Source: Halobellus limi (GTDB taxonomy: Archaea > Halobacteriota > Halobacteria > Halobacteriales > Haloferacaceae). From it: DNA of 64,000 bases. Within the stretch, counting starts at the first letter, position 1; the number at the start of each line of letters is the position of its first letter. Under the pieces are notes generated by a model. The model made no database searches. It was not told the origin of the DNA and worked only from the letters and a program-made list of their open reading frames with translations. Made by a program: the position numbers and the translations under genes. Below are positions 1 through 64,000 of this stretch, in pieces. The stretch covers positions 62,001-126,000 of the forward strand of contig NZ_CP031313.1 in NCBI RefSeq assembly GCF_004799685.1, read 5' to 3'.

Positions 1-8
1 GCTCGTCG

Positions 9-725
9 CTAGATGTTCCGACCGCCGTCGACGACGAGCACCTCGCCGGTGACGCCGGTCGCCGACGCGAAGTACTCGACCGCGTCGGCGACCTCTTCCG
101 GTCGCGTCAATCGACCGAGCGGTGACGACTCCCTGATTCCGGGTCGGCGTTCCTCCCGCATCATCGGCGTCGCTGTCGGACCCGGGGCCACGACGTTCGC
201 GAGGATCCCGTCGCTCGCGTACATCCGGGCGATTGACTTCGTGAAAGATATGACGCCGCCCTTCGTCGCCGCATAGACCGGATCAGTGGGGCTCCCGTGG
301 GGTCCGGAGGTCGACGCGATGGTGATGATCCGGCCGTACTCGGACTTCCGTATCGATGGGAGGGCAGCTTTTGTACAGTGTACGGTCCCTTTCAGGTTGA
401 CGTCGACCTCGAGGTCTATCTCGTCGCGCGTGATGTCCTCGAGGGCCGTCTCGAGGAAGACGGCGCCGTTGTTGACGAGTAGATCGATCTGTCCCAGTTC
501 GGCCTCGGCCGTCTCGACCATTTCCGCGACCGCGTCTGGGTCGGCGATGTCACACTGATGGACGGCGGCCCGGTTGCCGTGTTCCTCGACCGTCTTGACA
601 GCCGTCTCCGCGCCCTCGAGATCGCTGTTGTAGTGGACGAGTACGTCGTAGTTGGGTGCGAGCACCTCGACGCAGGCGTGTCCGATACCGCCGCTACCGC
701 CGGTCACGATGGCTGTTCGTGCCAT
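9..725 (-). CDS. SDR-family NAD(P)-dependent oxidoreductase
   Basis: Classical short-chain dehydrogenase of 238 residues, a normal length for the family. The nucleotide-binding TGGSGGIG lies at residues 8-15, NNG at 85-87, the catalytic Ser near 138 and the YAATK pair (Tyr151, Lys155) follow in order. An upstream in-frame start would add a 20-residue tail without family features, so the ATG at 723-725 directly before ARTAIVTGG was chosen. The family oxidises or reduces sugars, sugar acids and 3-oxoacyl groups; the neighbouring sugar-acid genes favour an aldose or polyol dehydrogenase, but the substrate cannot be read from sequence. It ends 8 bp from the window edge, so its downstream neighbour is unseen. 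Confidence 0.88.
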   Translation of the reverse strand: MARTAIVTGGSGGIGHACVEVLAPNYDVLVHYNSDLEGAETAVKTVEEHGNRAAVHQCDIADPDAVAEMVETAEAELGQIDLLVNNGAVFLETALEDITRDEIDLEVDVNLKGTVHCTKAALPSIRKSEYGRIITIASTSGPHGSPTDPVYAATKGGVISFTKSIARMYASDGILANVVAPGPTATPMMREERRPGIRESSPLGRLTRPEEVADAVEYFASATGVTGEVLVVDGGRNI

Positions 726-829
726 TAGGAGAAAGCTCGTTAGGAACCAATAAGTAGCTTTCCACCGCCGGAGCCTGAGGCACACGAACCGAATCTTACT
801 GATCTAACTGCGGAAATCCCTCCCTATAG

Positions 830-1675
830 GATCAGAAAACACTCTCGCCGGAGAGGGTCGACGCCGCCATAGACGCTATGGTTTCGCATATCGACGAGAC
901 GCTCGGACAGACCGGCGGAGAGTTCCCGTACTTCACCGACCCAGCGACCGGCGAGTGGGAAACCCTTGACGACGGAAACTGGGCCGGCAGGCACTAGCTG
1001 GGTCTATCGTGGTTCACCAGCGAACACGCCGAAACCGAGACCCAGCGACAGCGGTTCGTCGACGCCGCATACGGGCACACGGAGGCACTCAGCCAGTCGG
1101 GCATCATCGACTCTATGTTCAGCGGGATGAACTACCTGTACGTGAGGTTCCGCGGGTACGACGCCAGCGGCGACCAAACGTACGTCTGCTACGGTCTCAC
1201 CGCGGCTGACGCGATGATCGAGATGTACGACTAAAACTCTCGGCAGATCCCCTCAGACCGTGTTCGCCGGTTCCGGCGAGTTCGATGTCCACGACCCCGA
1301 CTCCGCCGACGCGGACGACGCGGATGACACGAGCACGCGCACACGAGCGCAGTCGAGTGCAGCTACACGACGTTGGGCGTCCTCTGGCGGGCCTACAAGG
1401 AGACCAACGACCCGCAATTCCGCGATGTCGCAATCTTCTATGCCGACCGGTACCTGGATCTTTATATTCGGGATGAGGGGAAGATCTACAATCTCGTGGA
1501 ATTCGACGAGGAGACGGGCGAAGTGGTCCGCAAGTACAATCTCCTGGCTCATTAAGATGAGACGGTCCAGCACGTCTGCTTCGTTCGACCGACCGAGTTC
1601 GTCATAGACAACGAACTGGTCTGAACCGACTACTACGTCGCCTACGCGCTCTAAGACCTGTTGAGCTGTTGAATC
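830..1675 (+). pseudogene. Broken GH88-like unsaturated glucuronyl hydrolase
   Basis: Conceptual translation across frames gives a recognisable but ruined protein. The first piece contains GEWETLDDGNWAGRH and then an in-frame TAG near 998; the same frame continues with LGLSWFTSEHAETETQ up to a stop at 1234. A shifted frame resumes near 1350 with TTLGVLWRAYKETNDPQF and ends with KYNLLAH, TAA, DETVQHVCF and DNELV. The combination of a Trp-rich start, a long helical-barrel pattern and a Tyr-rich end resembles the GH88/GH105 (alpha/alpha)6-barrel family that removes unsaturated uronic acid from oligosaccharides. At least two stops and one frameshift or deletion make it non-functional. An intact relative of the same fold lies at 19617-20633. 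The family call is an inference from weak motifs. Confidence 0.5.
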
Positions 1676-1708
1676 TCTCACTCTGCGAGCGGAGGGCCAC
1701 ACTCGTTC

Positions 1709-2647
1709 TCAGGTCTCGGTCTCCCAGGGGAGCGACCGAGCCAGCGCCGCTATCTCCTCGTCGGTCGCGTCCAGTTCAGGGAACAGTAGGTAGCCGTGGG
1801 CGTGCCCGTCGACGTCGACGGACTCAACCGCCACGCCGTCGGCTTCGAGGCGTCGGGCGTAGTCTCGTCCCTCGGCCCGCAGCGGGTCAAACTCGCAGGT
1901 TAGGACGGTGGCCGGCGGTAGGTCCGCGAGCGTCTCTGCGCGGAGCGGCGCCGCGTACGAGTTGGCGCCGTGGACGACGTCGCCGAGGTACTGGTTCCAG
2001 TACCACGACATCCCCTCGCGTGTGAGCAGGGCGGGCGCGTCGGCCGGGAGCGCGTCCGTCCTGTTCGGGTCTAGTGCCGGGTAGATTAGGAGCTGGTAGG
2101 CCGGCGTTGGCCCGCCGCTGTCGCGTGCCAGCAGGGTGCTCGCCGCGGCGAGGTTGCCGCCCGCGCTGTCGCCGCCGACGGCGACTTGATCCGGGTTACA
2201 GCCGATATCGGCGGCGTGCTCGCACACCCACTCGAACGCTGCGTGGGCGTCCCGGAGCGCGGCTGGGAACCGGTTCTCCGGCGCTCGACGGTAATCGACC
2301 GAAATCACCGTCGCAGCGCTCGCTTCGGCCAGTGCGCGACAGAGCGAATCGTGAGTGTCGAGACTTCCTCGGACGAAGCCGCCGCCGTGGTAGTACACGA
2401 GTGCTGGCCGAGGACCGTCCTCGGCCGGTTCATAGAGACGTACCGCCATCTCACCAGTCGGCCCGGGTATCGAGAAGGCCCGCTCCCGTTCGACCGACGC
2501 ACTGTGGTCCCGGTCGGCGTACAGTTCTTCGGCGATCTGCCGTGCCGCCGGGGTCGAGAGCGCCCAGGCAGGGGGGTCTTCCCGCGCCGTGACCTGCTCG
2601 AGGACATCGCGCATCTGTGGGTTCACATCTGTGTCCACGTGACTCAC
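1709..2647 (-). CDS. Alpha/beta hydrolase, hormone-sensitive-lipase-like esterase
   Basis: A 312-residue esterase of bacterial/archaeal lipase family IV. The oxyanion-hole HGGG is at residues 87-90, the nucleophile motif GDSAGG at 159-164 (Ser161), the acid is probably Asp254 in CEFDPL and the base His284 in GHAHGY. The complete triad and normal length indicate an active carboxylesterase. No signal peptide or membrane segment is visible, so it should be cytoplasmic. Placed among polysaccharide and sugar-acid genes, it could remove acetyl or other acyl groups from imported oligosaccharides; this is inference. It stands alone between two pseudogenes. Confidence 0.9.
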   Translation of the reverse strand: MSHVDTDVNPQMRDVLEQVTAREDPPAWALSTPAARQIAEELYADRDHSASVERERAFSIPGPTGEMAVRLYEPAEDGPRPALVYYHGGGFVRGSLDTHDSLCRALAEASAATVISVDYRRAPENRFPAALRDAHAAFEWVCEHAADIGCNPDQVAVGGDSAGGNLAAASTLLARDSGGPTPAYQLLIYPALDPNRTDALPADAPALLTREGMSWYWNQYLGDVVHGANSYAAPLRAETLADLPPATVLTCEFDPLRAEGRDYARRLEADGVAVESVDVDGHAHGYLLFPELDATDEEIAALARSLPWETET

Positions 2648-2751
2648 CTGATCAGAATTCGGTTCGAGGGGTGAAAACGGTGCCGCCCAGGCCGAGTGAG
2701 AGACCTACCTACGCCCTTTACTTACATCCACCGCGATTATCCACCCGAATC

Positions 2752-3366
2752 AATGGAGACGTACGACCTGTTCGTCGACAGCGAGTACTGACCGTCCTCA
2801 AGCGATGACTGTATGAAAGTCGAATACCCCTACGACGGGTCCTTTGGGCGTCGGTTCCTGCGAGGACGCAAGCGGATGTCGAAGACGCCGTTGCCGTGGC
2901 CCGCTCGGCGTTCGAGATCGGATGGCGTGAAAGTCCCACGGCGGGCGCCGCTCTCGCCTCCTGGCCATCGACGACAACACCGACGAACTCGCCGAGCTCG
3001 AGACGCGACAGAACGATATGACCTTCGCCCGCGAGGAGATATTCGGCCCCGTCGCGAGCGTCATCACCATCGACGAGGCAGAGGCGCTCGAAGTCGCCAA
3101 CGACACCGACTACGGCCTCGAAGCCGGCGTCTGGACGACCGACATACACCCGGAGAAGCGGATGACTGACGGCCTCCGGGCCGGGCATCGACTGGGTCAA
3201 CGAGTATCAGATCGTCGCACCGAACTCGCCGTTCGGCGGCTACAAGGACAGCGGCCTCGGCCTCAAGAGTTGTCGCGAAGGACTCGAGGCGTACTACCAG
3301 ACCAAGAGCGTCTGGATCGACCACTCCGGCGAGGTGGGCGACCCGTTCACGATGGACGTGGAGTAA
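2752..3366 (+). pseudogene. Aldehyde dehydrogenase remnant (internal deletion and frameshifts)
   Basis: Fragments of the NAD(P)-dependent aldehyde dehydrogenase superfamily are joined in the wrong frames. The start METYDLFVDSEY is followed by a stop; VEYPYDGS and VAVARSAFE from the N-terminal domain appear in other frames. The C-terminal part is clear: FAREEIFGPVASVITID at 3021-3071, then after a frameshift near 3180 APNSPFGGYKDSGLG and the usual C-terminal tail, ending at TAA 3364-3366. Roughly the central two thirds of a normal 480-500 residue enzyme, including the catalytic Cys and Glu, is missing. It cannot be functional. An intact paralogue is at 55642-57090. Confidence 0.85.
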
Positions 3367-3438
3367 TATCCCGTCTCGACGACAACTGACGCGCGTGACC
3401 CAACTGGATCGATCCGCTGACCGAGCGTACTCCGATTT

Positions 3439-4449
3439 TCAGCGAATTCCCGCGTGTTCGAGTGCGGAGTAGGGCGGATCCTCGTCAGCGAGACCGGCCA
3501 GGATGTTGTCCGCGGTCATAACTGCCATCTCACCGCGCGTCTCGGTGGAGGCGCTTCCGATGTGAGGCGTGACGGTAATTCTCTCAGGCGCGTGGCGACA
3601 CAGTGAGTGTCCTGGCGGCAGCGGCTCCGGGTCAGTCACGTCGAGGGCGGCATGTCGTATCCATCCCTCCGCGAGCGCCCTGTCGAGCGCCTCTGTGTCG
3701 ACTACCTCGCCGCGAGCGCTGTTGATGAGTATCGCCTCTTTGTCCATACGACGGAGTTCGTCCTCACTGATCAGGCCCGCCGTCTCATCGGTGAGGGGGA
3801 CGTGCAATGAGACGTAGTCAGCGCGGTCCAGGAGGTCCGGTAGATCGCAGTAGGTCGCGTCAACGCCGTACTCTGCGAGTTCAGCCTCGGCCGCCTCGTT
3901 TCGACCAGTGTGAGTGTAGCAGACGTCCATATCGAACCCCGCAGCTCGCTTGGCGAACGCCGTCCCGATACCGCCGAGACCGACGACGCCGAGGGTCGCG
4001 TCGTGGATGTCCCGCCCGAGCAGGACCATCGGGCCCCAAGTGTCCCACTCGCCGTCGTGGACTTGCTGATCGGCCTCTACGATGCGGCGCGCACCGGCCA
4101 TCAATAGCGCCCAGGCGAGGTCGGCGGTGGTCTCCGAGAGCACGCCCGGCGTGTGCCCGACCGCGATGTCCCGTTCGGCGGCGCCCCGCAGGTCGATGTG
4201 GTCGTAACCTACGGACATAGTGCCGACGGCACGCAGGTTCGGCGAGGCGTCGAATACCGCGGCGTCGACGGTGTCGGCGACATTACAGAACAGCCCGTCG
4301 GCCTCGAGCTCGGCCAGGCGATCGACGAGGAGATCGTGTGGTGGTGCCGTCGATTCCTCCCAGGCGACCACCTCGCAACTGTCTTCGAGTCGGTCCAGTC
4401 CTTCCCGTGGTATCTCCCGGGTCAGGTAGACCAGCGGTCTGTCGTCCAT
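3439..4449 (-). CDS. D-2-hydroxyacid dehydrogenase (glyoxylate/hydroxypyruvate reductase-like)
   Basis: Member of the D-isomer-specific 2-hydroxyacid dehydrogenases, 336 residues from the ATG at 4447-4449; the longer open frame upstream lacks family sequence. The NAD(P)-binding GLGGIG is at 157-162, and the catalytic triad is complete: Arg246 in NSARGE, Glu275 in DPEPLPP and His296 in TPHIGSA. Such enzymes reduce glyoxylate, hydroxypyruvate or other 2-oxoacids in the cytoplasm. Divergent to the iron alcohol dehydrogenase at 4554 with a 104 bp gap that must hold both promoters. It probably handles a C2-C3 acid from sugar-acid breakdown; the precise substrate is not determined. Confidence 0.9.
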   Translation of the reverse strand: MDDRPLVYLTREIPREGLDRLEDSCEVVAWEESTAPPHDLLVDRLAELEADGLFCNVADTVDAAVFDASPNLRAVGTMSVGYDHIDLRGAAERDIAVGHTPGVLSETTADLAWALLMAGARRIVEADQQVHDGEWDTWGPMVLLGRDIHDATLGVVGLGGIGTAFAKRAAGFDMDVCYTHTGRNEAAEAELAEYGVDATYCDLPDLLDRADYVSLHVPLTDETAGLISEDELRRMDKEAILINSARGEVVDTEALDRALAEGWIRHAALDVTDPEPLPPGHSLCRHAPERITVTPHIGSASTETRGEMAVMTADNILAGLADEDPPYSALEHAGIR

Positions 4450-4553
4450 AGACTGTCTGTCGACGGAGACGGATAATATTCTTACGCCTGTCCTCTGCGA
4501 GGCTTTAACGCGCAACAAACTATTTTTCCCTGCCCGGTGTGAGGACACACGAA

Positions 4554-5786
4554 ATGGTTTACCGACCGGAGTCCGTCTGGGAATTCAGCACGTCGAAGAA
4601 CATCACCTTCGGGGTCGGAGCGTCGGCGGAACTCTCCGACGTCGTGGCCGAATACGATGCCGGTTCCGTCCTCGTCGTGACGGACGAGGGCGTGGCCGAT
4701 GCGGGGGTACTCGACGACGCCGTCGCGTCGCTCGACGACGACAGCTACACCGTCTTCGACGGGGTCGAACCAGACCCATCGATCGGCGTGTTCGAGGACG
4801 CACTCGCGGCGGCGGCCGATGTCGACCCTGACCTCGTCGTCGGCGTCGGCGGCGGGAGTTCGATGGACGTCGCCAAGACGACGAGCGTGGTCCACGCCCA
4901 CGGCGGCGATGTCCTCGACTACGTTGCGGAACCGACTGGCGGCGGCGACTCGATTCCGGGACCCGGCGTTCCGACTGCCTGCCTGCCAACGACCGCTGGC
5001 ACCGGTTCCGAGACGTCGCCGGTAACGGTGATCTCCCTGCCCGACGAGGACCTCAAGGCGGGCATCTCCAGCCGTCACCAGCGCCCCGACATCGCGCTCG
5101 TCGACCCGGGACTGACGGTCTCGCTCCCGCCCGGGCCGACGGCTTCGTCGGGAATGGACGCGCTCTCACACGCCATCGAAGCCTACGTCACCCGTCGGTA
5201 CGACGCGAAACCCGCTCCCGACCGCAGGATGGACCGGCCGGACTACAACGGCCGGTCGATGGTCACCGACCAGTTCGCCCGAACGGCGATCGAGCAGATC
5301 GGGAACGGCCTCCGCAACGCCGTCGACAACGGGCACGACCTGGACGCGCGCAGGCAGATGTCGCTCGGGAGCCTTATGGCAGGGGTAGCGTTCACGAACG
5401 CCGGCCTCGGCGCGACGCACGCCATCGCAATGGCGACGGGCGCCGTCCAACACACGCCCCACGGCGTTACCGTCGCCCTCACGCTCCCCGAAGTGATGCG
5501 GTTCAACGCGACCAGCGCCGCCGACCGCTACGCCGAGATCGCGAGCCTGCTCGGCGAGGACGTGGCCGGGAAAGGCCGCAACGAGGCCGCCGAAGCCGCC
5601 GCGACCGCCGTCGAGAACTTGGCGGCGGACGTCGGCATCGAGGGCGGCCTTTCCTCGCTCGGTATCGGAGACAACGACGTGGCGCACCTCGCAGAGCGGG
5701 CGAGCCAACTGGAGCGCCTGCTCGTCGGCAACCCGCGCCGCGTGACGAGAGACGACCTCGAAGCCATCATCAGGAGGTCGCTGTGA
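4554..5786 (+). CDS. Iron-containing (group III) alcohol dehydrogenase
   Basis: A 410-residue metal-dependent alcohol dehydrogenase. The cofactor motif GGGSSMDVAK is at 99-108 and the metal ligands are in place: Asp202 and His206 in MDALSHAIEAY, His289 in ATHA and His303 in HTPHG, the last two with the 14-residue spacing typical of FucO-like enzymes. The start is the ATG at 4554, before the conserved YRPESVWEF, rather than an upstream GTG. Family members reduce lactaldehyde, act on C3-C4 hydroxy-aldehydes, or reduce maleylacetate. The gene is followed 55 bp later by an epimerase-like gene on the same strand, so the two may form an operon. Confidence 0.9.
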   Translation: MVYRPESVWEFSTSKNITFGVGASAELSDVVAEYDAGSVLVVTDEGVADAGVLDDAVASLDDDSYTVFDGVEPDPSIGVFEDALAAAADVDPDLVVGVGGGSSMDVAKTTSVVHAHGGDVLDYVAEPTGGGDSIPGPGVPTACLPTTAGTGSETSPVTVISLPDEDLKAGISSRHQRPDIALVDPGLTVSLPPGPTASSGMDALSHAIEAYVTRRYDAKPAPDRRMDRPDYNGRSMVTDQFARTAIEQIGNGLRNAVDNGHDLDARRQMSLGSLMAGVAFTNAGLGATHAIAMATGAVQHTPHGVTVALTLPEVMRFNATSAADRYAEIASLLGEDVAGKGRNEAAEAAATAVENLAADVGIEGGLSSLGIGDNDVAHLAERASQLERLLVGNPRRVTRDDLEAIIRRSL

Positions 5787-5841
5787 CGCGGGCGGCGCCG
5801 TCGCCAGAGTACTCTGAACTCGCCGTCCGGGGTGGTCCGCA

Positions 5842-6756
5842 GTGACCGTCCTCGTCGTCGGCGGCGGGTTCATCGGTTCGCCGGTCGTCCGGCAACTGGT
5901 CGACCGCGGCGAGTCGGTGGTCTGTCTCGACCGCGACGCGGGCGCCATCCCGGACGTCGACGGGGTTGAGGCCGTCGAGGCCGACATCACGGACCGCGAG
6001 GCGGTGGCTGCCGCCGTCGAAGCGGCCGACCCGGACCGTATCGTCCACCTCGCGTACATGCTCGCGGCGGAGATGGAACGCCACCCGACGCGAGCGATGC
6101 AGGTCGACTGCGTCGGGGTCGACAACGTGTTCAACGTCGCGGCCGAGGCGGGCATCGAACGCGTCGTCTTCGCCAGTTCGAGCGCCGTCTACGGCCGGCC
6201 CGGCAACTACGAGGGTACGGTATCGGAAGACGCCACCATCCCCGCCGCCTTCACGGAGTTCCCGACGTACCTCTACGCGGCAACCAAGCAACTCAACGAG
6301 TACCAGGCGCGCAACTACACCGCACACACCGACCTCGACGTCGTCTGTGTCCGCCCGAGCCTCGTGTTCGGCCCCGGCCGCGGGTCCGGCGCGACCAAGT
6401 GGGCCTCATCGTTCATCACCGACCCCGCGCGCGGTGAGACGGGCCACCTCCCGCTTCGCCCGGATGAGCGTCTCGGGATGGTCTACTACCGTGACGTCGC
6501 CCGCCTGTTCGTCGAACTCGCGCTCGCCGACGCCGTCGCACACGACGCCTACAACACTGGCGGACACGTCGTTTCGGTCCGAGAAGCCGCCGAACTCGTG
6601 GCGGATCTCTTCGGAGCGGACGTGACCTGGGACGACGACGCGGACCCGCTCTCTCTCGTCGCAGATCTGTCCGGCGAGCGCGCCCGCGCCGAGTTCGATT
6701 ACGATCTCACGCCGCTCGAAGACGCGCTGCGCGACCACGGCGACCGGGTGACGTAG
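5842..6756 (+). CDS. NAD-dependent epimerase/dehydratase family protein
   Basis: Extended SDR of 304 residues. The Rossmann motif GGGFIG is at 7-12, the SSS segment at 112-114 and the catalytic Tyr145-x3-Lys149 pair in YLYAATK. The start is GTG at 5842, and no better ATG exists upstream in frame. Family members are nucleotide-sugar epimerases, uronate dehydrogenases or 3-ketosugar-acid enzymes; the lack of a clear nucleotide-sugar pathway nearby makes a free sugar or lactone substrate more likely. Its stop codon TAG (6754-6756) touches the stop of the convergent gene at 6757 with no spacer, so no room is left for separate terminators. Confidence 0.85.
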   Translation: MTVLVVGGGFIGSPVVRQLVDRGESVVCLDRDAGAIPDVDGVEAVEADITDREAVAAAVEAADPDRIVHLAYMLAAEMERHPTRAMQVDCVGVDNVFNVAAEAGIERVVFASSSAVYGRPGNYEGTVSEDATIPAAFTEFPTYLYAATKQLNEYQARNYTAHTDLDVVCVRPSLVFGPGRGSGATKWASSFITDPARGETGHLPLRPDERLGMVYYRDVARLFVELALADAVAHDAYNTGGHVVSVREAAELVADLFGADVTWDDDADPLSLVADLSGERARAEFDYDLTPLEDALRDHGDRVT

Positions 6757-7722
6757 CTACAGCACGTCGGGATTGGCCACGTTTTCGAGCGGTTCACCGG
6801 AAAACGCGCGGCGGACGTTCTCCACGTTGCGCCGCCGGAGTTCCGCTACGCTCTCGCGAGACCGATAGGCCGCGTGCGGCGTGAGTACGACGTCATCTCG
6901 CTTGCGGAGGGAGTCGTCGGGTCCCGGCGGTTCTCGTTCGCGGACGTCCAGCGCCGCCCCGGCGATGTCGCCGTCGTCGAGCGCTGCGGTCAGGGCATCC
7001 TCGTCGACGAGTCCGCCGCGAGCGGTGTTGATGAGGTACGCGTCTTCGTCCATCTGTTCGAGAGCCGCTTCGTCGACGAGGTGACGAGTGTCGTCGGTCA
7101 GCGGCGCGTGGAGCGAGACGGCGTCGGCCTCTGTCAGTAGTTCCCCGAAGCTATCGACGGGCGTGATTCCTTGCTCGCGCATCTCGTCGCCGTCGACGTT
7201 CGGGTCGAACGCGACGACGGGTATGTCGAAGGCTTCCGCCCGTTCTGCCACCGCCTGCCCGATGGTCCCGAACGCGACGAGTCCCAGCGTTCGCGTGGAC
7301 AAGCGGTGGAGGTCATCGCCGGCGGCGGCGTCCCACTCGCCGCGCCGCACGCCGTCGTCGAACGAGACGACGTTGCGTTCGAGCGCGAGGAGGAGCGCTA
7401 ACGTGTGTGCCGCGACTTCCGGGACGCAGTAATCCGGCACGTTCGTGACCGGAATTCCGCGTTCCGTCGCCGCCTCGACGTCGACGTTGTCGAGGCCGAT
7501 GCCGCCACGGGCGACGACGCGACACTCGCCGAGTTCGTCGATCACAGCCGCGTCTATCTCCGCGAACGTGACGAGCAACGCGTCGGCGCCCGCGACGAGC
7601 GATTCCAGGGGTTCGTCGGTCTGTTCGCCGTCGACGAGTGTGACGTCGAGGTCGGCGAGCGTCTCGCGTTCGACGTCCAGATCGCCGAAGGGGTGGTCGG
7701 TGAAGACGACTCTGTAACTCAC
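6757..7722 (-). CDS. D-2-hydroxyacid dehydrogenase (C-terminal-binding-protein/SerA-like)
   Basis: Second 2-hydroxyacid dehydrogenase, 321 residues and clearly different in sequence from the one at 3439-4449. The nucleotide site is LVAFGTIG near 148-155; Arg235 in NTARGG, Glu264 in REREPP and His283 in TPHAAY form the catalytic set. The subgroup includes phosphoglycerate dehydrogenase-like and CtBP-like enzymes that act on 2-oxoacids or 2-keto sugar acids. It starts 45 bp after the 3' end side of no co-directional gene: the next upstream gene (7768-8658) is on the same strand and ends 45 bp away, so co-transcription from 8658 or 9475 is likely. Substrate unknown. Confidence 0.88.
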   Translation of the reverse strand: MSYRVVFTDHPFGDLDVERETLADLDVTLVDGEQTDEPLESLVAGADALLVTFAEIDAAVIDELGECRVVARGGIGLDNVDVEAATERGIPVTNVPDYCVPEVAAHTLALLLALERNVVSFDDGVRRGEWDAAAGDDLHRLSTRTLGLVAFGTIGQAVAERAEAFDIPVVAFDPNVDGDEMREQGITPVDSFGELLTEADAVSLHAPLTDDTRHLVDEAALEQMDEDAYLINTARGGLVDEDALTAALDDGDIAGAALDVREREPPGPDDSLRKRDDVVLTPHAAYRSRESVAELRRRNVENVRRAFSGEPLENVANPDVL

Positions 7723-7767
7723 GTCTCTCGCCTCGGCGGCGGGCGACCTAAAGATTCTTATCGCCGG

Positions 7768-8658
7768 TCAGAGCCAGTCCACTTCCTCGGGATCCCGCGT
7801 CGGTGTGACGTTCTGAACCGCGTCGAAGACCCGGTTGACGTTCTCCGTCAGCGGTTGCGAGTAGAATCCCCCTGGAACGTACTCCTGCTGGGTGAAACAC
7901 AGCATAGAACCGAGGAAGGGCGCTATGTACCGCGCCAGCACCCCGTGTTCGCCGTGGCTCATCATAATGAAGGGGACGTCGAGTTCGCGGTCCAGCAGGA
8001 CCGTCGCCTCGAGCGTCTCCAGCATATCCTCCCAGGATCGGTCGACACTGACGAGTTTCACGATGTCCGCCCCGCGGTCCTGAAACGTCTCGGCGACGGC
8101 CAGCGCCTGCTCGGGATCGAGATGGATGCGCGTGTGGGCCGACATCTGGACCTCCGCGCCAAGCTCGTGGATGCGTTCGATCTCCGCTTCTTGGCGCGCG
8201 ACAGCGTCGGGGTCGTCCGTCACCTCGCGTGGCGGGCGCTCGCTCTCGAGCGAGTACCGTTTGGCTTCCTCGGTGAACACGTCGGGGCCGAGTGTCGGGT
8301 CGAACGTGTCGCCGACGAGGTCGACGCACTTCGCGCCCGCCCGGACGGCCCGCCGGAGTATCTCCTGGCGCTCCTCGTCGGTGACGTCGACGGACTCACC
8401 CCCGAAGTGCCAGCGGTAGTAACACGCCATCGTCGGCTTCGACGTGCTCTGGAACAGACGCTCCAGGTGGTCCTCGGTCAGAAACTCCTCACGAAGGCCC
8501 TGGGTGCCGTCACCCATCAGGTTCAGGATGAACGAGTCGGCGCCGGCGAACTCCGATTCCTTCATTATGCTCGTCGCCGCGTCGACCGTCGGCTCGTATA
8601 TCGCGGCGCACGTGAACGGCTGCTCTAGCTCGGTGAATAGGGGGCGGTCGGTCATCAT
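7768..8658 (-). CDS. Type I 3-dehydroquinate dehydratase-fold protein, atypical
   Basis: A TIM-barrel protein of 296 residues with the layout of type I (Schiff-base) dehydroquinase: His175 in MSAHTRIH and Lys201 in IVKLVSV match the catalytic His and imine-forming Lys. The position of the catalytic Glu appears to be Val115 in CVDLVGDTFD, and the C-terminal loop reads VPGGF instead of the usual PGQ. A double ATG (8653-8658) offers two starts one codon apart. A paralogue with the Glu kept lies at 9535-10425, separated by an SDR gene on the same strand. The protein may be a dehydratase or class I aldolase acting on a keto sugar acid rather than the shikimate enzyme. Function is inferred from fold motifs only. 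Confidence 0.7.
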   Translation of the reverse strand: MMTDRPLFTELEQPFTCAAIYEPTVDAATSIMKESEFAGADSFILNLMGDGTQGLREEFLTEDHLERLFQSTSKPTMACYYRWHFGGESVDVTDEERQEILRRAVRAGAKCVDLVGDTFDPTLGPDVFTEEAKRYSLESERPPREVTDDPDAVARQEAEIERIHELGAEVQMSAHTRIHLDPEQALAVAETFQDRGADIVKLVSVDRSWEDMLETLEATVLLDRELDVPFIMMSHGEHGVLARYIAPFLGSMLCFTQQEYVPGGFYSQPLTENVNRVFDAVQNVTPTRDPEEVDWL

Positions 8659-8701
8659 CGGCTGAATCCACGGTGCTACGCGACAAAAGCGTTCCGTCGG
8701 G

Positions 8702-9475
8702 TCAGAAGACGCTGTCAGAGAAGCCGCCGTCGACGGCGATAACCTCGCCCGTGGTGTACGACGCGGCGTCGCTGGCGAGGTAGACGGCCGCGCCGACAAG
8801 TTCCTCGCGCTCGGCGACCCGGTCCATCGGCGCCCGCTCGTCGATCATCGCGCGCTTCTCGGTCCCCTCCCGGTACTGGTTCTCGTTCAGGGCCGTGATG
8901 ACGAATCCCGGTTCGATGGCGTTGACACGGATGTCGGGGGCGAGTTCCTTCGACGCCGCGCGCGTAAATCCGTTGACGCCTGCCTTCGCCGAGGTATACG
9001 CCGGGGCGTTCGGAATGGCGAGGTGCGACGCGAGCGACGAGATGTTGATGATGCTCCCGGTGTCCATTTTGCGGGCGAACGTCTGGACCGAACGGTACAC
9101 CCCGTCAAGCAGGATGTCGTGGACGTGGTCCCACGATTCCTCGTCGATGTCGAGGACCGCCTGGCGCGAGATGACGCCCTGTGAGTTGACCAGCACGTCG
9201 ACGTGACCGAACTCGTCGAGGACGGCGTCCCGGAGCGCCGTGATCGAGCCCCGATCCGTCACGTCGCATGTCTGTTCGATCGTCTTGGCGCCGAGTTCGC
9301 GGATGGCCTCCGTCGTCGCTGCGGTCTTGTCTGCGCTTCGGGACGTCGCCACGACGTCCGCGCCTTCCGTGGCGAATCCGAGCGCGATGGCCTCGCCGAT
9401 GCCGCTTGTTCCACCGACGACGACGGCTGTTTTTCCGTTTACTGTCACTGGTCGGTGTTCGTAGTCTGCGGCCAT
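8702..9475 (-). CDS. SDR-family oxidoreductase (gluconate/3-oxoacyl reductase-like)
   Basis: Classical SDR of 257 residues with GGTSGIGEA near 21-29, the NSQG segment in place of NNAG, Ser in NISSLAS and the YTSAK catalytic pair. The C-terminal TTGEVIAVDGGFSD is typical. It resembles gluconate 5-dehydrogenase, 2-keto-3-deoxygluconate dehydrogenase and related sugar-acid SDRs. It lies between the two dehydroquinase-fold paralogues, 43 bp upstream of one and 59 bp downstream of the other, all on the minus strand, so the three are probably one operon and act on the same carbon skeleton. Confidence 0.88.
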   Translation of the reverse strand: MAADYEHRPVTVNGKTAVVVGGTSGIGEAIALGFATEGADVVATSRSADKTAATTEAIRELGAKTIEQTCDVTDRGSITALRDAVLDEFGHVDVLVNSQGVISRQAVLDIDEESWDHVHDILLDGVYRSVQTFARKMDTGSIINISSLASHLAIPNAPAYTSAKAGVNGFTRAASKELAPDIRVNAIEPGFVITALNENQYREGTEKRAMIDERAPMDRVAEREELVGAAVYLASDAASYTTGEVIAVDGGFSDSVF

Positions 9476-9534
9476 ATGATCTGAGTGGATGGTAACCCAT
9501 TAGAAGCTTGTGGTACGTTACCCGGTCACAGTCC

Positions 9535-10425
9535 TCAGTTGTCGTGATGTGGATCGTAGGCGGTCCGCCAGTCGACCCGCCGAAGCACCTCGCGGGCGTT
9601 GTCGACCAGCGGCCAAGAATGGAATCCGCCGGGCGTCAGTTCCGACTGACCGAACACCCACGCTGCGCCGAACATCGGCGAGATGGGGCGCTGTATTCGG
9701 GAGACGGTCCCGATGGCCATCAGCGCGTACGGGACGTCGACGCGCTCGTTGAGTTCGAGCTGAGCCTCAAGCGTGTCCAGCAGGTCGCGCATGTCGTGGT
9801 CGTACCCGACGATCTTCGCGAAGTCGGCGCCGCGGTGTTCGATCCGTTCCCCGATAGCCACGGCCATAGCGGGCTCCAGGTGCGTGTAGGTGTGACAGGA
9901 GACGATGACCTCCCCGCCGGTGGCGTGGATCCGATCGATGGTCTCGCGCTGGCGCTCGACGGCCCCGGGGTCGTCGGTGATCTCGGCTGGTTCGCTCTCG
10001 GGATCGGTCGCGTATTCAGCGATGGCTTCTGTCGTGAACGACTCGGGACCCGGTGACGGGTCGAAGGTGTCGAGTTCGAAGTCGACGCCGTCGAAGCCCG
10101 CTTCGACGGCCTCGACGAGCATCTCGACGCGCTCCTCGTCGGTGAAGTCGAACAACTCCTCTGCGCCCAGGAGTTCGTAGAACCGGCCCCGACGACAGGT
10201 CGCGTACAGCGGCTGGGATGTCGCCTCCGTCAGTTGCGCTATCTCATCGGCGTCGGGGAAGCCCACCAGCGGCAGGTGGACCTCGAAGGCCCTAGCGCCG
10301 TCGTACTCCGCTTGTTTTATCGTCTTGATGACCTGGGGGATGGACCGGTCGGACGAACTGGTAACGATGAACGGTCGCTCGATTTCGGTCAGTCGCATAC
10401 CAGAATCCACCGCAAGCGGTGACAT
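9535..10425 (-). CDS. Type I 3-dehydroquinate dehydratase-fold protein, complete triad
   Basis: Paralogue of the protein at 7768-8658, with about 296 residues from the ATG at 10423-10425 (an inner ATG at 10396-10398 begins RLTEIERPF and is an equally possible start). All three type I dehydroquinase catalytic residues are visible: Glu117 in VDFELDTF, His178 in VSCHTYTH and Lys204 in FAKIVGY. A C-terminal SRI and PGGF replace the usual SR and PGQ loops. The unusually long spacing between Glu and His (about 60 residues, with an acidic insertion containing PAEITDDPGAVERQ) is shared with the paralogue. This and the sugar-acid context argue against a simple shikimate role. Confidence 0.72.
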   Translation of the reverse strand: MSPLAVDSGMRLTEIERPFIVTSSSDRSIPQVIKTIKQAEYDGARAFEVHLPLVGFPDADEIAQLTEATSQPLYATCRRGRFYELLGAEELFDFTDEERVEMLVEAVEAGFDGVDFELDTFDPSPGPESFTTEAIAEYATDPESEPAEITDDPGAVERQRETIDRIHATGGEVIVSCHTYTHLEPAMAVAIGERIEHRGADFAKIVGYDHDMRDLLDTLEAQLELNERVDVPYALMAIGTVSRIQRPISPMFGAAWVFGQSELTPGGFHSWPLVDNAREVLRRVDWRTAYDPHHDN

Positions 10426-10475
10426 AATAGTCTCGGTGGACGAATCCCGGTCGTCCCGGGCGCGGTCTATTCGAG

Positions 10476-10928
10476 TCACATAATCGCATTGAACATACCG
10501 TGGTGCTCGAACGCGTCGAGGACGCCGACGCCGCTTCGAACTGTCTCCCGGAGTTCGTCCTCCGCCTCTTCTATCTCCTCGGCCTCTCCCAGCACGTCGA
10601 CGGCGATGTCCTGAGGAACGACTACGACGCCATTCGCATCCCCGATGGCCACGTCACCGGGCGACACCTCGACGCCGGTTTCGCCGATGTGCGAGGCCGT
10701 ACTCCCGCCGATGTCGTACAGTAAGACCGCGTCCGTGGGTATCTCGAACATCGCGTCTGTTCCGTCGCGGACCTCGGAGAAAACGGTTCGCTCGCGACCG
10801 TCGCTCACTCGAGTCGCTGATGGAGCGCAGCCAGGACGGCCGCAACGAGGTTCGCCGTCGCGTAGAAGGTGGACCATCGTCCCGGCGGGCGCCGGTGGGT
10901 CGTTGGCTCGACCGGTCTGGGAGGCCAA
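10476..10928 (-). pseudogene. RraA-family protein, N-terminally truncated
   Basis: Only the C-terminal half is family-like: VSPGDVAIGDANGVVVVP followed by a long acidic helix and DAFEHHGMF, as in RraA/4-hydroxy-4-methyl-2-oxoglutarate aldolase-like proteins. The frame has 150 residues against the usual 200-230. The active-site region with the VIDGAVRD-type signature is missing, and the first 45 residues are Pro/Arg-rich and non-homologous. A short repeat element starts 9 bp before the open frame begins (10937-10974), which suggests that insertion or excision removed the 5' part. Family members cleave 4-hydroxy-2-oxo acids or remove CO2 from oxaloacetate. The end overlaps the longest frame of the dehydroquinase-like gene by 4 bp. 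Confidence 0.6.
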
Positions 10929-10936
10929 AATTCATA

Positions 10937-10974
10937 TTACTGCAAATTTACTGTACGCTACGGTTGAAACCCTT
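10937..10974 (+). repeat. Short dispersed repeat (ATTACTG/GGTTGAAACCC type), copy 1
   Basis: The 38 bp carry TTTACTGTACGCTACGGTTG preceded by TTACTGCAAA. The same 38 bp recur at 27943-27982 with only two or three differences and in diverged form at 29826-29873 (inverted) and 29919-29957. It exactly fills the gap between the RraA relic and the MaoC gene. It looks like the end of a mobile element rather than a regulator site. Confidence 0.65.
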
Positions 10975-11406
10975 CTACTCGCGTTCGAGGAGTTCGATAA
11001 GGTCGTAGATGAGGACCATCTCGCCATCCTGATTGGTCGCCTCGGCGTGGGTCACGACCCGGCCGTACTCGTCGCTCTTCTCTACAGTTTCGACGACTTC
11101 CGTCTTGACGCTGATCGTGTCGCCGATGAACGTCGGATTAACGAACCGGATGGTCTCGAAGCCGTAAAAAAAGGCGTGTTCGTTGTACTCCATCGCCAGC
11201 GCCGCCGAGACGCTCAGGACGAGGAGGCCGTGAGCGATGCGCTCGCTGAAGGAGGACTGAGCGGCGTGTTCGGCGTCGGTGTGGAGCGGATGGAAGTCCC
11301 CTGAGACGCCAGCGAAGTTGACTAGGTCAGCTTCGGTGATCGTTCGCCCGCGGCTCTGGGTGTGCTCTCCCTCTGCTATTTCCTCGAAGTACCGGTCGCG
11401 AACCAT
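10975..11406 (-). CDS. MaoC-like hot-dog dehydratase
   Basis: A 143-residue hot-dog protein with the (R)-hydratase signature VSGDFHPLH (Asp37, His42), so the catalytic pair is complete. Family members hydrate or dehydrate enoyl-CoA esters and work as dimers in the cytoplasm. The start ATG at 11404-11406 gives the usual short N-terminus. It follows a second, altered MaoC gene by 45 bp, so the two may form a heterodimer. The last codons abut the dispersed repeat at 10937-10974; the C-terminus ELLERE is slightly short but acceptable. Confidence 0.88.
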   Translation of the reverse strand: MVRDRYFEEIAEGEHTQSRGRTITEADLVNFAGVSGDFHPLHTDAEHAAQSSFSERIAHGLLVLSVSAALAMEYNEHAFFYGFETIRFVNPTFIGDTISVKTEVVETVEKSDEYGRVVTHAEATNQDGEMVLIYDLIELLERE

Positions 11407-11451
11407 AATAGATGGGTCAACGGGGACCGAAATAAAAGTACGCCAGCTGTC

Positions 11452-11919
11452 TCAGTCTCGCACCGATTCGTTTTCACTCGTCGCGACGATGACGGTCTGG
11501 GTCTCGGTCAGCACGGCGTCGTCGTCCTGATTCGCGAGTTCGACGTCAAGCGTCAGCGACCCCCACTCTTCCGAGCGCTGGTCCGTCTCGATGATCTCCA
11601 TCGCAGCCGATAGCGTGTCGCCGGGATAGACCGGTTCGACGTAGCGGACGTTTTCGTGGCCGTAGTTCAGGGCGAGCGCCGCGGGAGTGGTGACCTCGTC
11701 GGAGAGGAAGCCGTCAGTCACCGCGAGCGTGAGCGTTCCGTGGGCCACGACGCCGTCGACGAGCGGGTGGTCGGCGCAGTACTCGTGGTCGACGTGTGCG
11801 GGATGGGTCGACCCCGTCGCCCCGACGAACATGCGAATGTCGGCTTCCGTGACCGTCCGGCCCTCGCTCTCGAACCGCTCTCCAATCTCGTAGTCCTGAA
11901 AGGTGCGTCCTTCGTACAT
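11452..11919 (-). CDS. MaoC-like hot-dog protein with altered active site
   Basis: A 155-residue hot-dog protein. The hydratase signature is changed to ATGSTHPAH: Ser37 stands where the catalytic Asp is expected, while His42 remains. The ATG at 11917-11919 was chosen; a GTG three codons upstream would overlap the preceding gene. It lies 2 bp downstream of the enolase-superfamily gene and 45 bp upstream of the intact MaoC gene, so all three are likely co-transcribed. The protein could be the structural partner of the neighbouring MaoC, as in two-subunit hydratases, but this is inference. Confidence 0.82.
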   Translation of the reverse strand: MYEGRTFQDYEIGERFESEGRTVTEADIRMFVGATGSTHPAHVDHEYCADHPLVDGVVAHGTLTLAVTDGFLSDEVTTPAALALNYGHENVRYVEPVYPGDTLSAAMEIIETDQRSEEWGSLTLDVELANQDDDAVLTETQTVIVATSENESVRD

Positions 11920-11921
11920 TG

Positions 11922-13058
11922 TTACCACTCCGGGACGTGGAAGTCGCTGCGGTCGACGAAAAGCGGTGCGTTCGGCACGTCGAGGTCGTCTTCGAACAGG
12001 GCGTCGTCGACTTCGATGCCGAGCCCCGGTTTCGACGGTTTCTGGATGTACCCGTCCTCTATCTCGATGGCCGCCGTATCGAGGTAGTCGGCGGCGTCCC
12101 AGGCGCCGAAGAAGTCGGTGCCAGCCACCTCCTGGATGAGGAAGTTCGGGACTGAGAGGTCGACGTGGACGGCGGCGGCCGTCGCAATGGGGCCCTGTGG
12201 ATTGTGGGGTGCGATCCGCATCCCGTGGTGCTCGGCCATGCCGGCGAGGTTCGTAATCACCGAGAGGCCGCCCACGTGACAGATGTCCGGCTGGAGGACG
12301 GCCGCAGCGTCGCGCTGGACGACTGGTTCGAACTCCCGGAGCCCCGTCAGGCGGTCGCCGAGGGCGTAGGGGATCCGGGTGCTGTCGGCGAGTTTCTCGA
12401 CCGCTTTTACGTGTTCCGGTGCGATGAAGTCCTCCGCGAACAGCGGGTCGTACCGTTCGAGTTCCTCAAGAACGTGCTTGGCCTCGGGCAGTTTCCACCG
12501 TGAGGCCGGGTCAAGCATAAGGTCGACATTTGGCCCGACCGCCGCCCGGACTGCAGAGACTACCTCGACCACCTCGTCGACAACCTGAGGATACGCTGGC
12601 GGGTCGTCGGGCGTCGGACTGAACTTGATCGCGTCGAAGCCCTGGTCGACGCGCTCGCGAGCCTGGTCGGGCAGGTCGTTCCGGGAGTCCGCACCGATCC
12701 ACTTGTACGTGCGGACCTCTTCGCGGACTGGCCCGCCCAGCAGTTCGTATACGGGGACACCCAGGTCCTTCCCCTTGATGTCCCAGAGCGCGTGCTCGAT
12801 CCCGGTAAGCGCGCCGTTGGCGACGGGACCTTGATGGTACCAGAGCGCGTCGCCCATCTCTTGCCAGAGCTTCGCTATCGGCGTTGGGTCCCGACCGACG
12901 AGGTACCGGTCACCCAAGCGTTCTACGATATCGAGCGTCGCCTCCGGCGCCGTTTCGACCGACGCTTCCCCATATCCGTCCACGCCGGCGTCGGTCCGGA
13001 TCCGGACACAGGTGGCGCTGCCGCCGAGGTGGACGCTGTCCACGCTGGTGATCTCCAT
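11922..13058 (-). CDS. Enolase-superfamily sugar-acid dehydratase (galactonate dehydratase-like)
   Basis: A 378-residue mandelate-racemase/enolase-superfamily enzyme. Metal ligands are Asp183 in LMLDPASRW, Glu209 in FAEDF and, unusually, Asp235 in LGDRL where Glu is normal. The C-terminal APHNPQGPIA (His285) corresponds to APHCPLGPIA of E. coli DgoD, the best visible similarity. Such enzymes abstract a proton next to the carboxylate and eliminate water, giving a 2-keto-3-deoxy sugar acid. The start ATG 13056-13058 precedes EITSVDSVHL. It heads a likely operon with the MaoC genes. Mandelate racemase itself is excluded by the DgoD-like C-terminus. Confidence 0.85.
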   Translation of the reverse strand: MEITSVDSVHLGGSATCVRIRTDAGVDGYGEASVETAPEATLDIVERLGDRYLVGRDPTPIAKLWQEMGDALWYHQGPVANGALTGIEHALWDIKGKDLGVPVYELLGGPVREEVRTYKWIGADSRNDLPDQARERVDQGFDAIKFSPTPDDPPAYPQVVDEVVEVVSAVRAAVGPNVDLMLDPASRWKLPEAKHVLEELERYDPLFAEDFIAPEHVKAVEKLADSTRIPYALGDRLTGLREFEPVVQRDAAAVLQPDICHVGGLSVITNLAGMAEHHGMRIAPHNPQGPIATAAAVHVDLSVPNFLIQEVAGTDFFGAWDAADYLDTAAIEIEDGYIQKPSKPGLGIEVDDALFEDDLDVPNAPLFVDRSDFHVPEW

Positions 13059-13126
13059 CGAACGAGAGGTGGAGTGGGTTCCATATAAAGCCACAGGTCG
13101 ACTCGGTCACTGTACTCGTTGATTCG

Positions 13127-13209
13127 GACGATGCCGCTCAGGGAACGGACGATGCCGCTCAGGGAACGGACGATGCCGCTCAGGGAACGGACGATGCCGC
13201 TCAGGGAAC
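13127..13209 (-). repeat. Four tandem copies of a 21 bp unit derived from an ORF 3' end
   Basis: The unit GGACGATGCCGCTCAGGGAA(C) occurs four times without spacer at 13127, 13148, 13169 and 13190. The last copy contains the stop codon and final codons (Val-Pro-stop) of the minus-strand zinc alcohol dehydrogenase, so the array is an expansion of that gene's own 3' end into the spacer before the enolase-superfamily gene. The period of 21 is a multiple of three but lies after the stop. Confidence 0.9.
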
Positions 13210-14295
13210 CAGCGTCGCCCGCGCGACGCTCCGGTCGCGGGACCACTCTAGTGCCGTCTCGACGTCTTCGAGCGGGAACTCTGCGTCGAGTACCTCCTCG
13301 AAGGGGTACGCCCCGGCGCGCCGCGCGAGGAACTCGATGGCCTTCCCGAGGTACCACGGATCGTAGCGCATAAGCGATTCGACAGTGATCGACTTTCGCG
13401 TCATTACGCCGGGTTCGAACGTCGTCTCTCTCCCGGGGATGATGTTGCCCATCTCTAGGTACCGTCCCCCGTCGCGGAGCAGCTCGATACCCTCGGTGAA
13501 TGCGTCGGGGACGCCAGTCACCTCGACAGCAACGTCCGCGCCCAAGCCGTCAGTCAGCGACTGCACCTCCTCGGCGCGCTCGTCGATGGTGTCCAGTTCG
13601 GTGAGGTCGATCAGGTGGTCAGCTCCGAAATCGGCCGCGAGGTCGAGTCTGCCCGCGACGCCGTCTATTACGACGACGTCGGCGCCCGCTTCCTTCGCGA
13701 CGGCTACGGCGTTGAGGCCGAGACCGCCGGCGCCTTGGACGACGATCGTGTCCTCCCACGACACCCCGACCACGTCGAAGCCACAGAGAACCTGCGCGAG
13801 CGCGCAGTTGGCCGCGGCGGCGACGCCCTCGTCGATACCATCGGGAACGCGGTAGAAGAACTGATCCGGGTGGATGTAGTAGTGAGTCCCGAAGGTGCCG
13901 TGGAAGTGCGGTTCCCGCCCGGGCGGTCGTGACCAGTACTTGTAGGCGTTCTCACAGAGTCTGAACCGGCCGGCCCCGCACTGGGCGCAGTGGCCACACG
14001 TTGCGAAGTAAGCGGGGACGACGTAGTCACCCACTTCGATCGGTGTTCCGGCGTAGTCAGTCTCCACGCCGTCGCCGAGCGCGACGACTCGGCACAGCGC
14101 TTCGTGGCCGAGCACGCCGTCGCGGATGAGCGGGTGGTCGCCGCTCCATATGTGCAGTTCGGAGCCACAGACGTTGGCCCGAACGACTTCGGTGAGGACG
14201 GCGCCCGGTTCCGGGGCGGGCACGTCGTACTCTCGCAACGAGACCTGTTCCGGGGCTTCGAGGAATGCGAGGGTTCCTCGTTCATCGACTCTCAT
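13201..14295 (-). CDS. Zinc-dependent medium-chain alcohol dehydrogenase
   Basis: A 364-residue MDR enzyme. Catalytic zinc ligands Cys43 (NVCGSE) and His64-Glu65 (GHE) and four structural-zinc cysteines at 100, 103, 106 and 114 (CGHCAQCGAGRFRLC) are present. The Rossmann motif GAGGLG is at 188-193. It resembles threonine/sorbitol dehydrogenase-like enzymes that oxidise polyols or sugar acids. It sits upstream of the enolase-superfamily dehydratase on the same strand with a 142 bp spacer containing the tandem repeat, and may feed it with substrate. Start ATG 14293-14295. Confidence 0.9.
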   Translation of the reverse strand: MRVDERGTLAFLEAPEQVSLREYDVPAPEPGAVLTEVVRANVCGSELHIWSGDHPLIRDGVLGHEALCRVVALGDGVETDYAGTPIEVGDYVVPAYFATCGHCAQCGAGRFRLCENAYKYWSRPPGREPHFHGTFGTHYYIHPDQFFYRVPDGIDEGVAAAANCALAQVLCGFDVVGVSWEDTIVVQGAGGLGLNAVAVAKEAGADVVVIDGVAGRLDLAADFGADHLIDLTELDTIDERAEEVQSLTDGLGADVAVEVTGVPDAFTEGIELLRDGGRYLEMGNIIPGRETTFEPGVMTRKSITVESLMRYDPWYLGKAIEFLARRAGAYPFEEVLDAEFPLEDVETALEWSRDRSVARATLVP

Positions 14296-14381
14296 AGGTC
14301 TATTTCCGCGCCTAGAGTTATTAATTCCGCCGGCGGGTCGGTATCGATATCTTCATTATCGAACCATTCGTCGGACCAGAC

Positions 14382-15299
14382 GTGCTGGGCCTCGGTCAGA
14401 GTCGGGTACTTGACGGTGAGGAGCGGACGCAGGCCCTTGGAGTCTTGCCTGTGGTCGTCCTCGTCGCCGGGACGAGCGCCATCCTCGTGAAGTTCAGTTC
14501 GGCACCGAGTCCCGTCAAGGTCAGTTACCGCCTGGCGTTCGCGACGCTCGGCTTCCTGACGTTCTCTGGAATTTACTACCGTGACCACTTCGCCGACTTC
14601 GACCGGAGAGACCTCTCGCTTGCCGCCGTCTCCGGCGTCGTTCTGGGTCTGCACTACTTGCTCTGGTTCGAGAGCCTCGTCTGGACGACAGTGGCCGCCT
14701 CGACGACGCTCGCACAGACCCAGACGATATTCGTCGCAATCCTGGCCTACGTTGCACTCGGCGAGACGATAACGCGCCGGACCGTCTTCGGGATCTGCTT
14801 TGCCTTCGCGGGCGCCGCGGTTATGTCGCTCGGTGGGATCGCGACGGATTCGCTGCTCAACGGTGTCGACCCCTTCCTCGGCAACACCTTGGCGACGGCC
14901 GCGGGCCTCCTCTTCGCCGGGTACCTAGTCATCAGCCGGTCGGTCCGTCAGCGCATCGCCGTCGCTCCGTATATGTCCGTCGTCCACGTGTTCGCGACGG
15001 CCACCGCTTTCCTATTGGCCGTCGGAACCGGCGAGAGCGTCTCCGCCACTAGCTATCCGGTCCACGAATGGATGTTGTTCTTCGCTATGGGTCTCGGACC
15101 GAGTTTCGTCGCCCAGACGCTGTCTAACTGGTCGCTCAAGTACGTGGCCTCGAGCGTGGTGAGTATCGCGTATCTGGGTGTTCCAATCACAAGTTCACTG
15201 CTCGCATTCGTCCTCCTCTCTGAAGTTCCCGGCGTCGGCACGGTAGTCGGAGGCGTACTCACGTTGTCCGGCATCTACGTGACGGTTCGCCAGCACTGA
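14382..15299 (+). CDS. EamA/DMT-superfamily membrane transporter
   Basis: About 305 residues with ten hydrophobic segments in two five-helix halves, as in the drug/metabolite transporter superfamily. The second half contains the usual LSNWSLKYVASSVVSI and a final VGGVLTLSGIYV. The only reasonable start is GTG at 14382, which gives a 20-residue cytoplasmic lead before the first helix; the true start could be a little different. It is divergent to the alcohol dehydrogenase with an 86 bp gap. Family members export amino acids or metabolites; the cargo is unknown. Confidence 0.85.
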   Translation: MLGLGQSRVLDGEERTQALGVLPVVVLVAGTSAILVKFSSAPSPVKVSYRLAFATLGFLTFSGIYYRDHFADFDRRDLSLAAVSGVVLGLHYLLWFESLVWTTVAASTTLAQTQTIFVAILAYVALGETITRRTVFGICFAFAGAAVMSLGGIATDSLLNGVDPFLGNTLATAAGLLFAGYLVISRSVRQRIAVAPYMSVVHVFATATAFLLAVGTGESVSATSYPVHEWMLFFAMGLGPSFVAQTLSNWSLKYVASSVVSIAYLGVPITSSLLAFVLLSEVPGVGTVVGGVLTLSGIYVTVRQH

Positions 15300-15364
15300 C
15301 CGGTTACACGGCTCAGCCCGCACCTCCAGAAGATGATGACGGCACTCCCGGTGGGTACACAGAA

Positions 15365-16490
15365 CTAGGCCGAGAAACGCCGTCTGAAAGGAGAACCACC
15401 AGCGACCACGCCGACGTACACGAGGCCGATGCCGACGTAGACGGTTCGCATCGCGCGGAAGTCATCACCTCTGTCGACGTTGCGGAGGTGTTCAAACGCG
15501 TAGGCGTGGATCACCGGCCAGAACTTCGTGAGGCCGGCTGCCGCGACACCGAGTCGCGCGTCGAGGAGCGTCGCCGCCAGCAGGCCGCTGCTCGCACAGA
15601 CCCCCACTCCGGTCGCGACCGTCGGATAACCTGGGCGGTCGCCAAGCCTCCCGGCGAGCGGGTTAGCGACCATCCTGACGAGGAAGAAGCCGGAGAACGA
15701 GTAGCTGGCCACGGTGGGCGCGAATCCCTTCTCGAACTGGAGGAACCCCGAGAGAAACTCGTGATACCGAGCTATCCGATTTCGAAGAGCGCGTAGCTCA
15801 GGACGATCCACCTGACTGTAGCCCGTTTGAAAAGCCGCCGCAGCGTCGAACAGATTTCGACAGAAACCGGTTTGTCCCGTATCCCCCATCGGTTCCTCAG
15901 TGAGTGAGCGCGAGACGCAGACAGAGGAGTCCGACTACCGGCACGAAGGCCAGCCGCCAGTTCCCGAAGAACAGCGCTAGGACGGCCAGTCCAGCGGTCA
16001 GTATCCCGTCGAGGTTGACCGAGGCGGTGACGATGGCGAAGGCCTGTATTCGCCGGGCACGGAAGTAATCGGAGAGGGCGAGCAACACCGTCGGATTCCA
16101 CAGGCCAGCGCCGAGGCCGAACACCGCCGTCGCGAGCAACAGGGTGACCAATCCGTCGGCAATCAGGAATACGGCTCCATCGACCAACAGTACGAGGAGG
16201 CTCGCTACGAGGACGGTTTTCCGGGTCAGGGTTTCCGAGGGCACCCCCCGTGATACTGAGTTAGCGCTCCAAGACCACATCACTGTGAGCGAGAACCCCG
16301 CGGCGGAGGCGCTGACGCCCAAGTCGGTGATAAGCGTCGGTACGAACGGTGAAAAAACGAGCCGACCGGCCATCTCCGTCATCGTTTCAAGGACGGTTCC
16401 GAGGGGGCGGCCGCCGTATCCGGCCACGAAACGCTCTCGTCGTCCTTGCAGTAACCGCTCTGATAGCCGTCTGTTCAGCCCCCGCTGTTG
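15365..16490 (-). pseudogene. MFS transporter, broken into two frames
   Basis: Two adjacent minus-strand frames hold the halves of one 12-helix major facilitator. The upstream part (to about 15897) carries FSPFVPTLITDLG, FGLGAGLWNPTVLLAL and the sixth helix; the downstream part (15365-15860) carries GFAPTVASYSFSGFFLVRM, NPLAGRLGDR and FWPVIHAYAF. A stop at 15897 and frame shifts around 15800-15840 separate them, and the N-terminal helix region near 16480 is also disturbed. It is probably non-functional. Once it may have imported a sugar acid for the surrounding enzymes. Confidence 0.8.
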
Positions 16491-16575
16491 CGGTAACGTC
16501 GTCCGCCAGCCGGGGCTCCCTGACGAACGACGAGTCCGTGAAAACTGCACGTCCGACCTTTCGGTATCACCGTAA

Positions 16576-17294
16576 ACGACCGACGACCAGTCGGGCGCTT
16601 CTCTCGGAGCAACGAATTCGACAATGAATCGGCGCGTCGACTCCTCAGGACCATATTTTCCCGTTTCCTACCAGATGATTTCTACGTCAGACCCCAGTAC
16701 GAGGCTCTATATTCGGACTGCCCAGACTCCGCAAACCGAGTCTGTCTCGTACTATTCACGCCGTCAACCGTCGAATGAGTTCTCGTAGCGGCGCCAACCG
16801 ATATGGGAAACATCTATCCGCCGATACCGGAATAACGGTGCTACCACAGGTCGTCATATAATGACAGTATAATTGTTATCAGCCGGTCTTCGGTCGAAAC
16901 GGGTCGGAGCAGCCCCGACACCATCCGAACGGGAATGGCCCGAAACTCTGTCGAACGACAACGATCCCCGAACACCGACTCGGCTCGTCTCCTCGTCGTG
17001 GCCGGACAGTCTCTTCCGGAGTGGCTGAAAAGAAATTCTGATTCTCCTGCCAGCGGCCTCGACTGCTACAGTCTCGTCGACGAAACGGCTTACAACCGTT
17101 GTTTATCCGGAAAAATCAAGTATACGTTTTGTCCTTCGAACCGATCATACTGGGTGTGCCCCTCGCCGATAGGAATGGGAAACCGATGGAGACTCTTCGG
17201 CGCGAAACGACTCAATCAGAGACGGCACCGCGAACCCGAACGGTTTCACTGTCTCGTCTCCGCGGCCGGTCGCTATTGGTCAGCGGAGATTCGG
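16576..17294. other. Spacer with no recognisable gene
   Basis: About 720 bp between the MFS relic and the reductase at 17325. Open frames here (for example 16935-17318) have no family motif and no haloarchaeal acidic bias; they are Arg/Pro/Ser-rich as expected of shadows. It contains AT-rich stretches around 16850-16880 but no clear RNA or inverted repeat. It may be worn-out coding DNA. Confidence 0.5.
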
Positions 17295-17303
17295 TTTTAT
17301 ATT
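17295..17303 (+). promoter_or_regulatory. TATA box of the 17325 reductase gene
   Basis: TTTTATATT centred 26 bp before the ATG at 17325. The spacing leaves almost no 5' leader, as is common for haloarchaeal leaderless transcripts. Confidence 0.6.
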
Positions 17304-17324
17304 CCTCCACTCCGATGAGGGCTT

Positions 17325-18236
17325 ATGCCGACAAAAACAATCGGATTCGTCGGACTTGGAATTATGGGCCTCCCGATGGCGAAGAACCTCCTTGATGCGG
17401 GCTATCCGGTCGTCGGACACAACCGATCGGCGGCATCGGTCAAGGAACTCGTCGATCACGGCGGCATCGACGGCGGAACGCCGACGGGCGTCGCTCGTCG
17501 CGCCGATATCGTCCTCACGTGTCTGCCGAACTCGTCGGTCGTCGAGGACATCGTCTTCGGTGAGTCCGGCGAGTCAGATCCGCTGATAGACGGCCTTGAG
17601 GCCGGTGTGACGCTTATCGACCACTCGACCATCTCACCCACCACGGCTGAATCACTCGCTGATCGCCTCGATGACCGCGGCGTTTCGACCCTCGACGCGC
17701 CGTTGTCGGGCGGTGAAGGTGGAGCCACCGAGGGAACCTTATCGATTATGGTCGGTGGCGATGAGGAGGTACTCAACGAACAGATGGACGTCCTCGAGGT
17801 TCTCGGCTCGACCATCACGCATTGCGGTCCGAACGGCACCGGTCAGACGACGAAGGCGTGTAACCAGATAGTCGCCGCCGCCCAGACCGTCGCAGTCGGC
17901 GAAGCGCTCGTGTTCGCGAACGAAGCGGGCGCCGACGTCGAGGCGGTCGTCAAGGCCATCAGCAGCGGCGCCGCCGGTTGCTGGACCCTTGACAACCGTG
18001 CGCCGTCGATGATTCGCGGCGAGTTCGACCCGGGATTCTTCGCGGAGTACCTGTACAAGGACCTCCGCATCGCGACGGATGCGGGCGATGCCTACGGCGC
18101 TCCGATGCCCCAGGCCACGGTGGCGAACGAACTCTACAAGTCGATGGTTCAAAACGGGATGGGGCGAGATGACTACTCTGGCATCGTCCAAGTCATCGAG
18201 ATGCTCGCCGGCAGGGAGGGGAGGGTGACCGAGTAG
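17325..18236 (+). CDS. 3-hydroxyisobutyrate dehydrogenase-family reductase (tartronate semialdehyde reductase-like)
   Basis: A 303-residue beta-hydroxyacid dehydrogenase. The N-terminal FVGLGIMGLPMAKNL (GLGIMG 10-15), the substrate motif DAPLSGGEGGATEGT near 124-138 and the catalytic Lys177 in GQTTKACNQ are all present. Members reduce tartronate semialdehyde to glycerate or oxidise 3-hydroxyisobutyrate; the sugar-acid context favours the former (GarR-like). It is monocistronic, flanked by a spacer and an MFS relic. The start is fixed by the TATA box 26 bp upstream. Confidence 0.88.
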   Translation: MPTKTIGFVGLGIMGLPMAKNLLDAGYPVVGHNRSAASVKELVDHGGIDGGTPTGVARRADIVLTCLPNSSVVEDIVFGESGESDPLIDGLEAGVTLIDHSTISPTTAESLADRLDDRGVSTLDAPLSGGEGGATEGTLSIMVGGDEEVLNEQMDVLEVLGSTITHCGPNGTGQTTKACNQIVAAAQTVAVGEALVFANEAGADVEAVVKAISSGAAGCWTLDNRAPSMIRGEFDPGFFAEYLYKDLRIATDAGDAYGAPMPQATVANELYKSMVQNGMGRDDYSGIVQVIEMLAGREGRVTE

Positions 18237-18351
18237 CCGCCATCAGGGGAAGCGCTGAGGGTTCGCGAGTACCGCTCACCTCTCCGTTTTCCGTACGCCG
18301 CCTTCCCGCCGTGACCAGGACGCGATCTTCTTCGCGGCTGGTTAGGGACGA

Positions 18352-19330
18352 CTAAGCGAGGACGACGCCCAGTCCGGCCGCATAGGCAATTCGGTCCAGT
18401 ACACGCCTGTCCTTTTCGATGCGGACGCCCGTGAGGAGCGGCGTCGAAAACGTGCCTGCGAACCCGACGAGATTGAGCACGGAGAACGCTGTCGCGGTGA
18501 CGCGCCTGTCGACGAGTTCGCGGACGTACGGGAACAGCAGGACCAGCCTCATCTGCGTGATGAACCCGACCACGACGAGAGTTGCGAGCAAAACCGTGAT
18601 GGGGTCGATGCCCGGCAACAAAGAGATGATGGGAGTGGTGACGAGTAAGAAACCGAGAACATTCGGATTGTAGCGCCCGCTGAGGAGGCGGTCGGAGAAA
18701 CTACCGCTGACTATGCGGGCCACGGCGCCGATGGCTGGAAAGACCGCTGCGAACAGCCCCCTTACGCGAGGTTGAACCCTGGGTGTCGACGAGGTACGTC
18801 GGCAACCAGTTGTTGAAAAAGCGGGTCAGAAAGAAGGCGACAAATGCCATCCCGGCGACGCCCTAGACCAGCGGGTTGCGGTGCACCCGCGTCAACTCGC
18901 GATCTAGGATGCGTCCGCACTGGCTCGTATCTCGAGGTCCCGTGTGTACAGCCAGAACCCGGCGCTCGTCGCTACCGCGAGACGCCGTAGGCCACGAAGC
19001 TTGCCTCCCAGCCGAGCGCGGACTCGAGCAGTGATTCGACGACGTGTACGGAGGGAATCTGCCGGGGATGGCCGTGGCGAGGAAGCCGATACCGGTTGCC
19101 TGCCGACTGGAAGGAAACGCCGCACCCCACAACGTTCATTTACGTGGTCCAGACCAGGACCGTCAGCATATCCTCGAGAAACCGGTCTGCGACGGGAACC
19201 CAGTAGGCGTCGTAGCCTGCTGCCCGTGCCGAGGAGCAATCCCGCTGGCATCGAAAACACCACCATCTTCAGCAAGTAGGCGCTGACGAGCGCGCTGGCG
19301 CCGGTATACCCGACTGCATTTTGGAGGCGG
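18352..19330 (-). pseudogene. Second MFS transporter relic
   Basis: The 3' half (18352-18723) reads ARIVSGSFSDRLLSG, then FLLVTTPIISLLPG and VTATAFSVLNLVGFAGTF, typical of MFS helices 8-11. Upstream, other frames give FFLTRFFNNWLPTYLVDTQG and, near 19210-19300, ASALVSAYLLKMVVFSMPAG. Several stops and frame changes (for example near 18725, 18860, 18940 and 19200) separate these pieces. It is dead; no intact sugar MFS remains in this block, leaving TRAP (42445-45485) as the only complete solute importer in the window. Confidence 0.75.
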
Positions 19331-19616
19331 TTACAGGGAGAATACTCGACGGAGCTATCTAGCATACGATGAGACTGATGACTGTGACCTAGAGAAGACG
19401 CGACTTTCCCCGCCCAGCGAAAGGACAGTTTCGTATCGTCGTCCATCTCCCCCTGGCATTTTCCGGCGTTAAGTTCCTCGTGGAAGGTGCGCTCAAGCAT
19501 ATCTGGAATATTAAGAGCTGCTGATAAGGAGACTTCTCCGTCCACCCCCGATACTGTCAAACACATTCAGTAATATTTTTATTTCTGATGAGAATCGATA
19601 CGGCTGGTACATATCT

Positions 19617-20633
19617 ATGGCCACTAATCTGTCCACGCTCGTGACGCGAGTCGCCGACCACTTGGTAGATCGAGATATGGAGAACGAGGACTGGAGGAAA
19701 GGCGTCGCTCTCAACGGACTGCTCTCGACCGAACGAGAGGAGTATATTCAGGAAGCACGACGTATCGTTAACCGAGCGATCGAGACACAGACGGACGAGG
19801 GGAAGTTCAACTATGACGATCCTAAACCTTGGATGTATGGAGAGGATCCGTATCGCGCCCAGTGTGAACCCGCAACGCTGGGCCACGGCGTCCTCGAGTT
19901 CTACGACCGGACCGGTGAAGATCGCTACCTTGAGGCCGCCCGGCGTCAGTACGAGTACCTCCGCGACGACGCCCAGCGAACCGAGGATGGCGGTATCGCC
20001 TACTCCACGGGCCCGGTCGGACTGTGGGTCGATTCAGTGTATATGATCTGCCCTTTCTTCGCTAGGTACGCGGACCTAACCGGTGACGAGGAGGCCTACG
20101 ACGAGGCGGTTACCCATATCGAGTCTCAGGTCCGCCACCTCCAGGACCCGCACACGGGCCTGTTCCGCCATGAATGGCGCGAGACGCCTAATACGTATCC
20201 CGAGAGTTCTCTCTGGGCCCGTGGCAACGGGTGGGCGCTCGCCGGAATCCTCGACACCTTACTGCTGATGCCCGACGACCACGATGGCTACGAAACGGTC
20301 GCGGGGGTCTTCCACGGTTTGGCCGAGGCGCTCCTCGAACGTCAGGAGGGCAACGGCTACTGGCACCACATTCTCGACTACCGCGAGTCGTCCCTCGAGA
20401 CTTCAGCGACACTCCAGTACTCCTACGCCTTCGCCCGCGGGAGCAAGGTAGGCCTCCTTGACGATGAGTACGCCGAGGCCGCAGAGCGGGCCTTCGAAGT
20501 TTGCAAAAACGTCGTCGACAAGGACGGGAAGGTTCGCCGCGTCGCGGTGCCGCCGGGCGGTCCGGACGCCCCGCTTGGAGTCACATCCTACGGGAACGGC
20601 TGGTTCCTGATGGCCGCAGACCAGCAGCGCTGA
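19617..20633 (+). CDS. Glycoside hydrolase family 88/105-type unsaturated glucuronyl hydrolase
   Basis: A 338-residue (alpha/alpha)6-barrel hydrolase. The catalytic Asp139 is in VGLWVDSVYM, His185 in LFRHEW and the signature LWARGNGWALAG spans 199-210; the C-terminal half has SSLETSATLQYSYAFARG. These agree with YteR-like GH105 enzymes that hydrolyse the delta-4,5-unsaturated uronic acid from oligosaccharides made by polysaccharide lyases of pectin, ulvan or similar polymers. No signal peptide is visible, so it should act in the cytoplasm on imported oligosaccharides. Start ATG 19617 follows an AT-rich upstream stretch. The 3' end is 26 bp from an IS6 copy. Confidence 0.9.
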   Translation: MATNLSTLVTRVADHLVDRDMENEDWRKGVALNGLLSTEREEYIQEARRIVNRAIETQTDEGKFNYDDPKPWMYGEDPYRAQCEPATLGHGVLEFYDRTGEDRYLEAARRQYEYLRDDAQRTEDGGIAYSTGPVGLWVDSVYMICPFFARYADLTGDEEAYDEAVTHIESQVRHLQDPHTGLFRHEWRETPNTYPESSLWARGNGWALAGILDTLLLMPDDHDGYETVAGVFHGLAEALLERQEGNGYWHHILDYRESSLETSATLQYSYAFARGSKVGLLDDEYAEAAERAFEVCKNVVDKDGKVRRVAVPPGGPDAPLGVTSYGNGWFLMAADQQR

Positions 20634-20659
20634 ACCGGTTTACTCAACGAACTCCTCGG

Positions 20660-21355
20660 GGCATTGTTCAGATTAGCTGATTGAAGCAGACGGCGAATGC
20701 TTGAAACCACGTTTCTGCTGTGTTGGGATCAACGTTTCTGAAGTGGTTCGCGAAGGCTTCGGTTCGGCGTTTCAGCTCTTTGAATACACGTCCGACGGCG
20801 TTGCAATTCTCGTGGGTAAGGTGTTGGAATCGGAGCGAGTGGCGATGGCAGGTCGCCTGCAGCCAGGGTGCACCATCGACCAGAAAGACGCGTCGTTAAC
20901 GAGATGTTTCTCACGGAGTTCCGTGAGGGATATCTCGGCCAGCGCTTGGGTGCTGGTCGGGAACAGACGCACGTGTAGCAGTCGGTTCGTGTCGGGATCG
21001 ACCGTGGCAAACAGCCAGTAGCGCTGATCATTTATGTGAAGTACGGTTTCATCACCCACGACGTAATTCGGATTACAACCCTCAGATGGCTGTAGATCGG
21101 CCTTCTGCAACCAGTTGTGTGCGGTGGATTGACAGCGCTCGACACCCAACCCATCGAGGACAGAGACGGTATCCAATAGCGAGAGGCCGGCCAAATGTAG
21201 TTGGATACCCACCTTCATCGCCGACTCGGGTGTCGCCTCTCGCTCCACAAACTCTACCTCCGGAAAGTCGCTACATTCTGTGAGGCGGCGTGTTTCTGGC
21301 ATAGGCACCAAGAAACTATGGCCGCCTCACTTTTCGGTCTTATCTGAACAGTGCC
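20660..21355 (-). mobile_element. IS6-type insertion sequence, copy A (disabled)
   Basis: A 696 bp element with ends GGCATTGTTCAGATTA and TTATCTGAACAGTGCC (imperfect inverted repeats). The minus-strand transposase starts at about 21302 (PETRRLTECSDFPEVEF) and reads the helix-turn-helix STAHNWLQKADLQP and the first DDE Asp in VVGDETV. A 1-nt deletion in the FLVDGAPWL region gives FWSMVHPGC, so the last third, including the final Glu of the triad, is out of frame. No matching 8 bp target duplication is seen. Copy F (33690) has the same deletion. Confidence 0.9.
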
Positions 21356-21922
21356 GATACGCCGACAGAGCAGCGCGTTGAAGCAGCATTCTTGTATCAC
21401 GCCGGCTTGTCGTATCGGCGCGTCGAGAGGGTGATCGGACGGTCGTATGAGGCCGTGCGCCAGTGGTATCACAAACTGGCGCACTTGTTCGATCCGGATC
21501 CCGGTCACCACTCGACGGTTCCAATCGCTGAAACGAAGCTGCACGTCGAAGAGACCGAGGTCTATGTCTGGGTAGCACTCGATGTGGGACGTTTGAGATC
21601 ATCCACATCGAAATCTCGCCCAGTCGATTTGACCTCGATGCGTTGCTTTTCATCAAGCAAGTGCTGAAGCGCTGTCGTGGCGATCTTGTTGTACTCGTGA
21701 ATCGCAGCCCGTGGTCCCATTGGCCGCTTGATGGGCTCTGTCTCTGTGAGTATATAGAGAAACGTGGGAGGGAACGGTCTCGCGTCGAAGCGTGGTTCAG
21801 CCTGCTGAAATACCGAACCTGGCTTTTCTACAATCGGTTCCGCCCACTATAGCTCCTGGCAATCAGTCGACCGCTGGGCCAAAGCTTTCGCAGCCTTCCA
21901 CAATGCCATCATCTACCTTTGA
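21356..21922 (+). mobile_element. Decayed second-type DDE transposase fragment
   Basis: Immediately after copy A, plus-strand frames read VEAAFLYHAGLSYRRVERV and SYEAVRQWYHKLAHLFDPD (helix-turn-helix), ETKLHVEETEVYVWVALD (first DDE Asp/Glu region), then in other frames VLKRCRGDLVVLVNRSPWS, SRVEAWFSLLKYRTWLFYN and RWAKAFAAFHNAI, ending at TGA 21920-21922. It is one haloarchaeal transposase broken by at least three frameshifts, different from the neighbouring IS6 copies in sequence. The 5' end is cut by copy A. Confidence 0.8.
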
Positions 21923-22042
21923 CACCCTCGACATAGACCTCCAGGATTTTCAACGTCAGTTTCATTTCGTCGATAATAATTGGTGAGCATTGATCGGGTG
22001 ATTATCTAAATAATATCTTATATAATGAATAGTTGTCTGCTA

Positions 22043-22540
22043 CTAATTATTTGATTCGAATTCTCCCTTTTCCATTAAGGTGTTGAAGGTATAATCCCCT
22101 ACTGGGTTCCCTCCAATCTTGTACCGTGTAACTACAAATTTTGAATTTGTTCGATTAATTCCCTCTATATCCTGGAAATCATTCACAAGCTGTTCAATCG
22201 AATCCCTATTAGGAAGATGCGAAATCACCACGAAATCTATCTCACCCATTATAAAATATACCTGGTTTACTCCCTCAATGTTAGATAATTTTTCTCCGAT
22301 AGTCTCCTGATATCCCTCAGAAAAATCGGCCATAACATCCGTAATGACAGTTATTGATAACCCCAGCTTGTCGAGTTCAACGGAAAATGTATCATCGTTA
22401 ATTACACCATTTTCTTCCATCCGGTTTAGTCGATAATGAATTGTGGACGATGGGATTTGGGTGTCTTCCGAGATCTTTTCGATGTTTTTTGTTCCTAGCC
22501 GTTCGATCGATAACAGAATTTTGAGGTCACGATCGTCCAT
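22043..22540 (-). CDS. Lrp/AsnC-family transcriptional regulator
   Basis: A 165-residue regulator with an N-terminal winged helix-turn-helix (DDRDLKILLSIERLG, then IPSSTIHYRLNRMEENGVI around 28-47) and a C-terminal ligand-sensing domain (VYFIMGEIDFVVISHLP). The ATG at 22538-22540 begins the family start DDRDLKILL; the open frame upstream runs into the IS6 copy B. The gene is AT-rich compared with blocks 1 and 3, suggesting a different origin. Lrp-type proteins bind amino acids or other small carboxylates and regulate neighbouring genes; nearby targets might be the thioesterase at 23339 or the CoA ligase at 25363. Confidence 0.88.
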   Translation of the reverse strand: MDDRDLKILLSIERLGTKNIEKISEDTQIPSSTIHYRLNRMEENGVINDDTFSVELDKLGLSITVITDVMADFSEGYQETIGEKLSNIEGVNQVYFIMGEIDFVVISHLPNRDSIEQLVNDFQDIEGINRTNSKFVVTRYKIGGNPVGDYTFNTLMEKGEFESNN

Positions 22541-22587
22541 ACATAATATTCCTCTCACTAGGTAAAAAAACTCGGTACTTCCTATGG

Positions 22588-23282
22588 GGCAGTGTTTAGT
22601 TTGGAGCATTGAACCAGATAGCGAATGCTTGGAGCCACCTTTCAGCTATTTCAGTCTGTACGTGGCTGAAACAGCGTGAGATCGAAAAAGTGAGGTGTTT
22701 GAGTTCTCGGAAGATTTGCTCGATGGCAATTCCGATTTCCAGTCCGTTCAGTTTGAAATCGGAGCGAAGTTCTGGTCAGCGCAGTTTGGAGGTGTTGAGC
22801 GCCATCGACGAAAAATACAGCAGATTCGACATCCTGTTTCTGACGAAGTTCTCGTAGAAACATTTTGGTTACTGCGGTCGTTGTCGTCGAAAATAATCGG
22901 AGATGCAGCAAATTGTTTGTGTCGGGATCGGCGGCAGCGTACAGCCGGAATTGCTGATCGTTGATTCGAATCACAGTTCCGTCTACGGCAACATAATTCG
23001 GGCTTCGACCCTCTGTGGGCTGTAAATCGGCCTTCTGGACCCAATCGTGGATGGCTTTACGAGATCGATCGACACCCACCTCTTCGAGGATAGAGACGGT
23101 ATTCGACAGCGACAGCCCTAACTGCAGTTGAATACCGAGTTTCATCGCACGCTCGGGTGTCCGCTGTCGCTCCACAAAATCCAAATCAATCCAGTCCGTG
23201 CATCCACTGAGGCGGCTGATTTCTGGCATAGACCACCAAGAAATCACACCGCCTCACTCTTCATCCGTAACTAAACACGACC
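22588..23282 (-). mobile_element. IS6-type insertion sequence, copy B (second subfamily, disabled)
   Basis: A 695 bp element with ends GGCAGTGTTTAGT and ACTAAACACGACC. Minus-strand transposase PEISRLSGCTDWIDLDF to HDWVQKADLQPTEGRSP and DGTVIRINDQQFRLYAAAD; the catalytic Asp region VDGAQHLQTALTR is present, but the frame shifts after ERTGNRN, so the last Glu (NAIERIF) is lost. It lies 48 bp upstream of the Lrp start, so it may separate this gene from its native promoter. Same subfamily as copies E and H. Confidence 0.9.
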
Positions 23283-23338
23283 GCCAATCCCACCCAAATA
23301 TTTACGTCTTGGCTCTTGTATATTTAGCTGAAGAAATT

Positions 23339-23755
23339 ATGACTAACGACATCAAGCCCGGAATAGAACACACTTTCACATACACAGTACCAGAGTCGAA
23401 AATGATTCCCGAGATCTTCCCAGAATCTGATTACTTTCAGGAGATGCCGGATGTTCTTGCATCAGGTTATTATGTGGCACTAGTTGAGTGGGCATGCATC
23501 GAAATGCTGGAACCTTATCTAGACTGGCCTGAAGAGCAGACAGTTGGAACACACTTTGACCTGAGTCACGAAGCACCGACGCCCTCTGGGACCACCATTA
23601 CAATCGATGTCGAAATAACCGATGTTGAGGGACGACAACTCACGATCGACGTAGATGCCAAAGATGAGGTCGAACGAATTGGCCAAGGTACGCACAAGAG
23701 GTATATTGTTGATCGAGAGCAGTTTGTCGATAGTATCTCTGATGATAAACTATAG
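23339..23755 (+). CDS. FlK-like hot-dog thioesterase
   Basis: A 138-residue protein resembling fluoroacetyl-CoA thioesterase (FlK) and its family. Glu50 in VALVEWACIEML and His77 in LSHEAPTPSG match the catalytic Glu and His, and TVGTHFDLSH matches the core strand. The ATG at 23339 was chosen; 47 residues of upstream frame derive from IS6 copy B. Members hydrolyse small acyl-CoA esters, protecting the CoA pool or ending a pathway. It is AT-rich and stands alone between IS copies; with the CoA ligase at 25363 it may belong to a small acyl-CoA module, which is inference. Confidence 0.8.
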   Translation: MTNDIKPGIEHTFTYTVPESKMIPEIFPESDYFQEMPDVLASGYYVALVEWACIEMLEPYLDWPEEQTVGTHFDLSHEAPTPSGTTITIDVEITDVEGRQLTIDVDAKDEVERIGQGTHKRYIVDREQFVDSISDDKL

Positions 23756-24521
23756 CATCTAGCCCGGACCAGACTTCTCAGCATCCTCATACTAAAAGCC
23801 ACGCCGATACGCTTTCCGAGCATATTGAGACTGATCTAACCGCCAGCGTAGTTCCCTTGTCAACTTCGTCTTCTCCCAAAGTGAAGGGTAAGCAGGGAAT
23901 CTGTAGACGATGACTGGATCCAGATAGTATCGTCTTCAAGGTAAGGTAGGAGTGACCGATCCCACGGATTCCATCTTCAGATTTCTGGATAATAGTTTCG
24001 TCAAATCTATTTTATGACCAGTAGGCCGCATCGTGTTTGTAGATTTTCTTCAGGCAGCCTAGTGGATTGCTCGTCATCTTAATTGTTGTTGGTTAAATTG
24101 AGTACTTCTACTTTTGATCTGAAGACCTTCCAACTGCAACAACCTTCTACGGAAGTTTTTCGAGGTCTCGCAGCTGTAACAACAGCGTCTCGAACGCCTC
24201 AGACAAATGCTTGTCCTAAAAGATTGCAAGTGAGATCAACTTTGTGACGCTCCGCTCAAATGGATAATCTAAACTACCAATTCGGACATAATCTTACAAT
24301 ACTACTATTGTAATCCTGGAACTGAATCAACTCTATAGATGAAAAACCGTTATTTCTGTTTTATACTGTAATTATTATATCTTATACCCTAGAATTTGGA
24401 TTAGATCCAAATTTTGGTACACATACTCAGAACTTGTAGATATCAATCATATCCATTACATATTTGTGACCCTAATCTACCCAAGAGAGAGCAGTTCCCA
24501 GATTAACTGGTTTGGGTGAAG
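23756..24521. other. AT-rich spacer, no gene seen
   Basis: About 765 bp with no frame longer than about 60 residues that shows family motifs. AT-rich between 24240 and 24470, with runs such as TTATATCTTATACC near 24378. It probably represents decayed DNA between the FlK-like gene and IS copy C. Confidence 0.5.
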
Positions 24522-25217
24522 GGCACTGTTCAGATAAGATCGAAAAGTGAGGCGGTCGTAGTTCGTTGGTGTCTATGCAAGAACCCAACCGCCTCATCGG
24601 ATGTAGCGACTTTCCGGAATTAGCGTTTGTAAAACGCGAGGCGACACCCGAGCAGGCGATGAGGCTGGGTATCCAACTGCATTTGGCGGGATTATCGCTG
24701 GCGGATACCGTCTCAGTCCTCGCTGGCTTGGGTGTCGAACGGTGTCGCTCTACCGTTCACAACTGGATTCGCAAGGCTGATCTACAGCCCACAGAGGGTT
24801 ACGATCCGAATTACGTCGTGGGTGATGAGACCGTAATTCGCGTGAATGAACAACAGTACTGGCTGTTTGCTGCGGTTGATCCCGACACGGATCGCCTGCT
24901 ACACGTGCGCCTGTTCCCGACCAGAACCCAGGCGCTGACCGAGATGGTCCTCACAGTACTCCGCGAGAAACATCTCGTCGACGGCGCGATCTTTTTGGTC
25001 GATGGCGCACCCTGGCTTCAGGCGGCCTACTATGCCACTCGCTCCGATTCCAACATCTCTCCCACGGGAATCGGAATGCCGTTGAACGCGTCTTCAAAGA
25101 GCTCAGACGCCGAACTGAAGCCTTCGCCAACCACTTCAGACACGCTCGACCGAACACAGCAGAAACGTGGCTCCAAGCATTCGCCGTCTGTTTCAATCAG
25201 CTAATCTGAATAGTGCC
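24522..25217 (+). mobile_element. IS6-type insertion sequence, copy C (single frameshift)
   Basis: A 696 bp element with ends GGCACTGTTCAGATAA and TAATCTGAATAGTGCC. The plus-strand transposase (24575 on) is complete up to FLVDGAPWLQAA; a single-base loss near 25026-25032 then puts the rest (HGNRNAVERVFKELRRRTEA, ending NQLI) into another frame. It is the least damaged of the first-subfamily copies. TGAAG occurs just outside both ends, but no clean 8 bp target duplication is seen. Confidence 0.9.
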
Positions 25218-25316
25218 TGAAGTACAATCCCAAGTGTCCTTTTAAGAAAGCCGCGTAGTCAACAAAAATTAGACCGCAGGTCCTGCGTTATTCTTACATC
25301 CTCTACTTGACAAAAA

Positions 25317-25335
25317 GGCCGTGTTTAGTTTGGAG
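25317..25335 (+). repeat. Solo IS6 (second subfamily) terminal sequence
   Basis: GGCCGTGTTTAGTTTGGAG equals the left end of copies B and E (GTGTTTAGTTTGGAG), yet no transposase follows; the acyl-CoA ligase 3' end begins 28 bp later. It is a leftover of a deletion or recombination between two elements. Confidence 0.65.
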
Positions 25336-25362
25336 AGATCTGAAAATACTTCTTCCTAAAGT

Positions 25363-27054
25363 TCACGACCGGTCATTGTCCTCCTCCCACTCACTTAGCG
25401 TCCTTCTACGAACCTTGTCTGATGTGGTCCGGGGCAGCTTATCTATGAACTCAATTTCGCGAGGATATTCGTATGCAGCAAGTGTTTCCTTGACATATGA
25501 TTTGATGTCTGATTTGAGGCTAGTGCCAGGATCGGCACATTCTTTTAAGACTACAAACGCTTTCGGTATTTCTCCACGTTCTTCGTCAGGAACGCCGATA
25601 ACCCCTGCATCAGCTACTACATCATATTTGAGGAGGGTATCTTCAATTTCTTCAGGACCGATACGATAGCCGGCACTAATGATCAGGTCGTCCTTTCGTC
25701 CGAGGAACTGATATCGACCCTCCGCGTTTCGCCGTCCGATGTCGCCAGTTAGGAACCAACCGTTACTGAACGCGTTATCAGTCTTTTCTGGTTTATTTAG
25801 GTACTCTGTGAATAGCGTTGGATCGTCATCAGCAAGGGCAATTTCGCCTTCTGCCTCGCCCTCTAGAACTTCGTGTGTATCTGGATCAAGCAGCGCAATC
25901 TCGTGACCGGGAAGTGAAAACCCCATCCAGCCTGGTGTTGGTTCTATTAACGGAACATCGCCAATTATGAAATTGAATGTTTCCGAGAGGCCATACAGTT
26001 CATAAATTCGAGCATCGAATATGCTATCGGCCCAGGTCCGCACGGACGCACCAAGCGATTCGCCACCGCTTGGGATCACTCTGACTGAACTTATGTCGTA
26101 TTGTTCCCGAGGTGATTCAATTTGCATCATCATTCGCAAGGCGCTTGGGACGAAATAGGATATCGTGACATCGTACTGCTCAATGACGGAAAATGCCTCG
26201 TTAGCGTCGAACCCTTTTCCGTTTTCATAAGCAACAATCGACTGCCCAAAAAACAGCGCGGCGAACATCGCAGAGATAGATGCCCCCCAAGCCCATTCCG
26301 AGGGCGTCCAGATAACGTCATCCGAGTTGATCGTGCAGTCGTAATATGACGTAATAACGGAAGGAAGATGGCCGATGACACAACGATGTGGTTGGACGAT
26401 TCCTTTCGGGGGACCTGTCGTCCCACTGCTATACAATATCGTCATCGTATCCATAACATCAGTTTTGACCAGTTCGTATTCGTCCGAGTACCCATCGATG
26501 GCACTCCAGAAATTCGATTCAGTACTGTTTAGATCGGCATCCCCAACGACCAGTGTCTGTTCAATGGTATGATTTTCTCGAACAATGTCTCGATGATTGT
26601 CGATATTGGACTCGTCGACGATACATACTGACGCGGAACTATCGGACAATCTGTAGTCTAGCGCTTCTGGACCATAGAGTACACTTAGTGGTACTGAAAT
26701 AGCTCCTATTTTCCAGATCGCAAGGTGAGAAATAAGCGTCTCTATTTTCTGGGGTGTGTTTATTGCTATTCGATCGCCAGGCTTTACGCCCTGGTCTTCA
26801 AGGTAATTAGCGAGCTGGTTCGTGATCTGTTTGAGCTCTAGATACGTTAGTTCTCCTTCTCTTCCCGATGTATGATCTTCATACAAGACTGCGATCCGCT
26901 CATCATCGTCTCCCCACCGATCACATAGGTAATGGGCGGCGTTGAAGACTTCTGGGATTTCCCAATCAAAGGATTCCTGCAGGTGGGAATAGGAGTCCCA
27001 GTCTGTTTGATGTAACTCATTGTAAGGCTCCAGCCACTCGTAGGTTGACTGCAT
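25363..27054 (-). CDS. AMP-forming acyl-CoA synthetase/ligase
   Basis: A complete 563-residue ANL-superfamily enzyme. The P-loop LYSSGTTGPPKG is at 207-218, followed by TPSEWAWGAS, the adenine motif YGLSETF, the hinge-region TGDIGRR...FLGRKDDLI and the C-terminal catalytic Lys in TTSDKVRRRT. It activates a carboxylic acid to acyl-AMP and then to acyl-CoA. The AWA-containing substrate region is shared with the broken paralogue at 58323-59970, so both probably used related acids. Start ATG 27052-27054, with AT-rich promoter DNA upstream and IS6 copy D just beyond (27104). Substrate could be a medium-chain, aryl or arylalkanoic acid. Confidence 0.92.
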   Translation of the reverse strand: MQSTYEWLEPYNELHQTDWDSYSHLQESFDWEIPEVFNAAHYLCDRWGDDDERIAVLYEDHTSGREGELTYLELKQITNQLANYLEDQGVKPGDRIAINTPQKIETLISHLAIWKIGAISVPLSVLYGPEALDYRLSDSSASVCIVDESNIDNHRDIVRENHTIEQTLVVGDADLNSTESNFWSAIDGYSDEYELVKTDVMDTMTILYSSGTTGPPKGIVQPHRCVIGHLPSVITSYYDCTINSDDVIWTPSEWAWGASISAMFAALFFGQSIVAYENGKGFDANEAFSVIEQYDVTISYFVPSALRMMMQIESPREQYDISSVRVIPSGGESLGASVRTWADSIFDARIYELYGLSETFNFIIGDVPLIEPTPGWMGFSLPGHEIALLDPDTHEVLEGEAEGEIALADDDPTLFTEYLNKPEKTDNAFSNGWFLTGDIGRRNAEGRYQFLGRKDDLIISAGYRIGPEEIEDTLLKYDVVADAGVIGVPDEERGEIPKAFVVLKECADPGTSLKSDIKSYVKETLAAYEYPREIEFIDKLPRTTSDKVRRRTLSEWEEDNDRS

Positions 27055-27103
27055 AACAAGTAGTTATGATTCATTTTAAATAATAGTTACGCTCCCAAGG
27101 GGG

Positions 27104-27802
27104 GGACATTGTTCAGATTAGCTGATTGAAGCAGACGGCGAATGCTTGGAACCACGTTTCCGCTGTGTCCGGATCAGCGTGCCTGATGTGATTTGCAAAC
27201 GCCTCAGTTCGGCGTTTGAGTTCTTTGAAGACGCGCTCGACGGCATTCCGATTCCCGTGGGAGACGTGTTGGAATCGGAACCCGTGGCGGTGGCAGGCTT
27301 CTTGGAGTCACTGAGCGCCATCGACGAGAATCACAGCGTCTTCGACATCGTGTTTCTCGCGTAACTCACCGAGGAAAATCTCGGAAAGGCCAAGATTTTG
27401 TGCTGTTCCAAGCTTGACGTGGAGAAATTCGTTCCTGTCGGGATCGACCGCAGCGTACAGCCAGGACCGTTGGTCATCGATCTGGATCACGGTTTCGTCA
27501 ACCGCAACGAGATCCGGGCTTTTGCCTTCAATGGGCTGTAGGCCGGCCTTCCGCACCCAATTGTGACCGGTGGAGCGACATCGATCGACACCGAACCGTG
27601 CGAGTTCTGCGACGGTATTCGACAGCGACAGTCCCGCTAAATGGAGTCGAATACCCAGCTTCATCGCCCACTTCGGTGTCCCCCTCCCGCTCCACAAACT
27701 CTAATTCGAAGCACCTGCTACTTTGTTTGAGGCGGTCGATTTCTGGCATAGATCACTAGCAAATCGCACCGCCTCACCCTTCATCCTTATCTGAACAGTG
27801 CC
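27104..27802 (-). mobile_element. IS6-type insertion sequence, copy D (disabled)
   Basis: Roughly 699 bp with ends resembling GGACATTGTTCAGATTA and TTATCTGAACAGTGCC. Minus-strand transposase PEIDRLKQSSRCFELEFVE shifts frame near 27690, then reads WAMKLGIRLHLAGLSLSN, NWVRKAGLQPIEG and DETVIQIDDQRSWLYAAVD. The conserved VDGAQWLQE has TGG changed to TGA (27318-27320 region). Past that stop the frame continues to the normal end HADPDTAETWFQAF, so the copy carries one frameshift and one nonsense mutation. Confidence 0.9.
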
Positions 27803-27844
27803 CTGGCGGCACAGCGCTTTTGGGCGAGCGACGCCACTTGTTAA

Positions 27845-27887
27845 CGAAGCGGAAAGTGTGTTAGGCACATTTACTCTTTCCGCTTCG
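27845..27887. repeat. Perfect 12 bp stem with 19 nt loop
   Basis: CGAAGCGGAAAG (27845-27856) is followed after 19 nt by its exact complement CTTTCCGCTTCG (27876-27887). It lies between IS6 copy D and the short repeat at 27943. It could be a subterminal hairpin of an IS200/IS605-like fossil or a structural RNA terminator of D; no downstream gene on either strand clearly needs it. Confidence 0.6.
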
Positions 27888-27942
27888 CTTTCACATTCAG
27901 CGCGACGCTAGCCTGCCCCCGTCTCCGGATTCAATAGAGCAG

Positions 27943-27982
27943 ATTACTGTAAATTTACTGTACGCTACGGTTGACACCCTTT
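27943..27982 (+). repeat. Short dispersed repeat, copy 2
   Basis: TACTGTACGCTACGGTTGAC preceded by ATTACTGTAAATT; nearly identical to 10937-10974 over 38 bp. It lies 135 bp upstream of the LigM-like gene, in a stretch with no other feature. Confidence 0.65.
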
Positions 27983-28116
27983 CTGTTCCACTCCATAGAA
28001 TACGACTAGAGGTCATATATTGAGATCCAGATGTCAATTAATATCTCTCTATAAACATAATTAAAAAATAGAAAATTTTAAATTCTTCCTCTCGGGCTTA
28101 GTTACTACGGCAAACT

Positions 28117-29439
28117 ATGACAGCCAATTTCATTGAGGTAGACGAGTCCGATATCGATCCGGAAGAAGTCCTTCGGGAAGGTGAAGAACCGCTATGGGGT
28201 GGCAAAGAGGTTACGTGGGGGCAAGAACTTACCCGCGAGTACACGAACTGGATTGAAGAGCAACGGTCCTGGCGTGAAACAGTTGCGCTAGGTGATATGA
28301 CATATATGCTCAATCTCCACGTAAAAGGTTCTGACGCAATTAAATTGTTTGATGATACTTCCATTAACAATTTCGATGGGTTCGATGTCGGAGAGTGCAA
28401 ACACGCTGTCCAGTGCAATCATAATGGGAAGATCATTTCTGAGGGAGTTGTCGAATATATTGATGAAGAGCATCTTGCCATCCAAGGATTTCCAGCTCCG
28501 TATCTCATTCACTGTGCTGATGTAGGCGACTACGATGTCTCCACTGAGGTGGTCAAAGATCACGTCTACGAGGTTATCGGCCCTAACGCCCCTGACGTGA
28601 TGGCATCTATTGCTACCGAAGATGTTCTAGATATCCCATTTATGAATCTGTCACATATTGAGATTGCTGATCACGATGTCATCGCAATCCGGCATAGCCT
28701 CGCAGGTGTCCCCGGATTTGAGCTATTAATTCCCGGTGACGCTGCAGATGAAGTTCGAGCTTCCATCGTTGATGCAGGCAAAGAATACGGTCTCCGAGAA
28801 GTCGGAACTCGGACTTGGTATACCACCCGTATCGAATCTGGCCTTCCACAAGGAAATCTCGATTACATCCCAGCGTTGTATACTGATTCAGTTCCTTCGG
28901 CATTCTCTACCGACGGCAGTTTCCAGAGCGATGATATTACGGACTGGTATCGCAGTCCCGTTGAGTTCGGATGGGGACACTACGCCGATCTTGACGGAGA
29001 CTATCCCGGCCGAGATGCTCTCGAAAGAGAAATTGAAAATCCTGTCCGTAAGTTAGTGACTCTAGAGTGGGATCGGGAGGATGTCGCTGATATCTACGGG
29101 TCATTCTTCCGACAGGGCGATACCTACAAATTCCAAGAATTCCCGACCAAACAGCGTGTTGGCGTCCGCGCAGATGAAGTTCGCAAGGACGGCAAATTAA
29201 TTGGCGTCTCAACGACTCCAGGATATATGTATCCTTTCCAGCAGATGCTATCACTGACGACTATCGATGTTGAATATAGCGATCCAGGTACTGAAGTCAC
29301 AGTTCTCTGGGGGGAAGGAGATAATCCAAGCAACCCGATGATCGAGCGCCACACCCAAAAAGAGGTCTCAGCTACCGTTGCACCTGCTCCCTATGAAGAT
29401 AAAGATCGACGTGCCGAGTTCACAGACGGTAGTGTTTAG
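28117..29439 (+). CDS. LigM-like tetrahydrofolate-type O-demethylase / GcvT-fold protein (first copy)
   Basis: A 440-residue GcvT-fold protein. The opening GQELTREYTNWIEEQRSW (about 36-52) followed by GSDAIKLFDDTSINNF (71-86), then the second-domain GVPGFELLIPG and RTWYTTRIESGLPQGN, follows the order seen in LigM-like (vanillate/3-O-methylgallate) demethylases. It is longer than DMSP demethylase or glycine-cleavage T protein. Such enzymes move a methyl from an aryl or other methoxy group to tetrahydrofolate. The last residues (GSV-stop) come from the end of IS6 copy E, which starts at 29428 inside the frame; the native C-terminus has been replaced by a few codons. A paralogue is at 51071-52432. 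The gene is AT-rich. Confidence 0.8.
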   Translation: MTANFIEVDESDIDPEEVLREGEEPLWGGKEVTWGQELTREYTNWIEEQRSWRETVALGDMTYMLNLHVKGSDAIKLFDDTSINNFDGFDVGECKHAVQCNHNGKIISEGVVEYIDEEHLAIQGFPAPYLIHCADVGDYDVSTEVVKDHVYEVIGPNAPDVMASIATEDVLDIPFMNLSHIEIADHDVIAIRHSLAGVPGFELLIPGDAADEVRASIVDAGKEYGLREVGTRTWYTTRIESGLPQGNLDYIPALYTDSVPSAFSTDGSFQSDDITDWYRSPVEFGWGHYADLDGDYPGRDALEREIENPVRKLVTLEWDREDVADIYGSFFRQGDTYKFQEFPTKQRVGVRADEVRKDGKLIGVSTTPGYMYPFQQMLSLTTIDVEYSDPGTEVTVLWGEGDNPSNPMIERHTQKEVSATVAPAPYEDKDRRAEFTDGSV

Positions 29440-29825
29440 TCAGGAGTATTGAGCCAGGCAGCAAATGCTTGGAGCCAATTTTCGGCGGTTTGCGATTCAA
29501 CGTGGCTGAAACAGTTTGAGAACGAAGAGATTCTTCGTTTGAATTCGCGGAAAAATGCGTTGGATGGCGTTCCGATTTCCAGTCTGTTCAGTTTGAAATC
29601 GAAGTCCAGCTCTAGTCAGCGCAGTTTGCAGGTGTTGAGCGCCATCGACTAGAAACACGGCAGATTCGACATCGTATTTCTGGCGAAGTTCGCGCAGGAA
29701 TATCTCGGTTACTGCGGTCGTTGTTGTCGAAAACAAACGTGGATGGAGGACATCGTTCGTGTCAGGATCAGCCGCAGCGTACTGCCAGAATCGCTCGTCA
29801 TTAATTCGAATCACGGTTTCATCGG
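29428..29825 (-). mobile_element. IS6-type insertion sequence, copy E (truncated)
   Basis: The left end GGTAGTGTTTAGTCAGGAG overlaps the LigM-like gene and supplies its TAG stop at 29437-29439. Minus-strand transposase fragments include RINDERFWQYAAADPDTN, LRQKYDVESAVFLVDGAQH and RFQTEQTGNRNAI; the N-terminal half and right end are gone, cut off at about 29825 by the inverted-repeat element. The C-terminus is also frameshifted. Confidence 0.88.
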
Positions 29826-29957
29826 GGGTGTCAACCTTAGCGCTCTGATTAACAGTAAAATTACTGTAACTCTACATCCTGCCTCTCGTCGTATCGCGAT
29901 TTAGGCACATCTCGAAGCTTACCGTAACTTTACTGCACATTAACCTTGACACTCTTT
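29826..29957. repeat. Inverted pair of short dispersed repeats (about 130 bp element)
   Basis: GGGTGTCAACCTTAGCG with TAAAATTACTGTAA (29826-29873) is the reverse complement type of the repeat at 27943; TTTACTGCACATTAACCTTG (29931-29950) with upstream TTACCG is a direct copy. They face each other across about 45 bp, giving a small palindromic unit like a miniature inverted-repeat element. It truncates IS6 copy E. Confidence 0.6.
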
Positions 29958-30062
29958 AGCTGATCTTCGCGAAAATTTAAAAATAGCTCTATATTCCGAT
30001 CTAATTTGGATTTCCGAATTTGATCCGAACTATTTTTGTAGTTGTGACTTGATTACGGGACA

Positions 30063-32009
30063 ATGGCAACTCCCGAACAACTGACTGACGGCGCTCATTT
30101 CGATGTCGAGAACATTGGCGGCATCGATCACACCGAAGTGGATATTCCGCCCGGCGTGACCGTCCTCACGGGAAAAAACGCGACAAACCGAACCTCCTTC
30201 CTCCATTCCATTATGGCCGCGATGGGAAGCGAGCGTGTCTCCCTGAAAGGCGACGCCGAGGACGGCCGCGTCAAGTTGACCCTCGATGGCGCCACCTACG
30301 AGCGCACGCTCACCCGCGCCGGTGACGGCGTCTCCTTCGAGGGCGACGCCTACCTCGAGGACCCCGAGGTGGCCGACCTCTTCGCGTTCCTGCTGGAAAC
30401 CAACGACGCTAGACAGGCCGCCGCCCGCGGCGAACAACTCCGCGACGTCATTATGCGCCCCGTCGACGTCGACGCCATTCGCTCCGAAATCCGCCGTCTC
30501 GAGGAAGAGAAAGACGGTATCAACGACGAACTCGCCCGCATCGAATCGAAGAAACGGGAACTCCCGGAACTCGAACAGCGCCGGACGCAACTCCGGGAGA
30601 AGATCGAGAACAAGCGCGAGGAACTCGCCGACCTCGAAGACGACATTGACGACAGCAGCCGCGATGTCGAAGAAGGCCGCAAGGAACAGGCCGAACTTGA
30701 AGAGAAACTCCAGGAACTCCGCTCGACCCGCTCGGAGCTGGAATCCGTCCGCCGGAAGATCGAGCGCCAAGAAGAGAGTATCTCCTCCCTGAAACGCGAG
30801 CAGAACGAACTCGAAGACGACCTTGAGGAGTTGCCCGAGACGCCGATGGGCGACCACCGCGACCTCGAATCGGAGATCGAGCGTCTCCGCGGCGAACGAC
30901 AGGACCTGAACTCCGAAATCAACGAACTTCGCAGCCTCATCCAGTACAACGAGGAACGGCTGGAAGCCGAGGACTACGACCTTCTAGAGGACGGCGGTGC
31001 GGCCGCCGAGAGCGGTGAAAGCTCGGTGACCGACCAACTCGTCGCCTCCGACTCCGAAACGGTGGTGTGTTGGACCTGTGGTTCGTCGGTCGAGCGCGAA
31101 CAGATCGAGTCGACGATCGAGCGACTGAAATCCCTCCGCACGGAGAAAGTCGAGGACCTGAACGACGTCAAGAGCCGCCTCGAAGACCGGAAGGAACAAC
31201 AGCGCGAAGCGACGAAGAAACAGCGCAAGCGCTCGGAAATCAAGCAGAAATTCGAGGACATCGAATCGGAACTGGACCGCCGCGACGAGCAGATCGACGC
31301 GCTGAAAGCGAATCGGGAATCGCTGACCGACGAGGTCGAAGACCTCGAATCCGAGGTTGATAGCCTCGAATCAGCGGACTTCGAGGAGATCCTCTCGCTG
31401 CACAAGGAGGCGAACCAACTGGAGTTCGAGATCGACAGTCTCGAATCCGATCTCGACGAGGTGACAGAGGAGATCGAGTCGATCGAAGACGACGTCGAAC
31501 GCGCCGAAGACCTCCGGGAGAAGCGCGCGGAACTGGTGGACGAACTCACCGACCAGCGGACGAAGATCGATCAGATCGAAGCGGAAGCCGTCGACTCCTT
31601 CAACGAGCATATGGAGTCGATTCTGGACCTCCTGGGCTATGAGAACATCGAACGGATCTGGATCGAGCGGATCGAAGACGCTGGCGCGAGCGAGGGGCAG
31701 ACGCGCTTCGAGCTCCATATCGTGCGGACGACCGAAAACGGTGCGGCCTACGAGGACACGATCGCCCACCTTTCGGAAAGCGAACGTGAGGTAACGGGAC
31801 TGATCTTCGCGCTGGCGGGCTATCTCGTCCACGACCTCCACGAGACGGTGCCGTTTATGCTGTTGGACTCGCTAGAAGCGATCGATTCCGATCGGATCGC
31901 CAGACTCGTCGAGTACTTCGCCGATTACGCGGACTACCTCGTTGTGGCACTGCTGCCCGAGGACGCCCAAGCGCTCGACGACGACTTCACTCGCGTGACG
32001 TCGATTTAA
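30063..32009 (+). CDS. Archaea-specific SMC-related protein (ASRP-like ATPase)
   Basis: A 648-residue coiled-coil ATPase. The N-terminal globular part carries an altered Walker A, GKNATNRTS at 37-45. Coiled coil runs from about 140 to 305, interrupted by a zinc-hook-like CWTC at 336-339, then a second coil from about 345 to 515. The C-terminal part has HLSESEREVTGLIFALAGY as the signature region and VPFMLLDSLEAIDSDR as Walker B, with Asp-Ser instead of Asp-Glu. It is Glu/Asp/Lys/Arg-rich. Related proteins in haloarchaea are thought to act in chromosome structure or cell shape, often next to rdfA; no rdfA-like gene is visible here. GC-rich unlike its flanks, so it may be imported. Confidence 0.85.
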   Translation: MATPEQLTDGAHFDVENIGGIDHTEVDIPPGVTVLTGKNATNRTSFLHSIMAAMGSERVSLKGDAEDGRVKLTLDGATYERTLTRAGDGVSFEGDAYLEDPEVADLFAFLLETNDARQAAARGEQLRDVIMRPVDVDAIRSEIRRLEEEKDGINDELARIESKKRELPELEQRRTQLREKIENKREELADLEDDIDDSSRDVEEGRKEQAELEEKLQELRSTRSELESVRRKIERQEESISSLKREQNELEDDLEELPETPMGDHRDLESEIERLRGERQDLNSEINELRSLIQYNEERLEAEDYDLLEDGGAAAESGESSVTDQLVASDSETVVCWTCGSSVEREQIESTIERLKSLRTEKVEDLNDVKSRLEDRKEQQREATKKQRKRSEIKQKFEDIESELDRRDEQIDALKANRESLTDEVEDLESEVDSLESADFEEILSLHKEANQLEFEIDSLESDLDEVTEEIESIEDDVERAEDLREKRAELVDELTDQRTKIDQIEAEAVDSFNEHMESILDLLGYENIERIWIERIEDAGASEGQTRFELHIVRTTENGAAYEDTIAHLSESEREVTGLIFALAGYLVHDLHETVPFMLLDSLEAIDSDRIARLVEYFADYADYLVVALLPEDAQALDDDFTRVTSI

Positions 32010-32221
32010 TCACAACCGGGTGTTGTGTTCAAAAGGAATTTGTTTGGGACTGAGGCCCGTCTCATTCATTTATTATACTGTACCGTACTCTGGTTTAGAC
32101 GATGTAGAGAACGACTCTCTCCGGTGAATTAACTGACCTCTGAGTCAGTCCCCCAAGTAGTGTGCTCTCTCGTCTCTCGTGTTTTACAGATCCCTCGTAA
32201 CACAGACTAAACGCACTGTAT

Positions 32222-32575
32222 CTGGCAAACCTTCACCAGCGGTCGGGCGGGGAGCGGCAGGCTATCGCCATCGCGCGAGCGCTCGTGTCCGACCCGGACA
32301 TCGTCGTGATGGACGAACCGACGTCGGCGTTGTCGACCGATTCGGCCGAGCGAGTTCAAGATCTCATCAAGTCACTGCAGGACGAGGGACTGTCTGTCAT
32401 CGTCATAAGCCACAATATGGACGAGATATTCAGTCTCACCGATCGGATCACTGTACTCGACAACGGGTCGCTCGTCGGATCCGTCGACACGGATGACGTC
32501 AACCGCAACGACATCGTTCATATGATGGTCAACGGTGAACTCCCCGAAGGCATCGAAGAGGCTGACGCCATCTGA
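32222..32575 (+). pseudogene. Truncated ABC-transporter ATPase (sugar-type, C-terminal end)
   Basis: From about 32222 the frame reads LHQRSGGERQAIAIARA (signature), then VVMDEPTSAL (Walker B) and VIVISHNMDEI (H-loop), and ends at TGA 32573-32575. The Walker A half and the N-terminus are absent; upstream sequence (32010-32221) has no matching frame. It resembles RbsA/XylG-like sugar ABC ATPases of the short, single-cassette haloarchaeal kind. Without Walker A it cannot hydrolyse ATP. Just downstream, convergent, is the mutarotase-like gene at 32593. Confidence 0.82.
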
Positions 32576-32592
32576 GCGGAAGGTTCTCCCTC

Positions 32593-33675
32593 TCACTCGC
32601 CGGCGACCTGTTCGTACGACTCGACGCACCCACGACCACGATACGTCGTGACAGCCAGTTCTGTTTCGATAGTCTCGCCCGCCTCAAGGTGGTTCAGCGT
32701 TTCCGTTCCGTCCTCGCCCTGCGCTTCCACCGGGTTCGTCGCCGGCCATCCGGTCGACAGTTCCAAGCCGACAACCCGTTCGCGACCGAAGAACGGCGAC
32801 GACTCGAAGCCACCGAGAGCTCGCCAGGACCACACTGACTCGAACAGCGTCTCGTCGAAGGAGACAGCGACCCCGAGGTCGAGGTCGGGATTGGTGACTG
32901 CGTACCATCCGCTCTCGAGGTCGTGTAGATAGGCGAGATCGTGTATTCCGGCATCGACGTTCTCGATACGGCTCATATCGTGGCCATCCTCGTTCGTCGG
33001 CCACTCGAAGCTCTCCCCCTCGGCGAGCGGTGACTCCCCTTGTGGCGCCTCGTCAACGGTCACCGTCACGCCGTCGAGGTCGATTCGAGTCCCATCGGCG
33101 AGGAGTGGACGTCCGTACGCTACGTGCTGGAGCCACGCGTACGGTAACTCGACTGTCCCGAGATTCTCGACGGACTCCGTCACGGACAGGGTCGAACTGC
33201 CACGGTCGAGGCGGAGTGTACGATCGACGGCGAACGGATACCGGACGAGTTCCGTCGAGAACCGAACGGCGACAGCGTCGTCGGATTCCTCCAAGACGTC
33301 GTAGTCCCACGGAAGGAGTGACGACTCCCTATGAATCCCATATTCAGCGCCCGCCGCGGCGGGGTCGTTCCCTCCAAACGGAAGGCAGTCCTGCCAGCCA
33401 CCGGGATAGTAGTCCATCCAGGCAGTCCCGGTGTCGCGAGACGGTCGGTAACTCCCGTCGACGGGCTGCCAGTTGTGCGGTGCCTCGAACAGGACGTTCA
33501 CGTCAGATTTCTTGTCTCGTATCTCGAGTACGTCTGCCCCTTTCTCGGGCGAGACGACGACGCGGAGCGACTCGTTTTCTATGACGACGGTGTCGAGGCC
33601 ACCGTACTCCTCGGTGTTCGATGCGTTCGGAAACGACATAGCTTCATCCAGATCAGGTTGATGCTTAATATTCAT
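32593..33675 (-). CDS. Aldose 1-epimerase-fold (galactose-mutarotase-like) protein
   Basis: About 360 residues from the ATG at 33673-33675 (an inner ATG at 33637-33639 begins SFPNASNTEEYGG and is a second option). The beta-sandwich pattern with VVVSPEKGADVLEIRDK, YYPGGWQDCLPFGG, GIHRESSLLPWDY and ELPYAWLQHVAYG is that of DUF4432/aldose-epimerase-like proteins. Family members interconvert sugar anomers or bind sugars. It is convergent with the ABC relic, and IS6 copy F begins 14 bp before its start, so its own promoter may be lost or borrowed. A role in sugar uptake is suggested by context only. Confidence 0.8.
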   Translation of the reverse strand: MNIKHQPDLDEAMSFPNASNTEEYGGLDTVVIENESLRVVVSPEKGADVLEIRDKKSDVNVLFEAPHNWQPVDGSYRPSRDTGTAWMDYYPGGWQDCLPFGGNDPAAAGAEYGIHRESSLLPWDYDVLEESDDAVAVRFSTELVRYPFAVDRTLRLDRGSSTLSVTESVENLGTVELPYAWLQHVAYGRPLLADGTRIDLDGVTVTVDEAPQGESPLAEGESFEWPTNEDGHDMSRIENVDAGIHDLAYLHDLESGWYAVTNPDLDLGVAVSFDETLFESVWSWRALGGFESSPFFGRERVVGLELSTGWPATNPVEAQGEDGTETLNHLEAGETIETELAVTTYRGRGCVESYEQVAGE

Positions 33676-33689
33676 GTTGCTTCCTATTA

Positions 33690-34386
33690 GGTCATTGACC
33701 AGATTGGCGGATTGAAGTAGACAGCGAATGCTTGTAGCCACGTCTCTCTGGTTTCGGGACGGGCGTGTCTGAAGTGATTGGCGAAGGCTTCAGGTCCGCG
33801 TTTCAGTCCCTTGAATACACGCTCGACAGCATTCAGATTCCCGTGGGTGAGGTGTTGGAATCGGAGCGAATGGCGATGGCAGCCGCCTGCAGCCAGGGTG
33901 CCCCATCGACCAGAAAGACGCGTCGTTAACGAGATGTTCCTCGCGGAGTTCTGTGAGGAATATCTCGGTCAGCGCTTGGGTGCTGGTCGGGAACAATCGC
34001 ACGTGCAGCAGGCAAGTCGTATCGGGGGTCAACCGTCGCAAACAGCCAGTAACGGTGGTCATTCACGCGAATTACCGTCTCGTCAACCGCGGCGTAATGC
34101 AGGTTCTGTCCCTCTGTGGGCTGTAGGTTGGCCTTCTGCACCCAGTTGTGAACAGTGGAGCGACATCGGCCGACACCCAGGCTTGCGAGGACAGAGACGG
34201 TATCCGATAGCGACAATCCCGCCAAATGCAGTTGGATACCCAACTTCATCGCCGACTCGGGTGTCGCCTCTCGCTCCACAAAACCTAATTCTGGAAAGTC
34301 GCTACCACCGCTGAGGCGGTCCGGTTTTAGCATAGGCACCAACAATCTACGACCGCCTCACTTTTCCACCTTATTTGAACAGTACC
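33690..34386 (-). mobile_element. IS6-type insertion sequence, copy F (disabled)
   Basis: About 697 bp with ends GGTCATTGACCAGATT (diverged) and TTATTTGAACAGTACC. The minus-strand transposase begins near 34336 (LKPDRLSGGSDFPELGFVE), shifts after LFATVDPRYD, and shows VNDASFWSMGHPGCRRL, the same 1-nt loss as copy A. Two frameshifts at least. It stops 14 bp before the mutarotase-like ATG. Confidence 0.88.
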
Positions 34387-34467
34387 TCAGACTACCTTTG
34401 ACCGCTGTAGATAGCAACGCGGTTGGACAGAATTCGACAACTGAATCGGGCCTCGGCAAACACAGAG

Positions 34468-34490
34468 GCTATCCGGCTCTGCCGGATAGC
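34468..34490. repeat. Perfect hairpin, 10 bp stem, 3 nt loop
   Basis: GCTATCCGGC TCT GCCGGATAGC. It lies in a gene-free stretch after IS6 copy F and near the small inverted-repeat element. No poly-T tract follows, so its role is unclear. Confidence 0.6.
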
Positions 34491-34532
34491 AGGCGAACAG
34501 ATCCACGCAGCAATCCGGAAATGTGTCTGACT

Positions 34533-34656
34533 AGCTCTGTTGAAATCCTTCAGCGTTGATATTGAGGAGAGGAACTCTTCCAACCAGATAACACGGTTCC
34601 GGTGAAAACTGGCTTCTCAACAAACCGCAAGACAGCAAGCGGATTTCAACAAAGCT
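34533..34656. repeat. Small inverted-repeat (MITE-like) element
   Basis: AGCTCTGTTGAAATCC (34533-34548) and GGATTTCAACAAAGCT (34641-34656) are inverted repeats with one mismatch, 124 bp overall, with no coding capacity. The ends resemble those of haloarchaeal IS5-type elements, so it may be a non-autonomous derivative. The rest of 34387-35093 shows no gene. Confidence 0.65.
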
Positions 34657-35093
34657 GTTTGACTCTAATCGGAATAGATTAATCGAGGATCGTTCCCAAA
34701 ATGCCGGCCTATGGACTGAAGATAACGTGCGTACACTAGTTATTATCCAAGGACGCCAGTGAATTCTATATCATCTTCATCCGCTATCACCGGATGATTT
34801 CTTTTTCATAACCTGAGACGAGAGTCCGGTCCCGATACTCAGCGAAGACATCCACAGAGTTGATCGACCGTATCCAATACCGGCGATCTGTTCCACTTCG
34901 AAACAGAGTATGAGAAATACTGACTATCACTCTATCATTGAAAATATAAAATTCTGTGGTATATTACGATTATTCCAAACGGTATTAAGGATTGTATATG
35001 CGGTATTTCGAGTATAGAAAAGATATTTTGGGAATATATCCACTATCCGGTAATGCCGTAAATTCTAAACCCGAGTGCTTACTGGGAGAGAGT

Positions 35094-35856
35094 ATGAACG
35101 ACCAGAAAGCACCGGCCGAAGCGGCGAAGACCAGCTTGGAAATCGTGGATACGCTTATACGACTCAACGGTGCGGGGGTGTCCAAACTTGCCGAGTGTCT
35201 GGATAAGCCAACGAGCACGATTCACGACCACCTCCAAACGCTGACCTGCGAAGAGTACCTCATCAACGAGAACGGGACTTACCGTGTCGGCTCCCGATTC
35301 CTTGAGTTTGGAGAGCAGGTGCGTTCGCGAATGAGGGTATATCAGGTGGCACGCCCCGAGATAGATAATCTCGTGGAGAGGACCAACGAGACGGTCAACT
35401 TGATGATCGAAGAGCACGGACAGGGAGTGTACCTCTAAAAGGCCCGCGGGAAGGATGCCGTTCACTCTCGACACGCACGCGGGCAAGCGAGTGCCACTCC
35501 ATACGACCTCTCTCGGTAAGTCGATAATGGCGAATCGATCCCGCGAAGAGGTAGAGGCGATTATCGACAAACACGGTCTGGAACAGGTGACCGAGAATAC
35601 CATCACCGACCGCGATGAGTTGTTCGACGAACTCGGAACGATCCGTGAGCGCGGCTACGCGTTAGACGACGAACAGCGGGTTGAAGGAGTGCGGTGTGTC
35701 GGAGCACCGATACTTGACGAGTCGGATAGAGCAGTGGCAGCGATAAGTGTGACGATGCCGAAGAATCGGTTGACCGGTGAACAGTTCGAGGAAGAGCTCC
35801 CCGAGATTATACTCGAAAGCACGAACGTGATTCAGGTGAACCTCACCTACTCGTAA
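35094..35856 (+). pseudogene. IclR-family regulator with nonsense codon and frameshift
   Basis: The N-terminal half (MNDQKAPAEAAKTSLEIVDT, helix-turn-helix KPTSTIHDHLQTLTCEEYL) runs intact to GQGVYL, then TAA at 35436-35438 stands where the paralogue at 53878 has YQAAG. The C-terminal effector domain (DTHAGKRVPLHTTSLGKS, GYALDDEQRVEGVRCVG, NVIQVNLTYS) continues in a different frame to TAA 35854-35856. It is otherwise close to the intact IclR protein, so the loss looks recent. Its natural target genes are probably in this window. Confidence 0.85.
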
Positions 35857-36085
35857 CACGACTACCTCGTCTCGGGCGACTACCGTTCATACGGTGCGTG
35901 TTCAAGTACCGTGGCTGATGGGAGCGTCGAAACGAGTAGCAATAGCAGTCATCACCCGAGCGATAGTTTCACCGGTCGTCGACGAGGTGGTTCTCAAGAC
36001 AGTAACGCACACCCGGCAGATCGAATCGAGAACTGCGCTCTGTAGTCAGCCCGCCGTGTCGACGGCGTCGAGCGAACCAAGATTG

Positions 36086-36541
36086 TCAGTTCCGCGGTTC
36101 CCGCTCGACCATCGTCAGGTGATCGAAAACGCACACCGTCTCGCCGTCGTCGTTTTCGGCCTCATACCGGTAGTCGACGCGGCCGAACTCCTCATCGCGA
36201 ACTTCTTTGTTAACGACTTCTCTGCTGACGGTCAGCGTGTCGTCAACCATCGTCGGGGCCGGGAACCTGACGTGGTCGTGACCGTATGTAAACGCCTTCG
36301 GGTTGAGGTCAGCGATAATTGACTCTGCGACTGCAGCGACAAGATGTCCATGAGCGATCAACCCGCCGAACTTCTCTTCGGCGTAAGGTTTGCTCGTGAC
36401 CGCCCGGTGAAAGTCCCCCGACACACCACAGAAGTTGATGATGTCGGCTTCGGTGATCGTCCGGGCGTCTGTCTCTGTCCACGTTTCCCCTTCGGATATC
36501 TCGTGAAAGTAACGGTTGGTGTCTTTCGCGGGTGCTCGCAT
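36086..36541 (-). CDS. MaoC-like hot-dog protein with altered catalytic site
   Basis: A 151-residue hot-dog protein opening KDTNRYFHEISEGE, close to the paralogue at 46583-47056. The hydratase signature reads SGDFHRAVTSK: Asp43 remains, but the catalytic His (PxH in the paralogue) is replaced by Val48. Either the enzyme is inactive or it works with another subunit. ATG at 36539-36541. The gene is monocistronic between the dead IclR gene and a decayed transposase piece. Confidence 0.85.
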   Translation of the reverse strand: MRAPAKDTNRYFHEISEGETWTETDARTITEADIINFCGVSGDFHRAVTSKPYAEEKFGGLIAHGHLVAAVAESIIADLNPKAFTYGHDHVRFPAPTMVDDTLTVSREVVNKEVRDEEFGRVDYRYEAENDDGETVCVFDHLTMVEREPRN

Positions 36542-36659
36542 AGCAGAGCCTCGTACTCCGGTTGTGACAATAGTTGTGTCGATATCTCAATCGAATGTGT
36601 CAGAAACCAAGGCATCCTGATAGAGCCGGATCGATGACAGGTGATCGAGAGTACCGCGA

Positions 36660-36995
36660 ACCGTTCTGGAAAGGCTTTGTTTCAGATAATGGCGTTACTC
36701 ATCAAGGGTCTGTTCCGTTTAGAAATCAGATTTCCAGCCAACAGGCCGACGGAAGCGGAACGACGTGACAGCTGACGGGTCCGCAATCCGAATGAGAGGT
36801 CCTCGCTGCTGGCAGTGCGCCGCGGTCGATCTCAAGACGGTTATCTGCTATCTGTGCGACCCGCCCCTGAGAGAAACCTCTGAAAACTTCAAACGCGCCA
36901 GCCTCAGAATCGAAGAACGCGGTTACCGGATTCGCTTTCCGCATCGGTCATCTGACCCACCCAGTGCCTCCGATATGAAACTTTATGTCACGTAA
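36660..36995 (+). mobile_element. Possible transposase remnant
   Basis: The plus-strand frame has DGSAIRMRGPRCWQCAAVDL, like the DDE Asp region of transposases (DETVIRxNxxxxWLYAAVD), then a Lys/Arg-rich tail RFPHRSSDPP. No further motif can be joined. It lies between the MaoC gene and the lactate-utilisation operon. Weak evidence. Confidence 0.35.
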
Positions 36996-37012
36996 CGACT
37001 AACGGATCGAGT

Positions 37013-37519
37013 ATGAGTATCGTGAGCGAGTTTCAGCATTCGCTATCAGAAGCCGATGCTGACTCCGTCGTAACCACACCACAGTCTTTCGAGTCGACGC
37101 TTTCCCAAGTCGTAGATACCCCTGCTGTGGGAGCATTGCTCCCTTTCGACTCGGTTTCGTTAGCCCGAACGGAAGTCGCGACGGATCCCACGCCATCCCA
37201 GCTCGAGGGCGCGGTGACGGGCGTCACCGGCTCCCGGCTCGGTATCGCCACTCTTGGGACAGTTGCCGTCGAGTCACGGACTGCAGGTGACGAGTACGTT
37301 TCGCTGTATCCGGAGAAACACGTCGTCGTGATCAAGGCGACGGATCTCAAACCGGATCTCACTGCGGCCTTCGAGTGGCTCGAAGCGGAATTCGAAGCGC
37401 AGCACCGTTCGTTCGTCTTCGCTACCGGGCCGAGTGCGACGGCCGATATGGGGGCGCTCGTTCGGGGCGTCCACGGTCCGCGGGACGTCTGCGTTATTAT
37501 CCTCAGTGACGATGAGTAA
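37013..37519 (+). CDS. lutC: LutC-type LUD-domain protein (lactate utilisation)
   Basis: A 168-residue LUD-domain protein with LGIATLGTVAVESRTAGDEY, a Lys in EKHVVVIKATDL and GPSATADMGALVRGVHGP, typical of the LutC/YkgG family. Such proteins are one subunit of the LutABC complex that oxidises L-lactate to pyruvate with iron-sulfur clusters. A TATA-like CTTTATGT lies 28 bp upstream of the ATG at 37013. Its stop overlaps the start of the next gene (ATGAGTAA, 37512-37519), so translation is coupled and the two form one operon. Confidence 0.88.
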   Translation: MSIVSEFQHSLSEADADSVVTTPQSFESTLSQVVDTPAVGALLPFDSVSLARTEVATDPTPSQLEGAVTGVTGSRLGIATLGTVAVESRTAGDEYVSLYPEKHVVVIKATDLKPDLTAAFEWLEAEFEAQHRSFVFATGPSATADMGALVRGVHGPRDVCVIILSDDE

Positions 37520-39737
37520 CGATTCGTCACCGCTCGACGCGGAGCGGATCAAGCGACTCCTGAAGACGGAAAGCGAGGAGATAAACAAGCACACGCGTCA
37601 CTTCAACGCGGAGCGGTATCGGGCAATCGAGGAAACTGGTTCGGAGACGTACGAGCTGTATCGCACAGAAGCTCGCGAAATCAAGGAAGACGCGATCGAA
37701 CGACTCCCGGACCTGATCGAGCAGGTGAGTCGAGCCGTCCGAGACAACGGTGGATCGGTGTACGTCGCCGACGACGCCGACGACGCGAACGATTACGTCA
37801 CTGACGTGGTCGCGGACGAGCACGCGGACACGATCGTGAAATCCAAATCGATGACCACCGAGGAGATCGACCTGAACGACGCACTCGAAGCGTGTGGCGT
37901 CGACGTCTGGGAAACCGACCTCGGTGAGTTCGTCGTTCAGGTCGCCGATGAGGCACCGTCCCACATCGTTGGACCGTCGTTACACCGCTCCCGAGAGGAT
38001 ATCACGGAACTGTTCGAACGGGAGTTCGATACCGACGAGGCGCTGGACTCTGCGGAAAACTTGACTGCATTCGCTCGAGAGTATCTCGGTGAGCGCATCG
38101 ACGAGGCCGACATCGGAATCACGGGAGCGAACTTCGTGATAGCGGAAAGCGGGAGCATCGTACTGGTCACCAACGAGGGAAACGCCCGAAAGTGTGCGTC
38201 GATCCCGGACACGCACGTGGCGGTCGCGGGTGTCGAAAAGATCATTCCCGGTATCAGCGAACTTCGCCCGTTCGCGGAGCTCCTTTCCCGCGCTTCGACG
38301 GGGCAAGACATCACGCAGTACCTCTCGATACTGACGCCGCCAGTCGACACACCCCCGATCGATTTCGAAGCTCGAGGTGCTATCAACGGGGGGAATATCG
38401 AGGCATCCCGCGATTTCCATCTCGTGCTCATCGATAACGGCCGTCGACAGATGCGCCGAGATGACGACCTCCGGGAGACACTGTACTGCATCCGATGCGG
38501 AGCATGTGCGAACTCCTGTTCGAACTTTCAGAGTGTCGGTGGTCACGCGTTCGGCGGCGAAACCTACACGGGTGGTATCGCCACCGGATGGGAAGCGGGA
38601 GTCGAGGGATTGGACACCGCCGGGGAGTTCAACGACCTCTGTACGGGCTGTTCACGCTGCGTGAATGCCTGTCCGGTAAAAATCGACATCCCGTGGATTA
38701 ACACGGTCGTGAAGGATCGAATTAACCGGGGGAACGATCCAGGGTTCGAGGATCTGCTCGTCGAAGGACTCAGTCCCGACGGCGAAGGCGGGGGAGTACC
38801 ACTCCGAAAGCGCTTGTTCGGTAACTTCGAGGCGATGGCAAAGCTGGGAAGCGCGACGGCCCCCGTATCGAATGCCGTGGTCACGTCGTTTCCCGTCCGG
38901 TGGGCGATGGAACTCGTGCTCGGAATCGACACGCGTCGCAATCTACCGTCCTTTGAGCGTGAGACGCTTCGCAAATGGGCGAGTAAACGACGATTACAGG
39001 CACAGACTGAAGAACCACTGCGTCGTGTCGCGTTGTATCCCGACGTATATACGAATTATGTGGACGTCGAGCGTGGCAAGGCAGCCGTCCGTGTCTTGGA
39101 GTCTCTCGGTTGTTCGGTCGAAGTACCTGAAGTCCTGGGGTCGGGTCGAGCACCGCTCTCACAGGGGATGATTTCGACAGCGACTGAGAAAGCTGAACAG
39201 GTCACGGATGCCCTTCTCCCGTACGTGGAAGAGGGATACGACGTGGTCGTGATCGAACCGAGCGATGTCGCGATGTTCCGTCGGGAGTATCAGAAGCTAC
39301 TCCCGCCCGATCAACATAAGCCCCTCGCAGATGGCTCATACGAGGTGATGGAGTACGTCTATGGGTTGCTCGAAAACGGGGCGAAAGCCGAAACTCTGAC
39401 CTCGGGATACGGAAGCGAAGTCGCGTATCACAGCCACTGTCAGCAACGAACTCTCGGGTTAGCGACGTATACCGAGACAGTGCTGGACCTGTTGGATTAC
39501 GATGTAATGACCTCTGATGTGGAGTGCTGCGGGATGGCCGGGAGCTTCGGATACAAGACCGAATACTACGATCTGAGTGTGGACGTCGGTGAAAGGCTCG
39601 CTGAACAGTTCCGATCAGATGCGACTGATCGGCCCGTCGTCGCTAGCGGTATCTCTTGCGTTGATCAACTCGATACACTCCTCGCAGACAAACCGAGACA
39701 TCCAGTCGAACTACTCGATCCGGCACAAAAGAACTGA
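37512..39737 (+). CDS. LutB-LutA fusion: iron-sulfur lactate-oxidation protein
   Basis: A 741-residue fusion. Residues 1-about 310 are the LUD domain of LutB (TGANFVIAESGSIVLVTNEG). Two 4Fe-4S clusters follow: CIRCGACANSC near 324 and CTGCSRCVNACP near 376. From about 510 on it is LutA-like, with CCG-type motifs SHCQQRTLG near 640 and ECCGMAGSFGYK near 671. LutA and LutB are separate in Bacillus; fusion is found in some archaea and bacteria (LldEF-like). The start ATG 37512 overlaps the lutC stop. It should oxidise L-lactate, or a related 2-hydroxyacid, feeding electrons to the quinone pool or ferredoxin. No lactate permease is intact nearby. Confidence 0.9.
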   Translation: MSNDSSPLDAERIKRLLKTESEEINKHTRHFNAERYRAIEETGSETYELYRTEAREIKEDAIERLPDLIEQVSRAVRDNGGSVYVADDADDANDYVTDVVADEHADTIVKSKSMTTEEIDLNDALEACGVDVWETDLGEFVVQVADEAPSHIVGPSLHRSREDITELFEREFDTDEALDSAENLTAFAREYLGERIDEADIGITGANFVIAESGSIVLVTNEGNARKCASIPDTHVAVAGVEKIIPGISELRPFAELLSRASTGQDITQYLSILTPPVDTPPIDFEARGAINGGNIEASRDFHLVLIDNGRRQMRRDDDLRETLYCIRCGACANSCSNFQSVGGHAFGGETYTGGIATGWEAGVEGLDTAGEFNDLCTGCSRCVNACPVKIDIPWINTVVKDRINRGNDPGFEDLLVEGLSPDGEGGGVPLRKRLFGNFEAMAKLGSATAPVSNAVVTSFPVRWAMELVLGIDTRRNLPSFERETLRKWASKRRLQAQTEEPLRRVALYPDVYTNYVDVERGKAAVRVLESLGCSVEVPEVLGSGRAPLSQGMISTATEKAEQVTDALLPYVEEGYDVVVIEPSDVAMFRREYQKLLPPDQHKPLADGSYEVMEYVYGLLENGAKAETLTSGYGSEVAYHSHCQQRTLGLATYTETVLDLLDYDVMTSDVECCGMAGSFGYKTEYYDLSVDVGERLAEQFRSDATDRPVVASGISCVDQLDTLLADKPRHPVELLDPAQKN

Positions 39738-40319
39738 CACCCACCGGCTATCCTGTAGGTACGACGAACCTCTGATCACCCACGGTTCTAGCCTGAATGA
39801 TTACTTTTCGCCGTTCATTTTGATATCCCCTCTTGTTCGACTTATCACCCAAAAAGTATCAATATATTTCTAGTACTTGGAAGGATTTCGAATTACATTC
39901 GACAATACCGGATTGCAATACTGTTCTTTCGTATAGCCAATTCTCGTTTTGAGAGCCGTTTTCAGATGTTTTTGCCCAATTATACCATTTCCCACACAGA
40001 GGGGTCGATTATCACGTGTGCATCAGTTAGAATATCCCGCAGTCGACAGTGTCGTAAAATATACGTTCCAGATGGATACCGAGAATTCGACGGACCCGTC
40101 AAGCACGAGTGACACGCTTCCGGAACGACCCGGTCTCGTCTCTCTCGGTCTGGCTCTGGGCGTTCACTCGGGAAGCGATCGTCAAGGAGACAACTTCGAC
40201 GCCAGTGAGTTGATTGGAAAGCTACCAGGTGGAATACCGGATCAGCATCCCAACCGCTGTCCCGCCGAGGATGCCGAGGTTGCTACCGGGACTGCCGATC
40301 AGAGCCTCTCTACCGGGGA
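39738..40319. other. Spacer with possible transporter-tail relic
   Basis: After the Lut operon there is AT-rich DNA (39780-40010), then a stretch (40080-40319) whose minus-strand frame contains GSPGSNLGILGGTAVGMLIR followed by YSTW and a stop. The Gly-rich helix resembles a membrane-transporter end, perhaps of the sodium symporter type, but the fit is weak. A lactate transporter would make sense beside lut genes; this is speculation. Confidence 0.3.
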
Positions 40320-40998
40320 GGTATTGTTTCGATTAGCTGATTGAAGCAGACGGAAAACGCGTGCAATCACGTTTCTGCAGTGTTTGGATCAACGTGTCTG
40401 AAGTGGTTCGCGAACGGGTTTGTTCGGTGTTTCAATTCTTTGAAGACACGTTCGACGGCATTCCGATTCCCGTGGGTGACGTATTGGGATCGGAGCAAGT
40501 GGCGGTGGCAGACCGCCTGCGGCCACGCGGACCATCGACCAGAAAGGTCGCGGCGAAGACGAGATGTTTCTCTTGGAATTCTGTGAGGAACGTCTCGGTA
40601 CAGCAGTCGTTCTGGTCGGGAAAGGTCGCACGTGCAGCACGCGATTCGTGTCGGGGCCAACCGCAGCAAACAGCCAGTAGCGCTGATCAGTAACTCGAAT
40701 TACAGTCTCATCAACCGCGACGTCATTCGGGTTCTCGCCCTCTGTGAGCTGTAGCTCGGGTTTCTGGGTAGGTGACACCGGTTGACACCCAAGCTTTCGC
40801 GGACTGGGACGGTATCCGCCAGCCATAACCCCGCCAAATGCAGTTGGATACCCAGCTTCATCGCAGGCTCGGGTGTCGCCTCTCGCTCCACAAAATCCAA
40901 CTCTGGCCAGTCGCTACATTCGGTGAGGCGGCGGATTTCCGGCATAGGCACCAAGAAACTACGGCCACCTCACTTTTCGACCTAATCTGAACAGTGCC
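40320..40998 (-). mobile_element. IS6-type insertion sequence, copy G (disabled)
   Basis: About 679 bp with ends GGTATTGTTTCGATTA and TAATCTGAACAGTGCC. The minus-strand transposase starts near 40945 (PEIRRLTECSDWPELDF). Frame changes fall after LAGLWLADTVPV and again near FLTELREEHL; the HTH region is shortened. It is about 17 bp shorter than other copies, with the loss around 40750-40800. It ends 49 bp before the dehydratase gene at 41047. Confidence 0.88.
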
Positions 40999-41046
40999 CC
41001 GGAGACAACACCGAATTTTATGTGTAGTAGGGTGAACACCTGCGGT

Positions 41047-42219
41047 ATGGGTCCGACAATCACACGTATCGAGATCACAGAGTTCGAGTACCCCCTTGAG
41101 GACATCGGCACCGATGGGAACGGCTTCAACCTCGTTTACGAGCCTGGGTCTACCCTAGAGAGCTCGCAACTGGCACTCAGGGTTCACACTGACAGCGGCG
41201 TCACCGGGGAGTACGTACTGGTGACGTCGACGTCGCCGGACCAGATCGAGACGTTCGCGAACTACCTGATCGGGCGGGACGCCTTCCGGCGTGAGCGCCA
41301 CTGGAGCGAAATAAAGCGCGGCCTCCGGAAGTACGACCGTATGGGAATCGGTCCGCTCGACATCGCGCTGTGGGACATCGCTGGAAAGGTTTACGATGCG
41401 CCGATTCACGAACTGCTGGGGACCTACCGCGAGCGGCTGCCGGCCTACGCCTCGACGTTCCACGCCGACGACGCAGGCGGCCTCGACTCTCCAGAGGCCT
41501 ACGCGGATTTCGCCGAGCAGTGCCAGGAACTCGGATACGGCGGCTTCAAGATCCACGGTTGGGGAGGGAGCGACGCTAACCGCTCGGTCGAGAAAGAGAT
41601 CGCAACGATCCACGCCGTCGGCGAGCGGGTCGGCGACACGATGGATCTGATGGTCGACCCTGCTTGCGAGCTGGAGACGTTCGCCGACGCACTGAAGGTG
41701 GGACGGGCCTGTGACGGAGAGGCGTTCTTCTGGTATGAGGACCCGTTTCGGGACGCCGGTATTTCCCAGCACGCCCATCGAAAACTCCGTCAGAAGATCG
41801 ATACGCCGATTCTCCAGACCGAGCACGTACGGGGGCTAGAGACCCACACCGACTTCGTCGCCAACGAGGCAACCGACTTCGTCCGCGCCGACCCCGAGTA
41901 CGACGCCGGAATCACAGGAGCGATGAAGGTCGCTCACGCTGCCGAGAGCTTCGGGCTCGACGTGGAGTATCACGCCCCTGGCCCAGCTCACCGCCACTGT
42001 ATGGCCGCCACGCGCAACTCCAACTACTACGAGATGGCGCTGGTCCACCCCGAGGTGGAGCTGCCCGCGCCACCGGCGTACGAAGGCGACTACACCGACG
42101 CTCTGGATGCTGTCAACGCCGACGGCACCGTATCGGTTCCCGATGGGCCAGGCCTCGGAGTCAACTACGACTGGGACTACATCGAGTCTAACGCGATTGA
42201 GACGGTGGTTTACGGGTAG
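41047..42219 (+). CDS. Enolase-superfamily sugar-acid dehydratase (second, divergent)
   Basis: A 390-residue enolase-superfamily enzyme. The capping domain ends near 130; the barrel holds FKIHGWGG (Lys168, His170), metal ligands Asp204 in LMVDPA, Glu231 in WYEDPF and Glu259 in QTEHVRG, and His309 in YHAPGPAH. The Lys-x-His pair and a second His cluster at 315-317 differ from the DgoD-like gene at 11922, placing it in another subgroup. It probably dehydrates an aldonate or pentonate to a 2-keto-3-deoxy acid, the step before the FAH-type dehydratase at 57249. The ATG at 41047 was chosen over a GTG/ATG in the IS6 border. It lies alone upstream of the TRAP block (convergent). Confidence 0.85.
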   Translation: MGPTITRIEITEFEYPLEDIGTDGNGFNLVYEPGSTLESSQLALRVHTDSGVTGEYVLVTSTSPDQIETFANYLIGRDAFRRERHWSEIKRGLRKYDRMGIGPLDIALWDIAGKVYDAPIHELLGTYRERLPAYASTFHADDAGGLDSPEAYADFAEQCQELGYGGFKIHGWGGSDANRSVEKEIATIHAVGERVGDTMDLMVDPACELETFADALKVGRACDGEAFFWYEDPFRDAGISQHAHRKLRQKIDTPILQTEHVRGLETHTDFVANEATDFVRADPEYDAGITGAMKVAHAAESFGLDVEYHAPGPAHRHCMAATRNSNYYEMALVHPEVELPAPPAYEGDYTDALDAVNADGTVSVPDGPGLGVNYDWDYIESNAIETVVYG

Positions 42220-42444
42220 TGCCGTATCTTAGCGCCGAGGGAGAACACTGGCCCGGTTCCGGGACTGGCACCGTTCGGAGTGGGTAATCGGAGTATACGA
42301 CAAACGGTCGCAACTACGTTCTAATTCGATCGATCGAGTGGCAATTTCCACCGGAGTGTACTACCTGTCTCCGGCACAGACCTGGTGGTCGCCGTCCTCC
42401 CACGGGGGTCGATAAGTGAAAGTTCAGAAACACCGAGAAAGCAG

Positions 42445-43746
42445 TTATGCCATCAGTTGACGCGGGATGTAGGTGACAATCTCCGGGAAGAAGATACTGA
42501 GTAACAGGACTACGATAATCGGCACGTAATACGGGAGAACACCCCTCATCACTTCGTTGAGGCTGGCATCCGTGACTTTCTCCAAGACGAACAGGATGAT
42601 TCCGAACGGCGGCGTCAAGAGGCCGAGGAGTAACGCGAGTAACATCACGACCCCGAAGTGGATCGGATCGATGTTCACGATAGTCACCAACGGCATTATA
42701 ATCGGCACTAGCACGGTCATCGCTGCGATGGTGTCCATAAACGTTCCCACGACCAGGAAAAGGACCGTGAGCGAGAGCAGTAGTATCGTGGGATCCGTAG
42801 AAACGCCCGAGAACCCATCGACGAGTAGCTGTGGGAGTTGTAGTTGGAGAGCGGCTAATCCGTAGAGTGACGCGACGGCGATGATAAACGTCAGCGAGAC
42901 CGTCTCGATCATACTGTCTCTCATTTCTTCATACAGTATATCGAGCGTCAACTCGCCGTAAACGAAGTAGCCAATAACGCCGATATAGACGACAGCGATG
43001 GCTCCCGCTTCGGTCGCAGTGAACTGCCCGCTGAGGAGTCCGCCGATGATCAATATCGGTGTGAGTATGGCGAATATCGCTCGCTTGAACGTCCGCCAGA
43101 CTTCGGAGACCTCGAACTCGTAGTCGGGCTCGAATCCGTGGTAATAACTGAGCGCCACGACGAATATCATTAGTGAGAGACCCATAATGATTCCCGGAAG
43201 GAAGCCTCCGAGGAACAGTTTGCCGATAGATTCCTCTGCGAGGACCCCGTAAATGATGATAGCGACACTCGGGGGGATCAGTGGGCCGATCAACGCGGAC
43301 GAACCGGTGATTCCGAGGGCCGTTTTTTTATCGTACCCGTAATCCCGCATCGCCGCATACTCAATACGACCGAGGCCGGCAGCGTCAGCGGTCGCCATTC
43401 CCGACATCCCGGCGAAGAGCATACTCGCCACGATGTTCACGTGGGCAATTCCACCCCGGTAGTGGCCCACAATTGATCCGGCGAAGTCAAAGATTCGCTT
43501 GGTCATCCCGACTCTATTCATCAGCCTTCCAAGGAATACGTAAAACGGCACAGCCAACAGGGGATAACTGTTTACCCCGAAGAACAGCTGGTTACTGATT
43601 AGAGTGAAATTGATATCCTGGCCGAAAGGCAAAATCCACATAATAATCACACTCGATCCCATCGCGATAGCGACGGGAACGCCGATCGCATACAGAGCAA
43701 GGAGGCTACCGAGGAATAGGCCTCCGACGATTAGTAGTTCAGACAT
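42445..43746 (-). CDS. TRAP transporter large permease (DctM-like)
   Basis: A 433-residue membrane protein with about twelve hydrophobic segments and DctM motifs such as FAGMSGMATADAAGLG, SSALIGPLIPPSVAIIIYG and ATEAGAIAVVY. It forms the sodium-driven channel of a tripartite ATP-independent periplasmic (TRAP) transporter, normally for carboxylates or sugar acids. Its start overlaps the small-permease stop by 8 bp (43739-43746), so the two are translationally coupled. With the small permease and binding protein it makes a complete system, the only complete solute importer in the window. Confidence 0.92.
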   Translation of the reverse strand: MSELLIVGGLFLGSLLALYAIGVPVAIAMGSSVIIMWILPFGQDINFTLISNQLFFGVNSYPLLAVPFYVFLGRLMNRVGMTKRIFDFAGSIVGHYRGGIAHVNIVASMLFAGMSGMATADAAGLGRIEYAAMRDYGYDKKTALGITGSSALIGPLIPPSVAIIIYGVLAEESIGKLFLGGFLPGIIMGLSLMIFVVALSYYHGFEPDYEFEVSEVWRTFKRAIFAILTPILIIGGLLSGQFTATEAGAIAVVYIGVIGYFVYGELTLDILYEEMRDSMIETVSLTFIIAVASLYGLAALQLQLPQLLVDGFSGVSTDPTILLLSLTVLFLVVGTFMDTIAAMTVLVPIIMPLVTIVNIDPIHFGVVMLLALLLGLLTPPFGIILFVLEKVTDASLNEVMRGVLPYYVPIIVVLLLSIFFPEIVTYIPRQLMA

Positions 43747-44296
43747 CTTCTATTCCCTCCTGCTGTGAATCGGGTTTTGTGTCTTTGTTTTGCATTTGAA
43801 CAATCGTATCATAAATGTGTTGCAGTTCGTAAATAAGCATACCGAGCAAGCCAACACCGATTCCAAGATAAATGTAGCCAGAGGTAATTCCCGACACCGC
43901 ACCAACTGAGGTATTCCAGTTTCCGCTTGTGCTCAGCATAGTCCCATAGACGGCGATAGTTAGAAAAGCAATCACTATGAGGTCTGATATGATATTGAGC
44001 CCGATACGGAGTCGGGGGTAGAACTTACCAACCCAATCGAGGACGAGGTCGATAGAGATGTGTTCTCGATTACGTGTTGCGACAGCACCCCCAATATACG
44101 TCATAATAATCAGAGTGAACCTTGCAACAGGCACGGTCCAATTGGCGTCGATAAACCCTAAGAAGGGGATCTGCCTCACCAGCACCTGAACCGTGGTCAA
44201 CAGCAGAGTCAGTCCGAAAAGCGCGACAGCGGTATATAAGAATACCCTGTCTAAAACATTTTCCTTTTTAATACTTAAAGACTGGTCTGCTTCCAT
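43739..44296 (-). CDS. TRAP transporter small permease (DctQ-like)
   Basis: A 185-residue protein with four hydrophobic helices, and the DctQ-like motif NREHISIDLVLDWVG. It links the binding protein to the large permease. The C-terminal tail is charged (KDTKPDSQQEG). It begins 25 bp after the binding-protein gene and overlaps the large permease, so all three form one operon transcribed from about 45510. Confidence 0.9.
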   Translation of the reverse strand: MEADQSLSIKKENVLDRVFLYTAVALFGLTLLLTTVQVLVRQIPFLGFIDANWTVPVARFTLIIMTYIGGAVATRNREHISIDLVLDWVGKFYPRLRIGLNIISDLIVIAFLTIAVYGTMLSTSGNWNTSVGAVSGITSGYIYLGIGVGLLGMLIYELQHIYDTIVQMQNKDTKPDSQQEGIEDV

Positions 44297-44321
44297 AGGT
44301 TCTTGACCGGATGATTAATAT

Positions 44322-45485
44322 TTAAACATTACGGATATCTTCCCACGTATGCGCCCACTCACTATCGAAGAGGTTCTGGATAGCTGGTTCAGCAGCATCT
44401 GCGAATGACTGCCGGTCGGCGTCCTGATTGATCGTGATTCCGTGCTCGCTCTCGAACGTGTCGATATGGCCTTGTTCTTGTTCCTGCGCCATTTCAGAGG
44501 CGTGATCTGTTGCCTCATCTCCTGCTTTTTGGACGATGTCTTGGTAAGTCTCGTCTAGTCCCTGGTAGAACTCTTCATTGAGATATATATTCCCAGTCGT
44601 GATTTGGTGACTCGTAATATTCAGGATATCGAAGACTTCGAATAGTCGGGCAGAGTTGAGGGCACCAGGCGGTGCTTCGATAGAGTCGACTGTTCCAGTT
44701 TGCATCGCACTGTATACCTCCGTCCATGCGATCGCAGAGGTGTCGAAGCCGATCTCGGAGAAGATTTGGACCCACGGAGGAATTTCGGACACCCGAAGGG
44801 AAAGTCCTTCAACGTCCGCAGCGGAAGCCACTGCGCCGGTTCCCTCTTTCGTACAGAGATGGCGTGCACCCCGGTATACCATATTCCCAACGGGACGCTG
44901 GTTCCCGTTCTCGATGATCTGATCGTACCCATCCGACATCAAGTCGCTATCGTGGAGGCGCAGAATGTGGTCGAAGCCTCCCATCACGAATGGGTTCGCG
45001 AAAAAGAAGTACTTCGGCGCGTATTGAAGGAACGGGAACGTACCTTGGCTGTGTGCTTCCACGCCCCCCTCTGCGACGAGTTCACTGATTTCGTCCTCGG
45101 CTCCGTACGCACCGCCGGGTGAGATACTGACAGTGAAATTACCGTCGGATTCCTCCTCGACTATCTCTTTAAAACGAGTCGCGGCACCGGCGACGAGTAC
45201 GTGGTTTTCGGCGAAGGTACTCGCAATCTCCATACTCACTTCGTCTAGTTCCCCACCGCCGCTACTCCCAGTGGTACCACCGTCATTACCTCCGCTGTCT
45301 CCGTCACCACCCGAACTATCTCCATCGCCAGAGCCACCGCCGTCTCCGTCTCCTCCGCCGCCGGAACAACCGGCGAGTCCCCCAGCGAGAATACTGGTAC
45401 CAAGTGCTTTCAGATAGGGACGCCGTGATAACTTTCGATTGACGCTGTCCGGACTCGAGCTACTTTGGCTGATATCACCTGTCAT
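44322..45485 (-). CDS. TRAP transporter solute-binding lipoprotein (DctP-like)
   Basis: A 387-residue binding protein. The N-terminus has twin arginines (SRRPYLKALG, 20-29) and the lipobox LAGC with Cys40, followed by a Gly/Asp/Ser-rich linker of about 40 residues, as in Tat-exported haloarchaeal lipoproteins. The DctP domain contains FRVSEIPPWVQIFSEIGFDT-like core (LRVSEIPPWVQIFSEIG), AWTEVYSAMQTGTVDSIEAP and a helical C-terminus. It is anchored outside the membrane and delivers the ligand to the permease. The ligand is probably a sugar acid or short carboxylate, judged from neighbouring genes. AT-rich promoter DNA with AATATATCTTTTGG lies just upstream (about 45515-45530). Confidence 0.92.
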   Translation of the reverse strand: MTGDISQSSSSPDSVNRKLSRRPYLKALGTSILAGGLAGCSGGGGDGDGGGSGDGDSSGGDGDSGGNDGGTTGSSGGGELDEVSMEIASTFAENHVLVAGAATRFKEIVEEESDGNFTVSISPGGAYGAEDEISELVAEGGVEAHSQGTFPFLQYAPKYFFFANPFVMGGFDHILRLHDSDLMSDGYDQIIENGNQRPVGNMVYRGARHLCTKEGTGAVASAADVEGLSLRVSEIPPWVQIFSEIGFDTSAIAWTEVYSAMQTGTVDSIEAPPGALNSARLFEVFDILNITSHQITTGNIYLNEEFYQGLDETYQDIVQKAGDEATDHASEMAQEQEQGHIDTFESEHGITINQDADRQSFADAAEPAIQNLFDSEWAHTWEDIRNV

Positions 45486-45718
45486 ACCTACGGCTTCGGA
45501 TATGATTACCCACCAAATATATCTTTTGGTGCAGAATTCATTGGGGGGATTGTACTGGCGCTCGTGCTACTTACATATCTGAACACTCTTGATAGGGCTA
45601 ATTAAGTGCACAGCGGCCAGAAAACTACTTTTGAGGGTCCGATTCCCCCCCAATGCAAAATGGGTTTTCACGGGTCGCTTCAGAATGCTGTCCATCTCTG
45701 AAAATATGGGTACGGTTA

Positions 45719-45729
45719 GTATTATAATA
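45719..45729 (+). promoter_or_regulatory. TATA box of the enoyl-CoA hydratase gene
   Basis: GTATTATAATAG region centred about 26 bp before the ATG at 45751, giving an essentially leaderless transcript. Confidence 0.55.
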
Positions 45730-45750
45730 GTCTACTGAAAACATCTATCT

Positions 45751-46527
45751 ATGAGCTCGCCAGTTCATGTCGAATGGGACGAAAATGTAGGAGTCATCAC
45801 TATCGATCGCCCAGATCAACTTAACGCGCTCACGACAGAGGTCAACAATCTCATCTTTGACCACCTAACGCAGTTAGAAGAAGTCGGTGTGACGGCCATA
45901 ATTCTTGAGACAACCGGAGACCGTGCATTCGTAGCCGGGGCCGATCTCAAGGAGATACACGGAATGCCGGACCGGGAGTTCGAGGCCTATCAAAAGAACG
46001 CGCGGAAGACGAACGATTACATTCGAGAGCATCCAGCTCTCGTCGTAGCAGCAGTCGACGGGCTCGCTTACGGAGGCGGTTGTGAACTTGCGTTGGTTTC
46101 TGACGTGGTTGTCGCCGATGAAAGCGCTGAATTTGCGGTTCCAGAAGTGAAGCTCGGACTCGTGCCGGGCGGCGGAGCAACTCAGCGCCTGCCTGATGTT
46201 GTCGGTCCGAAGAAGGCCAAAGAGATGTTGACTACCGGTAAGCCGATTTCAGCAACCGAAGCAAAAGAGTGTGGCTTCGTGACACGTTTGGTAGAAACCG
46301 GAAGTGCAAATGAAGCGGCCCAAGACCTTGCTACCGAGGTAACGAAGAATGCTCCATTAGCGGTGCAAGAGGCGAAACGACTCGTCAATTCGTCACGTAA
46401 CACCCCTATGGAAACCGGGCTCTCTTACGAGCAGGAAGTGACGTTCACTCTCTATAATACTGAGGACACACAGGAAGGGATTGACGCATTCATCAACGAC
46501 CGTGAGCCCTCTTTCGAAGGGAGATAA
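45751..46527 (+). CDS. Enoyl-CoA hydratase/isomerase (crotonase family)
   Basis: A 258-residue crotonase. The oxyanion-hole region FVAGADLKEI is near 60-69, the second in YGGGCELALVSD, and both catalytic glutamates of enoyl-CoA hydratase are present: Glu112 and Glu132 (PEVKLGLVPGGGATQRL). It should hydrate 2-enoyl-CoA esters or carry out a related reaction in the cytoplasm. It is divergent from the TRAP operon, with a TATA box 26 bp upstream, and convergent with the MaoC gene 55 bp downstream. Its partner CoA enzymes are the CoA-transferase at 47147 and MaoC proteins. Confidence 0.92.
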   Translation: MSSPVHVEWDENVGVITIDRPDQLNALTTEVNNLIFDHLTQLEEVGVTAIILETTGDRAFVAGADLKEIHGMPDREFEAYQKNARKTNDYIREHPALVVAAVDGLAYGGGCELALVSDVVVADESAEFAVPEVKLGLVPGGGATQRLPDVVGPKKAKEMLTTGKPISATEAKECGFVTRLVETGSANEAAQDLATEVTKNAPLAVQEAKRLVNSSRNTPMETGLSYEQEVTFTLYNTEDTQEGIDAFINDREPSFEGR

Positions 46528-46582
46528 GAGACCAAGGCAATAGAGAGTTTGTTATTCAACCGATCAGTCGGGTATCACTCGC

Positions 46583-47056
46583 TCACTGATCGGGGTTTTC
46601 GGATCGCCGCTCGACGAGGGTCGTGTGTTCTCCCACATAGAGGGTTTCCCCATCTTGGTTCGTTGCCTCGTAAGCATAGACGACTTTTCCGTAGTCGTCG
46701 TTGTATATGTCCCGTTCGACGATTTCCCGGCTTACGGTCAGGGTATCTCCGATCATAGTCGGCGTTGGGAACCGGATTCCGTCGTGACCGTACGTGAACG
46801 ACTTCGGATTCATATCGGCGATCGTCGCTTCCGCTATCGCAAATATAAGCGCTCCGTGAGCGATACGGCCGCCGAACTGCGAGTCTTCCATCCGAGTCTT
46901 ACTCATATGATACGGGTGGAAGTCACCCGAAACACCGGCGAAGTTCACGATATCGGCCTCCGTGATCGTCCTGGCCTGTTCAACGGTGTACTGCTCTCCG
47001 TCTTCGATCTCCTCGAAGTATCGATTCGTGTCCTTTGCGGGTGCCTGAGTCGACAT
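46583..47056 (-). CDS. MaoC-like hot-dog dehydratase
   Basis: A 157-residue hot-dog protein. The hydratase signature SGDFHPYH (Asp45, His50) is intact, unlike its close paralogue at 36086-36541. The N-terminus TQAPAKDTNRYFEEIEDGEQ matches that paralogue. Start ATG 47054-47056 was chosen over a codon nine residues upstream. It is divergent from the CoA-transferase gene with a 90 bp gap, and may share control with it. It probably hydrates an enoyl-CoA intermediate. Confidence 0.9.
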   Translation of the reverse strand: MSTQAPAKDTNRYFEEIEDGEQYTVEQARTITEADIVNFAGVSGDFHPYHMSKTRMEDSQFGGRIAHGALIFAIAEATIADMNPKSFTYGHDGIRFPTPTMIGDTLTVSREIVERDIYNDDYGKVVYAYEATNQDGETLYVGEHTTLVERRSENPDQ

Positions 47057-47116
47057 CGTTGCTATATCTTCCGTTGGGGTCAAAAGCTTTTAGGTTAAAA
47101 ACAGTTCAGTCAGAAC

Positions 47117-47124
47117 TTTTATAT
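47117..47124 (+). promoter_or_regulatory. TATA box of the CoA-transferase gene
   Basis: TTTTATAT centred 26 bp before the ATG at 47147; it supports this start instead of an in-frame GTG six codons earlier. Confidence 0.6.
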
Positions 47125-47146
47125 CGTATTGTGGGAACGGATAACT

Positions 47147-48346
47147 ATGTCAGGTGCACTCGACGGTGTGACTATCGCAGACTTCACGCAGATGATGCAG
47201 GGCCCGTGGGCGAGTCAGAAACTCGCTGAGATGGGCGCTGACGTGATCAAAATCGAACGGATCGGCGGTGAGTGGGAACGGAAACTTGAGGCCGGTGGCG
47301 AGCTCTTAGACGGTGTAAGTCCATTCTTCCTCGCGATGAATCGAAACAAGCGGAGCATCGAACTCGATCTCAAGAGTGATCAAGGGAGAGAAATCGCTCT
47401 CGAGATCGTCGAGGAAGCCGACGTACTGATGGAAAACTTCCGACCGGGTGTTATGGATCGGTTCGGACTCGGGTACGAAGACGTGAGGGAACGGAATCCC
47501 GATATTGTCTACGTTTCGGGAAGCGGATTCGGATCTACCGGGCCGTACACTGACCGCCCCGGACAGGACCTTCTCCTCCAGGCGATGAGCGGCCTCACTG
47601 AGTACACCGGGCGCGATCAAGACCCACCGACACCGGTCGGTACGGCGGTTGTCGACGAACATTCTGCCACGCTGATGGCCCTCAATACGATGTTCGCCCT
47701 CTTTTACCAAGAACGTACGGGCGAGGGACAGAAAGTGGAAGTCAATCTTCTCAACTCCGCGATCGACTTCCAGTGTCAGGAGGTCACGGCGGTGCTCAAT
47801 ATGAACCAGGAGTTCGATCGGAGCGAGTCCGGAATCGCCCAAGCCTGGCTCAGTGCCCCATACGGAATCTATGAGACCGCAGACGGACATATTGCCATCG
47901 CGATGGCTTCGATGGAGAGTATCGCGAAGGTCACCGGTATTGAGGAGCTCACGGACTACGATACCTCGGAGAAAACGTACGAGAACCGCGACGAAATCAA
48001 ACGGCGTCTCGAAAAGTACACGAGACAGCAACCGACGGACGAACTACTCGAGGCACTCCTCGCAGAGGACATCTGGGCCGGCAACGTTAACGACTTTCAC
48101 GAAATGGCCGAGGACCCACAGGTCACCCACAACGAAATGATCGTAGAGATCGAGCACCCGGAGACCGGCGAGACGTTCAAAACTACGGGATTACCGGCGT
48201 CGTTGTCCGAAACGCCGCCAGAGATCGACTCTCGACCGCCTCGATCTGGAGAGCACACGAAGAAAATATTGGGGGATTGGGGATATGAGGAAGGCGAAAT
48301 CGAACGGTTGGCTGAAGAAGGCGTTATCGGTGACGTAAGCGAGTGA
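47147..48346 (+). CDS. Class III (CaiB/BaiF-type) CoA-transferase
   Basis: A 399-residue family III CoA-transferase. It opens GVTIADFTQMMQGPWASQKL and GADVIKIERIGGEWER, then NRNKRSIELDLKSDQGR and VLMENFRPGVMDRFGLGY. Asp170 in GTAVVDEHSATLMAL matches the catalytic Asp of formyl-CoA transferase. The enzymes move CoA between carboxylic acids by a mixed anhydride route. It could activate a dicarboxylic or hydroxy acid for the hydratases beside it. The gene stands alone on the plus strand; a 470 bp spacer follows. Confidence 0.92.
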   Translation: MSGALDGVTIADFTQMMQGPWASQKLAEMGADVIKIERIGGEWERKLEAGGELLDGVSPFFLAMNRNKRSIELDLKSDQGREIALEIVEEADVLMENFRPGVMDRFGLGYEDVRERNPDIVYVSGSGFGSTGPYTDRPGQDLLLQAMSGLTEYTGRDQDPPTPVGTAVVDEHSATLMALNTMFALFYQERTGEGQKVEVNLLNSAIDFQCQEVTAVLNMNQEFDRSESGIAQAWLSAPYGIYETADGHIAIAMASMESIAKVTGIEELTDYDTSEKTYENRDEIKRRLEKYTRQQPTDELLEALLAEDIWAGNVNDFHEMAEDPQVTHNEMIVEIEHPETGETFKTTGLPASLSETPPEIDSRPPRSGEHTKKILGDWGYEEGEIERLAEEGVIGDVSE

Positions 48347-48782
48347 ATTCAGCGTAGCAGTAAGGGATCTCCAACGGATTGGTAAGGACGGAGAGACAGG
48401 GCCGTTTTCGCACTTATTTCGTACTGTACGAGGTCTAAAACTGGATCTCCTTTCAATTACGACCGAACGGTTGTCGATGAACGGGCAAGATGCGTGGCTG
48501 CCAAACGTTTCACGGTTGATGGAACGAGCGTCGGTGTTATCGACGAAGATGAGACGGGAAATCAAAAAACAGTAACGCCACCACCTGTTCCTGCCGACCA
48601 ATCAGGCCTGACGGTGAATACCTCGGTTCGATCCGACGGCGTTGAGGTGGACGGCACCGAAGCACTGATTACTGAGGCTGAAGAGCGACCCAGAGTCCAA
48701 ACGTGGATCCTCTATCGAGGGAGACGAAGGACTCCCTGGCGCGAAGCCGAAAGCTGGTGTGGCCTGAGATGCATCGGATACA
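48347..48782. other. Spacer, no gene supported
   Basis: About 430 bp between the CoA-transferase and the lactonase. The lactonase frame is open upstream as far as 48494, but this extension (AAKRFTVDGTSVGV and on) has no family motif and lies before the promoter of that gene. It may be a remnant of another gene. Confidence 0.45.
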
Positions 48783-48790
48783 TTTATATT
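48783..48790 (+). promoter_or_regulatory. TATA box of the SMP-30 lactonase gene
   Basis: TTTATATT centred about 31 bp before the ATG at 48818. It lies inside the longer open frame, so the longer protein is very unlikely to be made. Confidence 0.55.
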
Positions 48791-48817
48791 CCGATGAGAA
48801 TTGAGAGCAAGTGTGCA

Positions 48818-49774
48818 ATGAGCTGGGAGTTCAAAAAAATAGCCGATGGTTTCGCATTGACAGAGGGGCCCGTCTGGGACGGAGACGGGTTGATATTCAG
48901 TGACTTTCCGAGCGACCGAATCCTCCAAATCGATCATATCACGTGTGAGTGGACGACGATTCGGACCGGTACGAACGGGGCAAATGGTCTCAAGTACGGG
49001 CCGGATGGACACCTCTATGGCTGTGAGGGGAAGGGCCCACGGCGAGTTGTTCGTTACGAGGAGGACGGCCGTGTGACAGTGGTCGCGGACGAGTACGAGG
49101 GCAAACGGCTTAACGCTCCAAACGACTTGGTGATCGATGGAGAGGGCCGTATCTGGTTTACCGACCCGAACTACCCTGTTCACGACGAGGGGTTCGATTT
49201 CGATTACGGTGCGGTGTATCGGGCGGACCCAGTTGGGGACAATGAGTGGAACCTCAAACAGGTGATTGACGACACCGAGAAACCGAACGGGATTCTCCTC
49301 TCCCCGGACAAATCCACGCTCTACGTCGCGGAGACCCACCACAAGTGGGGAAGGGGGAACCGAGAGCTCAGGGCATATACGGTCCACGACGACGGCTCTG
49401 TTGGGGATTTCGAAGTCCTCCACAACTTCTTTCCCCACAGATCGATTGACGGTATGTGCCTCGACGAGGAAGGTAATATCGTCGCGACGGCAGGAGGCGA
49501 GAATAACGGGCCAGGGCCGATGATATACGTGTTCGCTCCAAATGGCCGAGTCCTGGAGACTCATCCGTTCCCCGCAGATCAACCGACAAACTGCGCTTTC
49601 GGGGGTCCAGATCTGCGGACACTCTACGTAACGAACTTCGAACAAGCCGGGGACGAAGACCAGTTCGACAAGACGACTGCCTCTCTCCACCGAGCGAAAA
49701 CGGACCGAAGTGGACTGCTCGGTGCTCCGGATAACGATCTTGAGCGGACAGCACTCCACAACGAAAGAAAGTGA
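48818..49774 (+). CDS. SMP-30/gluconolactonase-family lactonase
   Basis: A 318-residue six-bladed beta-propeller. The metal-binding Glu16 lies in FALTEGPVWDGD; NGLKYGPDGHLYGCEG, RLNAPNDLVIDGEGRIWFTD (Asn), KPNGILLSPDKSTLYVAET and IDGMCLDEEGNI supply the remaining conserved residues. It should hydrolyse an aldono-lactone made by a sugar dehydrogenase, in the manner of the Haloferax xylonolactonase. The Gfo/Idh/MocA dehydrogenase at 49871 lies convergent, 96 bp away. Start ATG 48818 is set by family similarity and the TATA box. Confidence 0.9.
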   Translation: MSWEFKKIADGFALTEGPVWDGDGLIFSDFPSDRILQIDHITCEWTTIRTGTNGANGLKYGPDGHLYGCEGKGPRRVVRYEEDGRVTVVADEYEGKRLNAPNDLVIDGEGRIWFTDPNYPVHDEGFDFDYGAVYRADPVGDNEWNLKQVIDDTEKPNGILLSPDKSTLYVAETHHKWGRGNRELRAYTVHDDGSVGDFEVLHNFFPHRSIDGMCLDEEGNIVATAGGENNGPGPMIYVFAPNGRVLETHPFPADQPTNCAFGGPDLRTLYVTNFEQAGDEDQFDKTTASLHRAKTDRSGLLGAPDNDLERTALHNERK

Positions 49775-49870
49775 TCGTCCTAACGTAACCGGTCTTACCG
49801 GAGTGAGTTTCTCTCCTGATTCTACAGGAATGATCCGTGCTTAACCTCGATTGTATGTTCTGTGGGTCGG

Positions 49871-50968
49871 CTACCACGAAGAGATCTCGACATCCCGAAG
49901 TGGCCGCTGGAGCGGAATGTCGACCTGGCTCCCCGTATAATAGGAAATATAGAATCCAACGATGATCTCAAGCGACCGTAACGCCGCAGTACCGGGCGAG
50001 TGGTTTTCAACGTCGCCAGTGAGTAACGACTGGATGTGGTTGGCAGCGTTGGGAAACGCGTTCTGATAATCCCGGTTCCAGGTCCACGCGCCCTCGATTC
50101 CCGGTAGCGGTTCCTCGATATGCATACCGTCATCGAGTCGCCAGTATCGCCAGTCACTGTCATCGTTGTTCAGATAGAGTTTCCCTTCAGACCCGATGAA
50201 CTGAAGCATCATCGAGGAATCGTTGCGCGGGATGGTACAGTCGATGGTTGTAAACGTTCCGTCATCCATTAACACGAACCCGCCACCGCCCGCGTCCTCA
50301 ACTGACTGGCCAGCACCGAGTGAGTCCACTGCTTCGTTCTCTCCGGTTATGTGTCCGCTGACTCGTTTTGCGCGGGAATCGAGCAAATAGACGAGCGTAT
50401 CCAAGAGGTGCGTGGAGTTTCGAAGTAGTTCCATTCGAAACTGGGTTGCCACCGAGTGGACATCGCCGAGGATGTTCTCCTCGTGAATGAGTCGCGCAAG
50501 CTGTTGCAGTTTGTCCGTAAACCGGAATGAGTGATTAACTAGTAGCTCCGTATCGGTGTCCGCACAGACGGAGATCATCTCCTCAGCAGCGGTAACGGAC
50601 GATGCGATCGGTTTCTCACACCAGATGACATCCGGATTCGAGGCCGAACGGGCAGCGTCAATGACGTGGCGGTGGTGGAGAAAGGAGGGAGTACACACAG
50701 ATACCACGTCTAACTCTTCCCGTGCAGTCATCTCCTCGTGATCTAGATACTGCTGGGTTGACGGGATGCCCCAGGCCTCGCCGAATCTGGTTAGTTTCTG
50801 TTCGTCTGTGTCCGCTATCGAAACGAGTTCGATATCCGATGTCGCCTGGTATCCACCGGCGTGACTCGCTTGAAACCTCTTTTCTCCGATGTCTTCCTCG
50901 TCGTGCATACCCAAGATGCCCATTCCCGCTATCCCTCCAGTGCCGATAATACCAGCTCTGTAACTCAT
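49871..50968 (-). CDS. Gfo/Idh/MocA-family sugar dehydrogenase
   Basis: A 365-residue oxidoreductase. The Rossmann GIIGTGGIAG is at 6-15, the family CEKP near 117-120 and the HLLDTLVYLLD helix carries the catalytic His region. Similar to the glucose-fructose oxidoreductase family, which includes the Haloferax xylose dehydrogenase. It probably oxidises a sugar to a lactone for the SMP-30 enzyme. A perfect palindrome CTCCGATCGGAG lies 2 bp upstream of the ATG (50971-50982) and a TTTAATAC-type box at 50991-50998, so it is likely repressor-controlled. Confidence 0.9.
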   Translation of the reverse strand: MSYRAGIIGTGGIAGMGILGMHDEEDIGEKRFQASHAGGYQATSDIELVSIADTDEQKLTRFGEAWGIPSTQQYLDHEEMTAREELDVVSVCTPSFLHHRHVIDAARSASNPDVIWCEKPIASSVTAAEEMISVCADTDTELLVNHSFRFTDKLQQLARLIHEENILGDVHSVATQFRMELLRNSTHLLDTLVYLLDSRAKRVSGHITGENEAVDSLGAGQSVEDAGGGGFVLMDDGTFTTIDCTIPRNDSSMMLQFIGSEGKLYLNNDDSDWRYWRLDDGMHIEEPLPGIEGAWTWNRDYQNAFPNAANHIQSLLTGDVENHSPGTAALRSLEIIVGFYISYYTGSQVDIPLQRPLRDVEISSW

Positions 50969-50970
50969 AG

Positions 50971-50982
50971 CTCCGATCGGAG
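50971..50982. promoter_or_regulatory. Candidate operator: perfect 12 bp palindrome
   Basis: CTCCGATCGGAG sits between the TATA-like box (50991-50998, minus strand) and the start codon of the Gfo/Idh/MocA gene, where a bound repressor would block initiation. IclR-type control is plausible but unproven. Confidence 0.5.
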
Positions 50983-51070
50983 AGATAAACGTATTAAACC
51001 ATTATAACTCCTTCTATCAGAACAGGAGGAACAACAGTCCGCAAATCAGGACTGAGACAAACGAGTTCCC

Positions 51071-52432
51071 CTATAGATTCGTCCGTCCACCTTTGACGTA
51101 CGGAGCGTTGGCCACCGTCGCGCGAATCTCGACGGGTTCGTGACGCTCGACACGCTGTTTCTTCGTCTCGTCTCCCCATACGAACGACACTTCTGTCCCG
51201 GGTTCGCTGTACTCGGGGTCCACCACTGCGAGCGAGAGCATCTCACGCTCGTACGAGAGATACCCGGGGTACTTCGATAGCCCAATCATTTCACCGTCGT
51301 CGACGATCTTGTCGTAATGCATCGCCGACCAGCGGGTCGCAACATCAGGTAGGTTGATGAACTTGCTCGTCTCACCTTCTCGGAACAACGACGCGTAGAC
51401 GTCGACGACGTCGTCGACGTCCCAGACGAGAGTGACTCGCTCGCGCTGTTCCTGCTCCATCATCTCTTGCAAGGCGTCTTTGCCGACGAAGTCGTGGTCG
51501 AAGTCGATTAAGTGAGATTTCCCCTGCTCGATGGGGTTCATATAGTAGTCCGTGATATCGTCAGACTCGTAGCTTCCGCCGATCGAGAGGCTGGCCTCCA
51601 TACTGTCTGCGTCTAACCACTCCCGATAGCCTTGGAGTTCGTCGTGTTCGTAGATGGCAGGCACCGCCGCAACGAACCATCCCGAGCCGATTTTCCCCGT
51701 CTTGTAGGCCTGTGTCCCCAGTTGCCGAATGCCGTACTGTTCACCCACCTCGAGGATGCTGTCGAGAACCTCGTCGTGATGCTCGTGAGGACCGAAGATC
51801 TCGAGACCGGGCATCGCGGCCATCCCGTGACCAAGTGCGAACGTTCGAACACCGTCTATTTCGATCGTATCCATCTCGAAGAACGAGATGTCGGGGAGCG
51901 AACCGTCAGCGACCTCTTCCATAACGTCCATTGCGTGGGGGCCCTGCACCTGGAACCTGAATTCCGGGGGGTCCTGATCGTCGAAGGGATGGTACGGTAT
52001 CTCCAAATCGACGTTGTACTCGCCCGCCTCGGCGTTGTATCGAATCCAGTTGTTGATCCACTCGGAGCCGACTGAGGAGAATCTGTTCTCGCCGAAATAA
52101 AAGACGATGACGTCGCCGATCACGTATCCGTCCGGATTGCAAGTCAGGTAATTGATCGCCTGTGGAGGATCGCCGTCTCTGACCTTTTGGAAGCTGTTTA
52201 CCGAGAGCGATTCGAGTAGATCCACGGCGTCGGGGCCCTCGATTTCGAGTATTTCCATATGGTAAGACTGGTCCACGACGGCACAGGATTTAGCGACTGC
52301 CCGTTGTTCTTCGATCCAGTTCGTGTACTCGTCCTCGAAGACGTACGGTTGCCAGCCGAGATCGGTATTACGGAACGTCTCGGCAGGATTTTCGACCGAC
52401 TGCAACACCTGTGCCAGTGACTTCTCGGTCAT
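51071..52432 (-). CDS. LigM-like tetrahydrofolate-type O-demethylase / GcvT-fold protein (second copy)
   Basis: A 453-residue GcvT-fold protein, full length for the LigM group. It opens with SLAQVLQSVENPAETF, then FEDEYTNWIEEQRAVAKS, VVDQSYHMEILEIEGPDAV, and later GHGMAAMPGLEIFGPHEHHD, GTQAYKTGKIGSGWFVAAVP and DYYMNPIEQGKSHLIDFDHD. The order and phrases (SYHM, AGAPGLEIWGP-like, PLPAIY-like) are those of LigM from sphingomonads. LigM moves the methyl of vanillate or 3-O-methylgallate to tetrahydrofolate. The first copy at 28117-29439 is only distantly similar. The gene is 102 bp upstream of the Gfo/Idh/MocA gene on the same strand and may be co-transcribed. Substrate may be an aromatic or a methylated sugar acid. 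Confidence 0.82.
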   Translation of the reverse strand: MTEKSLAQVLQSVENPAETFRNTDLGWQPYVFEDEYTNWIEEQRAVAKSCAVVDQSYHMEILEIEGPDAVDLLESLSVNSFQKVRDGDPPQAINYLTCNPDGYVIGDVIVFYFGENRFSSVGSEWINNWIRYNAEAGEYNVDLEIPYHPFDDQDPPEFRFQVQGPHAMDVMEEVADGSLPDISFFEMDTIEIDGVRTFALGHGMAAMPGLEIFGPHEHHDEVLDSILEVGEQYGIRQLGTQAYKTGKIGSGWFVAAVPAIYEHDELQGYREWLDADSMEASLSIGGSYESDDITDYYMNPIEQGKSHLIDFDHDFVGKDALQEMMEQEQRERVTLVWDVDDVVDVYASLFREGETSKFINLPDVATRWSAMHYDKIVDDGEMIGLSKYPGYLSYEREMLSLAVVDPEYSEPGTEVSFVWGDETKKQRVERHEPVEIRATVANAPYVKGGRTNL

Positions 52433-52479
52433 ACTGGAGGATGATATCTACGTCTAATAAGTATTTTGATCCCGATCCC

Positions 52480-52770
52480 GTCAGATTTCGTTCAGCGGGT
52501 CCGTGAAGACGTGATCTGCGGGGTTCCCGTTCCGTCGGAGAGTATTGAAATCGAAGATCGAGACGGTGACAGGCCCCCTGCGGCCAAGGCGTACCCCCGG
52601 CCAGAAAAACAGCGTTGGCGAAGAGGCGTTTCCCGCGGAGCTGACCGAGGAACGTCCCGATCGACGCCGTAATGCTAGCCGCACGGAGTTGGATGCATCA
52701 GGCGATTCCAGGCCGGGGTGACCGTGTCGTACGGTAGAAGCAGTGGTCATTAGTTACTGATCAGGATGTG
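52480..52770 (-). mobile_element. Badly decayed IS6-type transposase remnant
   Basis: Minus-strand frames give SITASIGTFLGQLRGKRLFA and NAVFLAGGTPWPQGACHRL, recognisable as MFLRELREKHL...VFLVDGAPWLQAACHRH with many changes; the ends and both other thirds are lost. It is older than the eight other copies. Confidence 0.6.
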
Positions 52771-53877
52771 GTTCGAGCGGTGTCCGTCCGCAGGCCGTTG
52801 GCGGACTTCTGAATCAGTTCGTGAGTGAATGGGACGATGCACTCGCGTTACGGCTCTGGAAGACCGAAGCGGTATTCGGTGGCAAGAATCTCCCTCATTC
52901 CGGTACATCGGAACTCGAGTGACCGTCCGCACCAAACCACTACTGTAGATCTGGAGTAGTCGCTACGTCGGTGAAGCGGTTAGTTTCTAGGGGAAAAGCC
53001 GAAGACTTTGTCGCACAATTGGTCGACTTCGTCCAACACTCCGCAGTCAGTAAGCCGCCCGCTACTGTTCTTTCCTGAGAGACGCAGGTTCCAGACGTGA
53101 CCAGAACCAAAGGTTCCGTAGCCATTTCTTCCATCGGGGAGCGACTTTCATTCCCGCTGTTCCAATATGTGGAAAGCTATCTCCGGTCGAGCACTCCGTC
53201 GGTTGAGCGGTTTCGTCTTACCACGGCGATACGACCCCGATCGTTCCCTAGCTCGTGAGTACTGAAGCGGTATCCAACCGCAGCAGTCGCGCAACGCAAG
53301 CTTTGAACGAGCTGTATCCCCAATCGGGATGTCGTCTCCCGGATCAGGTGCCTGAATTTAGAAACCTCACCTCCTCTCGAGCGACCGTATTGTGTCGTCG
53401 GAACCGATACGCTTGGCCGTATCGGACCCCGTGTCAGTCGTCATTTTACCTACCGATATTCGTACTACCGCGCCCATCGCGTTCAGTTATTATGAATAAT
53501 TATTTTTGTATCTATTCCAAATATTCAGAAAATTATTGTAGAAATAGGTGATATTCAGTGAATGAATTTATTACTCCTATGCTGTCCGGAGAGACGATTA
53601 GTATTAGGGCGGTGACGTAATCAGAATCAAGAGGGTGTATTTTAAAATGAATTACAGTTTCACGAGTACAGGTATTACAATATTAGTTTTGTAATTTCAT
53701 TACGTGTCGCGTGACTCCTAACGGGTCTGACTCTGTGACCGTCTCCATAGATCGAGCGTCGGAATCGAGGCCCCGATTTACCGAGGAACGGATTTGCCGA
53801 ATCGATATCTGGGGACCCCCTCTTGGGGGTCGTCAGCGAAGGTGTCGACCAGTCGTAAACAGCTTACTGAGCCCCGT
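52771..53877. other. Spacer with scattered mobile-element debris
   Basis: About 1.1 kb without a supported gene. Around 52940-53100 a minus-strand piece reads DQLCDKVFGF-like sequence that may be a worn transposase; the end (53450-53700) is strongly AT-rich with TTATGAATAATTATTTTTG. No RNA or repeat could be identified. Confidence 0.4.
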
Positions 53878-54642
53878 TCAGGAATAGGTGATGTTGAGTT
53901 CAATAACGTTCGCGGTCTCGAGCAGTATGTCCGGCAGTTCCTCCCTCAGATAGGATCCGTTCAATCGGTTCACCGGACCGCTAATACTGACCCCGCCGAG
54001 AACACGCCCGTCGTTCGCTTTAATTTCGGTACCGATACAGCGGAGTCCGCTGAGGCGCTCCTCGTCGTCGATCGCGTATCCTTGGTCTCGGATGGTCTCG
54101 AAATCGCTCTCCAGCTCCGCTCTGGTCGCTGACGTTCGATCGGTAAACTGTGGCAGGCCGTGAGACTCGATGATCCGATCGACCCGCTCCGGGGAGTAGT
54201 TCGCCAGCATTGCCTTGCCGAATGCGGTCGCGTGAAGATAGACGCGGGAACCGACTGAGGAATCGACGCGCACTGACTGCTGTCCCGCCGCCTGGTAGAT
54301 GTAGACGCCTTTCCCGTGTTCTTCGACGAGGAGATTGACTAACTCTCCGGTTTGGTCGGCGAGACTGTCGATCTCCGGCTTGGCGATTTCGTAGATTCTC
54401 ATCCGATCGCGAGCGTAGTTGCCCAACTCCAGGAACTTGATACCCACCTCGTACTCCGAACCTGACTTCACGATGTATTCTTCCTGGTGAAGCGTGCTCA
54501 GGTAGTTGTGAACTGTGCTCTTTGGAAGATCGAGGTGCGTCGCAAGTTCAGTCACGCCGGCGCCGTCGAGTTCTTTGAGTGCCTGGATGATTTCAAAGGT
54601 GGTCTCCGCAGCTTTAACCGGATTCTTTGCCTCTTGTCCCAT
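53878..54642 (-). CDS. IclR-family transcriptional regulator
   Basis: A 254-residue regulator. The winged helix-turn-helix spans about 12-70 (AGVTELATHLDLPKSTVHNY) and the effector domain follows (RVYLHATAFGKAMLANYSPE, DDEERLSGLRCIGTEI), ending NVIELNITYS. IclR proteins in haloarchaea (XacR type) control oxidative pentose genes, matching the FAH, aldehyde dehydrogenase and lactonase genes here. It is divergent from the FAH gene at 54868 with a 225 bp region that contains an inverted repeat. A dead close relative is at 35094-35856. Confidence 0.92.
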   Translation of the reverse strand: MGQEAKNPVKAAETTFEIIQALKELDGAGVTELATHLDLPKSTVHNYLSTLHQEEYIVKSGSEYEVGIKFLELGNYARDRMRIYEIAKPEIDSLADQTGELVNLLVEEHGKGVYIYQAAGQQSVRVDSSVGSRVYLHATAFGKAMLANYSPERVDRIIESHGLPQFTDRTSATRAELESDFETIRDQGYAIDDEERLSGLRCIGTEIKANDGRVLGGVSISGPVNRLNGSYLREELPDILLETANVIELNITYS

Positions 54643-54796
54643 AGGTCCACTCTCTCCTTACGCCTATTTCAACCTGTTCATCTATTCTGAACGCAAGCAA
54701 AAGAACGGCTTTAGCAATAGTAATCGGTTTAGCGATGACAAGAGCCATAAGTGCAGTACGCTGTTTACTGCTCGTCCCTCGCGACCGGTACAAAGC

Positions 54797-54814
54797 TCTC
54801 GAACGTAATCGAGA
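54797..54814. promoter_or_regulatory. Candidate operator upstream of the FAH gene
   Basis: TCTCGA ACGTAA TCGAGA: perfect 6 bp arms around a 6 bp centre, placed about 17 bp upstream of the TATA-like AATATCTTTTAA (54832-54843) of the gene at 54868. It lies between divergent IclR and FAH genes. Confidence 0.5.
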
Positions 54815-54867
54815 CTCACTCCGACCGAGCCAATATCTTTTAATAGGTGGAATTCCCGTTGACAAGT

Positions 54868-55599
54868 ATGCGACGAGTACGCGTTCGCGACGATGCAGGA
54901 AGTATTCGGAACGGCGAATGGATCGACGACGAGATCGTCCTCAACACGGGAACCTACGACCCGTCCGCACTCACTATCTTGCCTCCTGTAGAGCCGACTA
55001 AAATCGTGTGCGTCGGTCTCAATTACGCCGATCACGCCGCAGAGGAGGATATGTCGATCCCGGATCGACCGATGTTGTTCTTGAAACCGCCCAACACAAT
55101 TTCCAGCCACGGCGACACCGTGGTACTCCCGCGCAACAAAGACGAGGTAGAGTTCGAAGCGGAGATAGGTATTGTCATCGGAACACAGTGTCGAAATGTC
55201 GATGAAACTGACGCAATGGACGTTGTTGCGGGTTTCACGTGCGTGGACGACCTCTCCAACCGAGACGATCAACGGGTTGAACAGAACTGGGTCCGCGGCA
55301 AAGCATTCGATAACGCTGCGCCGATCGGACCCGTCGTGGCCGGCCCCGAACACGTCCCTGAGGATGCTCGCGTCCAGCTCGCCGTAAACGGAGAAAAGAG
55401 ACAATCGTCCTCGCGGAGTGAGTGGATATTCTCGCTTGAAGAACTCGTATCAGAAGTGACTCAATATATGACACTCGAGCGAGGGGACATCATCTCGACC
55501 GGAACTCCCGCCGGTGTCGGACCACTTGAGGACGGAGACACCGTCGAAGTGACCGTCGAAGGCGTCGGTACCCTCGAACACACCGTGAAACGAGAGTAG
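54868..55599 (+). CDS. Fumarylacetoacetate hydrolase-family protein (small form)
   Basis: A 243-residue FAH-domain protein. The start region MRRVRVRDDAG is followed by VCVGLNYADHAAE, the metal-binding EVEFEAEIGIVIG, DDLSNRDDQ, KAFDNAAPIGP and STGTPAGVGPLEDGD, in the family order. Members hydrolyse or decarboxylate 2-keto-diacids, or act as acylpyruvate hydrolases or 2-keto-3-deoxy acid dehydratases. The ATG 54868 lies 30 bp after a TATA box; a GTG seven codons upstream is inside the leader. It converges with the aldehyde dehydrogenase 42 bp downstream. Substrate unresolved: this form is close to meta-cleavage hydrolases as well as to sugar-acid enzymes. Confidence 0.9.
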   Translation: MRRVRVRDDAGSIRNGEWIDDEIVLNTGTYDPSALTILPPVEPTKIVCVGLNYADHAAEEDMSIPDRPMLFLKPPNTISSHGDTVVLPRNKDEVEFEAEIGIVIGTQCRNVDETDAMDVVAGFTCVDDLSNRDDQRVEQNWVRGKAFDNAAPIGPVVAGPEHVPEDARVQLAVNGEKRQSSSRSEWIFSLEELVSEVTQYMTLERGDIISTGTPAGVGPLEDGDTVEVTVEGVGTLEHTVKRE

Positions 55600-55641
55600 G
55601 AGAGAGGGCGGTACTAGTTCCGAACGCCCGAGGAGAAGCCG

Positions 55642-57090
55642 TTAAAAACTATTGTACACGGTCTTTTCGATCGTGTAGAATCCGATTCCGGCCTCGCCCT
55701 GTTCACGCCACGTTTCGCTCGAGGACTGTTTGAACCCGCCAAACGGAACGTGTAGCTCGAGTCCGGTCGTCTTGTCGTTGACCTTGGCGACGCCCGCCTC
55801 GACTTCACGGACGAATCGCTCCGCTTCAGTGTGACTGTCTGTGACGATAGAGGCAGACAACCCATAAGATGTACCGTTAGCGACAGTGAGTGCGTCTTCG
55901 AAGCTTTCAGCCTCGATGACGGCGAGAAGAGGGCCGAAAACCTCCTCTTGTGCAATCCGGTGGTCAGGATCGACATCCGAAAAGATGGTCGGTTCGACGA
56001 AGTATCCCTCCCGTAATCGTTCGCCATCGGGCCTTCCGCCTCCGATCTCGAGATTCGCGCCGTCTTTCTCCGCGATATCGACGTATTCGAGGGTTCCCTC
56101 GAGTTCGTTCTCGCTGATTTGTGGACCCATATCGGAGTTTTCACCGGGACCCACGTCGATCTCGTTCGCACGTGCGATGACAGCGTCGACGAATTCGTCG
56201 TAGATGTCGGTGTGTACGATCGCTCGGGAACAAGCAGTACACGCTTGTCCGGTCACGCCGAAAGCACCCGCACTGACGAGATCGGCCGCTTCTTCGAGGT
56301 CGGCGCTGGGCGTGACAATGGTGGGATTCTTCCCGCCGAGTTCGGTCTGTACGCGCTTTCCGTTGTCCGTCGCCTTGGAGTACACGGCCTCGCCAACCTT
56401 GCTTGACCCGGTGAACGAAACGGCGTCAACGCCATCGTGAGAGATTATCGCATCGCCGACGGTGCTGCCGGGCCCGGTAACGACGTTCGCGACGCCGGGG
56501 GGGAGTCCTGCTTCATCGAATGCCTCGAACAGTTCGACTGCGACGCCGGGGGCAAGCGATGCCGGATTGAGTACGACCGTGTTACCTGTTGCGAGCGCAG
56601 GCGCGAGCTTCCAAGCTGGTATCGCGATGGGATAGTTCCACGGCGTGATCAACGCAGCAACGCCGACTGGCACATCGACCGTGTAGAGCCCGCTCTGTGG
56701 TTTGCTCGAAGATTTTACGCTCCCTCCAAGATCCCGCGTTTTTTCAGCAAAGTAATAGAAGATGTCGACGGCCCGTTGTACCTCTCCGCTCGCCTCGGCG
56801 TGTGTCTTCCCCTCTTCTCTTATGAGCAATTGGGTGAGTTCCTCCTTCCTGTCCGCGAGAATCGAACCGGCGCCGCGCAAAATTGCGCCGCGCTCAGGGG
56901 CAGGCGTGGCGGCCCAATCGCCTTGAGCCGAAACGGCGGCTTCGACAGCGGCGTTCGCGTCTTTAGCCACCGATCGTGGATATTCGGCAACAACGTCGTT
57001 GGGGCTCGCGGGGTCTGTAGTTTCGAAATATTCGCCATTCGACGGTTCTCTCCACTCACCATCCACGTAGTTCTGGTATGAGGTCACCAC
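55642..57090 (-). CDS. Aldehyde dehydrogenase (2-oxoglutarate semialdehyde dehydrogenase-like)
   Basis: A complete 482-residue aldehyde dehydrogenase. Asn152 in TPWNYPIA, Glu250 in TELGGKNP and nucleophile Cys284 in GQACTACSR are present. The normally invariant Lys of the VVLKPA motif is Asn175 here (VVLNPASLAP), which may alter cofactor binding. Start is GTG at 57088-57090 (a second GTG is at 57085-57087), with TATA-like AATATAAAT 25 bp upstream. It is divergent from the keto-deoxy acid dehydratase gene at 57249. With that gene it should oxidise 2-oxoglutarate semialdehyde to 2-oxoglutarate, the last step of the Weimberg pathway. Confidence 0.9.
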   Translation of the reverse strand: MVTSYQNYVDGEWREPSNGEYFETTDPASPNDVVAEYPRSVAKDANAAVEAAVSAQGDWAATPAPERGAILRGAGSILADRKEELTQLLIREEGKTHAEASGEVQRAVDIFYYFAEKTRDLGGSVKSSSKPQSGLYTVDVPVGVAALITPWNYPIAIPAWKLAPALATGNTVVLNPASLAPGVAVELFEAFDEAGLPPGVANVVTGPGSTVGDAIISHDGVDAVSFTGSSKVGEAVYSKATDNGKRVQTELGGKNPTIVTPSADLEEAADLVSAGAFGVTGQACTACSRAIVHTDIYDEFVDAVIARANEIDVGPGENSDMGPQISENELEGTLEYVDIAEKDGANLEIGGGRPDGERLREGYFVEPTIFSDVDPDHRIAQEEVFGPLLAVIEAESFEDALTVANGTSYGLSASIVTDSHTEAERFVREVEAGVAKVNDKTTGLELHVPFGGFKQSSSETWREQGEAGIGFYTIEKTVYNSF

Positions 57091-57177
57091 ACGGTAGAAT
57101 TTGTCGTAGGAATATAAATAATCATTGCTCTTTGAAAGTTAACTTCCGAAAAAGGAATTAATCGTGAGTGGCAGTCA

Positions 57178-57210
57178 GGACGCAATATATTTATAATATG
57201 ATTAGCGTCC
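57178..57210. promoter_or_regulatory. Inverted repeat spanning the divergent promoter
   Basis: GGACGC (57178-57183) and GCGTCC (57205-57210) flank an AT-rich centre with TTTATAATATG. A second small inverted repeat TTCC-GAAAAA-GGAA is at 57144-57157. They lie between the divergent aldehyde dehydrogenase and dehydratase genes and are candidate sites for the IclR regulator. Confidence 0.5.
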
Positions 57211-57248
57211 AGTAGAATTATAACCATCTGCCCAAAAGAAACAGCGAG

Positions 57249-58121
57249 ATGCGGTATTATCACCTGTGGAACGATCACCAGCAGCAACTTATCGTAGAAC
57301 GAGGCAAGTCACTGTTTAACCTCGCTGAAGCCACACCCTCGGTTCAACGGTTCGAGGACATTTTGAAAGGGGCTGCAGTCACAAATCAGCCAATCGACAC
57401 CATTGCCGAGATGTTGATCGAAGATGCGGCCCCTCTTTCGAGAGAAGTTCTCGAAGAGAGACCGCTCTCGATGCCATTGTCACCTGACGAGGTGTGGGCG
57501 GCAGGAGTCACCTATCGTATTAGCGAAGAGGCTCGCAAAACAGAGAGTTCGATGCCAGAGATATATTTGGACGCCTACCAGAGCGACCGGCCGGAGTTGT
57601 TCTTCAAAGCAACGGCTGATCGGACCGTCGGACCAAATGAGGCAGTCGGTATCCGTCGGGATTCGGAGTGGGACGTCCCGGAACCCGAACTCGGAGTGGT
57701 TATGAGTTACGGAAAGGTCATCGGATACACCATCGGAAACGACGTCAGCAGCCGATCCATCGAGGGACAAAATCCTTTGTATCTCCCTCAGGCGAAAGTG
57801 TACGATCGATGTTGTGCACTCGGTCCGTGCATCCGTTCGGCTGCGTCCCTCGAAGACCCCCACACGCTTGAGATGTGGATGTCTATCCGTCGAGACGACG
57901 AGATCGTTTACGAGGAGTCGACGAATACGAGCGAAATGGTACGGACGGTCGAAGAGTTAGTTAGCTACTACTCCGATCATAACTCTTTACCTCGGACTTC
58001 CGTCCTTTTGACCGGGACATCGCTAGTTCCAGAGGACGAATTTACGCTTCGGGCTGCCGACAACATTGAAATTGGGATCGAGGGTATTGGAACACTTTCT
58101 AACTCCGTCGTCGAGGTGTAA
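57249..58121 (+). CDS. 2-keto-3-deoxy-pentonate dehydratase-like FAH-family enzyme
   Basis: A 290-residue enzyme of the FAH superfamily. The core VWAAGVTYRISEEARKTES, RPELFFKATADRTVGP, DVPEPELGVVM (metal ligands Glu145, Glu147), GNDVSSRSIEGQNPLYLPQA (Asp165, Lys183) is that of 2-dehydro-3-deoxy-D-arabinonate/xylonate dehydratases (KdaD; XacE of Haloferax). They convert 2-keto-3-deoxy-pentonate to 2-oxoglutarate semialdehyde. A TATA-like ATTATAA is 28 bp before the ATG at 57249. The gene pairs divergently with the aldehyde dehydrogenase that would take the product. Confidence 0.92.
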   Translation: MRYYHLWNDHQQQLIVERGKSLFNLAEATPSVQRFEDILKGAAVTNQPIDTIAEMLIEDAAPLSREVLEERPLSMPLSPDEVWAAGVTYRISEEARKTESSMPEIYLDAYQSDRPELFFKATADRTVGPNEAVGIRRDSEWDVPEPELGVVMSYGKVIGYTIGNDVSSRSIEGQNPLYLPQAKVYDRCCALGPCIRSAASLEDPHTLEMWMSIRRDDEIVYEESTNTSEMVRTVEELVSYYSDHNSLPRTSVLLTGTSLVPEDEFTLRAADNIEIGIEGIGTLSNSVVEV

Positions 58122-58322
58122 GTACCCGCACTAGCGTCGAATTGCTGTGATTTAGGTTAATTGAATGTAGAATCGCACGGTTAGGAATTTCTCCGCTGTA
58201 ATTCTAAAGCTTACTGGGATGTATTTTCCAGTAAGTTACGACGGGTTTAAGTGATCAAAACAATACCTTAGAAATAATGTTATCAGGGTAATCGTTTAAT
58301 TGCCAACCAAAAGAGTGTACAT

Positions 58323-59970
58323 ATGATGAGATACACGAGAATTTTATGTGGGATATTCCTGGAATATAATATTGGTTCCGTAACGCTTCGCCACGACAAT
58401 CAGCATACAAATCAGACCGCGCTCGTTTATCTCGACGAAAAAGGTACGGTCTCGGAATACACGTACACTCAATTAGAAGATGCAGTTACAACGCTCGTTT
58501 ACAATTTTGAGGAACGAGGAATAACCGAAGGCGATCGCGTCGCTATCTGCTTCCCTCCCTCCCCGGAACTGCTAATCAGTTACTTGGCCGTGTTCCGCCT
58601 AGGTGCGGTTTGTGTCCCCGTTTCGGTGCTCTCAGAAACCGACACTCTGGAATACTGTCTCGATCACGCGGCCGTTTCTACACTCCTCATAGATAGTGCG
58701 ATAAGTGACCAGTTTCAGCAGGTACTCGAGATAGTTGATATTGAACGAGTTATTTCGGTACCTCTCCGCGCTTCCGATGATCAGACTACCGGTAGTGAGA
58801 CCGGGCCCCTAGGTGGGTATCGTGACATCGTATCTGACGGTAAAACCACTCGAGTTGTCGAGACCGCTCCCGACGACCCGGCGTTGATTTTGTACACCTC
58901 GGGATCGACCGGCGTACCCAAGGGCGTCGTTCAGGGACATCAGTACCTCATCGGCTCATTACCGGGCTATCAGTGCTGGTATGAACTATTCGATCCGGCG
59001 GAATTAGCGTCCGCCCGAGTGTGGACGCCCGCGGAATGGGCTTGGGCGGGAGCGTTATTCGACGTCGTATTTCCGACGCTCGCGGCCGGCGGTACAATCG
59101 TCGCGCGCACGCGCCGTAGGCTTCGACCCATCTTCGGCACTGTCGCTCGTGGAAAGCCAAGGGATCACCCACTCTTTCCTTCCTCCGACAGCGCTCAGAC
59201 GGATTCGTGATGAGACGTCTCCCGCGGATTATGACCTTTCTTCGTTCGAGACGATTATGTGTGGAGCCGAACCGCTTACAGCGTCAGTTAAACGCTGGGC
59301 CCAAGATACCCTCGGCGTTACCGTCAACGAAGCGTATGGTCAAACTGAAGCGAACGCGATCCTCGGTGAATCGACGGCCTTGTATCCGTCAAAAGAGGGG
59401 ACGACTGGTCTCCCGTATCCCGGACATACGCTAGCGGTCCAGCAGGGAGACGAACGTCGAGGAATCGGACGCGGTGAACTACTAATTGATTCGTCAGACC
59501 CGGTCGTTTTCATCGAATACTGGAATGATCCTGAGGCGACGTCTACGGCCTTTACCGAAGATGGATGGTTGAAAACTGGAGACGAGGCGATCATACAAGA
59601 GAACGGATACGTTTCTATCGAGGGTCGGGTCGATGACATCATCATCACCTCGGGTTATCGCGTCAGTCCGAAGGAGGTCGAATCTAAACTGGAATCGCAC
59701 CCGAACGTCGAGGCGGTCGTGGTCGGTGGCATTTCCGATCCAGATCGCGGAACCGTGATCAAGGCATTCATTGTGCCTATCGACGAACGGATACTTTGAA
59801 TGATCGTGAAGACGAAAGGTACCAAAAGCTCGAATTGGAGTTAACTCGCTTTGCAAAGGACAAGCTAGATGCGTACAAAAAAACCGCGCGAGTACGAGTT
59901 TCTCGAGGAATTTCCCATAACAAGAAATGGAAAGGTCGACAGATCCGCCTTGCTGAATAGCGATTCCTGA
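58323..59970 (+). pseudogene. Acyl-CoA synthetase, disrupted by frameshifts
   Basis: The gene is the paralogue of 25363-27054. The first part (58323-59105) includes ILYTSGSTGVPKGVVQG and VWTPAEWAWAGALFDV; a frameshift near 59105 leads to VESQGITHSFLPPTALRRI, AYGQTEANAI, TGDEAIIQENGY and RVDDIIITSGYRVSPKE (to 59799). A second shift gives RYQKLELELTRFAKDKLDAY, and a third in the A-run near 59880 gives EFLEEFPITRNGKVDRS, which holds the catalytic Lys, to TGA 59968-59970. Everything is there but in three or four frames, so the loss is recent. Unless sequencing error explains the shifts, it is inactive. Confidence 0.85.
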
Positions 59971-60247
59971 TTATCGCCTCGAGAAGTAAATAGCCCGTCA
60001 CATCTTTGCTTATCAGATGGTTTAGGAGAAATAACTCACTTAAATCGCTACATCCGTTAATTTTCTGAGCAGGATACTCGCTTTCAGTTGTGAAATAGTG
60101 AATCTCTGAATGTGGAATGAGTACCGGTTCACGCGAGAGTAAGGACGGGGAATTGACCTTGTACGAACAGATACCACAATAACGAGTATTCGACCACTGG
60201 ACGGTTAATTGTTCGTTGAGTAGTACTCTCTGGCTACCGTTGAAGCG

Positions 60248-61090
60248 TCACTTCGAGATCCCGTAGACATCACCGGTCCAATCGCGCACCGGGTGGTCAT
60301 ACACTGGGTCGTCACGGTTGAGATTGTCAAGCATAGCTAACTCATCTCGTGTCAATTCCCAGTCCCACAGGTCAAAATTAGCCTCGATATGGTTTGAAGA
60401 TGAAGATTTAGGGAGAACGACTACGTCACGGTGGATGGCCCAACGGAGAACGACCTGCGCCGGTGATCGACCGCGCTCGTTTGCGATATCCTGAACATCC
60501 TGTTCATCAAATATCTCAGTGCGTGCAAGCGGTGCAGCGGCCTCAATAACGGTATCGGACTCGCGGCAGTAGTCTATCAGTTCCGGTCGTTGCAACAGCG
60601 GATGAAATTCGATCTGATTGACGGCGATCGGAACGTTGCTGATGTGATGAGCGCAGGACAGTTGATACGCCGAGAAGTTCGAGACACCGACGTTGTCGAT
60701 GAGCCCCTCCTCGTACAACGTCTCCATCGCATCCAGCGTCTCGCGAAGCGAAATTGCCGGGTTCGGCCAGTGAATCAGATACAGGTTGAGGTAGTCTGTC
60801 CCGAGTCTATCGAGCGATTTTTTACACGCCCGAATAACGCCCTCGTAGTCGAGGTTCTTGGGCAGCACCTTGGACGTAAGAAACAGATCGTCGCGCTCGT
60901 ACTCGGTCAGTACGTCCCCGATCTCGGCTTCGTTCATATATCCCTCTGCCGTATCGATGTGCGCGTAACCTACATCGAGCGCCTTCCGAACGGACGACGT
61001 GATGGTCTCACCAGAGAGGTCCCAAGTACCTAGTCCGATCATCGGCAGTTCGTCGCCACCCAGCAGCGTTTTGGTTGGAGCAGCCTCCAT
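60248..61090 (-). CDS. Aldo/keto reductase
   Basis: A 280-residue AKR. The catalytic tetrad is complete: Asp46 and Tyr51 in HIDTAEGYMNE, Lys74 in TSKVLP and His107 in LIHWPNP. The C-terminal VLPKSSSSNHIEANFD binds NADPH. It reduces aldehydes or ketones, perhaps 2,5-diketogluconate-like or sugar substrates. Start ATG 61088-61090 precedes EAAPTKTLLGG. The gene is alone; IS6 copy H starts 47 bp upstream. Confidence 0.92.
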   Translation of the reverse strand: MEAAPTKTLLGGDELPMIGLGTWDLSGETITSSVRKALDVGYAHIDTAEGYMNEAEIGDVLTEYERDDLFLTSKVLPKNLDYEGVIRACKKSLDRLGTDYLNLYLIHWPNPAISLRETLDAMETLYEEGLIDNVGVSNFSAYQLSCAHHISNVPIAVNQIEFHPLLQRPELIDYCRESDTVIEAAAPLARTEIFDEQDVQDIANERGRSPAQVVLRWAIHRDVVVLPKSSSSNHIEANFDLWDWELTRDELAMLDNLNRDDPVYDHPVRDWTGDVYGISK

Positions 61091-61137
61091 AGTTGGTCGA
61101 TCACATTCGAACTAAAAATACTTTGGTCCGATAGAGG

Positions 61138-61828
61138 GGTCGTGTTTCGTTACGGATGAAGAGTGAGGCGGTGTGATTTTGTGGTGGTCTATGCCAGAAA
61201 TCGCCCGCCTCAGTGGATTCACGGACTGGATTGATTTGGATCTTGTGGAGCGACAGCGGACACCAGAGCGTGCGATGAAACTCGGTATTCAACTGCAGTA
61301 GCGGGACTCTCGCTGTCGAATACCGTCTCTGTCCTCGAAGAATTGGGTGTCGAGCGCTCTCGCAAAGCAATTCACGATTGGGTTCAAAAGGCCGATCTAC
61401 AGCCCACAGACGGTCGAAGCCCGAATCACGTTGCGCTCGACGAGACTGTGATTCGAATCAATGACGAGCAATTCTGGCTGTACGCGGCCGCTGATACCGA
61501 CACAAACAGTCTGCTGCATCTGCGACTTTTTTCCACGACAACGACCGCACTAACCGAGATCTTTCTGCGAGAATTTCGCCAGAAACACGACGTCGAATCC
61601 GCTGTGTTTCTGGTCGATGGCGCTCAACACCTCCAAACTGCGCTGGCCAGAGCAGGACTCCGATTTCGAACTGAACGGAATGGAAATCGGAACGCCATCG
61701 AGCGAATTTTTCGCGAGCTCAAGCGCAAAACTTCCTCGTTCTCAACCTGTTTCAGCCACGTTGAGCCGCAAATCGCCGAAAATTGGCTCCAAGCATTTGC
61801 TGCCTGGCTCAATGCCCTAAACACGACC
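61138..61828 (+). mobile_element. IS6-type insertion sequence, copy H (single frameshift)
   Basis: A 691 bp element with ends GGTCGTGTTTCGT and CCCTAAACACGACC. The plus-strand transposase begins at 61191 (PEIARLSGFTDWIDLD) and breaks in LGIQLQ (TAG at 61299-61301); after that frameshift the rest is complete: HDWVQKADLQPTDGRSP, ALDETVIRINDEQFWLYAAA, VFLVDGAQHLQTALA and NGNRNAIERIF, so all DDE residues remain. It is the best preserved copy of the second subfamily. Confidence 0.9.
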
Positions 61829-61937
61829 ATTACGATCAGAATTATTATTACCTGTTCAGAACCAACGAGTCGAGTATTGGAAAAACAGACTTCTCGATAG
61901 CTATCAGCATTCTCACCAGAGATATGAGTTACTAGCG

Positions 61938-62130
61938 TTATGAGAAAAGCAACAAGTATGACGAATCTTGATTAACCCGTTGGTCGGTTTTTGAAAGGGC
62001 TTTAGTCGCCATATCCACACGCTCAGCAGCTTTGATGTGCTGGTAGGCTTGTCGAACCTGTTCTTCGGAGTTATCGAGATACCGCGCTGCAGCAGCGTAA
62101 CCGAACTCTCGGACCGGTACCTCACCCATT
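61938..62130 (-). pseudogene. Possible tyrosine-recombinase C-terminal fragment
   Basis: The minus-strand frame ends with AAAARYLDNSEEQVRQAYQH and IKAAERVDMATKAL, then KTDQRVN and a stop. This resembles the tail of haloarchaeal site-specific integrases, with the Tyr at AYQH, but the rest of the protein is absent and replaced by the polymerase relic on the other strand. Such an integrase would fit with the mobile-element character of this end of the window. Confidence 0.4.
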
Positions 62131-62134
62131 CCAC

Positions 62135-63783
62135 GACGACCGCCGTGCAGGCGGCGTTTGAAGCACACGATCCGGACGTCCTGGTCTGCTCGACGTGCGA
62201 GATTGTCCCGACCCTCCACGAGATGGCGACGGTTGCCGGCGTCGACGACTTCTCGCTGATTCGGTGGCCGGACGTCGACTACCAACAGCTCGCGACCCGG
62301 TCGACGTACTCGAGCTACGGCCGCGTCGGCCACTCACCGGCGCGGTACACCGTGCCCGGACGGGCGATCATCGACGAGTCGAACACGTTCTTCTACGGGG
62401 AGACGAACCTCGACGGCGTCCTCGACCTCGTGTCGCGCTCGAAAAAGCCCGTGCAGGAGCTCGCGTGGGCGTCGATCGGGAACGTGCTCACGGCGACCCA
62501 GATCTGCGAAGCCCACGACTGCGGCGTCCTCGTTCCGTGGAACTCCTGGCGCCACGAATTCTACAAGCCCATGGGGACGCTCCACGACGCTGACCGCGGT
62601 GGGTTCATCTTCGTCCCCGAGGTCGGCCTCCACGAGAACGTCCACGAGCTCGACTTTTCGAGTCTGTATCCGAACATCATCTGTAGGCGGAACGTCTCGC
62701 CGGATGTCATCCGGTGTAACTGCCATAGCGACCGTGAGGACGTCCCCGGCCTTGGGTACTCGGTCTTCGACGACCGGGGCTACCTCGTCGACGTGCTTCA
62801 ACCGATCATCGACGCCCGCGACGGAATCAAGCCGGCCATCTGTCGCGAGAAGGATCGGGATGATCCCGACGAAGGCCGACTGGTGGAGCTCGAGGGGCGG
62901 TCGGGAGCGCTGAAGTGGATTCTCGTCGCCTGATTCGGCTATCAAGGATTCAGCAACGCAAAATTCGGCCGCATCGAGTGCCACGAGGCAATCAACGCAT
63001 TCGCTCGTGAGATTCTGCTGACGGCGAAACAACGGCTGGAAGCCGGCGGCTAGCGCGTCGTCCACGGCATCGTCGACTCCATCTGGGTGACCCCGACCCC
63101 CGACGTCGACGACGATGACCGCGAGGACCTCGAGACGCTCGCGACGGCGATCACGGAATGCGTCGAAATTCGGCTCGAACACGAAGCCCACTACGATTGG
63201 GTGGCGTTCGTGCCGCAGCGCGAGAGCGACGCCGGCACGTTGACGAAGTACTTCGGGAAGGTCGCCGGCGACGACGACTTCAAGATACGCGGTATCGAAG
63301 CTCGGCAGCGCTCGACCCCACCGTTCATCGAGGACGTCCAGCGGAACTGTCTCGAACGGCTCGACGCGACTCAATCTCCGGCCGCCGTACTCGACTGTCT
63401 TCAGGATGCGATCAAGCGCCTCCACGCTGGAACGGTGCCGGTTGAGCAGCTCGTCGAACGGAATCGTGTCTCCAAGCCACTCGAAGGGTATATGCAGAAC
63501 ACCCAGAACGTGGCGGCGCTAAAGTGGGCTCGCGAGCAGGACTTCGATGTCCACCCAGGACAGGACCTCGAGTACGTAGTTGTCGACGACGAGAAGACCT
63601 CAAGAGAGCGGGTCGCGGTGGCTCACGGGGAAGTCGATTCGTACGATCCATCGTACTATGAGACGCAACTCATCAGAGCTGTCAAGCGTGTACTGTCACC
63701 GCTGGGCTGGAATCGACGGAGATTCAGCGCGAAATCGCGGAAACTCGGGAAACGAACTTGGCCGCCTTCACCTATAGTAGTGG
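62135..63783 (+). pseudogene. Family B DNA polymerase relic
   Basis: A decayed family B polymerase of the haloarchaeal mobile-element type. Motif A region ELDFSSLYPNIICRRNVSP lies near 62645-62705, motif B FGYQGFSNAKFGRIE near 62940 and motif C GIVDSIWVTP near 63068. The frame is interrupted by TGA at 62930 (where Cys is expected before FGYQGF) and TAG at 63051 (replacing Trp), and shifts at the 3' end. The exonuclease domain is missing from the 5' end. It cannot make a working enzyme. Its 3' end is cut by an IS630-type element. Confidence 0.85.
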
Positions 63784-64000
63784 TTAGAAATAGTTGCTCA
63801 CTTTTGGAAGAGAAAGCTGGTCGAGAGCGGTATCGATCGCCGTCGTGAGCTCGTTGAGCGAGTCAAAGAATCGGTTGCTGAGAGCGTCTTGGAGTTGTCT
63901 CCAGCACTCTTCGACAGGATTGAGTTCCGGCGAATACGCCGGCAACGTGACGAAGGCGAGGTCGTCACGGGCCGCCAGGTCCGTGACGGCCGACGCCTGG
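63784..64000 (-). mobile_element. IS630-type transposase C-terminus (partial, runs off window)
   Basis: The minus-strand frame reads LPAYSPELNPVEECWRQLQD and ends SNRFFDSLNELTTAIDTALD with the stop TAA at 63784-63786. The LPAYSPELNPVE signature with final Glu is typical of the IS630 family. The 5' part lies beyond 64000. The frame is intact as far as visible, so this copy may be complete and active. Confidence 0.88.

Follow-up and report, generated by a model that had tools for sequence, protein, structure and literature searches.

Type I dehydroquinase (AroD, or DHQ1; PF01487, TIGR01093) is known almost exclusively as an enzyme of the shikimate pathway. A literature search found no paper on a dehydroquinase relative with another function, or on dehydroquinase-like catabolic enzymes. 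In published structures the carboxylate of 3-dehydroquinate (DHQ) is contacted by Arg213 and Gln236, the C4 and C5 hydroxyls are bound by Glu46, Arg48 and Arg82, and Asp114 lies nearby via a water (PMC9902378; E. coli AroD numbering for all reference positions). The H143Q substitution abolishes AroD activity (PMC9074039). Among enzymes of sugar-acid breakdown, the Schiff-base dehydratases and aldolases of non-phosphorylative routes (DHDPS/NAL superfamily, such as L-KDP dehydratase and KDG aldolase) resemble the proteins described here in a predicted Lys-imine within a TIM barrel and in their sugar-acid dehydratase, SDR and FAH neighbors. Route III, described for L-rhamnose, L-fucose and pentoses, proceeds through a dehydrogenase and an FAH hydrolase without a dehydroquinase-fold step (PMC6336799).

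The two proteins, A and B, are encoded in a 64,000-nucleotide stretch (the window) of C3, a 208-kb secondary replicon (plasmid; 207,965 bases) in a 3.75-Mb haloarchaeal genome. Their genes belong to a tight, co-directional run of nine minus-strand genes that reads from 14295 to 6757, with intergenic gaps of at most about 150 bases, mostly 45-80, as measured from ORF coordinates with start sites of our choosing. In order of transcription the run comprises:

13201-14295, minus strand: Zn-dependent alcohol/polyol dehydrogenase, first in the run (profile match)
11922-13052, minus strand: enolase-superfamily sugar-acid dehydratase (NCBIfam galactonate dehydratase model, 330.2 against a cut-off of 311)
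11452-11928, minus strand: MaoC-like hydratase domain protein (domain profile match)
10975-11406, minus strand: MaoC-like hydratase domain protein (domain profile match)
10476-10928, minus strand: RraA-like ORF, probably a truncated fragment (RraA-type models matched by the C-terminal ~60 residues only)
9535-10398, minus strand: protein B, B-type dehydroquinase-fold protein, 287 amino acids (PF01487, 66.0 bits; top Foldseek matches Salmonella AroD)
8702-9475, minus strand: SDR family dehydrogenase, between B and A (PF13561, 208 bits)
7768-8655, minus strand: protein A, A-type dehydroquinase-fold protein, 295 amino acids (PF01487, 67.4 bits; top Foldseek matches Salmonella AroD)
6757-7722, minus strand: D-2-hydroxyacid dehydrogenase, last in the run (domain profile match; counterparts near the A-type genes of L013 and L015)

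Because the relatives of B begin M-R-L-S-D, its start is probably at 10398 rather than at 10425. The Zn-dehydrogenase gene carries four perfect 21-bp tandem repeats (13125-13209) at its 3' end.

The original prediction, made from the DNA letters, had described two dehydroquinase-fold paralogs separated by an SDR gene among sugar-acid genes, and the profile matches of A, B and their neighbors bear this out. Both proteins clear the PF01487 gathering cut-off of 22.2 bits, and with E-values of 3e-18 (A) and 7e-18 (B) these matches are not due to chance. The same Pfam scan returned PF01487 only for both, with no match to the DHDPS/NAL family (PF00701); unlike those enzymes, A and B are related to AroD. 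A profile built from the family matches solved AroD chains with E-values down to 3e-13. Structure prediction, which had been proposed as a check, agrees: AlphaFold models from a four-sequence input, of moderate quality and weakest around the closing loop (pLDDT 68.8 and pTM 0.74 for A; 71.6 and 0.76 for B), have type I dehydroquinases as their first 44 Foldseek matches in the PDB, with E-values from 8e-10 (A) and 3e-10 (B), and share the AroD TIM barrel. A and B are thus dehydroquinase-related, at about 20-29% identity to AroD. Two further criteria were not diagnostic. The PROSITE dehydroquinase signature is not matched by A or B, but several haloarchaeal AroD proteins do not match it either, and the curated TIGR01093 cut-off of 139.3 bits is missed by A and B (53 and 40 bits) but also by the genome's real AroD (115.8 bits).

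Alignment to AroD places the residues of interest at the following codons:

8056-8058, minus strand: A Lys200, predicted Schiff-base lysine (AroD Lys170)
8134-8136, minus strand: A His174, predicted general acid/base (AroD His143)
8314-8316, minus strand: A Val114, at the AroD Glu116 position
7864-7875, minus strand: A PGGF motif, replacing the APGQ (Gln236) of the substrate-covering loop of AroD
9814-9816, minus strand: B Lys195, predicted Schiff-base lysine (AroD Lys170)
9892-9894, minus strand: B His169, predicted general acid/base (AroD His143)
10075-10077, minus strand: B Glu108, at the AroD Glu116 position
9622-9633, minus strand: B PGGF motif

The predicted His/Lys pair is therefore present in both proteins as had been claimed, together with the equivalents of Arg213 (A R242, B R237) and Asp114 (A D112, B D106), and all four residues are invariant in A, B and seven relatives, nine of nine clade members, including one bacterial protein. 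The surrounding pocket is different. Gln236 is replaced by Gly in both A and B, as the predicted exchange of PGQ for PGGF implied, whereas APGQ is kept in every AroD sequence aligned. Of the three diol-binding residues Glu46, Arg48 and Arg82, none is kept in A (I43, N45 and Y80), and B retains the first and the last (E39, H41 and R69); the Glu46 and Arg48 assignments come from an hmmsearch alignment to 2gpt and that of Arg82 from hhalign, as the joint MAFFT alignment of A and B with AroD misplaces strand 2 and its rows for Glu46, Arg48 and Asp50 were not used.

One paralog had been said to have an altered catalytic triad, with Val in place of Glu. The residues do differ as described, but they lie in the DLEL motif at Glu116, where B has the Glu of AroD and A has Val, and not at the triad residue Glu86. 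By hhalign, the residue aligned with Glu86 is Phe in both proteins (A F84, B F73), and the textbook triad is thus missing from each. Phe likewise occupies this position in the genome's real AroD, which makes it a poor guide to function. Among presumed biosynthetic AroD proteins, Phe at this position is found in the own enzyme (L001:1447-2196, on C1) and in that of G091 (L035), while several other haloarchaea keep Glu. The long acidic insertion reported before the His is likewise half right: the span from the Asp114 equivalent to the His covers about 62-63 residues in A and B but 28-29 in AroD, both the own and that of E. coli, with about 34 extra residues after strand 4, but the acidic fraction of the extra stretch (about 0.27) is ordinary for a halophile, given 0.29 in the matching segment of the own AroD, and we rejected acidity as a special feature. 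The family also has a motif after strand 4, D-x-[VEM]-[GL]-D-x-[FY]-D-P, found in nine of nine members and in none of the AroD sequences aligned.

The search for a separate aroD, also proposed as a check, located one on the main chromosome (C1), so that neither A nor B is the genome's only dehydroquinase. Its product has Glu46, Arg48, Asp50, Arg82, His143, Lys170, Arg213 and Gln236, and because this full DHQ-binding set is encoded elsewhere, a biosynthetic role for A and B is unlikely. Searches of five carrier genomes located, in all five, one high-scoring aroD in addition to the family member or members. A and B might instead be extra or catabolic 3-dehydroquinate dehydratases serving quinate or shikimate use, in keeping with the public annotation of their relatives. 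The PF01487 match, the four invariant residues, the Glu46, Arg82 and Glu116 equivalents in B, and the lack of Glu86 in the real AroD would all accommodate such a role, but Gln236 and Arg48 are replaced in both proteins and Glu46 and Arg82 in A, the TIGR01093 scores are less than half that of the own AroD, and no quinate or dehydroshikimate gene was recognized among the neighbors scanned; we regard this explanation as rather improbable. Some activity on DHQ could nevertheless persist, above all in B, since it has Glu116 as in AroD and since Phe replaces Glu86 in the real AroD too.

Given the retained Lys, His and Arg, the changed pocket, the separate AroD and the catabolic setting, a Schiff-base lyase acting on another keto acid is the simplest account of A and B. 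We lean, by a modest degree, towards the view that both are active enzymes and belong to a rare clade which split from type I dehydroquinase and was recruited to break down sugar acids or keto acids related to them. More tentatively, and with rather less than even confidence, we propose that the clade is a new catabolic family that would apply the Lys-imine and His machinery of dehydroquinase to a non-shikimate keto sugar acid, with A and B serving two steps or two substrates within one operon. An imine would link a ketone of the substrate to the conserved Lys (A K200, B K195). The alpha proton would go to the conserved His (A H174, B H169) and from there to the leaving hydroxyl, with the conserved Arg (A R242, B R237) anchoring the carboxylate in the manner of Arg213 in AroD. 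Overall, the reaction would most likely be beta-elimination of water from a beta-hydroxy-keto acid, at a step upstream or downstream of those catalyzed by the SDR, the hydroxyacid dehydrogenase and the enolase-type dehydratase of the operon. The substrates of A and B probably differ, because B keeps the Glu46 and Arg82 equivalents and A none of the three diol-binding residues. The fold, the conserved residues, the clade, the separate aroD and the gene context are observations, from which we infer catalysis, reaction type and pathway. If this is correct, the clade would be a natural example of the re-use of a Schiff-base active site with a changed substrate pocket, and would draw attention to a step of archaeal sugar-acid catabolism that is not yet assigned.

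The idea of new Schiff-base dehydratases or aldolases, raised in the original prediction, fits the retention of Lys, His and Arg alongside the replacement of several DHQ-recognition residues, which nonetheless leaves the two reaction types unseparated. As class I retro-aldolases, A and B would use the Lys imine to split a keto-deoxy sugar acid at a C-C bond rather than to remove water. Schiff-base TIM barrels are common to keto-deoxy acid aldolases and dehydratases, and the operon has a galactonate-dehydratase-type enolase but no keto-deoxy acid aldolase that we recognized among the genes scanned; moreover, the sole DHDPS-family (PF00701) protein of the genome is DapA. Against this, every one of the closest relatives with an established function is a dehydratase, and the three to five DHDPS-family matches in other carriers disfavor any general replacement. 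For lack of a correlation across carriers, the more specific notion that A or B replaces a missing KDPG aldolase was rejected. We consider retro-aldol cleavage unlikely, and dehydration the more likely of the two on the basis of descent from a dehydratase. DapA is encoded at C1:2234741-2235595 (345.8 against a cut-off of 206), and the own genome yielded no KD(P)G aldolase of the DHDPS type.

Carriers of A- and B-type genes are rare. With the own genome counted, they make up 4 of the 170 genomes from the taxonomic family of the window; in the draws at phylum, class and order level they number 2 of 393, 2 of 391 and 3 of 392, respectively. Plasmids of Natrinema and Halomarina encode further relatives, as does a Mesorhizobium plasmid with a protein at about 30% identity, and none was found in the viral contigs searched. 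The Natrinema and Mesorhizobium members are publicly annotated as 'type I 3-dehydroquinate dehydratase', labels that would need correcting if our proposal holds. In a maximum-likelihood tree the A/B clade, including the Mesorhizobium relative, stands apart from AroD (100/99), with the A-type proteins forming their own group (96/98) and the B-type proteins also a single group, though less well supported (80/92). A shares 68% identity with its Natrinema A-type counterpart but only 41-42% with its neighbor B, which led us to reject a recent tandem duplication; A and B represent two old sister subfamilies encoded side by side.

Every other carrier found, six haloarchaea and the Mesorhizobium record, has a single member, three of these seven being represented by plasmid records only. 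A-type genes occur without a B-type gene in A07HR60 and G091 (whole-genome searches) and in Natrinema and Halomarina (plasmid records only), and B-type genes without an A-type gene in Salinigranum and G739 (whole-genome searches). It had been suggested that A and B act as a heteromer, in which one subunit would be catalytic and the other structural or regulatory. Their genes do share one co-directional run in the window, yet the carriers with only A or only B argue against an obligate heteromer, if weakly, and the Lys and His are kept in both proteins; we give this arrangement very little credence. Just as improbable, in our view, is that A and B are non-catalytic or decaying dehydroquinase copies, such as binding or regulatory proteins. 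Substrate-pocket residues have indeed been lost, and the domains of fungal Aro1 show that catalytic loss can occur (PMC9074039), but decay in Aro1 strikes the catalytic dyad itself, which A and B keep, and the His, Lys, Arg213 and Asp114 equivalents are invariant in nine divergent members, one of them bacterial, with reading frames intact.

Recruitment of the clade to sugar-acid catabolism fits most, but not all, of the genomic contexts in other carriers. In G156, G091 and G739, an FAH-family hydrolase gene accompanies the A- or B-type gene at a distance of 0.7, 1.7 and 2.2 kb, respectively, and in Mesorhizobium one lies 60 bp upstream of the family member, whereas the four haloarchaeal carriers, the own genome excluded, have just two to six FAH genes per genome; this association was spotted after the fact and without formal statistics. 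The FAH genes at these loci score below the curated cut-off of the rhamnonate hydrolase model. RhmD-like enolases are encoded near the B-type genes of L014 and L044, the latter also having two paired LUD-type proteins and a regulator of the IclR type nearby. In the window, L013 and L015, the neighbors of the A-type gene include a 2-hydroxyacid dehydrogenase. Enolase-type dehydratase, SDR, FAH hydrolase and lactate/hydroxyacid dehydrogenase are classes that several of these loci have in common with Route III (PMC6336799). The Natrinema and Halomarina A-type genes are surrounded by CoA-ligase and acyl-CoA genes, and no enolase or FAH match was found among the neighbors scanned.

The FAH genes closest to A and B in the own genome lie at a distance of about 45 kb but still within the window (54847-55599 and 57249-58121). 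They flank, one on either side, a gene for 2,5-dioxovalerate dehydrogenase (55642-57090; 829.6 against a curated cut-off of 750), an arrangement that suggests a second, Weimberg-type sugar-acid route within the window. In L014, a LigM/DesA-like GCV_T protein is encoded directly adjacent to the B-type gene. The own genome has 11 GCV_T proteins, counting the one in the window, whose top-scoring NCBIfam models, matched below the cut-off, are those of syringate/vanillate O-demethylases (DesA/LigM). The loci concerned are 51071-52432 and 28207-29400 of the window and the C3 and C1 replicons, with several of the proteins encoded on C3 and one just downstream of the chromosomal aroD.
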